Of a stretch of 64,000 bases of DNA, positions 1-64,000 are shown one piece after another. Each line of letters opens with the position of its first letter. Within the stretch, counting starts at the first letter, position 1. The stretch covers positions 4,092,001 through 4,156,000 of the forward strand of contig OZ004582.1 of assembly GCA_963924555.1 (NCBI GenBank), read 5' to 3'. The notes under the pieces are model-generated. The model was not told the origin of the DNA. It searched no databases and saw only the letters and a program-made list of their open reading frames with translations. The stretch is from Crambe crambe (lineage: Eukaryota; Porifera; Demospongiae; Poecilosclerida; Crambeidae). Position numbers and translations under genes: made by a program.

Positions 1-349
1 GTTGGTTCTGTGGCTTGTCCCCTACCTTCTATCTCTTCTCAGGCCAGTGAATCGAGTTTTATGACGCTCCTACTAGCTGGTACTATTGACTGAGATGCAT
101 GCTCAAAGGGGATTCCCCTCCTGCGGCAGATCAATGACATATTATGACGCATTAAAAAACAGTGACATCATGAACAAAATGGCACTTTTATATTGGTTTC
201 TGTAGGGAATGTGTTATAGGGAGATTTGTGCAGTGTATTTTCTTCAGCTCACATGTCTGACCTATATAAGAGTAAGTATATAAAATTTAGAGAATGCAAT
301 AGCTACAAATCATAAGATATATAAGGTTGACAGACTAAGCGATATATAA

Positions 350-1035
350 GGTTGACAGACTAAGCTGGAAGCACTGTAGCATAGCAGTGACAAATGCAGT
401 CCATGGTGCAATTTAGGGTTTGTCAATTCTGTAACAGTTAGCAGAGCAAATGCAGTACATAGCCAGCACCTTGTTTCCGTACTTTTTATAGACATGTACT
501 CAAGCCTACATCACTCTTTTATTTAGAAGAAATGTTTTTACTCTCACTTGTTTGCACACTTTTTTCAAGGGGGCATGGCTAAGGATTCAAGAACGACCCT
601 TTACCAACTAATCTTACCACGCCCACCGCAACTAAGCAAGACAGTTTTTTCTCAGTGAGTGTATAAAAAAAACGTCTACATTGCGTCTACAAAGTGTATA
701 AACTAACTGTGCTGTCTACGAAGCGTTCGAGAATTTGAGTCATCCACAAAGGCACTCTAACGGAAATTGACGGTTAAGACTTGAGCTTTACTTCAATTTG
801 AACAATACCATCCTTACCTGAGGTTTAGAGCTTCAAGATGGTACCAAGATCGTAGGTATAGGATGAAGCAGTCAGGAGTTATGGCTGTCAAGCGTCCACA
901 AAGGTACTCGGACAGTTAGGACTTGAGCTTTACTTCAATTTGAACTATACCATTCCTTAGATCAGGTGTAGAGCTTCAATATGGTACCAAGATCGTAGAT
1001 GTAGGATGAAGCAGTCGGGAGTTATGGCTGTCAAG

Positions 1036-1069
<34 letters not shown>

Positions 1070-1110
1070 AGCGTGGGCATTTTGCGTGTCAAGCCTACAT
1101 AGAGAGTGCT
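350..1110. repeat. Dispersed repeat, half copy of the foldback family seen at 23040-23925
   Basis: This stretch matches 23040-23925 in the opposite orientation: shared blocks include the 'tgacaaatgcagtccatg' stretch near 390, the 'acgcccaccgcaac' block near 630 and the 'gagttatggctgtcaag' block. Inside it a segment of about 66 bp (826-891) recurs at 967-1036. An (ATT)n microsatellite lies at about 1036-1066. No coding frame is convincing. It is a non-autonomous repeat of unknown class. Confidence 0.7.
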
Positions 1111-1225
1111 CTCCTTTTTTAATGATAAAATATTACTATGTTTTGTTCCTTCTCTCCCTCAGAATAACCACACTCAGCAAAATTTTAATTGGCCCAATTG
1201 ACTACCAGTTTGGTTGCATAAGGAC
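1104..1225 (+). repeat. Short fragment of the right end of the CXC-gene transposon
   Basis: About 120 bp match two blocks of the large unit at 39337-45885: 1105-1175 resembles 45285-45360 (shared 'taatgataaaatatta' and 'gtttgttccttctct'), and 1185-1225 resembles 45845-45885 (shared 'cccaattgact' and 'tttggttgc'). About 470 bp between the blocks is missing here. It shows that the end sequence of that unit is itself repeated in the genome. Confidence 0.6.
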
Positions 1226-1361
1226 TATAGGTCTGCATGACTCAAAATACTTAGATTCCACAAGATATCCCAGACAGTACAGACCTATAATGCCCCTAGA
1301 TCATCCCTGAATCATGCAGACATGGGACTTATACACTTATAACCCTCAAATATGCAGCATA

Positions 1362-2024
1362 CAGGCCCGTAGCAAGCAAATTTCAATTGGTCAGGCCAGG
1401 AAATGGGTGTGCCCACTTGATATCCTGGGCGACACCCATTTATTATAATAATTATAATTATTAGTTAATTATAAACCAATTAACTAGAATTTGATGATCT
1501 AATCAGATCCTTGAGGTCAAGTGCATCTGTTTTGTCCTTATGCACATGAAGGATCATTAAACAGTTGAGGTGTTCTTGTGTCATAGTAGTACAAAGGTAA
1601 CTTTGACACACCTCAGGCCAAAAGATCGTTCAGATGAAGCGTTAATGGCTGGCATAACCAAGATAAGCTGCAAAAGACTGGGATAAGAGGGACAGTCGAC
1701 CATTGCAGAGAGAGAGAACAGAAAGTCCTTGATATCAATATTTCTTCATCTGCTTGCAGCTGAAAGTAAACTCCAAGAGTTATAAGTTGGGCTTGCAAAA
1801 GATCTTTGTCAAATCATTTTTGTACATGTTCAAGCTCTTGGGAGAAACACTAACAGCCATCATAATTGCATAGCAAAAAAATGAACCAGCTGCAAAGCAA
1901 TTATTAATCCACGTGTGCACGCATGCACGCGAAACCACACTCACTGCAATAAACATTGACCTTTAACAGGCTTCAAGTTGATCCGGCCAAAACCTGACCA
2001 ACCAGACCGCTTGCTACGGCCCTG
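1362..2024. mobile_element. hAT-like non-autonomous element (MITE), 663 bp
   Basis: The left end reads CAGGCCCGTAGCAAGC and the right end, reverse-complemented, reads CAGGGCCGTAGCAAGC. A second paired block (TTGGTCAGG) follows on both sides. A CAGGG-CGTAGC type terminus is typical of hAT elements. I could not find a clean 8 bp target duplication and there is no transposase inside, so the class is assigned from the termini only. Confidence 0.6.
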
Positions 2025-2446
2025 GGCCATAAGTATGATTGTTTACACAATGCCAGCAAGCATGCCAGTACACATCTGTGCAGCATGCAAGTGACATTAC
2101 TTGAAAATCTTAGTCGAGGATTAATATCACCCAACTTATGACCTATAGCAAGAGCTTAGAACCAATAATGGTAACTGATATGAAAAATCATTTCTCAATA
2201 TGCTACATTGTTTGTATGCCTACATTACTGGTGTTATAAACTTTATTATCTTATGACTCATAAATACTTATTCTTATTTGTGACTCGTTATTACAATTAG
2301 TCTTTATTGTTCACAGGTTCGGTCTTTGGGCTACTGGACGGTGTCGCAGGCACGATTGAATCTCTTACACGGTCCTTCGTGCCAGATTGCTCAAGTTTGG
2401 ACATACTACGCCTTGCCAAAAATAGACTCTTGACGATTTTCGATTA
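2025..2446. other. Gap with no gene recognised
   Basis: AT-rich sequence between the hAT-like MITE and the first BEL/Pao relic. Its last 100 bases could be the untranslated leader of the BEL element, but no LTR or primer-binding site could be paired. Confidence 0.3.
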
Positions 2447-3830
2447 GTGCCCACCATAACAGAAGAGCTGACCCATAAGAAGAGTGTCTCTGCTGGGCAC
2501 CGAGCATCAGCCACTCAGACAATCGATCAAGCTGAGAAACTCCTGGGACCAGATAACCCTGACGCTTCCAGACTGCTACAGCCGAAATTAAGTCTACTCA
2601 AGCAGCTGGACCTCAGATCACGAGAACCTTGCTGGTGAAATTGAACAGTCTGATAATTTTAGAGGAGATACCTATGCTGTCATCGTCAAAATAGAACACC
2701 TCCCTGCAAAAAAAAAGAGTCTCTTGCCTCTCGGAGAGTCAACTGATGGATCGCCTGCCCAAATGAGCCAGGTGAAGCTGCCAAGGCTTGCCATTCAGCC
2801 ATTCAGTGAGGACCTAACTGCCTGGATCACATTCTGGGATTCCTACAAGTCAGCTATCCAGGACAACAAATTCGTATGGCAGTCTCTTCACTTCAATTTT
2901 GATCAATAGGCTCATCATAAATAGGAAGGCTGGGGGTAATGATTGCTGGTGGAGGAAGAAGTTCAAGCCAGGGAAAGAGCTGCTGCCCCTCAAAGAAGCC
3001 CTTTCAGCTGTTATTGTCACCAACTACACCCCTCCAATACCTGCAGAGTTGTAGAACAACCTAAGGAGAGGAGACGCGTCCTCAACCCGGCTGATGTTAT
3101 GTCTGCTTCAGAAGGGGACATAAAGGCCGACACTGTCGTTCCAAGGCCAAATGCAACCATTGCCATGATTGTCATCACATCAGTATCTGCTCCAAGGGAT
3201 CTGCGCCTTTGAGTAGCTCAAACCCGGAAGTCAACATCCCTAAAGGAAGTCGACCACATCCCACAACGCCCACTACTACTACTTCACTCAGGACGAATTC
3301 TATCCAAATCATTTTGCTTCAAACAGCCCAAGCTTTGATACTCAACCCAGATAACCCTCAGTGCTCCAAGCGTGTCCGGATGGTCCCGGACAGTGGTAGT
3401 CAGCAATCTTACGTCTGAGTCAGGAGCTTTCACTACAACCCAAGGTGAACAAAGCATGTCAATGGATGGAGGGTCTCAAGTGTGTGAGGTTGTAGTGTTA
3501 GTGTGCTGCTCAAGGGTGGTGGAATAAGAGAACTTACCCTTTGTAAATCTCTCACATGGCCCATCAAGATCTGTCAGGAAAGCTATGTGGCATTTCACTG
3601 GACTTGCACTTGCAGACACATCAGATTTCCATGATCCATTGCAAGTAGACATCCTCATTGGATCTGATCAGTACTGGCTTGCCACTGGCAAGACTAGACG
3701 TGGACTTCATGGTCCCACTGGAGTGCACACTGACTTGGGTTACCAGACCAACCTTCGACCAGCCTTGTGATGCATACCCTACATGTGGAGTGCCTCCCCC
3801 AAACTGAACAACCACTGGATGACAGGCCAA
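2447..3830 (+). pseudogene. BEL/Pao retrotransposon gag-pol relic, copy 1
   Basis: Several short frames in succession give parts of one BEL/Pao polyprotein. At 2724-2909 the text VKLPRLAIQPFSEDLTAW...TFWDSYKSAI is the gag-type DUF1759 start. At 2943-3212 CYCHQLHPSNTC is part of a zinc knuckle. At 3209-3418 VRMVPDSGSQQSYV is the aspartic-protease-like DUF1758 motif. At 3585-3770 DILIGSDQYW is the motif that precedes BEL reverse transcriptase. Stops and frame changes break every junction and no reverse transcriptase follows. It is a dead fragment; assignment to BEL/Pao is firm, boundaries are not. Confidence 0.8.
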
Positions 3831-4004
3831 AGTCTTCTGGGACTTAAGAGTCCTTTGGCATCACTGGCCAAGTATTCGGGACAAGATTCAATTCACTGGT
3901 GACACTGGTTGCCCGTCAACAATGGATGAAGTGAACGTGTCCAGACTAGAAGTATGTCTAGAGCATGTCGAGAAAGAGACATTGGGCTTCCAACTTGGGT
4001 AATC

Positions 4005-4605
4005 TCACGCCTCAGGATCCGTGATTACCAAGAATTTTACGTTCACCCAGCAACTTCTTGACTTTGTGGCAACAATCAAAAGTCTTCTTTGAGAGTCTGG
4101 CATATACATTGAACAGGTCATCAGTTTCTTCTAATCCAAGAGCGAGAAGTTCTCCATTGATAGCTTTCAATTAAGCCTTGAACTCATCCAGACGATCACT
4201 GTACCGCTGTAGAAGATAAAGATAAGTGTCATCAGAATCTTCTGGTATTGATTGAATTTCAGTGCCCACTAACTCAAGAGCTTGTCCTAGGTGGCTCAGT
4301 TTCCTGGACTGAATGTCTCTGGCACCAGCACTGGCTGCAGGTAGGTTGGATTTGATAATCCTCTGAAGCTGGCTTGTAAGTACCTTAACTATATCGTCAT
4401 GTTCATCAAGTACTTCTTGCTCAGCAGCCAGAATGTCTTCATCATCAACTGCATCAATAATGCTATAGTGGTGAGTCTTGAACTCAGCATTCAAAGCAAT
4501 TAACGTTTCCTTGTAGCGTTGAGCAGTCCCAACCACCTCTGCATCTCTGGCAGCGTCTTCAACATTGATGGGAATGTGCTCAATTGGACCACCTTTTGGG
4601 AGCAA
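4005..4605 (-). pseudogene. Inverted BEL/Pao gag N-terminal segment
   Basis: On the minus strand a 144-codon frame (4605-4171) reads GTAQRYKETLIALNAEF ... LQRYSDRLDEFKA and, past one stop, continues with GELLALGLEETDD-type sequence to about 4005. This is an acidic, helical N-terminal gag region of the BEL/Pao type. It abuts the plus-strand continuation of the same protein (TTFWEQFSISVHDRTN from about 4590), so the N-terminal part of this copy is inverted relative to the rest. Confidence 0.65.
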
Positions 4606-5757
4606 TTTTCAATATCAGTTCATGATCGTACCAACATATCAAAACCAGAAAAGTTGGTTTACTTGCAGCAGGCATTGAAAGATGGTTCTGCCTAACATAC
4701 AATAGAAGGATTGTCACGTTCGGGCAACCAATACAACAAAGCTGTGGATTGCCTACAACAGAGATATGATTGTCCCAGATTGATACATCGCACTCATGTT
4801 CAGATGATTGTCGAGACTCCTCCACTCAAGGAAGGAACGGGTAGAGAAATTCGTCCATTACATGACAAGGTCCAACAACACTTAAGGGTTTTGAAATCCA
4901 GGAGCCACCTGGACCCTTACTTACATCTGTGTTAGAGCTGAAACTAGACGCAAGTACCATGTTCGAGTGGCAGAAGCACTCTCAAGACTCTACCGAAGCT
5001 CCCACTACAACGAGCTGCTGGAATTCCTGAATATGCGGGCTCAAGCATCAGAAGTCTCCGACCATGGAAAGAAAACCAGCAAGAGTGAGACCATAGACAA
5101 AAGCCAATTGCTTCATTTGTTGGTAACACTTCTAATACTACTGCCAATTGTGTGTTGTGTAAGAATGACCAGCATCCCCTCTATGCCCAAAGTTTAAGAA
5201 CCTATCCCATGAGCAAATGATCACAACACTGAAAGAGTTCTGTATGCATGAATTGTCTGAGACTAGAAACAATGCAAGTCCCTCCACCATTGTCGTAAAT
5301 GTCAGAAGCCACACCACACATTACTATGTACATGTAGAGAAGGTGGAAGCATCTAACACACAGCATGTTGTCCCTATATCCTCTAGAATTGCTTCTGGGG
5401 TATCCTTAGACTCATTGCTGATGACATGTCGTGTTTCTGTTGAAGTACCTGATGGTTCCACTGTCAGAGCACTATTTGATAGTGCCTCACCAGCGTTATC
5501 CATTTCTGAAAGATTGGCTAACTCTCTCTCTTTGCCTCGCTCTAATAGAAAGGTCAGCATATCAGGCATCGCAGGTCTCCACTCAGTTCACGTTGCGTGC
5601 CACTAACTCAGCTAAGAAAAGCTTCAAGGTTACAGCCATCATTGTGCCCGAGGTCACGTGTAATTTACCACTTTATCCTGTCCAGTTTAGCTCTAGCTGG
5701 AAGTATCTCTATGATACTCTACCTAAGCTACATGACATCACAAACATAAAACTTTAA
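4590..5757 (+). pseudogene. BEL/Pao retrotransposon relic, copy 2
   Basis: Plus-strand frames give TTFWEQFSISVHDRTN, YNKAVDCLQQRYDCPRLIH and EIRPLHDKVQQHLR (DUF1759 gag region, 4590-4930), then SHYNELLEFLNMRAQ (4967-5110) and the protease-like stretch VEVPDGSTVRALFDSASPA with ISERLANSLSLPRS (5430-5560). Frameshifts separate all blocks and the element stops before reverse transcriptase. It differs in sequence from copy 1, so it is a separate insertion, not a tandem duplication. Confidence 0.8.
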
Positions 5758-5759
5758 AG

Positions 5760-6328
5760 TTCTAGTTACAGATAACATTCAGGTCATCTAACTTCAGGAG
5801 TTGAGTCAAAACTTTTGTATTATACTTTTCTATTAGTAGTATTCTAGTTATTGTCAAACCCTTATTGGGCATAGTAACATTATTCTAACTGTAGACATGT
5901 ATTACTTATTGGACCGATCGGTCTTGGCCAGCGGTATGTTCATGGTTCATTATTTGGTATTAATCGTCACTTGAGTCGTATGCTTGGTTAATTAGAGTTA
6001 TGACTATAACGTAAAATGGTGAAAGTGTGGGCTGCTTAAATCTAGCTTAATCTAGGAGAGAGTCGAACACTGCTCGATTGACTCGTAACAGGTATAACAT
6101 CCCTGAGTAACTATTATAGAATCTACACTTTGGCACCACTCCAGTGCCAAGGCATGTGTGAATGTGCACACTAGCCAGTATAGACATAATCATGTGACCT
6201 AGCCTACCACACTTCTCTAGGTCAATCAAGATAATAATATGATACATGAGCTAAAGAACAAGAACATACAAAAACACAAAGCTCATACAAGCTGGTTGTG
6301 TAAGCTGCTATTTGGCAACTTAATACTA
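5760..6328. other. Gap, AT-rich, nothing recognised
   Basis: No open frame, repeat unit or splice-consistent exon could be supported here. It lies downstream of the last visible exon of CREC copy 1 and is presumably intron of that gene. Confidence 0.3.
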
Positions 6329-6945
6329 TACCGTAGGGCAGGTTAATTCGTTAGGAAAAAATTCCGTCATATCCGGAATCGTTATACTAATGAAAGAATT
6401 GAATGGATAAATCTTTGCACATGCACATTGAAGACGAAATTTTTTCCCCTGCCCAGTTTCTGTTGAAGCGCAAAGGCAGGTGGACTAGCTATTTCGAGAG
6501 AGACACTTGCATTCGTGGCTATCACGAATACAAAGCTATTTGGGCTGCTGCTGTAGCTGGAGTGTAGGCGAGAACCAACTAACCTCGTTAGACATCTTAA
6601 TGTATGGACCTCTCTTTTTAATCCGAGACTCTTCCTGCATCTCTTCAACTGCACACTATAGCCGCTTCTATAGCCTTGATGGTATCAAAGCGGACAATGG
6701 TCCATCAGGATTGGAGAGATCCCTACCAGGTGCAACTAGCCACGAGCAGCTTTTGAAGCAGTTCTCTTACAACAGTCTCTAGCTAGCTCTCGCACGAAGT
6801 GATTACGATTGACGATCTACCACATGTATTGTGCAAAAAATGCGTGCAAAAATTTATGACAGTAAAAATTATGACGAATAAAATTTCAACTCTTTATACC
6901 AACGACGAATTTTTTTCCCTGACGAAATCAACCCACCCTACAGTA
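6329..6945. mobile_element. MITE with CYGTAGGG ends and TA target duplication
   Basis: The left end reads TACCGTAGGGCAGGTTAATT and the right end, reverse-complemented, TACTGTAGGGTGGGTTGATT. Pairing continues through a GGAAAAAAATTC(C)GTC block to about 40 bp. TA at both edges fits a TA target duplication of the Tc1/mariner type. The interior has only short frames that I do not trust. A third copy of the terminus occurs at 8487. Confidence 0.65.
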
Positions 6946-7201
6946 GGTAGCAATTAATTACACACACATAAGTGAGGTTACAAAAAATACACTGACCCAC
7001 TTCTAGCAAATTCCAGCTCTTTTTTAATGAATTGACCAGTAATCTGTAATCTTTATTATTATCACATAAATGTGTAGAATCAGAACATTTGGCTACATTA
7101 CACAAAGTGCTCACCCTCAGCCAGCCTAACCCAAGCCCTAGCCCTAAACCTAGCACTGGGTCTCAGCATTCAAGGATAAGAAGATTATTTAACTTGCGTA
7201 C

Positions 7202-10200
7202 TTATGTACTCTTCTAATTCCACATAGCCATCCCTGTTCTTGTCCATATCCACCATGGTCTCTTCTATGACTATGTCTCTCATATGTTGAGCTTCTTCTG
7301 CAGTAAATATAATTCATTATTCAATTGACCACACTAAGCTACAAAAGTAAAAACATTTCTAACAAAATGTCAGATCTGGGGTCACTGGGGTCACTATGAC
7401 ACTGGGGACACTGGTATCACCGGTGAGTCGAGTCACTGGGGTCACTGGTGACTGGTGTCACTGAGGTCACTGGGGTCACTTGGGTCACTGTGGTGACTGG
7501 GGTCACTAGGTCACTGGGGTCACTGGGAACACCAGTTACCCCAGTAGTCACCGTAGTCACTCGGGTAACTGGAGTGACTAGGGTCATTGACTGGGGTCAC
7601 GGGGGAGATTGCGTCACTAGGGACACTGGGGTGACTGGGTCACTGGGGTAAATGGGGTAACTGGGGTCAATGGGTTCACTTGGGTCACTGGTGACGAGGG
7701 TCACTGGTATAAGAACAAGGTACCAAAGTCAGTTACAGTGAAACTTGTATTAAGAGACCACCCTATTCAGAGACCACTCTCTTTAAAGAGCACTTGGTTA
7801 TGTCCCAATAGTGCTCGTAACATACATTTTGACCTCTATAAAGATATCACCTCCATTAAGTGACTATAGAGAGGTTTCACTATATAAGCTGGAAAGCCTA
7901 TCCTAATTTCCTTATAACCATGTACAAAGCTTTTATGGCTGACAGTTATCTTAGTGCCTTTCTGCTTCTGCTGGCCTCACTTATCTGTGTTTGCTCAGAA
8001 ATGGCTAGCATAAAGTATGCATGTATAGGCATCTAATTACATAGCTTGGGGAGCAATGGCTAAGAAGTAGAAAATTACAACAGTACTATGGAAGGATGAA
8101 GCTCTAGAGTGCACGAAAGAACAGAAAATTACTTGGTTTATTTGTTTTCTACTTGGTATGACTGCACACTATATTACATTCATAAACAGACCGGATATCG
8201 GACAATTTTCAGTCCGGGTAATACCGCGCATGCTCCTGAAGACGAAATGGCTGGACGAGAGCCAAGTTTAGGGAACATCATTGATGGAGCTATGCTTGTT
8301 CCAGAGTCAAAGAGGAGGATTGTATCCATCAAGACAGTTGAGAAATGGGTCGTTGAGAACGAAAAGGCTCTCTCTACAATCTGAATCAGTAGTGGATTTG
8401 CATGCAAACTGAATGAACAATTGTACCAAACTCTGTTACTTTCAATATTGGTTTCTATGAGGGACAGAAACATGCTAAAACGTGGATACCGTAGGGCGGG
8501 TCAATTTTCCGGTTATTCATTGCACACGTGACTAGGTAAAATTGCTCTTGACCAGACAAAATGTCCGATCAAGGTAAAAAGAGGCTATCTTCTAGTGAAT
8601 CTAGCACTAGTAGTCCTTGTTTTCAGCCACTATCAAAGAAAAGAGCAGTGCCTAGAAGGACAGTTAAGAAATGGATGAGAGAAAACATCAAAGAACTGAA
8701 CACTTCACTTTGGCTCAAGTTCAATATGGTCGATCACGATCATGTAGCAACACTAAGGTGCTCAGTCTGCTGTCAATTCAAGAATCTCAGGTCTGCTTTC
8801 ATCGATGGCACTACTTGTTGGACTGGCCTCTTCCAAGAACACAACTCCAACAAAGACTTAAGCACAGAGCCACTAGACTAATTAAAAGGACATTACATAA
8901 TCTATATTGTGACCAGGTAACAGGAAAATCAGGCATAACGCAGCATTAAAAATTTTTTTGATTTGTTGATATCTGTTATCTATGGCCCTTTGGCTCTCCA
9001 TTACGCAAATTTCAAAGCTTCAGGTCCTTTGATGCCCGAGGAACAGCTCTTAAAAAACTCTAGGTAGCGTCCATTAGCGTTTTAATTTTTTTAGAGAAAA
9101 GGCTGAATAAGCAACATGAACATCATTTCTGGCCATGCTCGTGCACTATCAAATTGAAGTGGGCAGAGCCTCGAACTAGAGTTAGAGAGAAGCTAGTTTC
9201 GCGCCTCCTGACGCTAATAAGTACCAACTAAAGCCTAGAAAGGAGTAACAAGGTACCGAAGGTAGCGTAGAAAGCTTAGTTAGTTCACATTTCCAAGCGT
9301 ATAAGCTAGAAAGCCTACCTTAGTTCTGGTGATTTTCAGCTGCTGGATTTTCCGTACACGAAGGTTTCATGGCTGACTAGCTAACTTTAGCACTTCATTT
9401 GAAGCCTTTCTACTTTAATCTAAGTTCCAAAACTTGGTCAAAAGTTTGTTCAAGGATCATAGTTTTGATCTACACAGAAAAAAAATTTTTGTTGAATAAA
9501 TGGCATGACTCGCTAAAATTACTCCTACGTAGAAAATTGTTCTGCCGCGTTATGCCCGATTTTCCTTTACCGGGTCACATTTAGTACCAGTTGTACTGTT
9601 AACTTGATTTTGAATTATGCAAGTATTGTATAGCCCAGTGGCGTTAGGAACAGATACCTGCACTCTGTGGGCTGCTTCTTAACCCAACATTGGTGGCAGC
9701 AATTCCACCTACTCACAGGCCATCGACCAGTGACAGAAAAATCCCAAGCAGTAAGGACCCAGCCTTCTAACTGGTGACTCAAAATCCCAAGTGGTGAGGA
9801 CCCAGCCTCCTATATGGAGACCTTCTCTTTGTTGCACAAAACTGCAGCAGCAAGGAAAGGTTTATAAAAGATTTCACCAGCTGTTTTAACAGCTCAACCA
9901 GCTATCTTTTTGCAGTGAAGCCGTCTAAGACACCACCAGGACTAGCCTGGCCAACAACACAACCAGCTTCTTCATCTACAACAGGATCTCATTGCAAACT
10001 GGCTACTCAGATGCAGAAAGAAAGATAACCACCACCACCATTGCTGGACATGTCAAGATATTCAACCTCTCTACCAGTACAAGAAACTCCTACATCACAA
10101 CAGCTCCAACATTACTTGGATGCATTGGAACAAAAAGACAGAGAACTGATAGACAGTCTGAAGAGGCACAAGGAGTCTCTACATGGACCTAGCCTGCAAA

Positions 10201-13200
10201 CACACAAGCAAGCTAAATTTCACTCTGTTTCTTTTACCAATCCTTACTGGCAAGAAATGCTACAACACAGACATGAAGAAGAAATGCACCGACTACTCAG
10301 TGGTGGAATGCACAGACAAGCATCAGAATCTTCCAGCTCAGAAGAGGAAGGAGCACGGCAAACTCCCCCACCAGCACCACAGCAACCAGAGTACCGAACA
10401 CTACCACAAGAAGGTACAATAGAATTACTGCTGCACCAAATGCAGCAAGACAGAGAAGCTAGCAATAGAAATATGGAATCTCTAGTACAAGCCTTAGCTT
10501 CAAACCAGCTTAAGAAATCTAAAATGGATGCCATTGCCCAATGTCCTCAAATGCATTAAAGAGGATGTGGTAGAATACCTACAAATGTTTGAGGAAATTC
10601 AAATTGCAAGGGGAAATCCCAAGGAAAATTGGACCCACTCCTTAATTCCACTGCTCAATAAAAATTGCAAAGCGGTAGTATTAGGACTGCCATCTTCAAC
10701 CAAGTATAACTACAAGCTATTCAAAGCTGAGGTTCTTGCCACAGCTTCACATAAGCACAGACAAAGCTCTAAAGGGAGCATGAAAAGAAATCTGGCTCAA
10801 CCTGGAGAGAGGTGGCCAATGCTTTAACAAAGAAAATCAGACTTTTCACACCTAGCCCAGAAACCAAGTTGCTACTGAAAAACTCATACAACTTTTGCCA
10901 TTTAAAGCTCAAGCTTTTGTGCGAGAAAGAGAGCCTAAAATTGTTACTGAAGCAGCTGATCTAGCCTCGTCTTATTTCTATTCTCACAACATGGATGAGT
11001 TCCATTGGGAGCTCACAACTATAAGCACAAACCTGCAAACCTCAAAGACAGCTTCAAAGAAAAATAACAAAATTACTCTCATCAGCAACATCAAAGCGCA
11101 CTTTGCTCACAAGCAAACTCACATGTCACATGGCATACCTGATCTTCAACAACTACAGCTTACTAATCAGTCTTCAAGGCAAACTAACCACACTGCTAAT
11201 CAGAAGTGCGCTAAGTAGGGACGGCAGGTCAAAGTCCATAGGACTGTAAACTAGAAACTCTCCTTTCTCTTCAAGCAGGAAATTGGGAGTTTTCTTTCTT
11301 ACCCTTACTCTACAGGTTCTCAGAAGGCTACAGTGAATCATTACATCTACAAAGAAGAGAGGAAAGTGTTTAAAAATCTAAAATTCATTCGCTAAGATAC
11401 GAAAAAAACGACATCTAAAAATTGACTTTTGTTCAGTTTGTTCATAATAATAATTACTGGCTGCAGCTATGACATTGAAATTGTTGCGATCTACTCTAGC
11501 GCTACTTCCAGGCGTGCCTTTTGCTATTTGTTAGAACTAAAAAGGCTTTATTCCAGAAAAAAGGCACGATTCCAGCTGTGTACTATATAGCCTATACTCC
11601 ATATAATGCACACTCTGTGCTGCCGACCATTACCTACTTCATCTAGGCTATACTACAAGGTGAATTGATTAGAACAGCATAAATCTCAGATAGCTGGAGT
11701 ATCTTTAGTTACAAGTCTACGACGGCTTTATGCATTATCTAGCTGCTGCAGTATTACCTGCATGCTTAATCAGTTCACCAAGCAGTATATTTTTACATCC
11801 GATGATTCAAAATGAGAATGTGGAGTCTGTAGTACAGACACTGCTAGCTAGCTCAACAGTATTGAATGCTATTATAGATGAAAATATCTCTGCTCAATAT
11901 CCACAAACACACACATATAGTGTGCGCAGAGGGTTAGCACTTCAGCACTTTTCATTATAGCACTGCTCATTTGCACTGCAGATGCTCATCCCCCATACTC
12001 TCCTCCCTCAAGCAAGACAACCAAATCTGGTAAACTCAATGGACTCAGGAGCTGAGAGTGCCATAAGTACTAAAGATTTATTGCCTGATAGTTTTATTCA
12101 GTACATGCCAGTCATAGTCACAGATGTCAACTCACAGGAACAAACCAAAGACCTGTCAAACAGCCATTTTCCCTGCTGAAATTGATGACACAAAGTCCAG
12201 ATGTTTGAAGCAGTAGTCGATAGGAAGGACCTACCACGCCCATTTATCATTGGGAGATCCATCCCTGGATTGGAGATAGACCATCAGAATGCAGGACACA
12301 GTGGAGGACACTGGTGAGGCAGGAGAAAGGGCCAACCAAGTAGTCCAGGAGAGTGACGACCCAGCTGCCTCCATACAACTGCAAAACAGCCACATCCTGC
12401 AGGGCAGACCAATCAACACCTTCCAGCTGCTCCTACTAAGACCTCATCAACACCTTTGACTCTGGACTTTGAAAATATGACAAAGGCAGACATTGCTGCT
12501 GTCAGAACCAGAGCTCAAGCAAGAAGAGAAATACAACAGCAGCAAGACAATGCTGCTACAGCTTCATCACAAGCTCCCATCACTCCATTGGAAGCTATAC
12601 CAGACCTGGATGGCCCAATCCCAGCAGAAAGATCTGGTAAGGGGTCACAGGAAGAAACAATAGATGCTCCTCAGAACAACATACAACAACTGGAACACGA
12701 ACCAGATACCACGCCTACTCAGACATACCCAGCGGATAGACCTGGCAATGTGGAAGAGGAGAGTGTGGCAGAGGATAACCCTACCAATCAACCAGAGCCA
12801 GACTATACAGTGGTTACTGCTCCATTCAACACTGCAACACTTATTGAAGAACAAAAGAAGGATCCACAGCTGAAACCAATGTTTGATGCAGCAGCTAATC
12901 CACTGCAGACAGATTTCATCATCAAGATTAATGTAGGACATGCCTGTTCAGGTCATTTGGTGCAAAAAAGACATGGCTACATATCCAACAGCATTTTTAC
13001 TGGCCTGGCATAGGCAAAGCTATCCAACAGCACTGCAAAGTCTGCATCATTTGTGCTAAGTTCAACAACCAGCCATCCCGCTGAAACGTGTGGACACGCC
13101 CACTACTGCTGAACCTTTACTCTCTGTATTCTCAGCCCATGGCACACTAAACATAATAGTTCACGACAATGGTGGCAATTTCACCAGTCAACTCATGACC

Positions 13201-16200
13201 AGTGTTTTGAAAGCACTCAACATACAGATAACAGTTTCCCCCTACCATCCACAAGCAAATGGGATGTGTGAAAGATTGAATGGTACTATCAAAAAAGCAA
13301 TAAAGAAGGCTGGTGCCACAGAAAAATTGTGGGACAAGTGGCTACACTTGTGTTGTATTCTATCAGGATCACACACTATTCAGCAACTGGTCACTCACCA
13401 TATGAGTTGCTCTTTGGCAGAAAGCCAAACACTCCTATCTCAAGCCTTATAGCAGCTTTAGAAGGCAGCAAAGATGACATGCCACAGCCTATCTCAGACT
13501 ATCTTAACAACTTACACGGAACAATGGCTCGAGCTAAAGCAACAGCTGAAGAAATTGAACAAGCTACTAAAGAGTCTTCGAAAGCTTACCAGGATAGCAG
13601 AAACAAAGCAAAAGAATATCTACTTGAGCCTGGCACGGCCATACTCTGTTTTGAGCCTTGCAAAAAGAAAGGCTTATCTGCTACTTGGCTTGGACCATAC
13701 ACCATCAAAAAGAGGCTTGGTTCACTCACCTACTTGGTTGACTTAGGTCATGGAAAGACCTGTAGGAGACACAGAAATGCTCTAAACGTCTTCTCTCCTG
13801 CAAACATGGGTTGTTCTGGCTATGCCAGATGAAGAAGCAGCAGATGGTCTATCATTGGGACCACTGGCTGAAGAACCAACCACAACTGATTTGCTCTCTG
13901 ACATAAAAGGAGCTGAACATCTTGATAAACAACAGCACCAACAACTTACTGCTTTACTAACTGATTTTGCTGATGATATTCCAGATGCAGCTGACCTACC
14001 TACCTACCATTTGGATACTGGACAAGCACAACCAGTCTGCAGGAAACCATACAGGCCAGCATTATACTGGAAGAAAAAGATTGAAGATGAATTACAGGAA
14101 CTACACTCTAATGGGATCATCAGGCACTCCAATTCTCCATGGTTGAGTCCTATCATGGCTGTCCCAAAGAAAACAGGAAATGTAAGAATCTGTGTGGACT
14201 TTAGAGCCATCAATAGCCTCACTTTACCAGATAACTACCCATTACCAAGGATAGATGACCTCGTCGCTACTGTGAGTTCAGCTACATACTTAACTACACT
14301 GGACCTCAGTAAAGGCTACCATCAGGTTAAACTAACCCAAGACACAATACAAAAAACAGCCTTTATTGCCCATTGCGGCAAATTCAAATACCTCAGATTA
14401 CCATTTGGATTGTGCAATGCTCCTGCCCATTTCCAACGGTGCATGGATGCTGCTCTAGCTGATATTCGAGCTCATGCCTATATTGATGACATTATCATTG
14501 CTACAAACACCTGGCAAACTCATCTAACAGTTCTCTCTCAAGTGCTTCAAAGATGAAGAGACAAGAATATCTCTCTTAAGCTGAAAAAGTGCCATTTCTC
14601 ATCAGCAATCATTGAATATCTTGGCCATACAATTGGTTCTGGCTCTATCTTGCCCCAACATGCAAAAGTTGCAGCTATCTTGGAATTTCCATAACCTGTC
14701 ACACAAAAGCAAGTCAAGTCTTTTCTTGGTTTAGTTGGCTATTATAGGCAACACATCCTGCCTTTGCCTCCATCACAGCTCCACTCAATGCCATATCTGG
14801 TAACACCAGTCCAAGAATGGTAACTCACTAGCTTTTGCTTTCCAGCAGACTAAAGATGCTTTCATGTCTGCTTCAGTACTCTCGGCTCCTGACCTTACCA
14901 CATCCACATGCATCCTGATGCCTGCTCAACAGGAATAGGTGCAGCACTAACTCAAGTTGTAAATGGTCACACCAACGATATTGCCTTCTTCTCAAAACAG
15001 TTAACAAAAGCTGAAACATGCTATTCTGCTACAGAGCTTGAAACTTATGCCATAGCTTGTGCTTGTAAATATTTTGCTGTTTATCTGTAAAGGCCCCCAT
15101 GGTGGAGAGGTATCCCAGGCTCTGCTGAGAGAATCTGCAACAATGTTCTCCTTTCCAGGTACATATTTGATGTCATGAGGAAACTGTTGAAGAGTTCCAA
15201 CCCATCTCATCAGTCTTTTGTTATCATTCACCATGGTTGAGAGGTGTTGAAGAGGTTTGTGGTCCGAGAAGATTCTCACAAAAGAACCGTTCAGGAAGGG
15301 GAGATGTTTGGGCTGGCCTCTTCCAAAGACACAACTCCAACAAAGATTTAAGCACAGAGCCACTAATAGCTAGCTTTAAAAGGTATGACTGTGAAGCAAA
15401 TATAAACGTAGAAGCTATAAGCATGTAGCTATGGCTAATTTAATTAGAGGAAGCTAGCTAAGGTAAGGTGGGGCAATCATGAGGGTAGGGCAATTCCGAC
15501 ACCATAAAAAAAAATAGTGATATTCCAGTCAAGACTAATTAAAAGGACATAACATAATCTATATTTAGTACCAGACCGCACCCACTTGATTCAGTTTTTA
15601 CTTTTGGGCAGTTGTACTGTTAACTTGATTTTGAACTATATACGTACTGTATAGCCCAGTGGCGTTAGGAACAGATACTTGCACTCTGTGGGCTGCTTCT
15701 TAACCCAACACTACTAACCTTCGTTTATCTACGGTTAAGGAGCATGCAGGAACGGACATGCACGCTCAAGCTATGCTTCTATTTAAGAAGCACCAATTGT
15801 CCAATGTATGTGACTACGCACCAATCGCTAGGTGCCTGACTCAGTCTTCCATGGATTCTGCCACTACCAAAAGAACTAAAAAGGAAAACCTGGCATTCAC
15901 CAAAATGAAGTCCATAAGCAAGCTGGAAGAACGGCATGGTGTTAATTTAGAAGGTGGGTATAAAAATGACCAAGCCTGTTGTTAAGTTTATTGCTCGTGA
16001 GCAGCAAAATTCACTGATAGCAACCCTATCAAAGTCAAACTTTTTTAGCATTCAAGCTGATGCAAGCACAGATTCTGGCAATGTGGAAGTGGAAATGTAC
16101 TTGGTACTTCACCTTGATCCCTTCTCTGAAGATGGAAAAGTTCATGTGAGAAGCAGATTTTTCAGTCCAAGACACCTTAGCAGTATGACAGGTGAAGATC

Positions 16201-19200
16201 TTTTCAAGTCTCTCAAAGAAGCTGTAGCATATATGGGACTTGAAGATCAATGGAAGGAAAAATGGTTTTGGTTGCAATGGATGTACCTGAAGGTGGTTTA
16301 AAGGGGCTCCTTAAGAATGAGGTGCCATGGATTTTCATGTTTTGGTGTTTGGCTCATCGGCTAGAACTTTCCGTGAAGGATACTCGGTTTGTAGCTCACA
16401 AAGTGGCTGCAACCTTGTGCCATACTTTGCAAAATTCTCCAGGAAGATGAGATTTGTGTACTTCGAGCAATTGAGTCTCTCTTTAAAACCAAGAAATCAC
16501 TTGAAAAACTTAAAATTGCAGCCTTTGAAGAACTTCCAAGTGTTAAAAAGTTACTTGGACAAATCAAACTGGAAGATGGTTTGGCCACTTACCAAAGCAT
16601 AGAACTGAAGGAATACAGCTCAACTTACCTCAAATCTCATAATATTGAGTGCATTGAAGCTGTCGAGACCTGCCTTAAAGAGCGCCTGAAGTTCCAAGAC
16701 ACTAAGTTGCTCACCCATGCAGTGACCATTCTGGCTACAAACGGTTGGGAGAGAAGTGATACAGCATCTTTTGGACAAGTACCTCTTCAAGCTATCTGTC
16801 AAAGGTTTCAAATCCCCCTGGAGATTGCTTCTGTGGATTGTTCTGTAATTCAAGATGAATGGGACGACATAGTGGACTATGCAAAAAATACCTGAACATT
16901 GTACAAGAAGATTACGAAGTAATTTGGTGGAAGCTGTTTAATGCAGTTGATGCCAAGCAGTGGAGTAATACAGACATTGCAGTCAACTTCTCATGACGCT
17001 CCGGTACATACAAAAAATATTTCATACATTTCATACAAACTTGAAAGTTTCTTTCTTTTTTTTTTCATTAAAAAAAAAAAAGGAAGAAAAAATTGTCCTG
17101 TCAAAAAAATATATTGTCAGTCAAGTTTAAGCTCTCTCAGACATCATGTCTGAACAACTTTGAATACTTAATGGGAGCACTGCAATCCATCTACCGTTAG
17201 ACTCTAATTCATCTGCATCTTCGACCCTCAAGTATAGCTCAACACTAACACTTCAAGCCTTGACTCGCTGATTGAGCTACTATGCTATTGCCCAAGTATT
17301 GGACAACCAGTTATTCTTCTTTCATCTGTCCCTGCCTACACATAGAAGAATGAACTCTACACCTTAAACTATAAAAGAGAGGGAAAAAAGACCAGGAAAG
17401 TGAGGGGGAAAAAATTTCCATGAAATGAAAAAAAAAGTAGGGATGACCAACAAGGGTAGGTATGAAGGATGGAAATAGGATCAATAATCCCTACATATAC
17501 GTACTATTATGTTAGCTGGATCATAGAAAGATCAGCATCAAATTCTTCACGAGTGTTAGTAAATCCTTGGTTATATAGTCGTAGCAAATTTGGGTTGTAG
17601 CGAAACATCAGAAGTTCTTCTGAGCATCTGGTGCCTTGAGTTGATCCAATAAACTCCAGTTCAAGCAGCCCAAATGCAAGGGCAGGTCTCGTGCACTGCT
17701 AAGTCCAATTAAGTCAGTTCTACCCAAGTTCTATCCCCATGTGACTTCGCGTATCAAGTCCTCAACAATCATTAAAAGGAGAGCATGGGGGCAAGGATAG
17801 TTGGAACAATGCCCCAGATCATCCTGCCAAAATCAGCCTTGTTCCTTTAATTATTACGTATATGTTGGGATGTTGGCTGGATATAAAGAACAAACATTGA
17901 TTCCCTTCATTCCTATACTTGTTCGCTCACTTTTTTAATGATGGTCATCCCTACAATTTTTTTTTTTTATTTCACAGAAATGTTTTTTTCCCTCATTTGT
18001 TCCTGCTTTCTATGTGTGTATACATAAATGCAGGAGTGCTTATGCAGGGACAGATGAAAGTTTCTCGGTTCCCCTGGCCAGCTCAGTGGCATAGCAATAA
18101 CTTTTAATTTTGTAGCCCAATGATTGATTATTTATAAGTCAGGACTTGAATATACTTGGAGGTCGAGTATGCAGATAAATCTGAAAAACGAGCAGATGGA
18201 TCGGTGAATCTAGGATCCCTCACTTGACCCATGTAAAAAGATATAGCTAGTAGTTGAGTAATATCATAATTTCAAATAAATTACATGCTGCATGCATCAA
18301 TAAAAAATTGTCTTTCTTCTTAGACAATTTTATCGCACAAACTACTCAAGCTAAAGCAAGTACTTCTAGCTACAATCCTTTGTACTCTAATCTCAAAATA
18401 GTCGATGTAAAAACGAGTGGAGAATTATAACATCCCATTATTTCTGAAACAGTAAGCCCCTGGTTCTGAAAATTGTTCCGCACCATGCAATAAGCAGGAC
18501 CACAGTAGTTTTTGTTAAGTCCAAGCGGGGGAACTGGAATTTCACTTCTGTACTAGTTATATGCAGCATTCATGTCATCCCTACATAGAGAGAGAGAGAG
18601 ATATCGTTCCCTCTAATTAGCGTGAAAAATTCATGAGATGAAAGTGTCAGCAAAAATCATGAAAACATTAATTCCACTAAATAATTATCTACCATATAGT
18701 ATGGATAGAGCAAAGGAAAGGCAAAAGATGAATAAAATAGGTTGTACTTCACATACTTCATAAACAACAAGAAAAAACTTATTACGTATGACAATCGGGG
18801 TATTCTTAACCTTTCTTACATCAAACTATAGCAATTTGTTACCCTTAATTCTTTTCACATCTGTTTTTCCCAAACTCATACATACTCCCTCTAATCAGGA
18901 CCCCTACTCCTGTAGTCAGGACACTTTTAAAAGTACCAATGTATAATCAAATCCACCCCTGAAATGAGGCACCCCTCTACTTCTGCTGACCCTAACAGTG
19001 GCCGGATTAGAGGGAGTCTCACTGTACATCACTTATAATCAAGGAATTCTTCCTTTACTTACGAGGATGCAGAAAGTCAGCAAATTCATCTTTATTAAGG
19101 GCATTGTCATTGTTCTTATCAGCATGAGAAAACCGCTTTTGTTCTCTTTCAACGACTTGGTTATATGTTAAGTTACGGTGATGATCTTGAATTTCATCAA

Positions 19201-22200
19201 AATCTGTAAAATAAATAAGTTAGACTATTAAATTGTGATGGTGTGGTTTGATTATACAATGGCTGTAGAGAAATTTTTGTCCTATAATAGCTCTCTTAAT
19301 GTTTGGCTTCCATTACATGCATATCTTCTTTATATTCTATTTGCTTTTAAGTGTTCTTGACTGCTCATAATGATTGAAGTCAGTAAAGGGTACAGCATGT
19401 TTGAAAATACCAGTCAGTCATTGATATATATTAGCATTGGCCTGCACTCCGTTATTTCACTGTACTCTCCTGCTCTTAGACGAAAGTTCACCGCCCATGC
19501 AGTGAGGATCATAATCCTTTTTGACTATGATATGGCCTCAAAATAGATAATGGGATGTATTATTCCAATATGATGTCAGACCGAAGCAAATCTTGATCAG
19601 ACATTTGCCCGGTAAATGGCCTATGGCAGACTGTTCTGCAACCCAAAGTGTGTCACAACACTCTGAACATAGACAAGACTGAAATTTAATAGCTCATCCA
19701 TGCTAGTCAGATACGAGGTCAAAATCTGGGGGCAGGTTTGAAAGCTAGCAGGTGGAACATATCAAATTAAAGGTCAAGGATTATACTGCAGTCAATTTTG
19801 AGTAGTGTAGTATAAAAATTGAATGAACTATGTCTGAAGTGAGCACACTAAGATTGCTTAGTTTCAATAAGAGGGGAAAAATTGTAATAATGCTTCACGA
19901 GCTTGTCATGAATGCTCATGGAAAATTTTGTTCTTATAGCTACATGCCATAATTATAAGGGCACTGAACACTTACTTTCCACCATTCCATAAGCACTTTC
20001 TTTGTACTCTTCCCACGAAATAAGATTATCTTTGTTGGTATCATGATATCCCCAGTGACGATCCACATCATCAAATATATATCTACAGTGTACAACATGG
20101 AAGTGTACTGGTCAATCATGCAGTGCATTTATATTAAGATCCCAAATTTTAAAATATGTTGTACATAACTACTAAGGCAATGTGCACAGCAAGCAAGCAA
20201 ATGTGACCAGATTTGCACATTGTAGCAAGATAATTATTACATAGGAGTATTTTTAGCGAGTCCTATCATTATTTAACAAAAGTTTTTTCTGTATTCACAA
20301 CTATGTTCTCGTCTTTTAGCTTCAGCTGCAGCTTCCTAGCGTCAGAAGACAAGAAACTTGCTTCTCTCAAACTTAAGTTCACTCTGCCCACTATAAATTT
20401 ATATAGTGCATGGGTGTATCTGGAAATTACGCCTGATAAACGTGACAACAGAGAGCTACATTTTCATATGAGTTTACATTGCTAATTGGTTGGATTAAAA
20501 TAAAGGGGTTGTACTAATAACTGCAAATCGAATCTTTATAACATAGTACAGTGTTTCTAACTGACTTAGAAAGCATTAGATTTTCTAAGTATTTTTCCAA
20601 GATTCTGGGCACTTAGAAAACCAGCTGTCTGACACTTAGAACCCTTAATGTTATACCTTCTAGAAACATGTCTAATCCAGTCCACAAGTTCTTCTTCAGT
20701 TATACGATCATCACCATCCTTATCAATTTTATCAACAATTATCCTAGGAGAAAAGAACATATACATATAACATTAATGCTATTCAGAGAAAGAAGTAGGG
20801 ATGGCAGTATTCTAATGAAAGAAGCCACACCCATTCCGGACTAATCCTACACAGAAAGTGCTACCGCACTCTCTGATAAATCAAAATTCCTTTCTGCAAC
20901 TCTACATGTGTACATAAGGGAACCCATGCAATCGTGCCGCACATGATATTAATGGTATACTTTAGTTTTTCTTAAGACTTTGCCTGTAGTCTTTGAAATG
21001 CATGCTCTGTTCAACAATACGTTGTGGTGTATACAGCCTCTGAAGGACAAATTATGAAAGAGAGGAATCTACAAATATTATCCAATAATTCATAACTATA
21101 TTTTTTGCTCCAAGCAGCTCTGGAGTTATAGTTGCATAGCAACCATGCGTGAAGAGTACGCCTGAAGAGATTTTTCTACAATGTAGAATGGAAGTCATCA
21201 AACTTTGACTGAAAGTATATATGAAGTTGTGCTGGTACCACAAAAATTCTAGGTGAGGAGTGCTACCCTGTAGAGTTCACTTGTACAAGTTTTTAAAATC
21301 GAATTTAGCTGACATCTAATAGATAATCAGGCAATAAGTATGCTGGTACTATCAGATCCAAATAATGGCATGTTTGAAGGTCTTTAAGTTCTACATAGAA
21401 TATCGTGCTTCAATTTCAACAAGCAATATTTCTGGCCACACACAACTAAAAATCAATGGGTAAAGTTTAACAAATTAGAGTCAGACAAGCTAGCTTCCTG
21501 GTGCTACAAACCTTCGACTAAAACTAAGAGAAGAACCAAAGGTCTGACTAGCTAACTTTAGCACTACACTTGAAGCCTTTCTACCCTCTGATACTTAGCA
21601 TTAGAATCACAGGTTTAAATAGTAAGCTACGTAGCTAAGTATAGGAAGAAGAATGGTATGTTTGATAGTAGTAAGAAGTAAGGACTGAGATGGGAATTCT
21701 ATCAATGACTTAGCTACGTAGCTAGCTAAATCATAGCTAGCCTACATACCGCTAGCTTGTTTGCTTAGTTCTTATGTATCCTTTGCTCTTGCTACTCATG
21801 GCTTTGTTGGTTTTCTCACTATATCTAACTCAAAGGGCCATTAACTGGCCTCAAGGCTTGCTGGCACTCAGACGTCTAGCTACTTAAAGAAAATGAACGG
21901 CTACAATAGCGCCATGATTGTGTTTTTTGAATAGCTGAAAAATAGATGGCATTTTGGCTCTTCAGATAGTATATGTAAGTACTAGGATGGAAGACAAACT
22001 GGATTCTACATGATATGTTTTCCCAAACTTAAATCTCATTGAGGCAGAGGTATGAATTGAATATGCTGATCAAGGGTGCCCTCACAAAGACATGTTAGGC
22101 AGTCATTCCTATTTGCTCCCTATGAAGAAAAATTTTTTTTGAGGTAACCATTACCGCTTTATTAACCACTGAGGTCGTGTCAGGTCTTCCATATAAGGAG

Positions 22201-25200
22201 AGGGGTGTAAAGTTGTAACGAAGTACACTATTGGAAAGCTCTCAAAGAGAGCTCTCTTTTGAGATATAAATCAAGCTTATAGGAGGTAATATAAAGAAGA
22301 TATAGACTTTTTTTAGGGTGGGCCTGCCACTTAGTGCTGTGCTGTCACTTCAGTATGATGACAGCATTTTCATAAAAACTGCAAAGTATCTCGAAAGGCT
22401 GTTAAGTAGCTAGTGAAGAAAATACTATGGAATACATTATGCTTTACATGGAAGGAGAATAACAGCCCTAGATACAATGGGAAGATTTATACGGTCTGGG
22501 AATAGCTGTGGGAATCCCAGTCACTGGGACAATCATAGGCACATCATATTGAAAGGGAGAATCACTCTGGACAAACCACCCACTATGCTGATGAGTACAT
22601 GATCCCTAAACTAATATCTGACAAAGTTTTAGAGCTCAGACTAATGCTAAAGCTAGTTTCTTGCCTCCTGGCACTATAGAGCGTCAACTAAACCCCAACG
22701 AAGAGCAACAAGGTACCGAAGGTAGCGTAGTTAGCTTAGTTCATATTTCAAGCGTATATAAGCTAGAAAGCCTACCTTGGTTCTGATAATTTTCCACGAC
22801 TTTCTGTTCGAAACCCCACCCACTCAATTTTTAGTAGTGCGCGGGCATGAACAGATTTAATGTTTATATTGCTTATTCAGCTTTTAATGGACACTACCTG
22901 GAGTTTCCTAGGAGCTGTTCCTCCGGCATCATAGGAGCTAGAGCTTTGAAATTTGTGCAGTAGAGAGCCAGAGGGCAATAGATAATGAACATCAACATAG
23001 CAAAAATTTTATTTAATGTGGATTTTTGCAAATCAGGTCACAAATATCAGAGAGTGCATCTCTATGTAGGCTTGACACGCAAAACGTTGACGCTCATTAA
23101 CAATAATAATAATGATAATCTTCTTCTTCTTCTTGACAGCCATAACTCCCGATTGCTTCATCCTATATCTACAATCTTGGTACCATCTTGAAGCTCTACA
23201 CCTCAGGTAAGGAATGGTATTGTTCAAATTGAAGTACAGCTCAAGTCCTAACTGTCAATTGCCGTTCGAGTGCCTTCATGGACAACTCAAATTCTTGAAC
23301 GCTTCGTAGACAGCACAGTTAGTTTATACACTTCGTAGACGTTACGTAGACAACACTAGAACGCTAGAACGCTTCGTAGACAGTTATTTTATACACAGAG
23401 AAAAACTGTCTTGCTGAGTTGCGGTGGGCGTGGTAAGATTGTTTGGTAAAGGGTCATTCTTGACATCCTTAGATAGCTAGCCGCGCCCCTGAAAAAAGTG
23501 TGCAAACAAGTGAGAGTAAAAACATTTCTTCTAAATGAAAGAGTGATGTAGGCTGGAATACATAACTAAAAAGTACGGAAACAAGGTGCTGGCTATGTAC
23601 TGCATTTGCTCTGCTAACTGTCACAGAATTATCATTGCTGCATGGACTGCATTTGTCACTGTGCTCTGCTAACTGTCACATAAACCCTACATCGCTGCAA
23701 GGTGTAGCCAAAAAGGATAATATGGCAGCAGCGATGTAGGGTTTATGTCAATTTATGACAGTTAACAGAGCACAGTGACAAATGCAGTCCATGCAGCAAT
23801 GTAGGGTTTGTCAATTCTGTGACAGATAGCAGAGCAAATGCAGTACATAGCCAGCATCTTGTTTCTGTACTTTTTATAGTCAACATCACTCTTTCATTTA
23901 GAAGAAATTTTTTTACTCTCATATACCTTTAACTAATAGGCTCTGAGCTAGAAAAGATTTTGTAAGTGGCAGTGCCAGCAAGGCAACAGAATGACTCTCA
24001 TCAGTACTGTCATACTAGCATCTTTGAAATGGAAAAAAAATGTAGGGATGACCATTGTTAGTATGCTAGTTACCCATTCTGTATGTTTCTTCATGAATAG
24101 TTCATGAGTTAATGAGGTAACCAACTATGAGATGCTATAGTTTACTAGCACTTCCTACTCTATGACTGAGGGCAAACTAGACGCTCTAGAACGCTAAAGT
24201 TTCAGAGAAGTTCAATCACTAAGCACCCATGACTCAATCTACTTTCAGTTGTCATGCAAACCAAGGTGCAGGGCAGCTAGAAGAGATCTTAAGTAGCCAG
24301 AAAAGCCAATAGTCCTGAGTTTCAATCGCTTTAAGCGTCGATCGAGCAATTGACTCTCACCTACAGTGGCTTCTTTTCAAAATCTCTTGAGTTGCCCTGC
24401 ACACTGGTTCATACAATAAGAATAAGTAAAAACATACAGTCAGCACATGGCTGCTGCTCAAGAAATTTGACGACAGTACCACTGGGCCAAAGACGAATTC
24501 ACGAGACAATAGAAGTCCCAGGAACAAATTAGTTTTAACAAGTTAGTCTTTTAAAAGACTGAATGCCTCGGTACATTAGTAAACTTATTATTAATCCTCC
24601 CGTGCATACGCAAGCGAGGATTACGGTAGTTGTTCTGTCTGTCTGTTACAAAGAAATAAGTGAAGTCATTTGTCAACACGACATATGTGACCAGTTTTAG
24701 GAAAATCCGCCTAAACGCATTTTTTTCAAAATTCTTTTTTTCCTCTATTTAGGATCTATCATACCTCAGGATCGCTACCACAAAGTTTGAGACTCAAGCG
24801 ATGAAAAGCCTTTGAGCAATGACTTGAAACATTCACCCTCTAGCCGTATGAAAAATAAAATTATTGAGAAATTGCGTCATAAACACGTTGCTAAGGCGTG
24901 ATCAATGTTTCCGTATACTAGAAAGTAGCTCCATAAAATCTCTTTTGAGAAAGAAGGTGAGTAGTGAGTTTGCTCAAGGAAGATCGTGGCGGATCGCTTT
25001 AGATCGACTTCAAAACTATTTCATACAGATGGTGAATGGGTGAAAGAGAACGCTGGCTAAGCACTTGTGACTAAGCGCATCTTTATGGTTAATCACTGTT
25101 CAGCTGCTTTCTTTTTTAGTTCTAGACAATCATTCCAAGTAAGATATAAGTAAAGGTAGCTAAGTAAGTGTTATCGCCGTCTCCTTTTAGGAGATGGAGA

Positions 25201-28200
25201 TGGTGTGGGTGATTGGGATGATGGGGGTGATGAAGTGGGAGAAGAATGGTGCTTTGTGGGTTCGGGACATGTAATGTCTCGGCAATGTTCTGGGCAAAAT
25301 TCTCGTATTTTGTCATAAAGATATTCTTTACGCTCTTGAGAAAGACCAGGGGGCTTGATTTCAGGGGGGAGCTCTGATGTAGACGGAGTCCAACTCATAT
25401 GCTCCTTGGTAAGGATGGTGAGGGTCTTGACTGGTGAGTCAGTTGATACTTACTTTAACTTGTCCAGGGTGCTCACATGAAAACACCAAGTGGTGAAAGG
25501 ATTTTATGCCTGCCAGCCCTTGCCGTTTGAAGTACTTGGCAAAATATTCTGCCCAGTTGTACTGATGTACTATCACCGTCCCGTCCTCCCTCCCAATAAG
25601 CTGGGCATTGTTCACCACAGCAGAGCTTTCGACCAAACGGACGATGTCATCGAGGCAGCCCACTTTTGTCCGCCGGTAAGCTTCCTTTAGCAGCCCAAAA
25701 CACCAGTCTGGTGCAAACTTGGTGTGCCCAACAATGAGAAAGGAAATCTCTATACGCCGATTTAGCCCAGCCAAAACCCTCCATGCAAGATATTGCATCA
25801 TGAAGCGGTTTTTGTTTTGGCCTGAGCAGTTATCGGCATGTATACAGAGATTTCCTTCCCCAAGGTTGTGCGTGGCCAAGAAATGATGCTTCAGTTAAAG
25901 AAATATCTAAGTATTAATTTTCTGTGTTCAAACCTGCTGTGCCATATCGAAACTGTAATGAACTGTTACGTCGTGGCTAAGAGGCAACAGGCTGGCATTG
26001 ATTGTGGGTACTGGCAATTCCTTGTCTGTGAACAGCTGCTTGATGGCAAGTTTGGATAACTCCACCTGGTGTTTTAAGTAGCTCCTTGCCTTGGTAGCCA
26101 GCTCAAGATGGTCCTGGGCTTGCTTCACAATCTGATGTTGATTTGAGGGAAATAATTTATTATTATCACTTTAAAATGATAGTTCTTACCTCTGACTTCT
26201 CACTCTCAGGTGTGTTGGCGGCCCTCATCAAAGCTGTGGAATTTTGCTGGCACACCCAACAAAGATCACTCATCGGTTTCATTACAGTGATATGAGGTAC
26301 CAGAGTCCTCCAAAGTGTGCAAAAAGTGTTGTAGGCTACAAATCGCAAGCCAGCCTCCTCACAAGCAAGCTTGTAGATCACCCAGACAGACTGAGTCAAT
26401 GATACAAAGGTCATGATTGTTGAGTCCTGCATTAATAATGTGAGATACCTTCTTGGTAGTGCTTGAGGGAAGTAGCTGGAGGTCATCCCGCTTATACCCA
26501 GGAATCCGGCCAGGGAGAAGTATGGCGAAGTTTTCTGCATATTCCTTCAAAAACTTCTTGACATTCTCCACATCACGAAAGGAAAGGGCATTGTAAGGGA
26601 GCCGTCGGTGGTTACCATGCTGTCGCAGGGTGAGACCAGTTGCCGCATAATGGGACTTCAATGCATGGAACCTATCCTTTCCTAAAAAGGTTAGCGGTGA
26701 GTAATCTTTGCGTACAATTAACTAATTTCTTGGTCGTGTTTTTTTTGTTTTTTTTTTTTTTACCAATGTCATGCAGTGCTAGGAATGTTTTCTTGCAGAT
26801 CCTAACTCCATGGTGGTAGAAGGAGACTCTGGTCCGCTGCCGAGAAGTAAGTGGGTGCCTGGACTTTGACCCCACGTCACAACTATCGTCTATCCCTGCC
26901 ATGATCTGCCCTAAGACGACTAGGTCCAACTCATCGTGTGTGAGGGTGCAGCACTGATCTAGTACATCCAGGTAATGTTGGTAGCTAAACAAAGTGTAGC
27001 ATGGCCCTTTTGTACCATTTCGGTTATTCAACTTGCAGCCACATCCATTACTACTGAATAACTCTGCTAGTCTCTCGTGTGGTGTGGTGTATCGCTTATT
27101 ATTGGGAGTCGGCAGGGACGACTGAGAAGAGGATGGAGTGGTGTGGGAGGATGTGGATGGCTGACAGACCTGCGACACTGTGACTGGATGAGAAGGCTGC
27201 GATACTGAAGGAGAGGGCAAGGACGAAGGAACAAAGGGCTCTGATTCTGGAGGAGAATGAGTCTGAAGATGTGGAGATGTCAGGGTGGTCATCCTGCTGA
27301 TGTGGATTGTACAGGTCGTCGACAGAGTTGTCAAAAATATTGATATCCTCCTCAGTAGTATTGTCACAAGGCTCTAAATTCAGTGTTAACTAGATAGTTG
27401 TTGTTGTTATTATTATTATTATTATTGTTGTACCATCTTCATCCTCATTGTATTCTCTGAGGTGGCCTCCAAAGCCTTCATCATCTTCGCCTATAATACA
27501 AAATTGAATGATTCCTGAAGTGGGAGGGTCGTGGATGTCTTATATCCATCCATATCCGGTTCCTGACTTCCCAGGTCAAAGTAATCGGCAATGAGGCCAT
27601 CCAGAGCTTCTCGGTCGGCCCCACCCACCAGGTCTAAGCCGTCACTTGCCCACAGGTTGAGCGCTCTGGCTACTTGTTCGGCACTAGACATTTCTCAGAG
27701 CAAAGTAAGAAGACCGAAAAGGCTGCAATATCTAACAGGTGAAACCTTCGCGCTGAGAACGCGCGCTTAAAGCGTGCTTAGCAACCATCCGTGTCACGAT
27801 CAGTAAGTGCAACTAACCAGCTGACTTCACGGGCTTATTTCACCCTCTTCTATGTTAGCAGAGTGCTTATAACTGTACAGATAGATAGTAGAAAGGTTCA
27901 AGATATCATTGTTACATAAATAAAGAAATGACCAAGAAATGACCTGTGATATAAAATTACCTATTGTGATAATAATGTTCACGCACGTTTAGGCGGATTT
28001 TCCTAAAACGGGTCACATATTTACATATTCTTTGTAGCAACTGTGTAAAATTTTATGATTCATAATGTCGTTACACTAAGCTGTCAGTTACACAAGAACA
28101 CAGCGCACAGAAGCTACTGTGCTACTTCTTTACACAAACTATATAGCAAGACTAAAGCAACCAAGCCTCGAAGCTATAGCTAGCCGCCTAGCAAAACGAT

Positions 28201-29427
28201 GGTGGGCAGAGCTTACGTGTGTGCATGTGATGAGCTGCATGATGTGCACTTTAATTGCTTTGTAAAGTCCTGTGTGACTAGGAATTATTATTATTAGACA
28301 TAATTGTATATTCAAACTACACTAGTCGAATATTTTTAATACACAAACGTTTCGACTATCTTAAATAATTCGCACTGATGATGACTACTGTAGTCGAAAC
28401 GTTTGTGTATAAAAATATTTGACTAGTGCAGTTTGAATGTCTAATGGTGTGCACTATTAGCTAGTATAGGAGTTGTACATGCGTAATTTCAAGCTTGTGC
28501 TCAATTCATCTTAATCTATCATGAGCCAAGGATTCAACACTTTAGTCTTTAGTGCATACATAAAAAATTATAGGAGTTATACTGAAGACTGAAGATCATA
28601 CTTCATGCACTGTCATTATTATCACAGTTATTTTGTTAATCCCATTCATTTTTAAATGAGCAAGCTTTACTTATTGTGATAGCTAATCCTATACTAGCTC
28701 ACTTTTTTACGATAATAAAAATGTTAAGAAATGGCTATAACAGGGAAAACTTACAAGCTGTGGAAAGAAGATAGACAGCATGCATTAACTCTACTATGCT
28801 AACACTTATACAATATTTCATCACAGATTGTACAAGCTGAAATGAATCTGATCAATGCTTGGTGGAGCCAATATCTACACTTTAAAGTCATTGACAGTAA
28901 GGCCACAAGACTTTGGACCAGCTTTAATAGACTTGGAAGTAGCACCTGTTGTAACACCAAGTCTACTGAGGATGGCATTCCAAATAATATGAATCTAGTG
29001 ATACATGGAATTAGAGTTGTGTTTTGTTGCTTTTTGTGTTGTTCTTGTTTTGTTTTAGGGTTGTTTTTGTTGTCTTTTTTTTTTTTTTTTCTGTCTTTTT
29101 GTTCGTTTTTTTTCTGCTATAACTGGGCTGTGATAAACCTACTGAATTAATGATACTTACCCCAGCCTTCTTTTTGCTTCACCAGGTGGTAACTGGTCAA
29201 AAGTTTGAGCCTGCTCCTTCCCCAAAAATGCCTCGTGATCATAATCAGGGTTGTGCTCGTGCCCATCTCCTACATAATGAGGTTCATCTGATAGATCCTT
29301 AGGTCCACGTTTGTCTGAAAAGGGACAATAAAAGGATTGTTTCCTCCATCTATGCCTCACACTAACCTGTGGGAACTGAAGACACTCCAGCAATCACGAA
29401 TGCAAAGAACCAATATATTTTCCTCAT
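7202..29427 (-). CDS. Calumenin/reticulocalbin-type EF-hand protein, CREC copy 1 (3' part outside window)
   Basis: CREC proteins are soluble calcium-binding proteins of the ER and secretory pathway. Six exons on the minus strand fit by phase: 29367-29427, 29161-29314, 20657-20743, 19976-20082, 19063-19203 and 7202-7297 (646 nt, about 215 aa). Exon 1 codes a signal peptide ([17 protein letters not shown]). Exon 2 carries the family signature [18 protein letters not shown]-hand loops follow: [36 protein letters not shown] and [12 protein letters not shown]. All splice sites are GT-AG. The remaining C-terminal exons are not found down to base 1, so the gene is cut by the window edge or truncated. 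Introns 2 (8.4 kb) and 5 (11.8 kb) are swollen by transposons; the sister gene has 123 and 52 bp at the same places. Confidence 0.88.
7370..7715. repeat. GGTCACTGG minisatellite
   Basis: About 345 bp made almost entirely of variants of GGTCACTGG and GTGACTGG, with units near 9-12 bp and imperfect spacing. It lies 73 bp from exon 6 of CREC copy 1, on the intron 5 side. A long frame through it is an artefact of the period being a multiple of three. Confidence 0.9.
7736..7882. mobile_element. Tc1/mariner-type MITE, 147 bp
   Basis: The left end is CAGTGAAACTTGTATTAAG and the right end, reverse-complemented, TAGTGAAACCTCTCTATAG. TA dinucleotides flank it (7734-7735 and 7883-7884). CAGTGAAACCTC ends with TA duplication are typical of mariner-like MITEs. 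There is no coding content. Confidence 0.75.
8225..8384 (+). pseudogene. Fragment of a hAT-type N-terminal domain
   Basis: A frame ending at 8384 contains [20 protein letters not shown], which resembles the start of the next gene ([19 protein letters not shown] at 8640-8700). The match ends at a stop right after the KW..EN block. It appears to be a second, truncated copy of the N-terminal region of the hAT-like protein. Confidence 0.45.
8487..8512. repeat. Partial terminus of the CYGTAGGG MITE family
   Basis: TACCGTAGGGCGGGTCAATT matches the left end of the 6329-6945 element. Only one end is visible, 49 bp upstream of the hAT-like start codon. It is either a remnant of that MITE or part of the hAT relic's leader. 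Confidence 0.4.
8811..8815 (+). repeat. Target site duplication CTACT, left copy
   Basis: CTACT directly precedes the 5' LTR start and recurs at 15711-15715 directly after the 3' LTR. Five bases is the usual duplication length for Ty3/gypsy-type integrases. Confidence 0.9.
8816..9689 (+). repeat. 5' LTR, interrupted by a MITE
   Basis: It begins TGTTGGACTGGCCTCTTCC and ends CTTAACCCAACA. Removing the 670 bp MITE and its 3 bp duplication leaves about 201 bp. Compared with the 3' LTR it lacks a block of about 174 bp after AGCCACTA and a 36 bp block after TTTAGTACCAG; the last 97 bp differ at about six positions. Confidence 0.88.
8909..9578. mobile_element. 670 bp MITE inside the 5' LTR, related in its ends to the DUF7869 transposon
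   Basis: The ends are GTGACCAGGTAACAGGAAAA and, from the right, GTGACCCGGTAAAGGAAAAT. The intact 3' LTR shows the empty site (CTATATTTAG), giving a 3 bp ATT duplication. The terminal pattern GTGACC-G----AGGAAAATC-G-C is shared with the 3.3 kb element at 24687-28016. Interior blocks recur at 21480-21600 and 22640-22990, so this is a multi-copy family. There is no coding capacity. Confidence 0.8.
9690..9708 (+). promoter_or_regulatory. Primer-binding site for reverse transcription
   Basis: Directly after the 5' LTR the sequence is T-TGGTGGCAGCAATTCC. A TGG start complements the universal CCA of tRNA 3' ends, and the position is right. Which tRNA is used cannot be decided from the sequence alone. 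Confidence 0.65.
10041..11218 (+). pseudogene. gag region of the Gmr1-like element
   Basis: Overlapping frames at 10041-10559, 10528-10827 and 10895-11218 form one gag-type protein with two frameshifts. The first part is rich in glutamine and has heptad-like stretches ([20 protein letters not shown]); the second has a capsid-like block ([20 protein letters not shown] followed by [17 protein letters not shown]). No intact CCHC knuckle is visible. Its position between the primer site and protease identifies it as gag. Confidence 0.65.
11220..11981 (+). other. Non-coding stretch between gag and protease
   Basis: No gag or pol homology is visible. It may be an unrelated insertion or badly decayed gag C-terminus; no terminal repeats could be paired. 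Confidence 0.3.
11982..12179 (+). pseudogene. Retroelement aspartic protease fragment
   Basis: The frame contains [16 protein letters not shown], with the DSGA active-site motif of retrotransposon proteases in its usual context. The rest of the domain (flap and ILG-type motif) is disrupted before 12200. An unstructured linker frame follows (12456-13013, rich in Q, P and E). Confidence 0.65.
12840..13832 (+). pseudogene. Integrase of the Gmr1-like element
   Basis: From about 12870 a zinc-binding (HHCC-like) region is seen: [11 protein letters not shown], then, after a frameshift, [15 protein letters not shown]-type sequence to 13080. The core follows: [13 protein letters not shown] supplies the second catalytic D and [14 protein letters not shown] the E. 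The segment that should hold the first D is missing; the text jumps from the zinc region to [18 protein letters not shown], so a deletion removed it. The C-terminal part (13329-13832) reads [15 protein letters not shown] ... [19 protein letters not shown]. It overlaps the start of the reverse transcriptase frame, which proves the IN-before-RT order. Confidence 0.85.
13822..14740 (+). pseudogene. Reverse transcriptase of the Gmr1-like element
   Basis: An open frame of 244 codons (13822-14556) holds nearly all RT motifs of Ty3/gypsy type: [69 protein letters not shown] and the catalytic YIDD. A TGA at about 14554 interrupts it; the thumb and connection ([27 protein letters not shown]) continue in frame to about 14740. 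It is the best-preserved part of the element. Confidence 0.9.
14880..15294 (+). pseudogene. RNase H of the Gmr1-like element, C-terminal part inverted
   Basis: On the plus strand [33 protein letters not shown] and [16 protein letters not shown] give the first two thirds, ending at 15087. The rest of the same domain ([45 protein letters not shown]) lies on the minus strand between 15294 and 15088. The join points fall within one conserved sentence of the protein, so a segment of about 205 bp has been flipped. Confidence 0.85.
15293..15304 (+). promoter_or_regulatory. Polypurine tract
   Basis: AGGAAGGGGAGA lies immediately before the 3' LTR. This is the usual primer for plus-strand DNA synthesis in LTR elements. 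Confidence 0.7.
15305..15710 (+). repeat. 3' LTR, 406 bp
   Basis: It begins TGTTTGGGCTGGCCTCTTCC and ends CTTAACCCAACA. It carries the empty MITE site (CTATATTTAG at about 15560) and two blocks missing from the 5' LTR. CTACT follows at 15711-15715. Confidence 0.9.
17165..18640. repeat. Degenerate copy of the long palindromic MITE family
   Basis: The left part (17165-17470) matches the inverted-orientation copies near 53600 and 60600 (CATCTGTCCCTGC, AAAAAGACCAGG, GGGATGACCA blocks). The right part (17860-18600) holds the complementary blocks, ending in the GTCATCCCTACATAGAGAG motif seen at 58300-60080. About 350 bp in the middle is unrelated. Confidence 0.6.
18885..19026. mobile_element. Possible small MITE with CCCTCTAATC ends
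   Basis: CTCCCTCTAATCAGGACC on the left and, reverse-complemented from the right, CAGTGAGACTCCCTCTAATC. The right end has the CAGTGAG form typical of mariner-like MITEs; the left end lacks the first few bases. It lies 37 bp downstream of CREC1 exon 5, inside intron 5. Confidence 0.45.
20744..23039. repeat. Intron 2 of CREC1, left part: fragments of the GTGACC MITE family
   Basis: Blocks at 21490-21595 and 22640-22800 match the interior of the 8909-9578 MITE in the same orientation (for example 'acaaggtaccgaaggtagcg'). The block 22835-22990 matches its first third reversed. No complete ends were found. The remaining sequence shows no gene. Confidence 0.6.
23040..23925. repeat. Foldback repeat; palindrome at about 23507-23925
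   Basis: The stretch from 23507 reads outward and back: 'acatttcttctaaatgaaag' on the left pairs with 'ctttcatttagaagaaattt' on the right, with paired blocks around the centre near 23715 (CTGCATGGACTGCATTTGTC and its complement). The left flank 23040-23500 matches 530-1110 in the opposite orientation. No coding frame is present. Confidence 0.75.
23926..24682. other. Gap inside CREC1 intron 2
   Basis: No gene seen. A block at about 24590-24650 (TCCTCCCGTGCATACGCAAG) has the look of a repeat terminus but no partner was found. Confidence 0.3.
24687..28016 (-). mobile_element. 3.3 kb DNA transposon carrying a DUF7869-type gene
   Basis: Terminal inverted repeats of about 31 bp: both ends read GTGACC-G-TTTT followed by AGGAAAATCCGCCTAAACG, with one mismatch. 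ATAT flanks both sides (24683-24686 and 28017-28020), consistent with a 4 bp duplication. The only gene, on the minus strand, fills the element. It sits in CREC1 intron 2, on the same strand as the host gene. I cannot assign the superfamily from the termini. Confidence 0.85.
25171..27691 (-). CDS. DUF7869-type protein, probable transposase of the surrounding element
   Basis: Spliced minus-strand gene beginning [18 protein letters not shown] at 27691. Later blocks: [20 protein letters not shown] with [20 protein letters not shown] (27100-26770); [20 protein letters not shown] and [20 protein letters not shown] (26640-26440); [20 protein letters not shown] (26310-26250); [13 protein letters not shown] near 25930; and [19 protein letters not shown] with [20 protein letters not shown] (25880-25660). 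The tail is proline- and arginine-rich. [11 protein letters not shown] resembles an RNase H-fold catalytic strand, so transposase function is plausible but inferred. Relative to other members a segment seems to be missing between DMAQQ and HADNC. Several exon borders are uncertain, so the gene may be damaged. Confidence 0.7.
28296..28442. repeat. Short foldback element, 147 bp
   Basis: TTCAAACT-CACTAGTC-AATATTTTTA and ACACAAACGTTTCGACTA on the left pair with TAGTCGAAACGTTTGTGTAT and TTTGACTAGTGCAGTTTGAA on the right. AGACA opens and TGTCT closes it. Such a structure forms a near-perfect hairpin. Confidence 0.8.
28443..29160. other. Gap at the start of CREC1 intron 2
   Basis: AT-rich sequence with T- and GT-rich runs near 29020-29115. 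An open frame at 28842-29150 is low-complexity (C/F/S-rich) and not credible. Confidence 0.4.
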
Positions 29428-29611
29428 CTTTTTCTTAATAACACCAACTAATAGAACTAGCCAACAATAATTGTTCTTTGTATAGGAAAGTAAATCTGAT
29501 GTGTCTAAGTGCTATTGGGACACGTGGCACCACGACCACCCGTACCGTACCGTACCGTACAGCAAAACATCGATACTAGCAAAGATATCATACTAGGTAC
29601 TAGGTAGTTAT

Positions 29612-30010
29612 GGACCCAATCTTTTCTGCCCGAGCAACTTTAACCTTGTATGCTGACGATATATGTTATCACAAGGAGGTTCGTACTGATGATGATTGCC
29701 TTGATGTTCAGTCAAATGTCAATGCCATCAAAGACTGGTGACAATATTTGAAGCTCTGCCTATGCAGGCAAACTCTCCATGGTGGGTCACTAATACCACC
29801 AAGCGTTAAAAAAAAACGTTTTCACACCCCACCCTTCATCCACAGTTTGTCATGTTAACTCCTCGCCAATATTTCTTCCCAGAGTGAGAACAAATTACCA
29901 TCGTGGCTCCTACTTTATAAGTACCATTCCCCTCTGGAACAATGTCCCAGACGAAATCACGAGCCCAACATCTTACCTGGCTTTTAAGAAACTAAATGCT
30001 GACTACATGT
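29612..30010 (+). pseudogene. CR1/L2-type non-LTR retrotransposon fragment
   Basis: The frame near 29640 gives TLYADDICYHKEVRTDDD, with the YADD motif of non-LTR reverse transcriptase, and LDVQSNVNAIKDW. After a deletion, 29880-29990 reads RVRTNYHRGSYFISTIPLWN and VPDEITSPTSYLAFKKLN, the typical tail of CR1-like ORF2 proteins. Everything between is missing. It lies between the two CREC genes. Confidence 0.75.
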
Positions 30011-30159
30011 ACTACAATAGTATTGTTGTTTTTTTGTTTTTGTTTTTTTGACTTATACCTTTTCATTTAGGCAGCTTTAGTATTAGCCAGTGGCTAGTTG
30101 GTTTGCCTTGTGTCCACTTAGACACTAAAGTTATAAAGAAAAAAAAACATTACTACCTG

Positions 30160-30290
30160 ATGTATATGTTGGCTGGATACACAGAACAAAGATTGATCCC
30201 ATTTCCATCCTTACTTTTTTGAGCAGTGGTTATCCCTACATCTTTTTTTCATTTCATAGATTGTTTTGTATCAAGAGGTCCTTATGAATT
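30160..30290. repeat. Half copy of the long palindromic MITE
   Basis: ATGTTGGCTGGAT-CACAGAACAAAGATTGATCCC and GAGCAGTGGTTATCCCTACATC match one arm of the elements at 56840-56960 and 57430-57540. Confidence 0.7.
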
Positions 30291-30365
30291 TTTTTATAAC
30301 AGCAGCAGCAGTACAACAATAGGCATACAACAACAATAATCATAACAGTGATTGATGACTTGTTT

Positions 30366-30469
30366 CTAAAATTCATCATGTCGCACAAAGAGTTTCCCAT
30401 GTTCAGTAGCTTGGCTACCAACAAAGAGATCCTGCTGATTGAGTATTTCTGCTTTGCTCAAAATGTGGT

Positions 30470-30527
<58 letters not shown>

Positions 30528-32380
30528 CACTGTTCTCTCATGCAATCTAGAGCTTTAGTCTTCTGATCTCAGTTAGTTCGAATTGTCATGCTAGAGCCAA
30601 ATAGTTCTCAGCCATGCTGAGAAACATGAGTGAGGCCAGCAGGAAGTTTTCTCTCCTAGGATCTATGCTTCTAGATGCTTGACACAGTTTAGAGCTTTAG
30701 TGGACAGGCTTCAAATATAGAGAGCATCGTGCACACCAGCCTCTTTTTCTCTAGTTTGAAACTCTGCCCCTTGCACGGACATGACAAGAAATATCATTTT
30801 TTACATATTATCAAAACACCTTGTTTTCATCAGCATGGTAAATGAGATGTTTGGCCTCATTCACAGATGGATCAGTATTTGGAGGGTAGAACCATAGTCC
30901 TACTTCCTCTTTATCAAGTACACCATCACCATTCTTGTCTCTTTGAGTATTGAAATATTCTGTTTCTCTTTCCCGCCATGAATTATCATCAGATGAATAG
31001 GACAATTGTAAATCATCTATAAAGAAAATATGACCATAACAATTACAATACTATTCTATCTTACTTAAGTATTCTTCCAAAGTGACACGGCCATTTCGAT
31101 CCTTGTCCATATCCTGAAATGTTTCATCAATTACTACACTTTGCATTGATGGGACATCATCTATTGGAAGACCATGACTAACATCACGGATTAAACAAAC
31201 AAGTTTCCTTACGTGGATGCAAAAAATCTGCATATTCATCTTTGTCTAATTTCCTATTCCTGTCAGCATCAGCTATTTGAAATCTCCTTTCATAACGATC
31301 TATTACTTCATTGTAAGTGAGATTTCGAGACTTGTCATATATTTTGTTCCTATCTGAAAGAAAGAAAAAAAACATTGTAGATCACCTCGGCACCCACATA
31401 CATACATACCTTCTATCATTCCATATGAATGTTGTACATACTCGTCCCAAGTGACATACTTTCTGCCATCTTTCACAATATAATCCCAATGCCTATCACG
31501 ATCATCAAATACGTACCTGCATAATCAAACTTTAATATCCTGTCATGCCAATGAAAGAGACAGTTCAAAACCAAATTAATGCACATAATAATGTTTCCTT
31601 TTTTCCCCTCGCCTGGATTTGACTCCCATTTTCAGCCTGAATTATCACTTTAAGCGCACAGTTCAATTTACTTTTAATAATTATAGTGGTTGGTCAGCAC
31701 AGCAGTAGGTGGAGAGAAGTAAAAACTGATGAAATAAATGAAGGAAGAACGCAAGAATACATTCTTCATCCTATAAAAGAAATCACTACACGTGTTGCGT
31801 ATGGGCTTTTCAGCCAGTACTATTTATAAGTATTTATTATACTGCTAACCTTCTTGATACTCTTCTGACCCAGTCAGTCAATTCCTCTTCTGTTATTCCC
31901 CCATCTTTGTTAGAATCAATCTTTTCCACAATTATTCTATTCACAGAAGATAAAAAATATAAGAACCATGCACAAATGGCCATCACCATTGCGAACCAAA
32001 AGTGCCAAGGGATTTATTATCACATATTGTTACATGGCATGCTCCAAGAAAGTATTTACACTAATCTTCTTTTGGCTTCATTAGGAGGAAGTTCACTGAA
32101 TGTTTTGGCTTGCTCCTTTCCCAAAAAAGCTTCATGATCAAACTCAGTGTTGTGTCCATCTTTGTAGTGATCTTTGTCAGAGAGCTTCCTGTGACCTACA
32201 ATGAAAATTTTTTTGTCGCATCCTGGTGCATAGCATAAACGAGCCCCACCTTCATTACTTATTCGATCACTAAACTAATGGACATGCACTCATACCATCG
32301 GCAGGTCCACAAGATGCGAGCACAGCAAGTATGCACAGTATGACAGTAGACAAAACAATCAATCTACAACTCGAACTCAT
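30366..32380 (-). CDS. Calumenin/reticulocalbin-type EF-hand protein, CREC copy 2 (complete)
   Basis: Eight exons: 32296-32380, 32060-32195, 31850-31936, 31410-31516, 31213-31353, 31065-31160, 30820-31016, 30366-30470; 954 nt, 317 aa, close to the usual 315 aa. A signal peptide is followed by a cleavable region ([20 protein letters not shown]). Next come the CREC hallmark [10 protein letters not shown]...[15 protein letters not shown] and six EF-hand regions, including [24 protein letters not shown] and [12 protein letters not shown]. It ends in HDEF, the ER-retrieval-type tail of calumenin. All introns are GT-AG and 48-350 bp, and frame is kept throughout. EF-hand 2 ([16 protein letters not shown]) and 6 (H where G is expected) look unable to bind calcium normally. 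Expected role: calcium binding in the secretory pathway. Confidence 0.95.
30474..30526. repeat. (AAT)n microsatellite abutting a splice acceptor
   Basis: About 17 AAT units. On the minus strand this is (ATT)n running directly into CAG, the acceptor of CREC2 exon 8 at 30470. Confidence 0.95.
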
Positions 32381-32621
32381 TGTTTAATTTATATACAGAC
32401 ACCGATTCTTCAGCCTAAAGATGTTTCACTGCTCCCAATGACTTGTGATACCTTAATAGCAGAAGATTCACAATGAGCCTTTGTTCTCTCTCCCGAAATT
32501 TCTAGAAATGCCGTGCGTGCATAATTTCTATTGGACCACCTGGTTACGTGTGCATTCCGAGATAAGGAATCTCATTGGTCCATTTGGTGAATTCGAATCA
32601 CGCCTTATGCATGGCACTTAG

Positions 32622-32885
32622 ACACAGCGAAAAATCTACAATTAACTTGTAAGCATTTTGTAACAGGTATGTAACAGAACAAAAATCCGTAAACCCTAGG
32701 CACCGGAAGTACTAATTTTTGATCTGTAGGCAGTTGGTGGGGCAGCAGGTCTGATACAGTCTAAAAATACGGACCTGTTACAGACTTGTAGATTTTACTG
32801 ACCTGTTACAGACCTGTGTAGGTAGGTCATAACTGGTATGTGGGGCAGTCCAGACCTGTTACAAGTTGTAGATTTTTCGCTGTGT
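32622..32885. mobile_element. 264 bp MITE upstream of CREC2
   Basis: ACACAGCGAAAAATCTACAA at the left and TTGTAGATTTTTCGCTGTGT at the right are perfect complements. Inside, variants of 'acctgttacagacttgtag' recur four times. It sits 242 bp upstream of the CREC2 start codon, in the probable promoter region. Target duplication not resolved. Confidence 0.75.
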
Positions 32886-32998
32886 AGTTAGTCACATGCC
32901 AGTTACCTGATTGGCTATAGTCTATATAAGTTAGACACCTCGACCATAGACTATATAGGTTCCTACATGGGAAAATTTTTTCGATTGAACATTCACTT

Positions 32999-33616
32999 TC
33001 ATGTCCAAGAGGGGGTTTTCCTATCATTAGGCATAACGAGATAAGAGATGTTACTGCTAATTTGCTCTCCAAAGTTTGTAATGATGTGAAGATAGAGCCT
33101 GGTCTGCAAGCTCTCACTGGGGAAGTGCTTTCCGGAGCTAGTGCAATTGGAGATGATGGTGCCCGTCTAGATATTTCAGTCAACGGGTTATGGGGTGGAA
33201 GACATGAGAAAACCTTCATAGATGTGAGGATATTCAATCCGCATGCTCCTTCAAATAAGAAATCCACCCTGTCATCTTGTTATAGGAACCATGAGAGACT
33301 TAAGAAAAGAGCATATGAACAGAGGGTAAGAGAAATCGAGCATGCTTCCTTTACTCCACTGGTTCTCTCAGCTACTGGTGGTTTTGCAAGAGAGGCAACT
33401 ATATTTTATAAACGTTTGGCTTCCTTACTAGCTACAAAATGGGAACAACCGTATAGTTTAACCATGGACTGGCTGAGATGCACCATCACTTTCTCTCTAC
33501 TCAGATCTGCTATCCAGTGTATTCGGGGTGCTCGTTCGAGAAGTGGGTTCGCATCAAGATCTCCCCCTTCTCAAATGGACCTCATAAGATCTGAAACATT
33601 TCTAACAAAATCATAA
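32999..33616 (+). pseudogene. C-terminal part of a non-LTR retrotransposon-type protein
   Basis: An open frame of about 205 codons reads PRGGFPIIRHNEIRDVTANL, CNDVKIEPGLQALTGE, DDGARLDISVNGLWGGRHEK with TFIDVRIFNPHAPSNKK, and FTPLVLSATGGFAREATIFY with RCTITFSLLRSAIQCIRGAR. This tail follows reverse transcriptase domains in many invertebrate retroelement proteins. ARLDI...FIDVRIF resembles a PD-(D/E)XK nuclease core (inference). No reverse transcriptase precedes it, so the copy is 5'-truncated, as is usual for non-LTR elements. Confidence 0.65.
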
Positions 33617-34396
33617 TACTCTTCTGATAACTTTCGAACTCGATTTGAACAATAATTATTATTATTATATATATCAGCATCATTTGATTTTATTTATTAT
33701 TTCATAGAGATCTATGGAAAATTAAATTAATATTAACAAGCACTTCCGGTCGTGCGATATCCGTGTTGCGCCTATTGCGCTGCAGCTGTATCTCCATGAC
33801 CGTACAAGCTTGTAAGTGGCTATGAAGAGGCTGAACTCTGCCAGGGAGACTATACTACAAGATGCCAAGACCCTGGGATTATTGTCAGAGCAAAACTCGA
33901 GTTAAAGTATGCTCTAGCAGTTAAAATTGCATATAAATACTTTGTGTAATTTTATCTCCTGAAGTAGTTCTATCATCCATAGTTAATGTGGTTGAGGACT
34001 TGAAGTACATGTTAGTAAATTGTTTTAAAAGATACATATCAACTTTCTACTACATTGTTACTAACTACTACACCTTTCTTTGTCAAATAGTATATGAACT
34101 GCTTATATTACAGTATGAGCTGGATAGGTTAAACTTGGTCCTAGAAAATTACGCAAAGCAGGTATACTTACCGGATATTGTATTCTGGGCCAGCTGTTTC
34201 CATCAATTAATTAATTGTCTAGTGAATTTCTACAACCAAATATGTACCCCAAATGGATAAAAACAATACCATGCAACACTGCAAACTTTATATTACCATA
34301 AATATACGGAACACCGCAAGGCGGATGTAATTAATCATTTCCAGTCCATTCTGGAACCTCTATAGTCTATGCCTCGACCAACGGGATCTAGGGTCT
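33617..34396. other. Gap between the retroelement tail and the P element
   Basis: No gene recognised. The end, 34355-34390 (GGAACCTCTATAGTCTATGC), is complementary to 32922-32956, so the stretch 32922-34390 has inverted ends. Confidence 0.35.
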
Positions 34397-34404
34397 GTTT
34401 AGAC
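34397..34404 (+). repeat. 8 bp target duplication GTTTAGAC, left copy
   Basis: Identical to 39330-39337 at the other end of the P-type element. Eight-base duplications are diagnostic of the P superfamily, and the sequence resembles the GGCCAGAC preference of Drosophila P. Confidence 0.9.
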
Positions 34405-35063
34405 CATGGATATAAGAACTCACGGCACGGGATTGGAAACGGATCACGTGCGCTCATTAATCTAGTAATTTAGGTTCGAATCCATCCGCGTTATTGTTTT
34501 TGCAAAGCGCGCGAAATGTGGTTTTGGGAAAGGAGGAGCTGGTGCAGCTGTATTTAGCGGTTACAGACCTCGGAGAAGCTACAAGTAGTAGGTAAGATAT
34601 TTAGAGAAAGGTCTATAGTCGCCGTATAAACCATAATTACAGTCCCATATTCCTGAAATAGCTGTGTTTAGACCGAAGTTGGCCGGCTAGAGGGCTAGTT
34701 ACCGAAGTACAAATTTTTATCTCCCTCTAGAGCTCAAACCACTGAGCTGGCTACAGTTTCCATGGTGTATTTTTGGTTTATATACTTTATAGCTTTGTAT
34801 TAATTTCAAAAAAAAACTATTCTGTGAGTTCTTCTGGTAGAAGTGAATAATGGTGATGGTAGTACCTATCCTTTTGTCTCCCTATGCTGGCCAACTGTAT
34901 CACCTAAGACTATTTTCAGGTGTAGAATTGAAGACAAAATTAGTTTATTTTTTGCATGAATGTTGTGAATGAATAGAATTCCCAGGTTTAAGCTGGGTAT
35001 TAGTGGCTATATTCGTGGACACACTTGGGGTGAAGTAATAATTATTGGCTATACTTGTAGGAT

Positions 35064-38000
35064 ATGCCTAGGAAGTTTCATTTAAGTGTCCCTCGTAAGA
35101 ATGAATTCAGAAAAGCACATGCACAACGTTGTACAGTATCTGTCCAGCACATCTCACCCAAACCTGAGAATGTTTGTATGGCATCTACTTCCAGAGAGTC
35201 TGATGAAGAATTGATAGTTTCAATCCCAATAGATGTAGTACATGATAGTGGGGTACTGAGTTGCAGAGGCGAATCAATATTTTGTCGATTTTACATGATG
35301 GTAAGCTGATGGCTTCTTATGAAAGTATAATAGTGGCTAGCTAACTTGTATACATAGTTGGTATTCTTCATTAATAAAAATAGGGTGGATTAATGTTTGT
35401 GCTGCCTCTGACACGAGTCCTAGAGGTGCTATTGTACTTACCAAGGTGGAAACAATGGATTGTGTTGCACAGGTATAGCTATAGCTCAAATATTGTTACA
35501 ATGTCATTAACTTTTTTTTTATGAAACAAAGATTCGCTACAGTATTGAGATCAATGGTGACTTCAAATGGACTCTACAGATTGGAGGAGATAAGATACCA
35601 TCTGATTGTCTAGCTACATTGCCACAAGTTCTCAGTTCAGTCTCCCATGTGAGAAAAGCAGTTGAGGGGCTGGAATGCTTCCATTTTTGTACAGGGAACA
35701 ATGACAACAAGTACTTTCCTATTCAGGCTGCAAGAAAAGGGGTATTTATGGATTCCACAGGTAAATTTAAAATTTAAATCATATAGATGTAGCAGTTCAA
35801 TTCCATACCATGCAGATTCAAAGGTAGTGGCGACTTTGGTCAAAGACCATTTTCCCTACCACACCATTCGAACTTCATCTTGTCGGCTCCTAGTACCCAA
35901 ACCCACTTTGCGATGTGACCACTGTAGTGCTCACAGAAAAATTTTGAACTCTATGTTGCATCGGCACCTGAAAAGTAGTGAGACTGATTCTAGCCATCCA
36001 GAAAGCCACACCAACTACAGGTTTCTGGGCACACCTGAAAAACATGAGCGGTTACAGCGCTTGCGGCAGAAAGCTAGGGTGTTAGAGTTGCATTGCAATG
36101 AAAGAGAGATTGGAAAGAGCAATAGAAGAGAGGGGTACTCAAGTGGATGCTGATCTACATGGCGATCTTTCCAACATCATGATCGAAAATTCACCGACAG
36201 TAACAGAGACATATCCACCTGATTCCTTTGCCCACATATTCTGGGAACAGCAGCACAAGGCTTCTTTAATGAAAGACTCTCGTTCTATGAAGTGGGAGCC
36301 TATGATGATTAGATGGTGCCTCTACCTCCGTCATTTATCGTCAAGTGCATATGAGACGCTATGTTCATCAGGTGTGTTGAAACTACCTTCACAACGTACT
36401 TTGAGGGACTACACGCATTATACCCAAGCAAGCTGTGGATTTTCAAGCGAAGTCGATAAGCAGATTATGGATATAGCTTCAATCCAGACATGTCCTGAAA
36501 GGGAAAAGTATGTTGTTATCTTAATGGATGAGATGCACATCAGAGAGAACCTAGTATATGACAAGTATACAGGTATAAGAACTATTATAGCTAAGCATGT
36601 ATGTATGTAGTAACAAGTTATCATTTACCAGGCGTACTGATTGGTTTCACTGAGCTTGGTGACATCAACACTCACCTGGAGTCATTTGAGCATAAAATTG
36701 AAGAAGACCATTCTGATGAAGTACTCGCTGATTCAATGCTAGTTCTTATGGTCAGGGGGTTGTTTAGCCAGCTGAAATTCCCATATGCTCAGTTCCCTTG
36801 CACTGCACTCAGTGGACATCAAATGTTTGAAATTTTTTGGGATGCTGTATGCCGACTGGAGCGTTGTGGATTAAAAATCTTAGCAGTAACATGTGATGGC
36901 CTCTCTGCAAACCGTAGATTGTTCCATTTACACAATCCAAGAGAAAAATTGACATACAGGACTACAAACCCATATGCCAGCGATGGTCGGTCGATTTTCT
37001 TTTTTTCAGATCCCCTCACCTAATGAAGACCACCAGAAATGCTTGGTTCAATAAGTGTCGTAAACTTTGGGTTAGTTGCACCAGATAATGCCTTAAAATT
37101 AATGACCATTGTTATTCCCCAATAATAGTGTAATGGAAAACCTATTTCGTGGTCTCATCTTATTACCTTATATGAGGTGTCAACCCAAAACTGATGCACC
37201 AAGTTTAAGCCTCTTACCAAAATTGAAGTTTGAACATATCAGCCTTACCAGTTATTCAAAAATGCGTGTGGATTTAGCAGCTCAAGTACGTAACTAAGAC
37301 CATAATATCAGACAGGGGAAGATTGGTTTAAATTGATTATAGGTACTCAGCAGCTCTGTCTCTAAAGCTCTAACACATACTTTGGGCAAGCCAGCAAGGG
37401 AGACAGCAAAATTTGTGCTGATGTTTGACAAATTTTTTGATACACTAAATGTCAGTAGCATTTCAGCTGGGCAGTTGAAAAGAAATCCTTTCAAAGCCCC
37501 CTTCCGTTCAGCATCAGATTTTAGATTGAAGGTAACAACTGCATGATTGTAGTAGCTATTTCATTTTAACTTATAATGATTAAACAGTGGCTGCAAGATG
37601 AATTTCTTCCCTATTTGGATGGTTGGGAAGCGAGTGTTCATGAGAGAGCTGAATTCTCAAAGAAGGAGAGGGAGATGATGCTGCTCAGTCATGAGACCAG
37701 AACTGGTCTTAAGCTTACTGGTAAGGTAGAATAACCATTACAGCTAATACTTTAAGTTTATGTATTATTATTACAGTTCGTTCATTTGTGGATTTGGTAG
37801 AATATGTCTTCACCATTCCAGGTGTTAAGTTATTCTTGAGTAACAGATTGTGCCAAGATCCTGTCGAGGGCTTCTTTGGACAGCAAAGACAAAGGGGAAG
37901 AGTGAATGAAAACCCCTCAGTTCAACAATTTGTTGAGAACACACGAGCGCTGCGTGTAATAAATGGTGTGTGTGGGCAAGTCCGAGGAAATTGTAGAGGA

Positions 38001-38072
38001 GCAATCTCTAAGAGAAAAGGATCTGAAGTGGATAATACCCTTCTACCGAAACGTAAAATTAAACATAAGTAA
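35064..38072 (+). pseudogene. P/THAP9-like transposase, frameshifted
   Basis: Spliced exons read, in order: MPRKFHLSVPRKNEFRKAHA (35064-35300); GWINVCAASDTSPRGAIVL (about 35383-35472); AVEGLECFHFCTGNNDNKYF (35531-35759); RCDHCSAHRKILNSMLHRHL and LEELIER-like coil (35818-36130); FWEQQHKASLMKDSRSMKW with SGVLKLPSQRTLRDYTHY and ILMDEMHIRENLVYDKYTG (36100-36585; D of the catalytic core); GFTELGDINTHLESFEHKI and LMVRGLFSQLKFPYAQFPC (36632-37020); KMRVDLAAQ (to 37285); and NRLCQDPVEGFFGQQRQRGR with the presumed catalytic E (37780-38072). Frameshifts at about 36098, 37010 and 37190 disable it. No THAP zinc finger is visible at the N-terminus. Confidence 0.85.
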
Positions 38073-38119
38073 TGATGATAATAAGGATGATTAATAAGTA
38101 TAACAAAGTCCAGAAAAAA

Positions 38120-39059
38120 TTAGTTGCTTTCACTTTCAGATTCATAAACTTTTCTTCTTGTAGCCTTAGATTTCTGTAATGTTTGTTTCTTTGACTGCTT
38201 ATAAAGCTCCATGCATGAGTTGGCAAATGCAAAGCCACGAATTGTTACATATAGTTCAATAATCATGTCAAGAAGCATAACTGATAAATTGTCATCTAGT
38301 TCAGATGAAAGGACAAACCAAAGACTTTGTACATCTTCGTTTATCTTTAAACTCTTAATAATGTCTCTCTTCACTCTATCGTGTCTTGCAGATGATAATG
38401 TTAAATGATGCCTAATCTCCTCCTCAATGTAACAAAATAAATAAAAGACTTCATCGGTTACATGCCACAGACCACCACGATCCAGTGCCTTCATCCAATC
38501 TTCAGATGCATGTTCAGACTCCAATCCTTTTCCTCCAAACTCCATCAAAGTCAATATATCTGTCTTGTGATGTATGCTTGATGATTCTAGTTTATCTAGC
38601 AACTTGCGACACATATCCAGCAACATAACGCAAAGCACTCTCATCATCATATGTAAGTTGATAGCCACAACTTGTATGGGATATTATCAACAGGAATTCA
38701 TGCTTGACAACATCTTTGAAAAATTCATGACTAACAAATTGGTAGAATGTTGGAGCTGCTTCTAGGCCAACAGATTTCCTGAGAAAATCCTTCCATTGTA
38801 GTATAAATACATCCGATGTGCGAAGAAGATGAAATTTACCCCACATCTTGTCCTTTCTGGATCTTAGGGTCTGAGAATCTTTCCCCAAGCAATCTTTGAA
38901 CTGCAAGGTGATGTACTTACAGAAATTTCTTAACACTGCAAGATTTTCATGTTTCTTGCACCATTGAGAAACTGCTGTGGCTGTTTTTAATGCCTCAGCT
39001 GCATCAGTGGAGGGCACTTGGAATCCACTATCTGTAAGTATTGTATCTAAAGCCTTCAT
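38120..39059 (-). pseudogene. Second gene of the P-type element, unknown function
   Basis: Two overlapping minus-strand frames form one protein of about 310 aa with a single-base frameshift near 38608. The first (39059-38592) begins MKALDTILTDSGFQVPSTDA and ends with SALRYVAGYV; the second continues CRKLLDKLESSSIHHKTDIL to KATRRKVYESESESN at 38120. It is mostly helical by eye, has no enzyme motif I recognise, and ends in a basic-acidic tail that could be a nuclear signal. RYVAGY is a block I associate with proteins next to P-like transposases in cnidarians and sponges (memory, not checked). It lies wholly inside the TIRs, so it belongs to the element. Confidence 0.65.
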
Positions 39060-39329
39060 AAAGAAATCTAAACAATATAAAAACCAAGGTAATACATTGC
39101 CAGCCTCTTTTAGTAGATGCCTGACCTATTCCATTTTTTGAAACGTGATTATAGCTGGTTCTAGCCATTCAACTTCGCTGTAGAACTCAGAATTCTTGCA
39201 GTATAATGTTGCATGCTATGCAAATCAACGCGCGCGCGCCTTGTAACTATAACGAGGATGTTTTTTTAATTTTACCCGCGAAACTGTCGTTTCCAATCCC
39301 GTGCCATGCCGTGAGTTCTTATATCCATG

Positions 39330-39337
39330 GTTTAGAC
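39330..39337 (+). repeat. 8 bp target duplication GTTTAGAC, right copy
   Basis: Follows the CATG terminus at 39329. Its last base is also the first base of the CAGTCG terminus of the next element. Confidence 0.9.
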
Positions 39338-42300
39338 AGTCGCTACGCAACCTTAAATTTTAATTTTTTATGACGTCATATTTTGACTTGCCACGTGGGC
39401 AATTTTTTGTTGAAGAAGTGGTAGGTAGTTCTAGCCTCTCTACTCTCCTTGAGAGCATTTTTCAGTGGCCACGCTTGAAGTACCTATGCAGGAAAGCTGT
39501 AAAAACAAGCTATGTGTTTGTGGAGTGTAGATAGCTGGGCACTCTGTTTTTAATGGGGAACTTCTGTTCGATGGATTAAAGAGCTGTACTTGGGTCTCGT
39601 TGGAAAGCGCGCTCTAGGACAACATTGGAAAGCGTGCACAATTCAATAACCGGGTATGTTAAAGATAATTATTTTAGCAGTAGATATGTCATTTTGAAGT
39701 AGATGTATAGGTGTCGAAAAATATAATCCACGAGATTTCAGAATGATAATATGTACAGCTACAATAAATCCATGTCTTCTATAATGTCATCCTCACTTTC
39801 AATTTCAAAGTCATTAAGTTCATCTTGAAAATTAAGTCCATAATATCATCAACATCATGATCTCTCTCTATCTCCTCTTCAATTGACAGGTCCCTGATGG
39901 CAAATTCACTATTGTGGATGTCATTCATGGATGTGGTGTTGCAGCAGTTAGTGCATTCGCATCCAGCTGAGCAAGAGTTTGCCTTCTTTCTACAGCTGCA
40001 GCGATTGGTCGTACATCCGGTCGCACACCTGCAACCTCTTATTAAACTCTCAAGTCTATTCCTGATGGTCTTGATGTTTTCATCAGTGTCCCACACTATA
40101 GCGAGTGAGTTGTTCTTTATGGACCATCCGTAATATGATAGTGACTCAAGTGTCATTTCATTAAGGTGTGCTTGTCCCCACAGGTGTAGAACCCAGCAGG
40201 ATCTCTTCCAGTGGAACTTCAGTGCTTCATTGGAGGCCATCATCTCATTTTCAAACTTTGTTCTGAACCAGATGGTGTTCCTGATATCAAGCCATTTATG
40301 ATGCTGTTCTTCTTCAGACAAGCCCAGGTTATTGAATGTAGAGTAGTGGGTGGCAGGACATTGTGTAATAAAACCAGAAGAATGCTTTTTGAAATACACT
40401 GTACCCACTAGTCGTAGGAATGCCAAATAGCCTGACTTCCAGTTTAAGGGTAGGGTTTCAAACCCTAAGGTTCCTGAAGCAGTACTTCCAGTAATGAAGG
40501 TAGCGTACTGAAAAAAGTACCGTAGAAAAGTGGCTTTACCTATCCCACTGAAAAAGGACACATAATCACAGCCAGTACACACAAACAGCGTCTGAAGAAC
40601 ACGGGGTAACTCTGATGGTGTGAGCTTGCCTAGATCTGGATCAGCTTTTAAGGCCATGATCAGATTTTTTTAGGTGAAGTAATCTTAACTCTCTGGCACT
40701 ATAAAGGCTGATTTGTGCAATTATGTCCTTTGTTTTGGAACATTGGAGGCCAATTCCAATCATGTAGACATCAGTGTCTGGTGTGATCAGAAGTATCCTG
40801 TGGTATCTCGTCATACATGCATGTAACCATAGCCTGGTGTCAGCTTCTTCTGCATTGCATGTGTAGGTGGGGTCTGGCTGTGGTATGTTTTCTTCAGTCA
40901 CAAACCATGCTTCATCACTGAATGTGCCTGCCACATACAAGGACTGATTGGCTGTAAGGAAGGTACTAGAATGATGAAGAAAGTAGTGTCCAAGGAACTT
41001 TACTAGGTTTCGTTTGCATGTCCGGCAATTAAGAATGTTTTCCCTCCATTTCCTGGGGACTATTTCTGCATCCTTGGTCATGTTCATGCACACATGATTG
41101 GTCGAAATTGTGGATAGTGCATCTCTTCTATGTTGCTCAAAATATTTTGGTGTATTTTGTAACCTTCCAGGGTTGTCAAAAATGACATGAACCTCCAGGC
41201 TGCCTTTGCAGAACTGTGGAAAAATAAATCTTCTCAGTAGAAAGGAACCATAATCAGCAAGTGTCTTGTGGTGGCTGAGAGGGTACGTATTTATTAAAAA
41301 CATACCCTCCAGCAAAGAGCACTGAGGTTTCCAGCCTGAAGGCAAATGATGGGTGATTATTGGTGGGGAGCACTTTTTATATCTGGTTTCCAGGGATTTT
41401 GTGAAGTAACTCTTTTTCCCACTGAGTGGATTTCCTTCAGTATCACTAAGTGACAGTGGATATTGCACGAGCTGTTCAACTGGCCTGTCTACTTGTTGGC
41501 CAGTTTTCTGAGAGAAGAGGAGCTTTCTTTTGATTGCTGTTAGCACTAATTTTTGATCCCTTTCCAGTTGTGATACCTTTCTTTTATTGGATTTTCTTGT
41601 TGTGAAGGTTTCCAGTGCTCTCCTTCTATTAGGTGCTTCAGTGCTTGGTGTTTGTAGAGTGAAATAGGAAATTCTGAGTTGGTATTCTTCTTCACCAATT
41701 TTTCGAAAGTTTAGGAGATGGTGGTACTTTGAATCTTGTGCTTTCTCTCCTGTAAATGGGTTGATCAATCCTCTGTTTTCATTGGCCTCTAGGAAGGAAA
41801 TATCAGAGAGGGCACAAATCTGTGACTTTATATTAGATTCAATTTTAGTATCCACATTTTTGGTTGAGTACACTGATTCTACTTCACTGGTATTTTTTCT
41901 TTTTCAGGAAAGAGCTCCTTATAGAGGTGTTCAAATGCAATGGTTCTGTATACGAGGTAAGATGCAGTTCTGTTGATGTAATCTTCAGATGGTTTTACCA
42001 CTGCCTGTTTGCATTGCCTATTAATTAACATTTCGTGGGCCTCGTCAATCCCAACAGAGTGCCATTCCCTCCCACTGAGGCTCCTTGGGTAAACATAAGC
42101 AGCACTTCTGGTAAATTCAGTAGATCATGGGTGTGATTTGAAATCACCTTTTGGTAGGTGGGGTGATCAAATGCCGTGAATAGAGGAGCCATGGTCTTCA
42201 TGCTGTTCATCCTCAAAGCCCAGTTGCCACTACGTATGGCTAAGTAGAGGCCAACATAAGCCATGGCATCCTCAAAGACAAACTGAACCCAAAATTTCCA

Positions 42301-45300
42301 GGTGTTATCTTTGTTAGCCATACTTTGCAAGTACTTCTCAAACTCAGAGAACATTACTTTTTTATCCTCTGCTAAGGTGGTTAGTGTCACTAGAGAAGTT
42401 GTGCCTAAAGTTTTCCTCCTTTGCTGACTCCGTGTTGTTGAGGATATCTATCACCCTGTTTAGGAGGCTTGTTTGTGATCCTGCTGTTGTCAATGTACTT
42501 GTGTTACATGTAGTAGATGGAGGTTTGGTACATGTGGTAACCACAACTGTAGAATCAGTACATGTGGTAGCCACAGTGGATGTAGATGGTGGTCTGGCAC
42601 ATGAGGTAGCTACAGTAGATGTAGATGGAGGTCCTGTAGCTATAGTAACCACAGTAGATGTAGATGGTGGTCCAGCACATGCAGTAGCCATGGTAGATGC
42701 AGATGGAGGTTCAGTAGTAGCCACTGTTGATGTCACATGTGTGGAAGCAGATGGAGCAGTACCAAGAAATGAGTGCAGCATTGCTCTGTATAGTGCCTCC
42801 CAGGCTTCCAGAATGAAGTTATGGGTTCTTTTGAATTGGCTACATTCTTTGATAGCAGCCACTGGGTAGCCAGCTACCTCAGCGAGTGATTTCAGCCCGG
42901 CATCAAAGTATGGCTTCATTAAAGCCACCTGATAATTCATGAGCATATGCCAGTCCCCTGGGTAGGGGATCAACCAGCCCAACTCATCACTGTACTCCAA
43001 TTTTAGAGACTGCAACAACTCATAAATTTTGGCATCCCCTTCAACAACCAGATATTTGTTGCCCGTAGCTGTGTGTATAAACTCGTCATGGAGCATGGAC
43101 ATTAGAGTGTCTTTGCTGTCAGCCTTGCAATCCATAATATTAAGATAGAAAAAGTTTGATTTTTCTGTATGTGTGGCCCTGATGCATGAGAAGTAATCCT
43201 GTATACTTATTACTCTCTTGTCTGGTTGCTTGCCTGCAACTGCTACTTTCTGAAGCATATACATGTGCAGTTCACTCTTTAGCTCCATCACTGCAGACTT
43301 CTCCTGATCGTTAGGCAGAAAATCTGAGAGTGAAAGAAGTCGACTTTCCTTTTGGGCAGTGGCACTCATATGGAAGAAGGGGTGCTGGTTGCTAGAACTT
43401 TCAGCACGCAATTGTGAGTTATACTCGGTGCCTGTTCGAGGCTTCGGCTGCCTTTTAGCAGTTGGTCCTGCAGTATATGATGGTAATCTTTTCCTACCTA
43501 GTCTGTGAGTGATGTCATGGTTACAACTAGGTTGAGCAACTGGGGAAAAACTGCTATGTACAGCAGCCGTATTCAGTAGGGTATGATCACTGAATGCTCA
43601 TTCAATAGACAGTGCAAGTGATGGTAGAGGCTGAACAACCTGAATAGATGTTCCATGACAGCTGCTGTTATTTGAGCCTTTACTGACTCTTGCAAAGCTG
43701 TGTTTGAAGTCGATATTGTCGGCTGATACGATAATGAAGCTCTCACTATCTAGACACTTGATCTTAAGTTGCTCTCGATCTGTGTGCTTCTGTTGAATGT
43801 GCCTAGCCAGTGTGTCCATTGAGGCACATACTCCAAGCTGGTTCAGAAACTTGATGAGTGTGGCTGATCCCCCCTGGCCATCTATGATGGAGGTGAGTAA
43901 GGTATGCAGGGGTATTGTGTAGTTGTCATTGATGCAAAACATCACAGAACAGAAAATACAGAACATCCTCATAAGTTTAGTATGTTTGGTCTTGGGTGAA
44001 ACTTTTGTTGTATCTTTTTTCTCCCATGGACTCGTCGTTAAAAGGCAGATGGCTTCCCACAATATGGGATCAATATCAGCAATGAGCTCTTTTATGGTTG
44101 TATCGGATAATTCACAATTGTGTTTTTTGTTACTTGTTAAAAATGAGTTGATATGTGAGCATGCTCTTTGATTAATTTCTGTGAGTAATTTACGTCTGGT
44201 GTGCTCTGTATGCTCAATACTCATGCTGGTGTGCTCTGTATGCTTGATTTCATTTTCAGGGACCTGTTGTGCTTTTCGTACTTTCCATAGTGCTTGAGAT
44301 AGGGGTTGAGATAAATCACTGCCAGATCTAAATATAAGTGTGCCGAACTTTTTAACTTTGCATGTGTATTTCATGTGGTGCTGTAAATTGGTGGTTAAAG
44401 TGCTAAGGATAAGTTGTGGTGAAACAAGTTTGGGTATATCAATGTCCTCCTGTAGTTGGTGTGCTAATTTTGTAGCAGCAGTGGAGAACATGTCCTGGAT
44501 GTCTGGAAGCAGGAGAGCATTCCCCTGAAGTAGTTCCTTTGCCACAACTACAGTAATGGTTTTTAGTGAGGATTCTACCAGTTCTTCCACTGTGTGCACT
44601 GTGTTATGTACGTTACTTGATAATTTGATGATAATACCGTGTAGATCACTATCCTTGCTAATAGTTTTTTCTTCTTGTATAATAAATAAGTGTGAACGAT
44701 AACATGTATGACATACTTTATCCTGTTGTTTTATGGTGCCTTCAAAATTGGTGTGTTGGAATAAATGTTGTATTAGGTTAGGTTGGGGGCATAGTTTGGG
44801 GTTGGAATCTCTGCGGAGTGCTGTCCCACAAGTGACACAATGTCTTTGTACGGGGTGCAATTTTTTATATACCATATGGTAGTGATGTTTGCAGAGTGGT
44901 GTAGGGATTGGGATGGGCGAAACTTTACTCTTTAATCCTAAACCTCTAAGTACCGATTCCGTTTGTCCTTGTAATGAGGAAAACACTACTTGTTTGCACT
45001 CATCGATGCAACAGGTTGTTTGGCTGGTTGTTAGCAACCACCTAGGTGTATGGCTAGGATCTGTAAGTACCCTAGTTACATCCCTTCTGCAGGTTTGACA
45101 GATTACTCCATCATCAGGGACATCAAGGCTTGATATGTACCTGTAAGCCTCTACATTTTTCCACTTGGATGGTGTGCTCAGATGGACTTTTCCATGGCAG
45201 AGGTAGCAAGCTTCTGTGAGGCTGGTGGTCTGCTCTGTCATTGCACTATAACTATAATGTATTAGTACACTGATAATTTATTTATCACTTTTTAATGATA

Positions 45301-45885
45301 AAATATTACCATGTATATTAGTTTGTTCCTTCTCTGATCTGTTACCACACTTAGCAGCGGTTGAAATACTAAATAATAGGATTGTTTACCTACTTATCAA
45401 CCACATACAAGTATAAACCACAAGCACACTTACCTTAACCAATTTCAGCTGCACAGTGAATGCAGCTGGACTTTGCACGCGCTTAAGTACATTGCTGCCG
45501 AGCGTGCACAAGTCCATACTTGGATCATTGTAAGCTAGGGATGTCAGAATGATGCTGGAGAAAGTAAAGCTTTAGATCTGTATCGGAAAATATTATACCA
45601 CGTTAGTTAGTGCATCCTTTCAAAACAGGTATGTTGCATGTTTGGTGCCCGTGCAAGTGGATTTGGCAGTTGTAAGCGATTAAGTGCGTTATTAGTGTAC
45701 TAGGAAAGGTGTGTGTCCTCGCTAACAAATTTCAAGTCCAAGAATGCACAGGTAACGAAATGAGAAGACGTTTTCTAGACCTGCTGTTTTGATTCATTGT
45801 ACACCTACGGCAAGAATTGACATTTCCGGTAAAATTAAATTTCAATGGGGCCCAATTGACTTCCGGTTTGGTTGCGTAACGACTG
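39337..45885 (-). mobile_element. Large DNA transposon-like unit with a CXC/XPG-type gene, possibly Academ
   Basis: The left end reads CAGTCGCTACGCAACC and the right end, reverse-complemented, CAGTCGTTACGCAACC (15 of 16). A TTTAATTTT block follows on each side, at different spacing. The long gene 39779-45241 fills the interior. A truncated copy of the right end occurs at 1104-1225. No matching target duplication could be seen, so the borders are provisional. Assignment to Academ rests on the nuclease-like region of the gene. Confidence 0.55.
39779..45241 (-). pseudogene. Long transposon protein with zinc N-terminus, nuclease-like region and CXC domain
   Basis: About 1800 codons in minus-strand frames. 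Residues 1-190: cysteine-rich (CYLCHGKVHL, VICQTCRRDV, RHCVTCGTAL). Near 510-540: VSADNIDFKHSFARVSKGSN with HGTSIQVVQPLPS. Middle: KYLVVEGDAKIYELLQSLKL and WLIPYPGDWHMLMNYQVALM (43050-42900), followed by a (T/S)PPSTSTVAT repeat tract (42770-42500). Then FEDAMAYVGLYLAIRSGNW. C-terminal third: EEADTRLWLHA, LLITPDTDVYMIGIGL, FVCTGCDYVSFFSGIGKATF, resembling an XPG/FEN-type nuclease core (41000-40560). Last comes a tesmin/TSO1-like CXC block (GCRCATGCTTNRCSCRKK, 40050-39950). One TGA (43598) and frameshifts near 42385, 42050 and 40665, the last in a run of seven T, interrupt it. Function as transposase is inferred. Confidence 0.7.
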
Positions 45886-45893
45886 GTGAGAAC

Positions 45894-46882
45894 ATGGAAG
45901 ATCGAGAACGACCTTATGAGGCAGGAGACTGTAGTAGATATGCCTACTGTGACTCATCACACAATACTCGCCTGGCGCTTCCTACAGGGGTGCAGGTTTT
46001 GGAGAAAGATGTAGAAATCCAGGTGAGGTGCTTTATTTAGAATTAGGGTTGAGCTAGATCTGGGATCGAGGCTAGGGTTGAGCTAGCGCTAGCTAGTTAG
46101 ACCCTATTGTGAGTGGGTGACAGTGTACAGCTGCAGGTGTAAAGTGCAAGGCCATTAGTTCATTACAGTAACTTTTAAGGTTCTAGGTGTTACATGTCTA
46201 GCATACCTATCTCGTTTATTTACAGTGTAATTCGGAGAATTCTACACAGTTTCGAATGTCAACACGGCAGACATATACTTATAGAGTCAAAGTTGTGAAT
46301 CGTGCAAAGAAATCAGAGTATGTTATTAAAAGACTTCAATATACAGGACGGTTTGGCTCCACGGATGATTTGCGTGCAGAGTTGCAGTCTATCGATGTGG
46401 CTACAAAAGATATTGGTTACATTGAACCTGGTCATGGTGCCAAGGGTAAGCAGGTATGGCTAGGATCACAAGAAGAGTTAGATGAAATGTATATGTTACT
46501 TGATAAGAAAATTAAACGTGAAATCCTTCTGTGGTGTTATCCCCTTACCACCACCTCAAGAAAACGTCCTTTATCACCTAGTAACAGTGACTCTAACTCT
46601 ACAGGCACAAAGCGTAATGCGTCCTCCCAGAAACTACATGAAATTGAAAAGATAGTAAAGGAATTACAGGAGAAACATGCTTCTCACTATAGTATTGAAA
46701 AGTTAAATGCGTGGGCACATCTACTCCATATTGGAAAACATGATTCGTATGAGACTGCCGAATCTTCCTTACTTTGGCAAACAGAAGTCCAGTGGGTCAC
46801 AAAAGGCACAGCCTGTTCAGCTGAGCTCTTCTCCAGGAAAACGCCTTGGACTTCGAGGAGATTCATGCCTAGGATGAAATAG
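45894..46882 (+). CDS. Unrecognised two-exon protein, C-terminus shifted
   Basis: Exon 1 (45894-46022) starts MEDRERPYEAGDC and ends at a GTGAGG donor. Exon 2 starts at 46226 after TTTACAG and stays in frame: YTYRVKVVNRAKKSEYVIKR, QYTGRFGSTDDLRAELQSI, GKQVWLGSQEELDEMY, then a serine-rich KR linker (SRKRPLSPSNSDSNSTGTKR) and SIEKLNAWAHLLHIGKHDSY. After that the frame is probably shifted: the alternative frame gives NLPYFGKQKSSG and SPGKRLGLRG, which continues the pattern better than the listed one. The first half looks like a ubiquitin/PB1-type fold by size and pattern (guess). The LNAWAHLLHIGKH block occurs in multi-copy invertebrate proteins, so mobile origin is likely. Function unknown. Confidence 0.55.
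46060..46225 (+). other. Intron and nearby repeats
   Basis: Intron of the preceding gene with two 'gggttgagctag' copies; nothing else is seen. Confidence 0.4.
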
Positions 46883-46900
46883 CTCCCATTCCATCCATGC
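46865..46900 (-). repeat. Single inverted unit of the 47926-48510 minisatellite
   Basis: ATGCCTAGGATGAAAT followed by AGCTCCCATTCCATCC is the complement of the tandem unit (ATTTCATCCTAGGCAT). It lies exactly at the end of the plus-strand gene. Confidence 0.7.
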
Positions 46901-47061
46901 ATATATAAATCAGATTGGGGGACGAAATGATGTTTGCTTATAAAGAGGCAAATAACTCCCTGTGAATGCATTAAAGTTCATTCTCACACAGCTGATACAA
47001 TAACAATAATAACAATAAGAAGATAAGCTAGCTATGATTGCATGAACAGCACAAAAATTTT

Positions 47062-47680
47062 TCACTGTATTATATTGTCATAATCTACACAGTCTTGGTG
47101 AAATGAATTAAAACAATGTTCACATTCAACCATGTTGCCATATGTCTCTGGCATAAGGCAGTCACAGTATAACTCCAGAATCCGACAGGGGAAGTAATTA
47201 ATCCTATGCCCCCTTTCCCCCAATTTTGGAAAAGGAGAAAAAGTTTTCTTCCGTAAACATTTAGAAAGATGGCTCCTCATTTCTTCCTGCTGGAATTCAA
47301 TCTCTCCCACATTTTCTCCTAGTGCTGCATGGACAGCAAAAGCTATCGCAAATATTCCACACCACTTTGTTGCTGCACAGGAGGAACATGTAGCTATGTA
47401 TAGCATATTCCTGTATTCCATTGTTTCATCATTTTCAGCATCCACTTCTTCCTGAGAAAAACAATAATAGCTACCTATGCATGTATGTACCTACGTATAC
47501 ATATTGTTTCACCATTCTGAACTGGAATCAAGGCATCATTTTGGCAGAGCAATGGTGACTGAAATCCACCAATATTCGGAAATTGCATCTTCAAGATAAT
47601 ATGCTGAGCAAGGATGATATGTTCATCACAGATCCATTTCCCACTGCACCCAGCACTATATTTTTCATCTTCTTTGGATC
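47062..47680 (-). pseudogene. Ulp1/C48-like protease with PHD-type finger, partial
   Basis: An upstream exon (about 47680-47505) reads GKWICDEHIILAQHIILKMQ and FPNIGGFQSPLLCQND, the usual N-terminal region of these proteases. The second (47445-47062) contains KWCGIFAIAFAVHAALGENV, where the cysteine stands at the place of the C48 nucleophile. RSHLSKCLRKKTFSPFPKLG follows, then a PHD-like finger (LYCDCLMPE, MVECEHCFNSFHQDCV). The segment that should carry the catalytic histidine and aspartate is not visible between the exons, so this copy is probably incomplete. SUMO-type proteases of this sort are carried by several animal transposons. Confidence 0.6.
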
Positions 47681-47925
47681 TCTACAATAATATATTATGG
47701 ATTGGTAGCTATTATAGTTGACTATTGATTTTGAAGCAAACTGTAGCAGATAATCTGTTTTGAGGGGAAGTTGACGAGGACAATTACCAGATACCTCCTT
47801 ATTCTGCACAATCTTAGTATGTAGCACAATGGTCCATTATAATATCCTGACCTTTTGGGAACCAGTTTTGAGGGGAGATTGACGAGGCGAATTGCCAGGC
47901 ATGAATTATCAATAGACATGGAAGG

Positions 47926-48510
47926 GAATCATTTCATCCTCAGCATGAATGACTCCCTAAATGGAAGGGGAGTCGTTTCATCCTAGGCATGAATGGCTGC
48001 CTGAAAAAAACTATAGCCATGGAAGGAAGTCATTTCATCCTAGGCATAAATGACTCCCCAAAAAATCAATAGCCATGGAAGTGAATCATTTCATCCTCGG
48101 CATGAATGAATGATTCCCTAAATTGAAGGGGAGTCATTTCATCCTAGGCATGAATGACACCCTGAAAAATCTATAGCCATGGAAGGGAATCATTTCATCC
48201 TCGGCATAAATGACTCCCTGAAAAATCAATAGCTATGGATGGAAGGGTTGGCATGTATGACTCCCTAAATGGAAGGGGAGTCAAGGCATGAATGACTCCC
48301 TTAAAAAAACTATAGCCATGGAAGGGGAGTAATTTCATCCTAGGCATGAATAACTCCCTGAAAAATCTATAGCCATGGAAGGGAATTATTTCATCCTAGG
48401 CATGAATCAATCAATAGCCATGGAAAGGGAGTCACTTCATCCTTGGCACGAATGACTCCCTAAATAGAAGGGAGTCATTTCATCCTAGGAATGACTCCCT
48501 CCTATATAGG
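47926..48510 (+). repeat. Minisatellite, about 45-60 bp unit
   Basis: Roughly ten units of the form CATGGAAGGGGAGTCATTTC then ATCCTAGGCATGAATGACTC then CCTAAA or CCTGAAAAATCTATAGC. Units vary in length and some are partial. A coarser variant of the same theme (GGGGGGAGTCATTT, GGCAGGAATGACT) continues at 48836-48945. Confidence 0.9.
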
Positions 48511-48594
48511 AGCAAATGTCATTGACTATCAGAATATGCATGCATTAAAGTTCAAAGGAAGATGCATCATATATAGTGCTTGCACAATGGACAG

Positions 48595-48720
48595 TTATAA
48601 TAAAATATGCACAGTTTTGGTGAAACCAGTTCAAGCAATCTTCACATTCCACCATATTTCTGGCATCATGCAGGCAGAGAATCTGACAGGAGCAGTAAAT
48701 CCATGACACTATTTTTGTTG
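48595..48720 (-). pseudogene. Second fragment of the PHD-finger end
   Basis: It resembles 47080-47190 on the same strand: shared 'cagttttggtgaaa', 'ttcacattc-accat' and 'gaatctgacaggagcagtaa' against 'gaatccgacaggggaagtaa'. Only the last 120 bp of the gene is duplicated, on the far side of the minisatellite. Confidence 0.6.
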
Positions 48721-48835
48721 CTAGCCAGCTATATAGCTATACATAAAAATTGTCCCACAGGTTCATCATCATCTTCAGCATCAACTTCTCCTGAGACAAA
48801 TTAGCTAGCTACACGATTTATTGTGATCAGGCGCC

Positions 48836-48945
48836 AAGGCAGGAATGACCATGCGGGGAGTCATTTTCACCAGGGGGGAGTCATTTATGCCTTAGGCAGG
48901 AATGACTGGGGGAGTCATTTTCCGGGGGGAGTCATCCGTGACTTT
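48836..48945. repeat. Degenerate minisatellite, GGGGGAGTCATTT theme
   Basis: Four to five short units with GGAATGACT and GGGGGAGTCATT, related to the array at 47926-48510. Confidence 0.75.
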
Positions 48946-48949
48946 GACA

Positions 48950-49247
48950 CCGGTCCCGTAAACCTCTTATATCTATGGTCTAACTTACCTCAACACGCAC
49001 TTGGAAACAATAACCATGGTTTTTAAATGCAACAAACATGAATCAGAGCGCATCTAGAAGCAATAAGCGCCCTCGCTGCGCTCGGAATGCTACAGCCCAG
49101 GGATCTCAGGTTTCTAAATAGACCGTAGATCCCTTGGTCTCGTTGTCTAACTATTATTTAGACTAATGAAGACATCACAAAAATTAATCAAATGGATTTT
49201 TATACACCATAAAAAATAATACCTGACTCCCAAGATTTAACTAATTA
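48950..49247. other. Region downstream of PTDSS2
   Basis: Contains CTAAATAGACCGTAGATCCC and TTGGTCTCGTTGTCTAACTA, repeat blocks also found near 34380 (reversed) and 61270. A poly(A) signal for PTDSS2 could be the AATAAAA-like TTTTTTATGGTG stretch, but I cannot place it firmly. Confidence 0.35.
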
Positions 49248-52200
49248 TTAGTATCTTTTCAGTTTCTTCTCCATATTTCTAAAGTACTTCCCTACAATAG
49301 GCATATCCCTAAAGGGAAGTGTAAAATGCCAAAAGACCCATCCAAGAAACATGAGTCCACTAACTCCCCAAGCAATCACAGAATATCGGTGCAAGGGAAT
49401 TATCAGAATATCCTTCCCCATCTTGACCTCCAGCAGGGTCTCGCATATAAGTGCAACAAACACAAGCCATGAAAATCGTCCAATGCGAGCATTGCTATCC
49501 CTGCAAATTGAAAATAAATTTCATGACGTCAGAAATGTGTAAGTAAGCTGTAGATAACAATCATCATGAGTAAATAATAACCTACTTTGAACTCAAATAG
49601 CAATATATCTCATTCAGAGCACAAGCACCACTGAGAGCATAAACAATCTCACGGTAGAGGTTCAGTGTATGATTTGGGGGGACCCAGAGAATCGTCTTCA
49701 AATAGAAAACATTTAACTCCTGCAGCATCCACTACAAATATTCCAGATTAAACTTATTAAGCACAATAAAATAGTTATATCATTACTCACAAAGAAAATG
49801 AGGAGACAAACTATCACAAATCGTATGAATGAATCTGTATAGCCCCACTGGTATCCAGTCCATGAGTATGGAGTAAATTGGCCAACAGCACGCTTCAATT
49901 TTCCTCTGAATATAAATAAATCTTAGTGACAGTTTATTACTTCTACTCTTTACTTTAGAGTGGGTATGGTCCACAGTCCTCTCCAATGATAAGCTTTCAT
50001 CTCCAGATATTGAGATACCTTCATGCCTATCCATATTCCTAGTCCATTGCAAACCAAGAAATCAAGGATCCACTGCACATTTGAAAAATGAACAAATAGA
50101 GTAATTGTGCACATCATATCTGCATCCCCCTCCAACATTTATATCTAGCTGTACTGCCTAATGCATATTAATTTCCTTTGTAAAATAATTTATGGCCTGA
50201 TCAATATACTGGTAACAGGTCTGTATAATTATGTATAATGTTTGCAATGTATTATTATGCTGTAATAACAAATACTTGTCACTCAAAATTGATGTAGAAA
50301 CATGTCATTTAAGTTTATCATCTCCAGCTCCATTATCAGAAGTAACACTTTTAAAATAGTAGGGGATAAAATTGACAAGCATGTCTTGAGCATGTCTTGA
50401 CATGCTCAGTCGAAATTTTGCCACTTGTACATACGTCCACCCTTCATTCCATGATGACCTTGGGTAGTGTGCGCTTGCCCCACAACACTTTTGCATTTCC
50501 CTGGTACTTTATACTTAGTTGTGAAATCTTAGACAATGTAACTTATTGGGTGTGTTTGGCCGCTACTACACGTAAACAATTATCATAACTTCCTCATTGC
50601 TTAAGCATCATGTTCTTAACACAAGGATGTGTACAAGCTGTAATCAATCCCAGAGAAGGATGAAATACAGGTTCTGATATTTCACTGCCAAGCCTGCTTA
50701 TAAAACTATTGTAGCTGTTTGTTCTCTTTTAAACTTTTGTACCAGCGAGTCTAACACATCCTCAACTTCAACAACTTTGTAGCTTTGTAGGAAATGTTTG
50801 GTCTGTTGGTGGACTGTAATACAATCATAGGTTTTTCATACTAAGCTATCCACTATAATGTATGATGGAAAATATGCAAGCTTTGTGAACTTCACCCGAA
50901 AGAATCCACTGTTAGATCAGACAAACTGCTGTGGATGCAGAACTGATTCTAAACCATGGCCATCATAATGGGATTGATCCAGGCCCGCTTGGCTGAGTAA
51001 GTCTGTAAAGTGATTTGTGAAGCTTTGTTTCATGAGGGAGATCCGTTTTTGAAGTGAAATAAAAGCCCCAGTGAAAAAAAAGTCAACAAGGCATCTACTG
51101 GACAGAGTATGCCATTTGTTCGTCCCACATGGATATCCCTAAGGTAGATAGCTACCCCATTAGAATGATTATCATTCCTATAATTTTTTGCATATTATTA
51201 TTATTATGCATGATCAGAAACGAGTGTTTACACTGCCCATTCCCTTACCCCTCTCCTACCTTGTTGCCAAACCCTTATTTTCAGGATATTATTTTGTTTG
51301 CTACTGATACTTGCTCAACTCTGAAGCTGCCCATTGTACTCTAGAAGAAGGAGGGCCCATCAACATGCTTAAAATTGTTTAGGTGTGGAGCCTCTCTCGA
51401 GCTAAAGCTATTCTTTTTTTGGTTTCCTCCGCTCTAGTGAAGTTGCCATCCTCAAATAATACACTTGAAACTGAAATCTTCAAAGACTGAACAGGGGGTG
51501 GCTTAAATGAACAATGTACAAGACACTAATGTTCAATCACAATGGCATTTGGAATGAAAGCTCAATAGCACATGAAAGGAAAGAAAATACAATAAGAGTG
51601 ATTAGGACGAGGCAGCACAATAACAGGCTGAGGGTGAGCATGACAGAATAGTAACAATAATAATATCGATTTAATACTGAGGCAGCATAAAGATAATAAT
51701 AGGCGAGGGAATGACTGCTATAATATCCAAGATGTTGGGATACATACTTCATGTAGGCTGAAAGAGCCTCTTGAAGGGCAACTCGCCACTGGGTGGGACT
51801 GACTCTAGAAAAAATTAGAAATCTTCTTATGTGAGTATTTTCATCAGTGCTACAGCGAAACGATCTGAAGTTAATTTTCCCATGCAAGGCAGTCATTGCT
51901 AGGGCTCCACACGCTTTGATACATGTGAGGTAAAGAGGATCCTTCCATTCTGGTGCAATCCATTCTCTGCTGCTTCACAAGTTGATTAGAAACTTCAGAC
52001 TATCATGCATGCTCCTTGAAGTTTGTAATACACTATTTTGAGTGAAAATGTAGCTTAGCCAGTGAAACTACATGACTCATAAAACTCCTGAATTACTCAT
52101 GAGAAAACTCTATATAAATTAATATGTAGGATGTTGTACACATTGCACTAGCAAAGGGCATTAGAACTTGATAACCATTGCTATAAATTGATATACCCTG

Positions 52201-55200
52201 ACAAGTATCAATAATCTTACATGATCCCACCAGCACTCTCCGAAATTTGGTAGCTGTGGCTCCAGAGTATACTCAAGCAGTTCAAATGCTATGCTGATTA
52301 TAGTCAGCAAAAATACATCTCTTATGATCAGTGCCTGCAAAAAATACATACTCAACATAATATTTCTGCTTTTACAAGAGCTTTATCCTCTCAATCTCAA
52401 TATTGAACAAGTGAAAGGAAAATAAATTTTATGCTAAATAAAAAAGGCCATGCAGGGTTAGTCTGTACTTTTACCTATAGCAACAAACATTCAAAATTAT
52501 GACTGCCTCCCACCAAGCTGCTTCATGTCAGTGTAAAAGTTCAGTTTGGTTTAGGCAGTGATGTAGGGATTATTATTGAAGGCAGCATAATTTTGATGTT
52601 TGCTCACGGAAACTGCTATAGGTAAAAGTACAGACTAACTCTACATGGACTTTTTATTTAGCATTTTTTTTTTCCTTTCACTTATTTGTTTACTTTTTAT
52701 GACCTTTTCTCAACTCATTTTTTATTTAGAGAGGCTAACTAGGTTAGCTCGCGCGTACATGCATGTGATTGTGACAGATGCTTGCGCATGACAAATGATG
52801 TCATTAATTTCAAAATGGCTGACATAGTATTGTTTGTAATGAAAAGTCGTTCGATATGACTGATTGTTTTGGAGGAAAACTGTAGGTAAAAGCACATTGT
52901 GTGATTATGCACAAGTTGATATGAATTTGATGTCATATGTGAAAGGATCATGGAGTTACAGCCGTCGAAGATGATGATGATGATTATGAACGAATCATAA
53001 AAATTTTAGATTTAGACGGCCGATTGTTGATGCTGTTCTTGAGGAGTTCAAGCAGACATATCATCTTCTGCATTGTTTTAAAGTTTAGTTGAGATACAGA
53101 GTCCAGTTTGTATTGTTCTAATGAGAAGCCACACCCATTCCATACTAACCCTACATACCGCACTCTCTGACACAGTCCTATATGCTAGAGCCAAAAATTA
53201 TCAGAGAGAGCAGTAGCTAATGTGGGATGACGCAGACACCAGCATGTGCTGCATACTAGACTAAATTCTAATTCCCCCACTTAGATTCTACAGTCTATTA
53301 GGAGCCAATACAAAGTTTTCAGGACCAGGGAGCCAAGCAGGTAAGTCGCTGGATTCTGTTATTATTCTTCTCAGACAACCATATCTCTTAAACCACTCCA
53401 GCTACAGCAATCCATTCCAAACTCTATCTTTTCTACTCGTCAATCCTGAAAAGAGTCGAAGTAAAAGGAGATACTGCAGGGCTCAGTAACTTTTTTTCTG
53501 ATAATATTCATGTTGATATCGAAAATTATAATATTACTCAACTAGCTAAACTCTATGTGCGTGCTAGCCTACTATCTATCAACTTGGGGATTTTTAAATC
53601 CACCAATCTACCAGTAGACTCTAATTCATCTGCACCCTCAACCTCCAAGTATAGCTCAACACTTCAAGCTTTGACTCGCTAAATTGAGCGGTTTAAGTTA
53701 TTGCTATGCTATTGGAGAACTATAGTAACTTCTTTCAACTGTCCCTGCATAGGGTTAGTCTGTACTTTTACCTATAGCAGTTTCTGTGAGCAAATATCAA
53801 TTATGCTTTAGGCCAGACCTAATTGATTTTCTGTTGCTCGGGCTGCTGAGTGCAAAAAAGTGACCCGGGTGGCCGAAAAAAAAATATTTTTTTTTCACAT
53901 CAGAAGATCAATAAAATTGAGCTTACAAAGCTAAAAAATTACTGATTTTTATTATTATTTTACAGCCAAATTGTGGCTAAGTTAATGATATTCATGATAG
54001 AAATTTTTATTTCAGTTTGACTAAAAATGGACCTGGGTGGGCCCGAGCAACAGAAAATCTATTAGGTCTGGTCTTAATAATAATCTCTACACCACTGTTC
54101 ATGTCAAGTGTAAAAGTTCTGCTTGGTTTATTATTTATATTATTATTATTCGTTCCTACCCTCTTTACATTTTTGAGCAATCATCATCCCTACATCATAG
54201 AGAGTATATTATCGCCCTGGGATTGGAAATGCTCCATTTGATTAATGATAAGAGAACATGGGCACTCTGTGTTGGAATCTTTGATCACAGCAAAACATTT
54301 TGGTACTACAGCGAGCTTTATCTTCGCTTATTTTGCAAATTTTTTGCAGCAAAAGGTTAATAACAGACAGTAGCTAGTTAATAGCAGAAAGAAAGAAAAA
54401 CATCTAGGAGGAAAAAGCTTCGCTTGAGTGAACAACACAGTCATGCAGAAGCTGGACTACAGTTATCAAATCTGCATCCGGTGAAGAACTTTGTACTTTG
54501 CACCCACTCAGAGTTTCTCTTCCTTACTCATCTATTTTGATGCACCTCTCACTGCTGATGTGGACACACTTCGCACCAGAATTTCTTCCCTCCCGCTGCC
54601 TCCCTCCTGGATTTTAAGTAATACCAGAATTCCTATTACAATATGTAAATTGAAAACAGATGTCCTCATCACGTTGTCAATCAATAGTAGTTTGAAGTGG
54701 GATATGCTCCAGTCAAAACTAGAAATTGCTGTAAAAAGTTATCTCCCATGATTATGAATAAAGAGCATCCTATCCTTGATTGGTATGTGTTGCTAACCCA
54801 ACATTTGCAGCATATGAGATCCTACGAGACTCTGGGTGGATCAAGCTATCAACACAATGCACCTTACATGACTACACACATTATATGCAGGACTCTTCTG
54901 ATTTCAGTAGAGAAGTTGATGAAATTCTGAGGAATGCAGCCAAAATTACATTCGTGAAGATCTGGTTTTTGACAAGCATTCTTGAAATGACATACAAATC
55001 GATTTTGAGCAGTCCATCACTTCTCAAACAGTCTCCAAGTTTGCAAAGACCTTCATAGTCCGTGGACTTCTCAATAACCTTCAGTTTGCGTATGTGGAGT
55101 TCCTGCAGTAGACCTGACAGGAGATCAGATGTATGAACCATTTTGGGAGGCAGTTGGAAGGATTGAAAGGTGTGGACTCAAGGTGTTTGTTTGTAATCGT

Positions 55201-58060
55201 TATAGCTAACTACTTTGATTATACTTTTAATTGCAGAAACAATGGATGGCACTTCCACTGTATGGTGAAGCTGGACAAGAAAAAGAAAGGAAAAGGGAGG
55301 GTGCACAAAGCAAAAAACCCCTTTTACAGCTGACAAACGTGATTTTGGATCCACATCTTATCATAATTTCAAAGTATTGTTGTCTTTGGGTATGAATCTA
55401 TTCAGCATTCAGCCATTATTCTGCAGTTATTATTATAGTAAAAATGGAAAGTTTATTTAGTGTAGCCATCTCACCAGGCTGTACAACAAGGACATGAAGA
55501 ATGAGAATGCTCCCCAAACGATTCGAACACATATCCTTGACATCATTTTCTAAGATGCATGTGGACCTGATAGCACAAGTATAATGCTATAACAATGTTT
55601 AAAAAAAGCCGATCCAATAATAGGTCCTCAGTGAATCAGTGTCCAAAGCTTTAGAATTCCCAGGGCTGACTGCTGCAATTACATTGAAGACAACACATGT
55701 GTGGCCAGTTGCTCAGGAGGAAGGACACCAGTTGATATTCCTAACAATTTCACATGTGGTATGTACATAATATACAAGCGACCCTTATTTCCTTCCATGC
55801 CTTTAACCAAAGAGTTGAACTCGTAAAATACAAATCATTCTTAAGCCAGGATCCTCTGGAAAACTTTTTCGGGAGACAGAGGCAGATAGGAGGTGTACAT
55901 GACAATCCCAAGTTTCTTGGTAACACACAAGTTCTTCGTGTCATCAACATGACAGGTATGAGCTGCAAGGTGAAAAGAGGGAACTGTCGGGGGAGTGCAG
56001 ATAAAAAAGTACTGTCTGTTAAAGATAATAGCAAGCCACTCCCAAAGAGAAACAGGTCAAGAAAGTCAACCAAGTCTTTAATCATTCATTATTGTTAGTG
56101 TATCAATTATAATATTATAAACGAATGAAAGGTATACAAGTTCAAGTGCTAACTACTAGTCCTATGGGTAGTTGTTTTCACTACAGCTGGGCTGAGAAAT
56201 TAATCTTTTTCTAAGCCCTCTTGATTTTTTTGATTTTTATCTACTTTATATTTCTCAACCAAACCCCCAGCATAGGAATAACCTCTAATTTTTACAAACT
56301 GATGGATAATCAATTTGTAAGAGGGCTCGGCTGCTCTCTTCATCCCAGTCTAAAATACGACATCATCAACTCCCAGCAATCTTGGTTTTTACTTCATCCG
56401 TCAACTCTACACTCCCTTAATATTCACTTTGAATTGCCAAAAAATATATAACATAATTTACCGAGGTTAAACCCCACAATTCATAATGTGCATCCAGTCC
56501 TGTCTTGTCATCATTGTTATCAGGATGAGTGGAGGTCTGGAGTTTAACATTTTAGGAATATACCCAGATCTAAGCCCACTACTTTCTTCATAGGTTAGAG
56601 GAGGTGGTGCATCCTGTCCAGTATTAGATGGATCCCAAAGCCTTATTAGTCTTTTAAATATGTCATGCCCAACATACTGGTAGATTGATAGGGGTCCCTA
56701 ATATCACTACCAACAGCAACCTGTTTAAGCCATTCACTTTTATACTTTTCAGATGTGCGCAGTTGATGATGATCTTTGTTCTGTATATCCAGCCAACAAT
56801 CCCTACATATACGTACATTACTACACTATAATCTGAAGTTACCCGACGTATATGTAGGGATTGTTGGCTGGATATACAGAACAAAGATTGATCCCATTTC
56901 CATCCTTCTTGTTTCCTTACTTTTTTGAGCAGTGGTCATCCCTACATCTTTTTTTCATTTCAAGAAATGATTTTTCCCTTACTTGTTCCTGGTCTTTTTT
57001 CTCTCTTTTATGGTTTTAGCTATGATTAGAGTTCATTCTTCTATGTGTATGCAGGGACAGATGAAAGAAGTTCTCCAATAGCATACCAGCCCAATCATTT
57101 ATCGAGTCAAGGTGTTGTGTTGTTGAGCCATACTTGGAGGTCGAAGATGCTGAAATAGAGTCTACCGTGGTGAATCTAAATCCCTGAGTCGATACAGTAG
57201 TCTATCTAGCTAGAGCTAGCTAGCTAACTTAACTAGAGACAGCTGAGTAATATTATAATAAGGGAAAAAGCATTTCGTGAAATGAAAAAAAAGATGTAGG
57301 GATGACCACTGCTCAAAAAAGTAAGGAAACAAGAAGGATGGAAATGGGATCAATCTTTGTTCTGTATATCCAGCCAACAATCCCTACATATACACACATT
57401 ACTACACTATAATCTGAAGTTACCTGACGTATATGTAGGGATTGTTGGCTGGATATACAGAACAAAGATTGATCCCATTTCCATCCTTCTTGTTTCCTTA
57501 CTTTTTTGAGCAGTGGTCATCCCTACATCTTTTTTTTCATTTCACAAAATGCTTTTTCCCTTACTTGTTCCTGGTCTTTTTTCTCTCTTTTATGGTTTTA
57601 GCTATGATTAGAGTTCATTCTTCTATGTGTATGCAGGGACAGATGAAAGAAGTTCTCCAATAGCATACCAGCCCAATCATTTATCGAGTCAAGGTGTTGT
57701 GTTGTTGAGCCATACTTGGAGGTCGAAGATGCTGAAATAGAGTCTACCGTGGTGAATCTAAATCCCCGAATCGATACAGTAGTCTATCATCAGCTAGAGC
57801 TAGCTAGCTAGCTAGCTAGAGACAGCTGAGTAATATTATGATTTCGAATAATTGGATATTCAAATACATGCGCATGCGTATTATAGAAAAGATGGCTTCC
57901 TAATTGAATTAGTCGAGTGCTGTGCTCCATAGTGTCTCCTTTTTCATCGACTCTTTCGAGGATCAACGAGTAGAAAAGATCGTAGTTGGTAGAATTTGGA
58001 GTGGATTTGTCCAGAAATCATGGCTGTAGCTTGAGTGGTTCGAGAGATATGGTTGTCTAA

Positions 58061-58095
<35 letters not shown>

Positions 58096-61000
58096 GAGAA
58101 GAAGAAGAATATAGCGATTTACCTGCTTGCCGTATTTCTGAAACGGTAAGCTCCCTGGTCCTGAAACTTGGTCTGCACGTTGTAGTAGGCTCTAGTAGGC
58201 TGGATAATCATTCACAGTAGCTTTTGTTAGGTCTAAGTGGGAGAACTAGAATTTCACTTTAGTATTAGTCTATAGGCGGCGCGTGCGGCCGTCCGAGTCA
58301 TCCCTACATAGAGAGTGCTACCGCACTCTCTGATTTCGAATAATTGGATATCAAATACATGCGCATGCGTATTATAGAAAAGATGGCTTCCTAATTGGAT
58401 TAGTCGAGTGCTGTGCTCCGTAGTGTCTCCTTTTTCATCGACTCTTTCGAGGATCAACGAGTAGAAAAGATCGTAGTTCGTAGAATTTGGAGTGGATTTA
58501 TCCAGAAATCATAGCTGTAGCTTGAGTGGTTCGAGAGATATGGTTGTTTAAGAAGAATAATAAGAATAATAATAATAATAATAAGGGAAAGAGCATTTCG
58601 TGAAATGAAAAAAGATGTAGGGATGACCACTGCTCAAAAAAGTAAGGAAACAAGAAGGATGGAATCTTTGTTCTGTATATCCAGCCAACAATCCCTACAT
58701 ATACGTCGGGTAGCTTCAGATTATAGTGTAGTAATGTACGTATATGTAGGGATTGTTGGCTGGATATACAGAACAAAGATTCCATCCTTCATTTCCTTAC
58801 TTTTTTGAGCAGTTGTCATCCCTACATCATTTTTCATTTCACGAAATGCTTTTCCCCTTACTTGTTCCTGGTCTTTTTTTCCTCTCTTTTATGGTTTTAG
58901 CTATGTATAGAGTTCATTCTTCTATGTGTATGCAGGGACAGATAAAAGAAGAATAGTTCTCCAATAGTATACCAGCCCAATCATTATCAACGAGTCAAGG
59001 TGGAAGTAGAAGATGCTGAAATAGAGTCTACCTTGTTGAATCTAAATCCCCGAGTCGATACAGTAGTCTATCATCATCATCATTATTCTAGCTACATATA
59101 CCTATACCTAGCTAGCTAGCTAGAGGCAGCTGAGTAATATTATAATTTCGAATAATTGGATATCAAATATATGCGCATGCGTATTATAGAAAAGATGGCT
59201 TCCTAATTGAATTAGTCGAGTGCTGTGCTCCTTAGTGTCTCCTTTTCATCGACTCTTTCGAGGATCAACAAGTAGAAAAGATCATAGTTCGTAGAATTTG
59301 GAGTGGATTTATCCAGAAATCATAGCTGTAGCTTAAGAAGAATAATAAGAATAATAATAATAATAATAGAGAAGAAGAAGAATCCAGCGATTTACCTGCT
59401 TGCCATATTTCTGAAACGGTAAGCTCCCTGGTCCTGAAACTTGGGTCTGCACATTGTAGTAGGCTCTAGTAGGCTCTAGTAGGCTGGATAATCATTTACA
59501 GTAGCTTTTGCTAGGTCTAAGTGGGGGAACTAGAATTTCACTTTAGTATTAGTCTATCGGCGGCGCGCGCGGCCGTCCGAGTCATCCTTACATAGAGAGT
59601 GCTACCGCACTCTCTGATAGAGAAGAAGAAGAATCCAGCGATTTACCTGCTTGCCGTATTTCTGAAACGGTAAGCTCCCTGGTCCTGAAACTTGGTCTGC
59701 ACATTGTAGTAGGCTCTAGTAGGCTGGATAATCATTCACAGTAGCTTTTGTTAGGTCTAAGTGGGGGAGCTAGAATTTCACTTTAGTATTAGTCTATAGG
59801 CGGCGCGCGCGGCCGTCCGAGTCATCCTTACATAGAGAGTGCTACCGCACTCTCTGATAGAGAAGAAGAAGAATCCAGCGATTTACCTGCTTGCTGTATT
59901 TCTGAAACGGTAAGCTCCCTGGTCCTGAAACTTGGTCTGCACATTGTAGTAGGCTCTAGTAGGCTGGATAATCATTCACAGTAGCTTTTGTTAGGTCTAA
60001 GTGGGGGAACTAGAATTTCACTTTTGTATTAGTCTATAGGCGGCGCGCGCGGCCATCCGAGTCATCCCTACATAGAGTGCTACCGCACTCTCTGATACAA
60101 AAGTGAAATTCTAGTTCCACCACTTAGACCTAACATCCAGCCTACTAGAGCCTACTACAATGTGCAGACCAAGTTTCAGGACCAGGGAGCTTACTGTTTC
60201 AGATATATTATGGCAAGCAGGTAAATCGCTGTCTTCTTCTTCTTTATTATTATTATTCTTCTTAGACAACCATATCTCTTGAGCCACTCAAGCTACAGCT
60301 ATGATTTTTTTCTGGATAAATCCACTCCAAATTCTACCAACTACGATCTTTTCTACTCGTTGATCCTCAAAAGAGTCGATGAAAAAGGAGACACTACGGA
60401 GCACAGCACTTGACTGATTGAATTAGTGGAAGCCATCTTTTCTATAATACACATGCACATGTATTTTGATATCCAATTATTTGAAATTATAATATTACTC
60501 AGCTATCTCTATCTAGCTAGCTAGCTAGCTCTAGATAATGATGATAGACTGCTGTATCAACTCAGGGGATTTAGATTCACCAATCCATCTACACCTTGAC
60601 TCGTTGATTGGGCCATTGGGCTGCTATGCTATTGGAGAACTATTCTTCTTCCATCTGTCCCCGCATACACATAGAAGAATAAACTCTATACATAGCTAAA
60701 ACCATAACAGAGAGGAAAAAAGACCAGGAACAAGTAAGGGGAAAAGCATCTCGTGAAATGAAAAAAGATGTAGGGATGACCACTGCTCAAAAAAGTAAGG
60801 AAATAAGAAGGATGGGAATGGGATCAATCTTTGTTCTGTATATCCAGCCAACAATCCCTACATATACGTTGGGTAACTTCAGATTATAGTGTAGTAATGT
60901 ACGTATATGTAGGGATTGTTGGCTGGATATACAGAACAAAGATTGATCCCATTTCCATCCTTCTTGTTTCCTTACTTTTTTGAGCAGTGGTTCATCCCTA

Positions 61001-63191
61001 CATCTTTCTTCATTTCACGAAATGCTTTTTCCCTTACTTGTATACATATATAAGGAAAAAAATTTATACTAAATAAAAGGGCCATGTAGGGTTAGTCTGT
61101 ACTTTCAGCTTCTGTGAACAAACATCAAAATTATGCTGCCTTTAATAATAATCCCTACATCACTGCCTCCCACAAAGCTGCTTTAATTGTTCATGTCAGT
61201 GTAACAGTTCTGCTTTGTTCAGGCAGTGATGATTATTAAAGGCAGCATAATTTTGATGTTTAAATACAGTAGACCCTTGGTCTCGGTGTCTAACTATTAT
61301 ATTGATACCATGAAATATCACTCAGTCTGCATCTGATTGGCTGGTATTCACACTCGTGCCTGCGGCACTCTCGGCACTCTTGTGTGAATAGACTCATGGT
61401 ATCAATAGCCGTGTTTACACATGCGCCCAACCCAGGTTGAGATTCAATCCGGATCTAAGGAGTTGAAGCACAAATGAATATCAGCACAAAAGCCTAGCTA
61501 CTTGCTCGCTCGCTCGCTGTGACTCAAATATTGTACATTGCCCTAGTTAGTCCACATTCTCTTCCTGTCATTCTTGACTATCCCCTTCCTCCTGAACACA
61601 ATGCAAGTATACCATTTTCCCGGCCTTGAATCCATACTAAACTCTATGAGCTATTGCATAAGCAGACTTTGCTTGTATTGTATCCAATGAAAAGGAAGCC
61701 TCAGAAACTAGTGGTTATGCAGCTTTTTGTAACAGGTCTAGAAAAAATAACAAAAGGTACATTATAATTACATTATAAAACATGCAGACATCTTACCATT
61801 CTCTTCACCACCACTGTTAGTTAGAGAGCTAGAGCTAGCCATGCTGATGTGCAAAAGTTGTCATCACAAATACCAATACTTCCAGGTCTACTTCCAGCCA
61901 ACACGGAGTGTCCGCATTTTATATTGAAAATTTTTTCCATTTCCAATTCAGGGGCAGTGATATACTATCTATGCCAGAAATATTTTTCCTCATTTCTTCA
62001 TTCTATTACTGATTCACAATTGTGTAACTTCCTAATGATTTTGAGGCAATCCCTACTCATTGTTTTTATTCAGAAGAATTTTTTTGTGATTGCTTATTAT
62101 GCACATTGCAATAAAAGACTGAGCATCAGCCAATCTATTGAACAATCTACGAAGTTGAATCAGGATATAGTGCAGCCAACATTATGTGTTAGCTATAGTG
62201 CACATGATGACAAGTAATGATGTATCCTCTAGTGTATTTCAGAGAACAGATATCCATGACTAATTCTTAAGTATTATGGTTCGCAGCTAGAAATAAAGCA
62301 GTTTACAGTTTTACAGCAACATACATACCTTAACGAACCATCCAAAAAAATGGCAGGGTACAAACACATCCATCTTATCTATAAAATTATGGAAGGATCC
62401 ATTTGGATGGCCTGGGGTATAAAGTTGACAGTCGTCTGCATAAGTTCTCTCTGGTAGTGGGCGGCCAAGTTCAGGATAGAGAGACACCAATAACTGCCTT
62501 GCATCATCCACTGTCTACAGCAATAAATAATAACTTAGTGCTTGCAGTTATGCAGTATATACATGTAATGAAAGTGATTACGAATTGATTTTACATACTT
62601 GAAATAACATAAAAATGAGAAGGAGGACGTAGAGTATATTTAGACATAACACCAGCCGCCAAAGGATGGGGTGTGGTCTCACAAATGGCCCATCTGGCAT
62701 ATGAATGATTCCTATTAGAATGAAAACCACAACAACTGCAATCAAGCCTCGTTTAGTATTATAAGCTGAGTCATTTGGTGTCTGCTCTATTAGGGACACA
62801 TAAATCAAGCCGAGTGTGATCAACACCAACGCAGTGATAGTATGAGCTCGCCTAGAAGATAAAAGAAAATGCATAGTTAATACATTGGAAATGAAGGTGC
62901 CACAAAATTCAATAGACATGGCCAACTTCAGTTTTTTTTCATGCTTGTAGACATCAGATAATTTTCTCTGCAGGAACAGATATTATTGTACCCTATTCTT
63001 CCTAATGACCCATGCAAGTCCCAGAGAAATATCCATAGACATTACACCTTGCCCATCAAATACTCTATTGATGTCATGGTAGCCCATCCAATGCCATGAA
63101 CAAGTTTCATCAGGTTAGCTTACCAGAAAAATGTATTAGTACCATCATCATACACTTGTACTTCTTCCTTTCTCTCTTGCTGAGATCTCAT
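49248..63191 (-). CDS. Phosphatidylserine synthase, PTDSS2-like
   Basis: Base-exchange enzyme of the ER membrane; PSS2 swaps the head group of phosphatidylethanolamine for serine. Eight exons: 63124-63191, 62599-62851, 62329-62514, 52221-52334, 49954-50072, 49791-49905, 49586-49731, 49248-49500; 1254 nt, 417 aa, frame intact, all GT-AG. Start MRSQQERKEEVQVYDDGTNT. Family blocks: TPNDSAYNTKRG, DGPFVRPHPILWR, ERTYADDCQLYTPGHPNGSF, PNFGECWWDH, LVCNGLGIWIGM with AYHWRGLW, KRAVGQFTPYSWTGY, ELNVFYLKTILWVPPNH. Eight or so hydrophobic segments are visible. DDGT-TFFWRAHT and CNGLGI favour PTDSS2 over PTDSS1. It ends NMEKKLKRY, shorter than the human tail. Intron 3 is 9994 bp and full of repeats. Confidence 0.95.
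50073..52220. other. Intron 4 of PTDSS2
   Basis: No gene supported. A 119-codon minus frame at 51537-51896 (PTQWRVALQEALSAYMKYVS) has no recognisable family and runs into low-complexity Y/L sequence. TTGAGCATGTCTTGACATGC near 50390 is a short duplication. Confidence 0.4.
52409..52683. mobile_element. Palindromic MITE, about 275 bp, inside PTDSS2 intron 3
   Basis: Arms of about 70 bp: AAGTGAAAGGAAAA, TGCTAAATAAAAAAGGCCAT, GTTAGTCTGTACTTTTACCT on the left, and the complements on the right up to TTTTCCTTTCACTT. Related copies: 53750-54170 and 61060-61265. Confidence 0.85.
53100..53760. repeat. Diverged copy of the long palindromic MITE (inverse orientation)
   Basis: Blocks in the same order as 60085-60670: CCCACTTAGA, CAGGACCAGGGAGC, AAGCAGGTAA, GACAACCATATCTCTT, TTTTCTACTCGT, AGGAGATACT, CTCAACTAGC, CCAATCTACC and CAACTGTCCCTGCAT. 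Confidence 0.75.
53750..54170. repeat. Copy of the 52409-type MITE, interrupted
   Basis: GTTAGTCTGTACTTTTACCT at 53758 and TTCATGTCAAGTGTAAAAGT at 54098 belong to the 52409-52683 family. A 263 bp element is inserted between them. Confidence 0.7.
53811..54073. mobile_element. Harbinger-type MITE, 263 bp, TTA target duplication
   Basis: The left end is GGCCAGACCTAATTGATTTT and the right end, reverse-complemented, GACCAGACCTAATAGATTTT, with pairing through CTGTTGCTCGGGC (about 32 bp). TTA stands on both sides (53808-53810 and 54074-54076). A 3 bp TTA duplication and GG-CC ends fit PIF/Harbinger. No coding content. Confidence 0.75.
54490..56098 (+). pseudogene. Second P/THAP9-like transposase copy, heavily decayed
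   Basis: Plus-strand blocks parallel the gene at 35064-38072: RISSLPLPPSWILSNTRIPI with VLITLSINSSLKW (54590-54700); ANPTFAAYEILRDSGWIKLS and TLHDYTHYMQDSSDFSREVD (54785-54940); FIVRGLLNNLQFAY-like and GDQMYEPFWEAVGRIERCGL (55035-55190); SFLSQDPLENFFGRQRQIGG and NTQVLRVIN (55820-55950). Stops and shifts occur between all of them and about half the protein is missing. It lies inside PTDSS2 intron 3, on the opposite strand. No TIRs found. Confidence 0.75.
56099..56760. other. Gap in PTDSS2 intron 3
   Basis: No gene or repeat family recognised. 56460-56690 resembles intron-like AT-rich sequence. Confidence 0.3.
56760..61050. repeat. Cluster of nested long-palindrome MITEs
   Basis: Four hairpin cores (about 56775-56900, 57365-57480, 58670-58790, 60835-60950) read TATCCAGCCAACAATCCCTA, CATATAC, a loop with ACTATAATCTGAAGTTAC, then the complement. 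Around them the same flanks repeat: a CTTTTTTGAGCAGTGGTCAT block, a GCAGGGACAGATGAAAGAAG block, a block with ATGCGCATGCGTATTATAGA, and an end block GTCATCCCTACATAGAGAGT. Orientation flips at about 60085. The structure suggests several elements of one family inserted into or recombined with each other. Confidence 0.85.
59371..60097 (+). repeat. Three tandem copies of the MITE end block, period about 240 bp
   Basis: GAGAAGAAGAAGAATCCAGC starts units at about 59371, 59622 and 59862; each ends GTGCTACCGCACTCTCTGAT. The units differ by only a few bases (one has CTAGTAGG duplicated; the third lacks a GAGA). A fourth unit at 58098-58330 is separated. At 60097 the sequence turns and runs back as the complement. 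Confidence 0.9.
61051..61265. mobile_element. Copy of the 52409-type palindromic MITE
   Basis: CTAAATAAAAGGGCCATGTA, GTTAGTCTGTACTTT and, near the right end, AGGCAGCATAATTTTGATGT match 52409-52683; the right arm is cut short at about 61262. Confidence 0.75.
61266..62328. other. PTDSS2 intron 3, end
   Basis: 61298-61410 has inverted ends TTGATACCATGAAATATCAC and GACTCATGGTATCAAT around a GC-richer core (possible small hairpin element). A plus frame at 61849-62217 has no recognisable domain and is not credited. Confidence 0.4.
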
Positions 63192-64000
63192 CTTGCTCAG
63201 TACCCACCCCAAAAAGAGGTGTGGTCGTACATATATCACCTGTATTATTATTGTCCTGCAAGCCAATCCAGCTGCACTCAGGGGCCTACAGCGTAGCGGT
63301 ATTAAACGTTTACAACTTCAGATATATACCGTTGCAGCTAGCTTGAGCTAGCTAGCTCGACCGCCAGGAAATTTGTGATGTAAGGATCGTCACTATCGAA
63401 ACCACGTGGCCGGCCGTACACGTACACTATACTAGCGAGCGCTAGGTACATCTCAGGGTACTATTTACAGTAAGTTGATCTCTACATAGTCATAGTGACA
63501 TAGTGTTTCTGCCATGAAATCGATAGAAGGGACTTGTAATGTCCTGTGTGTGCTATTGTTGCAGTTGCCTATATCCCAGTATCCCTTTCACTACTTTTAT
63601 CTATAGAATAAAAAGCAGCACTGTAGTTAATAATAATTACTTGCCCTACAAAATGTTATACTTTTGAGGTCATTATGTTCCACCTAATCAGGCAAAAGGT
63701 AATCAAACATCTTAAGTTCCTAATATCGTTTATAATCACTACCCTTGATCAATCCATGCTTGAAGATGAACAACTTGGTATGCAAGGAATTTTGTGTTGT
63801 GACTTGTATTACAGTAGTGTGTCAGTACTCAATATGTCTACATACCATAGGTCCCTGTGATTGTGTTCCTATGATTGTTATTGAGATGATTTGCCTCTGA
63901 TCCACTAGTGTACATGTATAATATGTGTATCATTGAGGATCAATAGTGTAATGGTCACATGGTGTCTAGGTATGAGTAAAGACACACGTGAGGATGCTAT
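63192..64000. other. Region upstream of PTDSS2
   Basis: Should hold the 5' UTR and promoter. No TATA box could be picked with confidence. GCTAGCTTGAGCTAGCTAGC near 63337 is a short palindromic run. No second gene is recognised up to the window edge. Confidence 0.35.

Follow-up and report, generated by a model that had tools for sequence, protein, structure and literature searches.

An inactivated Ty3/gypsy LTR retrotransposon with integrase upstream of reverse transcriptase, probably of the Gmr1-like branch

In the 64,000-nucleotide stretch of DNA analyzed here (the window), which sits on a 9.7-Mb contig of a 143-Mb genome, we identified a complete LTR-to-LTR Ty3/gypsy insertion at positions 8816-15710. 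It is very probably an old, inactivated LTR retrotransposon of the branch of Ty3/gypsy in which integrase (IN) precedes reverse transcriptase (RT), here called IN-first or Gmr1-like, and it was likened to the named Gmr1 elements by their descriptions. Based on gene order, IN phylogeny and capsid type, this classification appears to be well supported.

All structural hallmarks of an LTR element are present, including an LTR pair, a 5-bp target site duplication, a site resembling a primer-binding site (PBS) and a polypurine tract. The 5' LTR (8816-9689) and the 3' LTR (15305-15710), both on the plus strand and running from TG to CA, are bordered by the duplication CTACT on the left (8811-8815) and on the right (15711-15715), and the Ty3/gypsy LTR element delimited as 8816..15710 in an earlier sequence-only reading corresponds exactly to this full insertion. 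The 5' LTR differs from the 3' LTR by two length differences and contains a nested 672-bp element (8908-9579) with imperfect terminal inverted repeats (TIRs; TGTGACC...GGTCACA). Between the two LTRs, 11 differences were found over 194 aligned positions (K2P 0.060). The PBS-like stretch (9691-9708, plus strand), recognized by its position and TGG start, begins one base past the 5' LTR, and the polypurine tract AGGAAGGGGAGA (15293-15304, plus strand) lies immediately 5' of the 3' LTR. When the flanks were joined after removal of one CTACT, a single open frame ran across the insertion site, which implies that the element inserted into a coding frame. The halves of this interrupted ORF lie at 8552-8815 and 15716-15982 (both plus strand); the left one looks transposase-like by eye only, and the pieces scanned against Pfam had no match.

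The order of the coding parts in this copy is gag-PR-IN-RT-RH (PR, protease; RH, RNase H). Presumed gag remnants occupy broken frames at 10029-11215 (plus strand), placed by their position and by a SCAN-like piece (10877-10975) with a weak Pfam match (14.8 bits, E 0.026, below the cut-off of 27); tblastn of the gag pieces against the loci of eight relatives gave no match. The protease remnant (12039-12173, plus strand), 45 aa with a DSG motif seen by eye, had no Pfam match and was located by its similarity (49%, E 1e-10) to sequence that precedes IN in the relative L041. IN is distributed over three frames at 12956-13793 (plus strand): a zinc-binding part (12956-13066), the core (13072-13353) and the rest with a GPY/F-like end (13347-13793), identified by Pfam and by tblastn with the pol sequences of L043, L046 and L052. 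Taken alone, the IN pieces matched Pfam rve weakly (18.6 bits, cut-off 32.6), but the similarity to relatives was clear (55-63% identity to L043 and L046 over 13072-13799, and 39-41% to L052, by tblastn). The segment equivalent to residues 362-413 of L043 is absent, including the Asp at residue 386, which we take to be the first catalytic Asp of IN.

The RT stretch begins at 13810 (13810-14553, plus strand; Pfam RVT_1 and tblastn with L043). It is open from 13822 to 14553, matches RVT_1 (E 3e-25) and not RVT_2, and has Ty3 RT as its best PDB match (E 3e-38). Homology continues across stops to 15087, with 51% against L043 over 13810-15087. RNase H is split: the first part (14893-15087, plus strand) matches RT_RNaseH_2 (E 4.8e-16), and the last part (15130-15297, minus strand; Pfam 29.7 bits, tblastn with L043) is inverted in place, carrying on the residue order of the relative on the minus strand (residues 1102-1157 of L043, E 5e-15). 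The position of IN upstream of RT, as proposed from sequence alone, was thus borne out by Pfam and by tblastn with the pol of relatives, which place the IN pieces directly upstream of RT on the same strand. The window copy is dead: a segment of IN is lost, the frames are broken, the 5' LTR is interrupted by a TIR element and RNase H has an inverted end.

The sequence-only reading had also reported that IN and RT overlap by ten bases. A conserved frameshift at this junction was considered, since the window and L010 have a common break, and was rejected because 7 of 12 relatives (L011, L012, L041, L046, L048, L049 and L053, the last counted for its final IN piece) have the last part of IN in frame with the beginning of RT, although the shared frame is not always one uninterrupted ORF. 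The frames differ in the other five (L010, L014, L044, L047 and L061). While the order of the two genes stands, the overlap itself is therefore most likely a frame break caused by decay.

We searched the same genome with three queries and scored 150 candidates for each: the window RT (533 candidates in all, 150 matches), the window IN (218 candidates, 140 matches) and Pfam rve (586 candidates, 150 matches); counts from these scored sets are not a census. An RT was counted as paired when an IN lay on its own strand at most 4 kb away, the closest one being taken. Of the 150 RTs scored, that of the window among them, 117 could be paired: 91 are IN-first, with IN upstream, and 26 are RT-first, with IN downstream. 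The other 33 were unpaired. At an identity of at least 44%, 27 of 31 scored RTs were IN-first and none RT-first, with four unpaired. About half of the IN-first RTs (46 of 91) belong to frames that are 1000 aa or longer, and 43 of these 46 have no stop in the matched part. Pfam domain order was H2C2-rve-RT-RNase H in L043 and L052, and RT-RNase H-H2C2-rve in L084. The RTs nearest to that of the window are divergent, seven of the scored matches having 61-71% identity, some of them partial. The search for intact copies that had been suggested along with the initial reading thus recovered many long open copies which are IN-first like the window, indicating that the order is characteristic of a true lineage and does not come from scrambling of one copy. 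As a separate observation, the two best cathepsin-like ORFs (L077) contain CGSCW, with a cysteine where silicatein has a serine, and thus resemble ordinary cathepsin L more than silicatein; this does not count against a sponge host.

Relatives from other sources were also collected. A scan of bacterial and archaeal genomes yielded 80 further gypsy-like RTs, which we took for eukaryotic contamination; 56 of them were RT-first, 19 had no scored pair and five had IN upstream. Four of these five (L093, L100, L162 and L168) were discounted as IN-first elements, as a gap of more than 1.7 kb separates their IN from RT and, judged by this distance only, the IN looks like part of a neighbouring element. 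The fifth, L106, from a metagenome-assembled genome of Candidatus Thiodubiliella, has a frame of 1471 aa with the order zinc knuckle, IN, RT and RNase H. Candidatus Thiodubiliella is, as we understand it, a mussel symbiont genus, so the contig may come from the mussel. Viral contigs scanned with the RT alignment contained no relative.

We reconstructed IN and RT trees, from which near-duplicate loci (chosen by hand) and short fragments were left out. With copia used as the outgroup, the 28 IN-first sequences of this genome formed one clade in the IN tree (93/88); three RT-first elements (L079, L084 and L085) were closest to this clade. When 24 of the 56 external RT-first elements and L106 were taken in, the IN-first elements (18 sequences, including L106) again formed one clade (100/99.8), and the three RT-first elements were no longer together. 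Both IN and RT of the window grouped with L010 and L011 (100/100 and 100/99, respectively). It had been anticipated that RT and IN might fall into different ordinary gypsy clades, which would have spoken against the initial reading; instead, both genes place the window in the same IN-first group.

SCAN-type capsids provide another line of evidence. In total, 54 SCAN (PF02023) matches were found in the genome (best 80 bits, 52 above the cut-off). Of these, 36 precede IN-first RTs and none precedes an RT-first RT; two are next to unpaired RTs, and for 16 there is no scored RT. In the scored list, a SCAN match therefore lies upstream of 36 of 91 IN-first RTs compared with 0 of 26 RT-first ones (Fisher p 2e-5, an overstatement because the copies are related and not independent); the other 55 IN-first RTs, that of the window included, have no upstream match in this list. 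The clearest arrangement was found in L088, where SCAN (76.7 bits), CCHC knuckles and a weak protease match are all in one frame, part of the same 1502-aa frame that contains RT. A phmmer search with the first 200 residues of L088 retrieved the SCAN domain of ZNF24 (E 2e-10), as well as PEG3, ZNF42, ZNF174 and ZSCAN10. Unlike the SCAN domain of vertebrate zinc-finger proteins, which it resembles in sequence, the domain here is part of a retroelement Gag and not of a transcription factor. Nine external Gag parts (eight from RT-first elements, and L153 without a scored IN) contained no SCAN at E 0.01. The Gag of L106 matched SCAN below the cut-off (19.7 bits, cut-off 27) and Retrotrans_gag equally weakly (19.1), and had no match in PDB.

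The Gmr1-like clade of Ty3/gypsy reportedly goes back to Goodwin and Poulter, with Gmr1 of cod. Several papers describe IN upstream of RT in Gmr1-like elements (PMC2582038; PMC6238403; PMC3587641). The window copy shares with this clade the order PR-IN-RT-RH and the Ty3/gypsy type of RT and IN; the SCAN-type capsid is found in some of its relatives and is weakly matched by its own gag piece. According to the literature on SCAN, the domain resembles the capsid of Gmr1-like elements (PMC3406341, citing Emerson and Thomas 2011; PMC4592553), and in frogs it occurs in over half of the Gmr elements and in Gmr elements only (PMC4131045). The window copy differs in that it is dead and that its host possibly lies outside the phyla reported so far. 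The initial reading was right in recognizing a Ty3/gypsy element with IN upstream that is best filed as Gmr1-like, but its account of the group as one known from deuterostomes is out of date. According to the literature, crustacean elements were the first reported in protostomes, in 2013 (PMC3587641), Gmr1-like elements of the annelid Lamellibrachia followed in 2021, with cod and Ciona also named (PMC8220671), and the clade is present in several phyla (PMC8556966). The hosts named in these papers are fish, frogs, a tunicate, crustaceans and an annelid; no report of a Gmr1-like element from a sponge was found among open-licence papers.

An alternative is that the IN-first order arose separately here, in which case these elements would be Gmr1-like in their working but would not belong to the Gmr1 clade. 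In its favour are the make-up of the trees, which contain no Gmr1 reference sequence, and the weak deep branching of RT. In the RT trees, the IN-first elements were on one side of a branch with lower support (95/86, Ty3 not counted, and 88/89). Rooting the first of these trees with Ty3 placed the RT-first elements within the IN-first group, next to L086/L087 (90/83), and the IN-first elements then formed no clade; a constraint separating IN-first from RT-first elements plus Ty3 was not rejected (AU p 0.43), and support was 64/90 after removal of three long sequences. On the other hand, L106, which comes from a record of different origin, groups with the IN-first integrases (100/99.8), and SCAN-type capsids, reported in frogs from Gmr elements only, accompany only IN-first elements here. 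We therefore regard a separate origin as improbable.

Horizontal transfer of a Gmr1-like lineage into this genome, with another animal as the donor, is similarly unlikely. Copies of some IN-first subfamilies on different contigs are 99.2-99.8% identical over 3.4 kb, which shows a recent spread of these subfamilies and could fit such a transfer. Against it, the IN-first elements are very diverse and, among the scored matches, spread over 17 contigs, which suggests long residence in the genome.

The remaining two explanations have almost no weight. Rearrangement of the window copy from a gypsy element with the usual order RT-RH-IN would fit the changes seen elsewhere in this copy, namely the inverted RNase H end and the lost IN segment, but the expectation that other copies would have the normal order failed, the long open copies being IN-first, as are 91 of 117 paired RTs overall (window included), 46 of which belong to frames no shorter than 1000 aa. 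A hybrid of gypsy and copia, with its integrase acquired from the latter, is just as implausible: a copia element of the same genome (L075) is also IN-first, and Ty1/copia shares the upstream position of IN, whereas the window copy has RVT_1 and no RVT_2, and its integrase falls with Ty3/gypsy, from which copia integrases were separated at 100/100 in the trees. Compared with Ty3 and other RT-first gypsy elements, the window has the same RT, RNase H and IN families; those elements differ in having IN downstream of RNase H and in the absence of upstream SCAN from all 26 RT-first elements of this genome and the eight external RT-first Gag parts.

For a Gmr1-like element, the following history can be proposed. 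The IN-first order may have arisen once, when the segment coding for IN took up a place between PR and RT rather than after RNase H, and in the resulting polyprotein IN would precede RT, as in copia. Such an element would be transcribed from its LTR, its SCAN-type Gag would build a capsid and cleavage by PR would follow; tRNA-primed reverse transcription would then lead to insertion by IN with a 5-bp duplication. In the window copy, the nested TIR element, the IN deletion, the frame breaks and the short inversion would all have come after insertion.

The IN-first order thus belongs to a diverse and partly recently active lineage and is not the oddity of one copy, and the SCAN-type capsid travels with this lineage. 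A named host would date both. Should the genome be that of a sponge, both the IN-first branch and the capsid of SCAN type may have been present early in animal evolution, with parts of the lineage still spreading, and the SCAN domain of vertebrates would descend from a far older capsid lineage, a view that we hold tentatively and with slightly less than even confidence.

Short in-place inversions were observed within two decayed copies, namely the window element and L047, one of its relatives. The inverted segment of the former lies at the RNase H end (window 15130-15297), and that of the latter at the start of the reverse transcriptase (RT; L047 1885-2148). To the left of the window element, a minisatellite-like array with units of the GGTCACTG type occupies window 7376-7706. 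Further ORFs of the window include two on the minus strand that match DUF7869 (25439-25894; E = 4e-16) and DUF6589 (42365-43597; E = 1e-9), as well as one on the plus strand (36086-36607) with a TNP-like RNase H N-terminal domain, whose score of 24.3 bits is slightly below the cut-off of 24.6.

Gypsy-like RTs were also present in bacterial and archaeal genome records (80 loci, L089-L168), which comprise not only MAGs but also isolate assemblies. These prokaryotic-record RTs apparently represent eukaryotic contamination.
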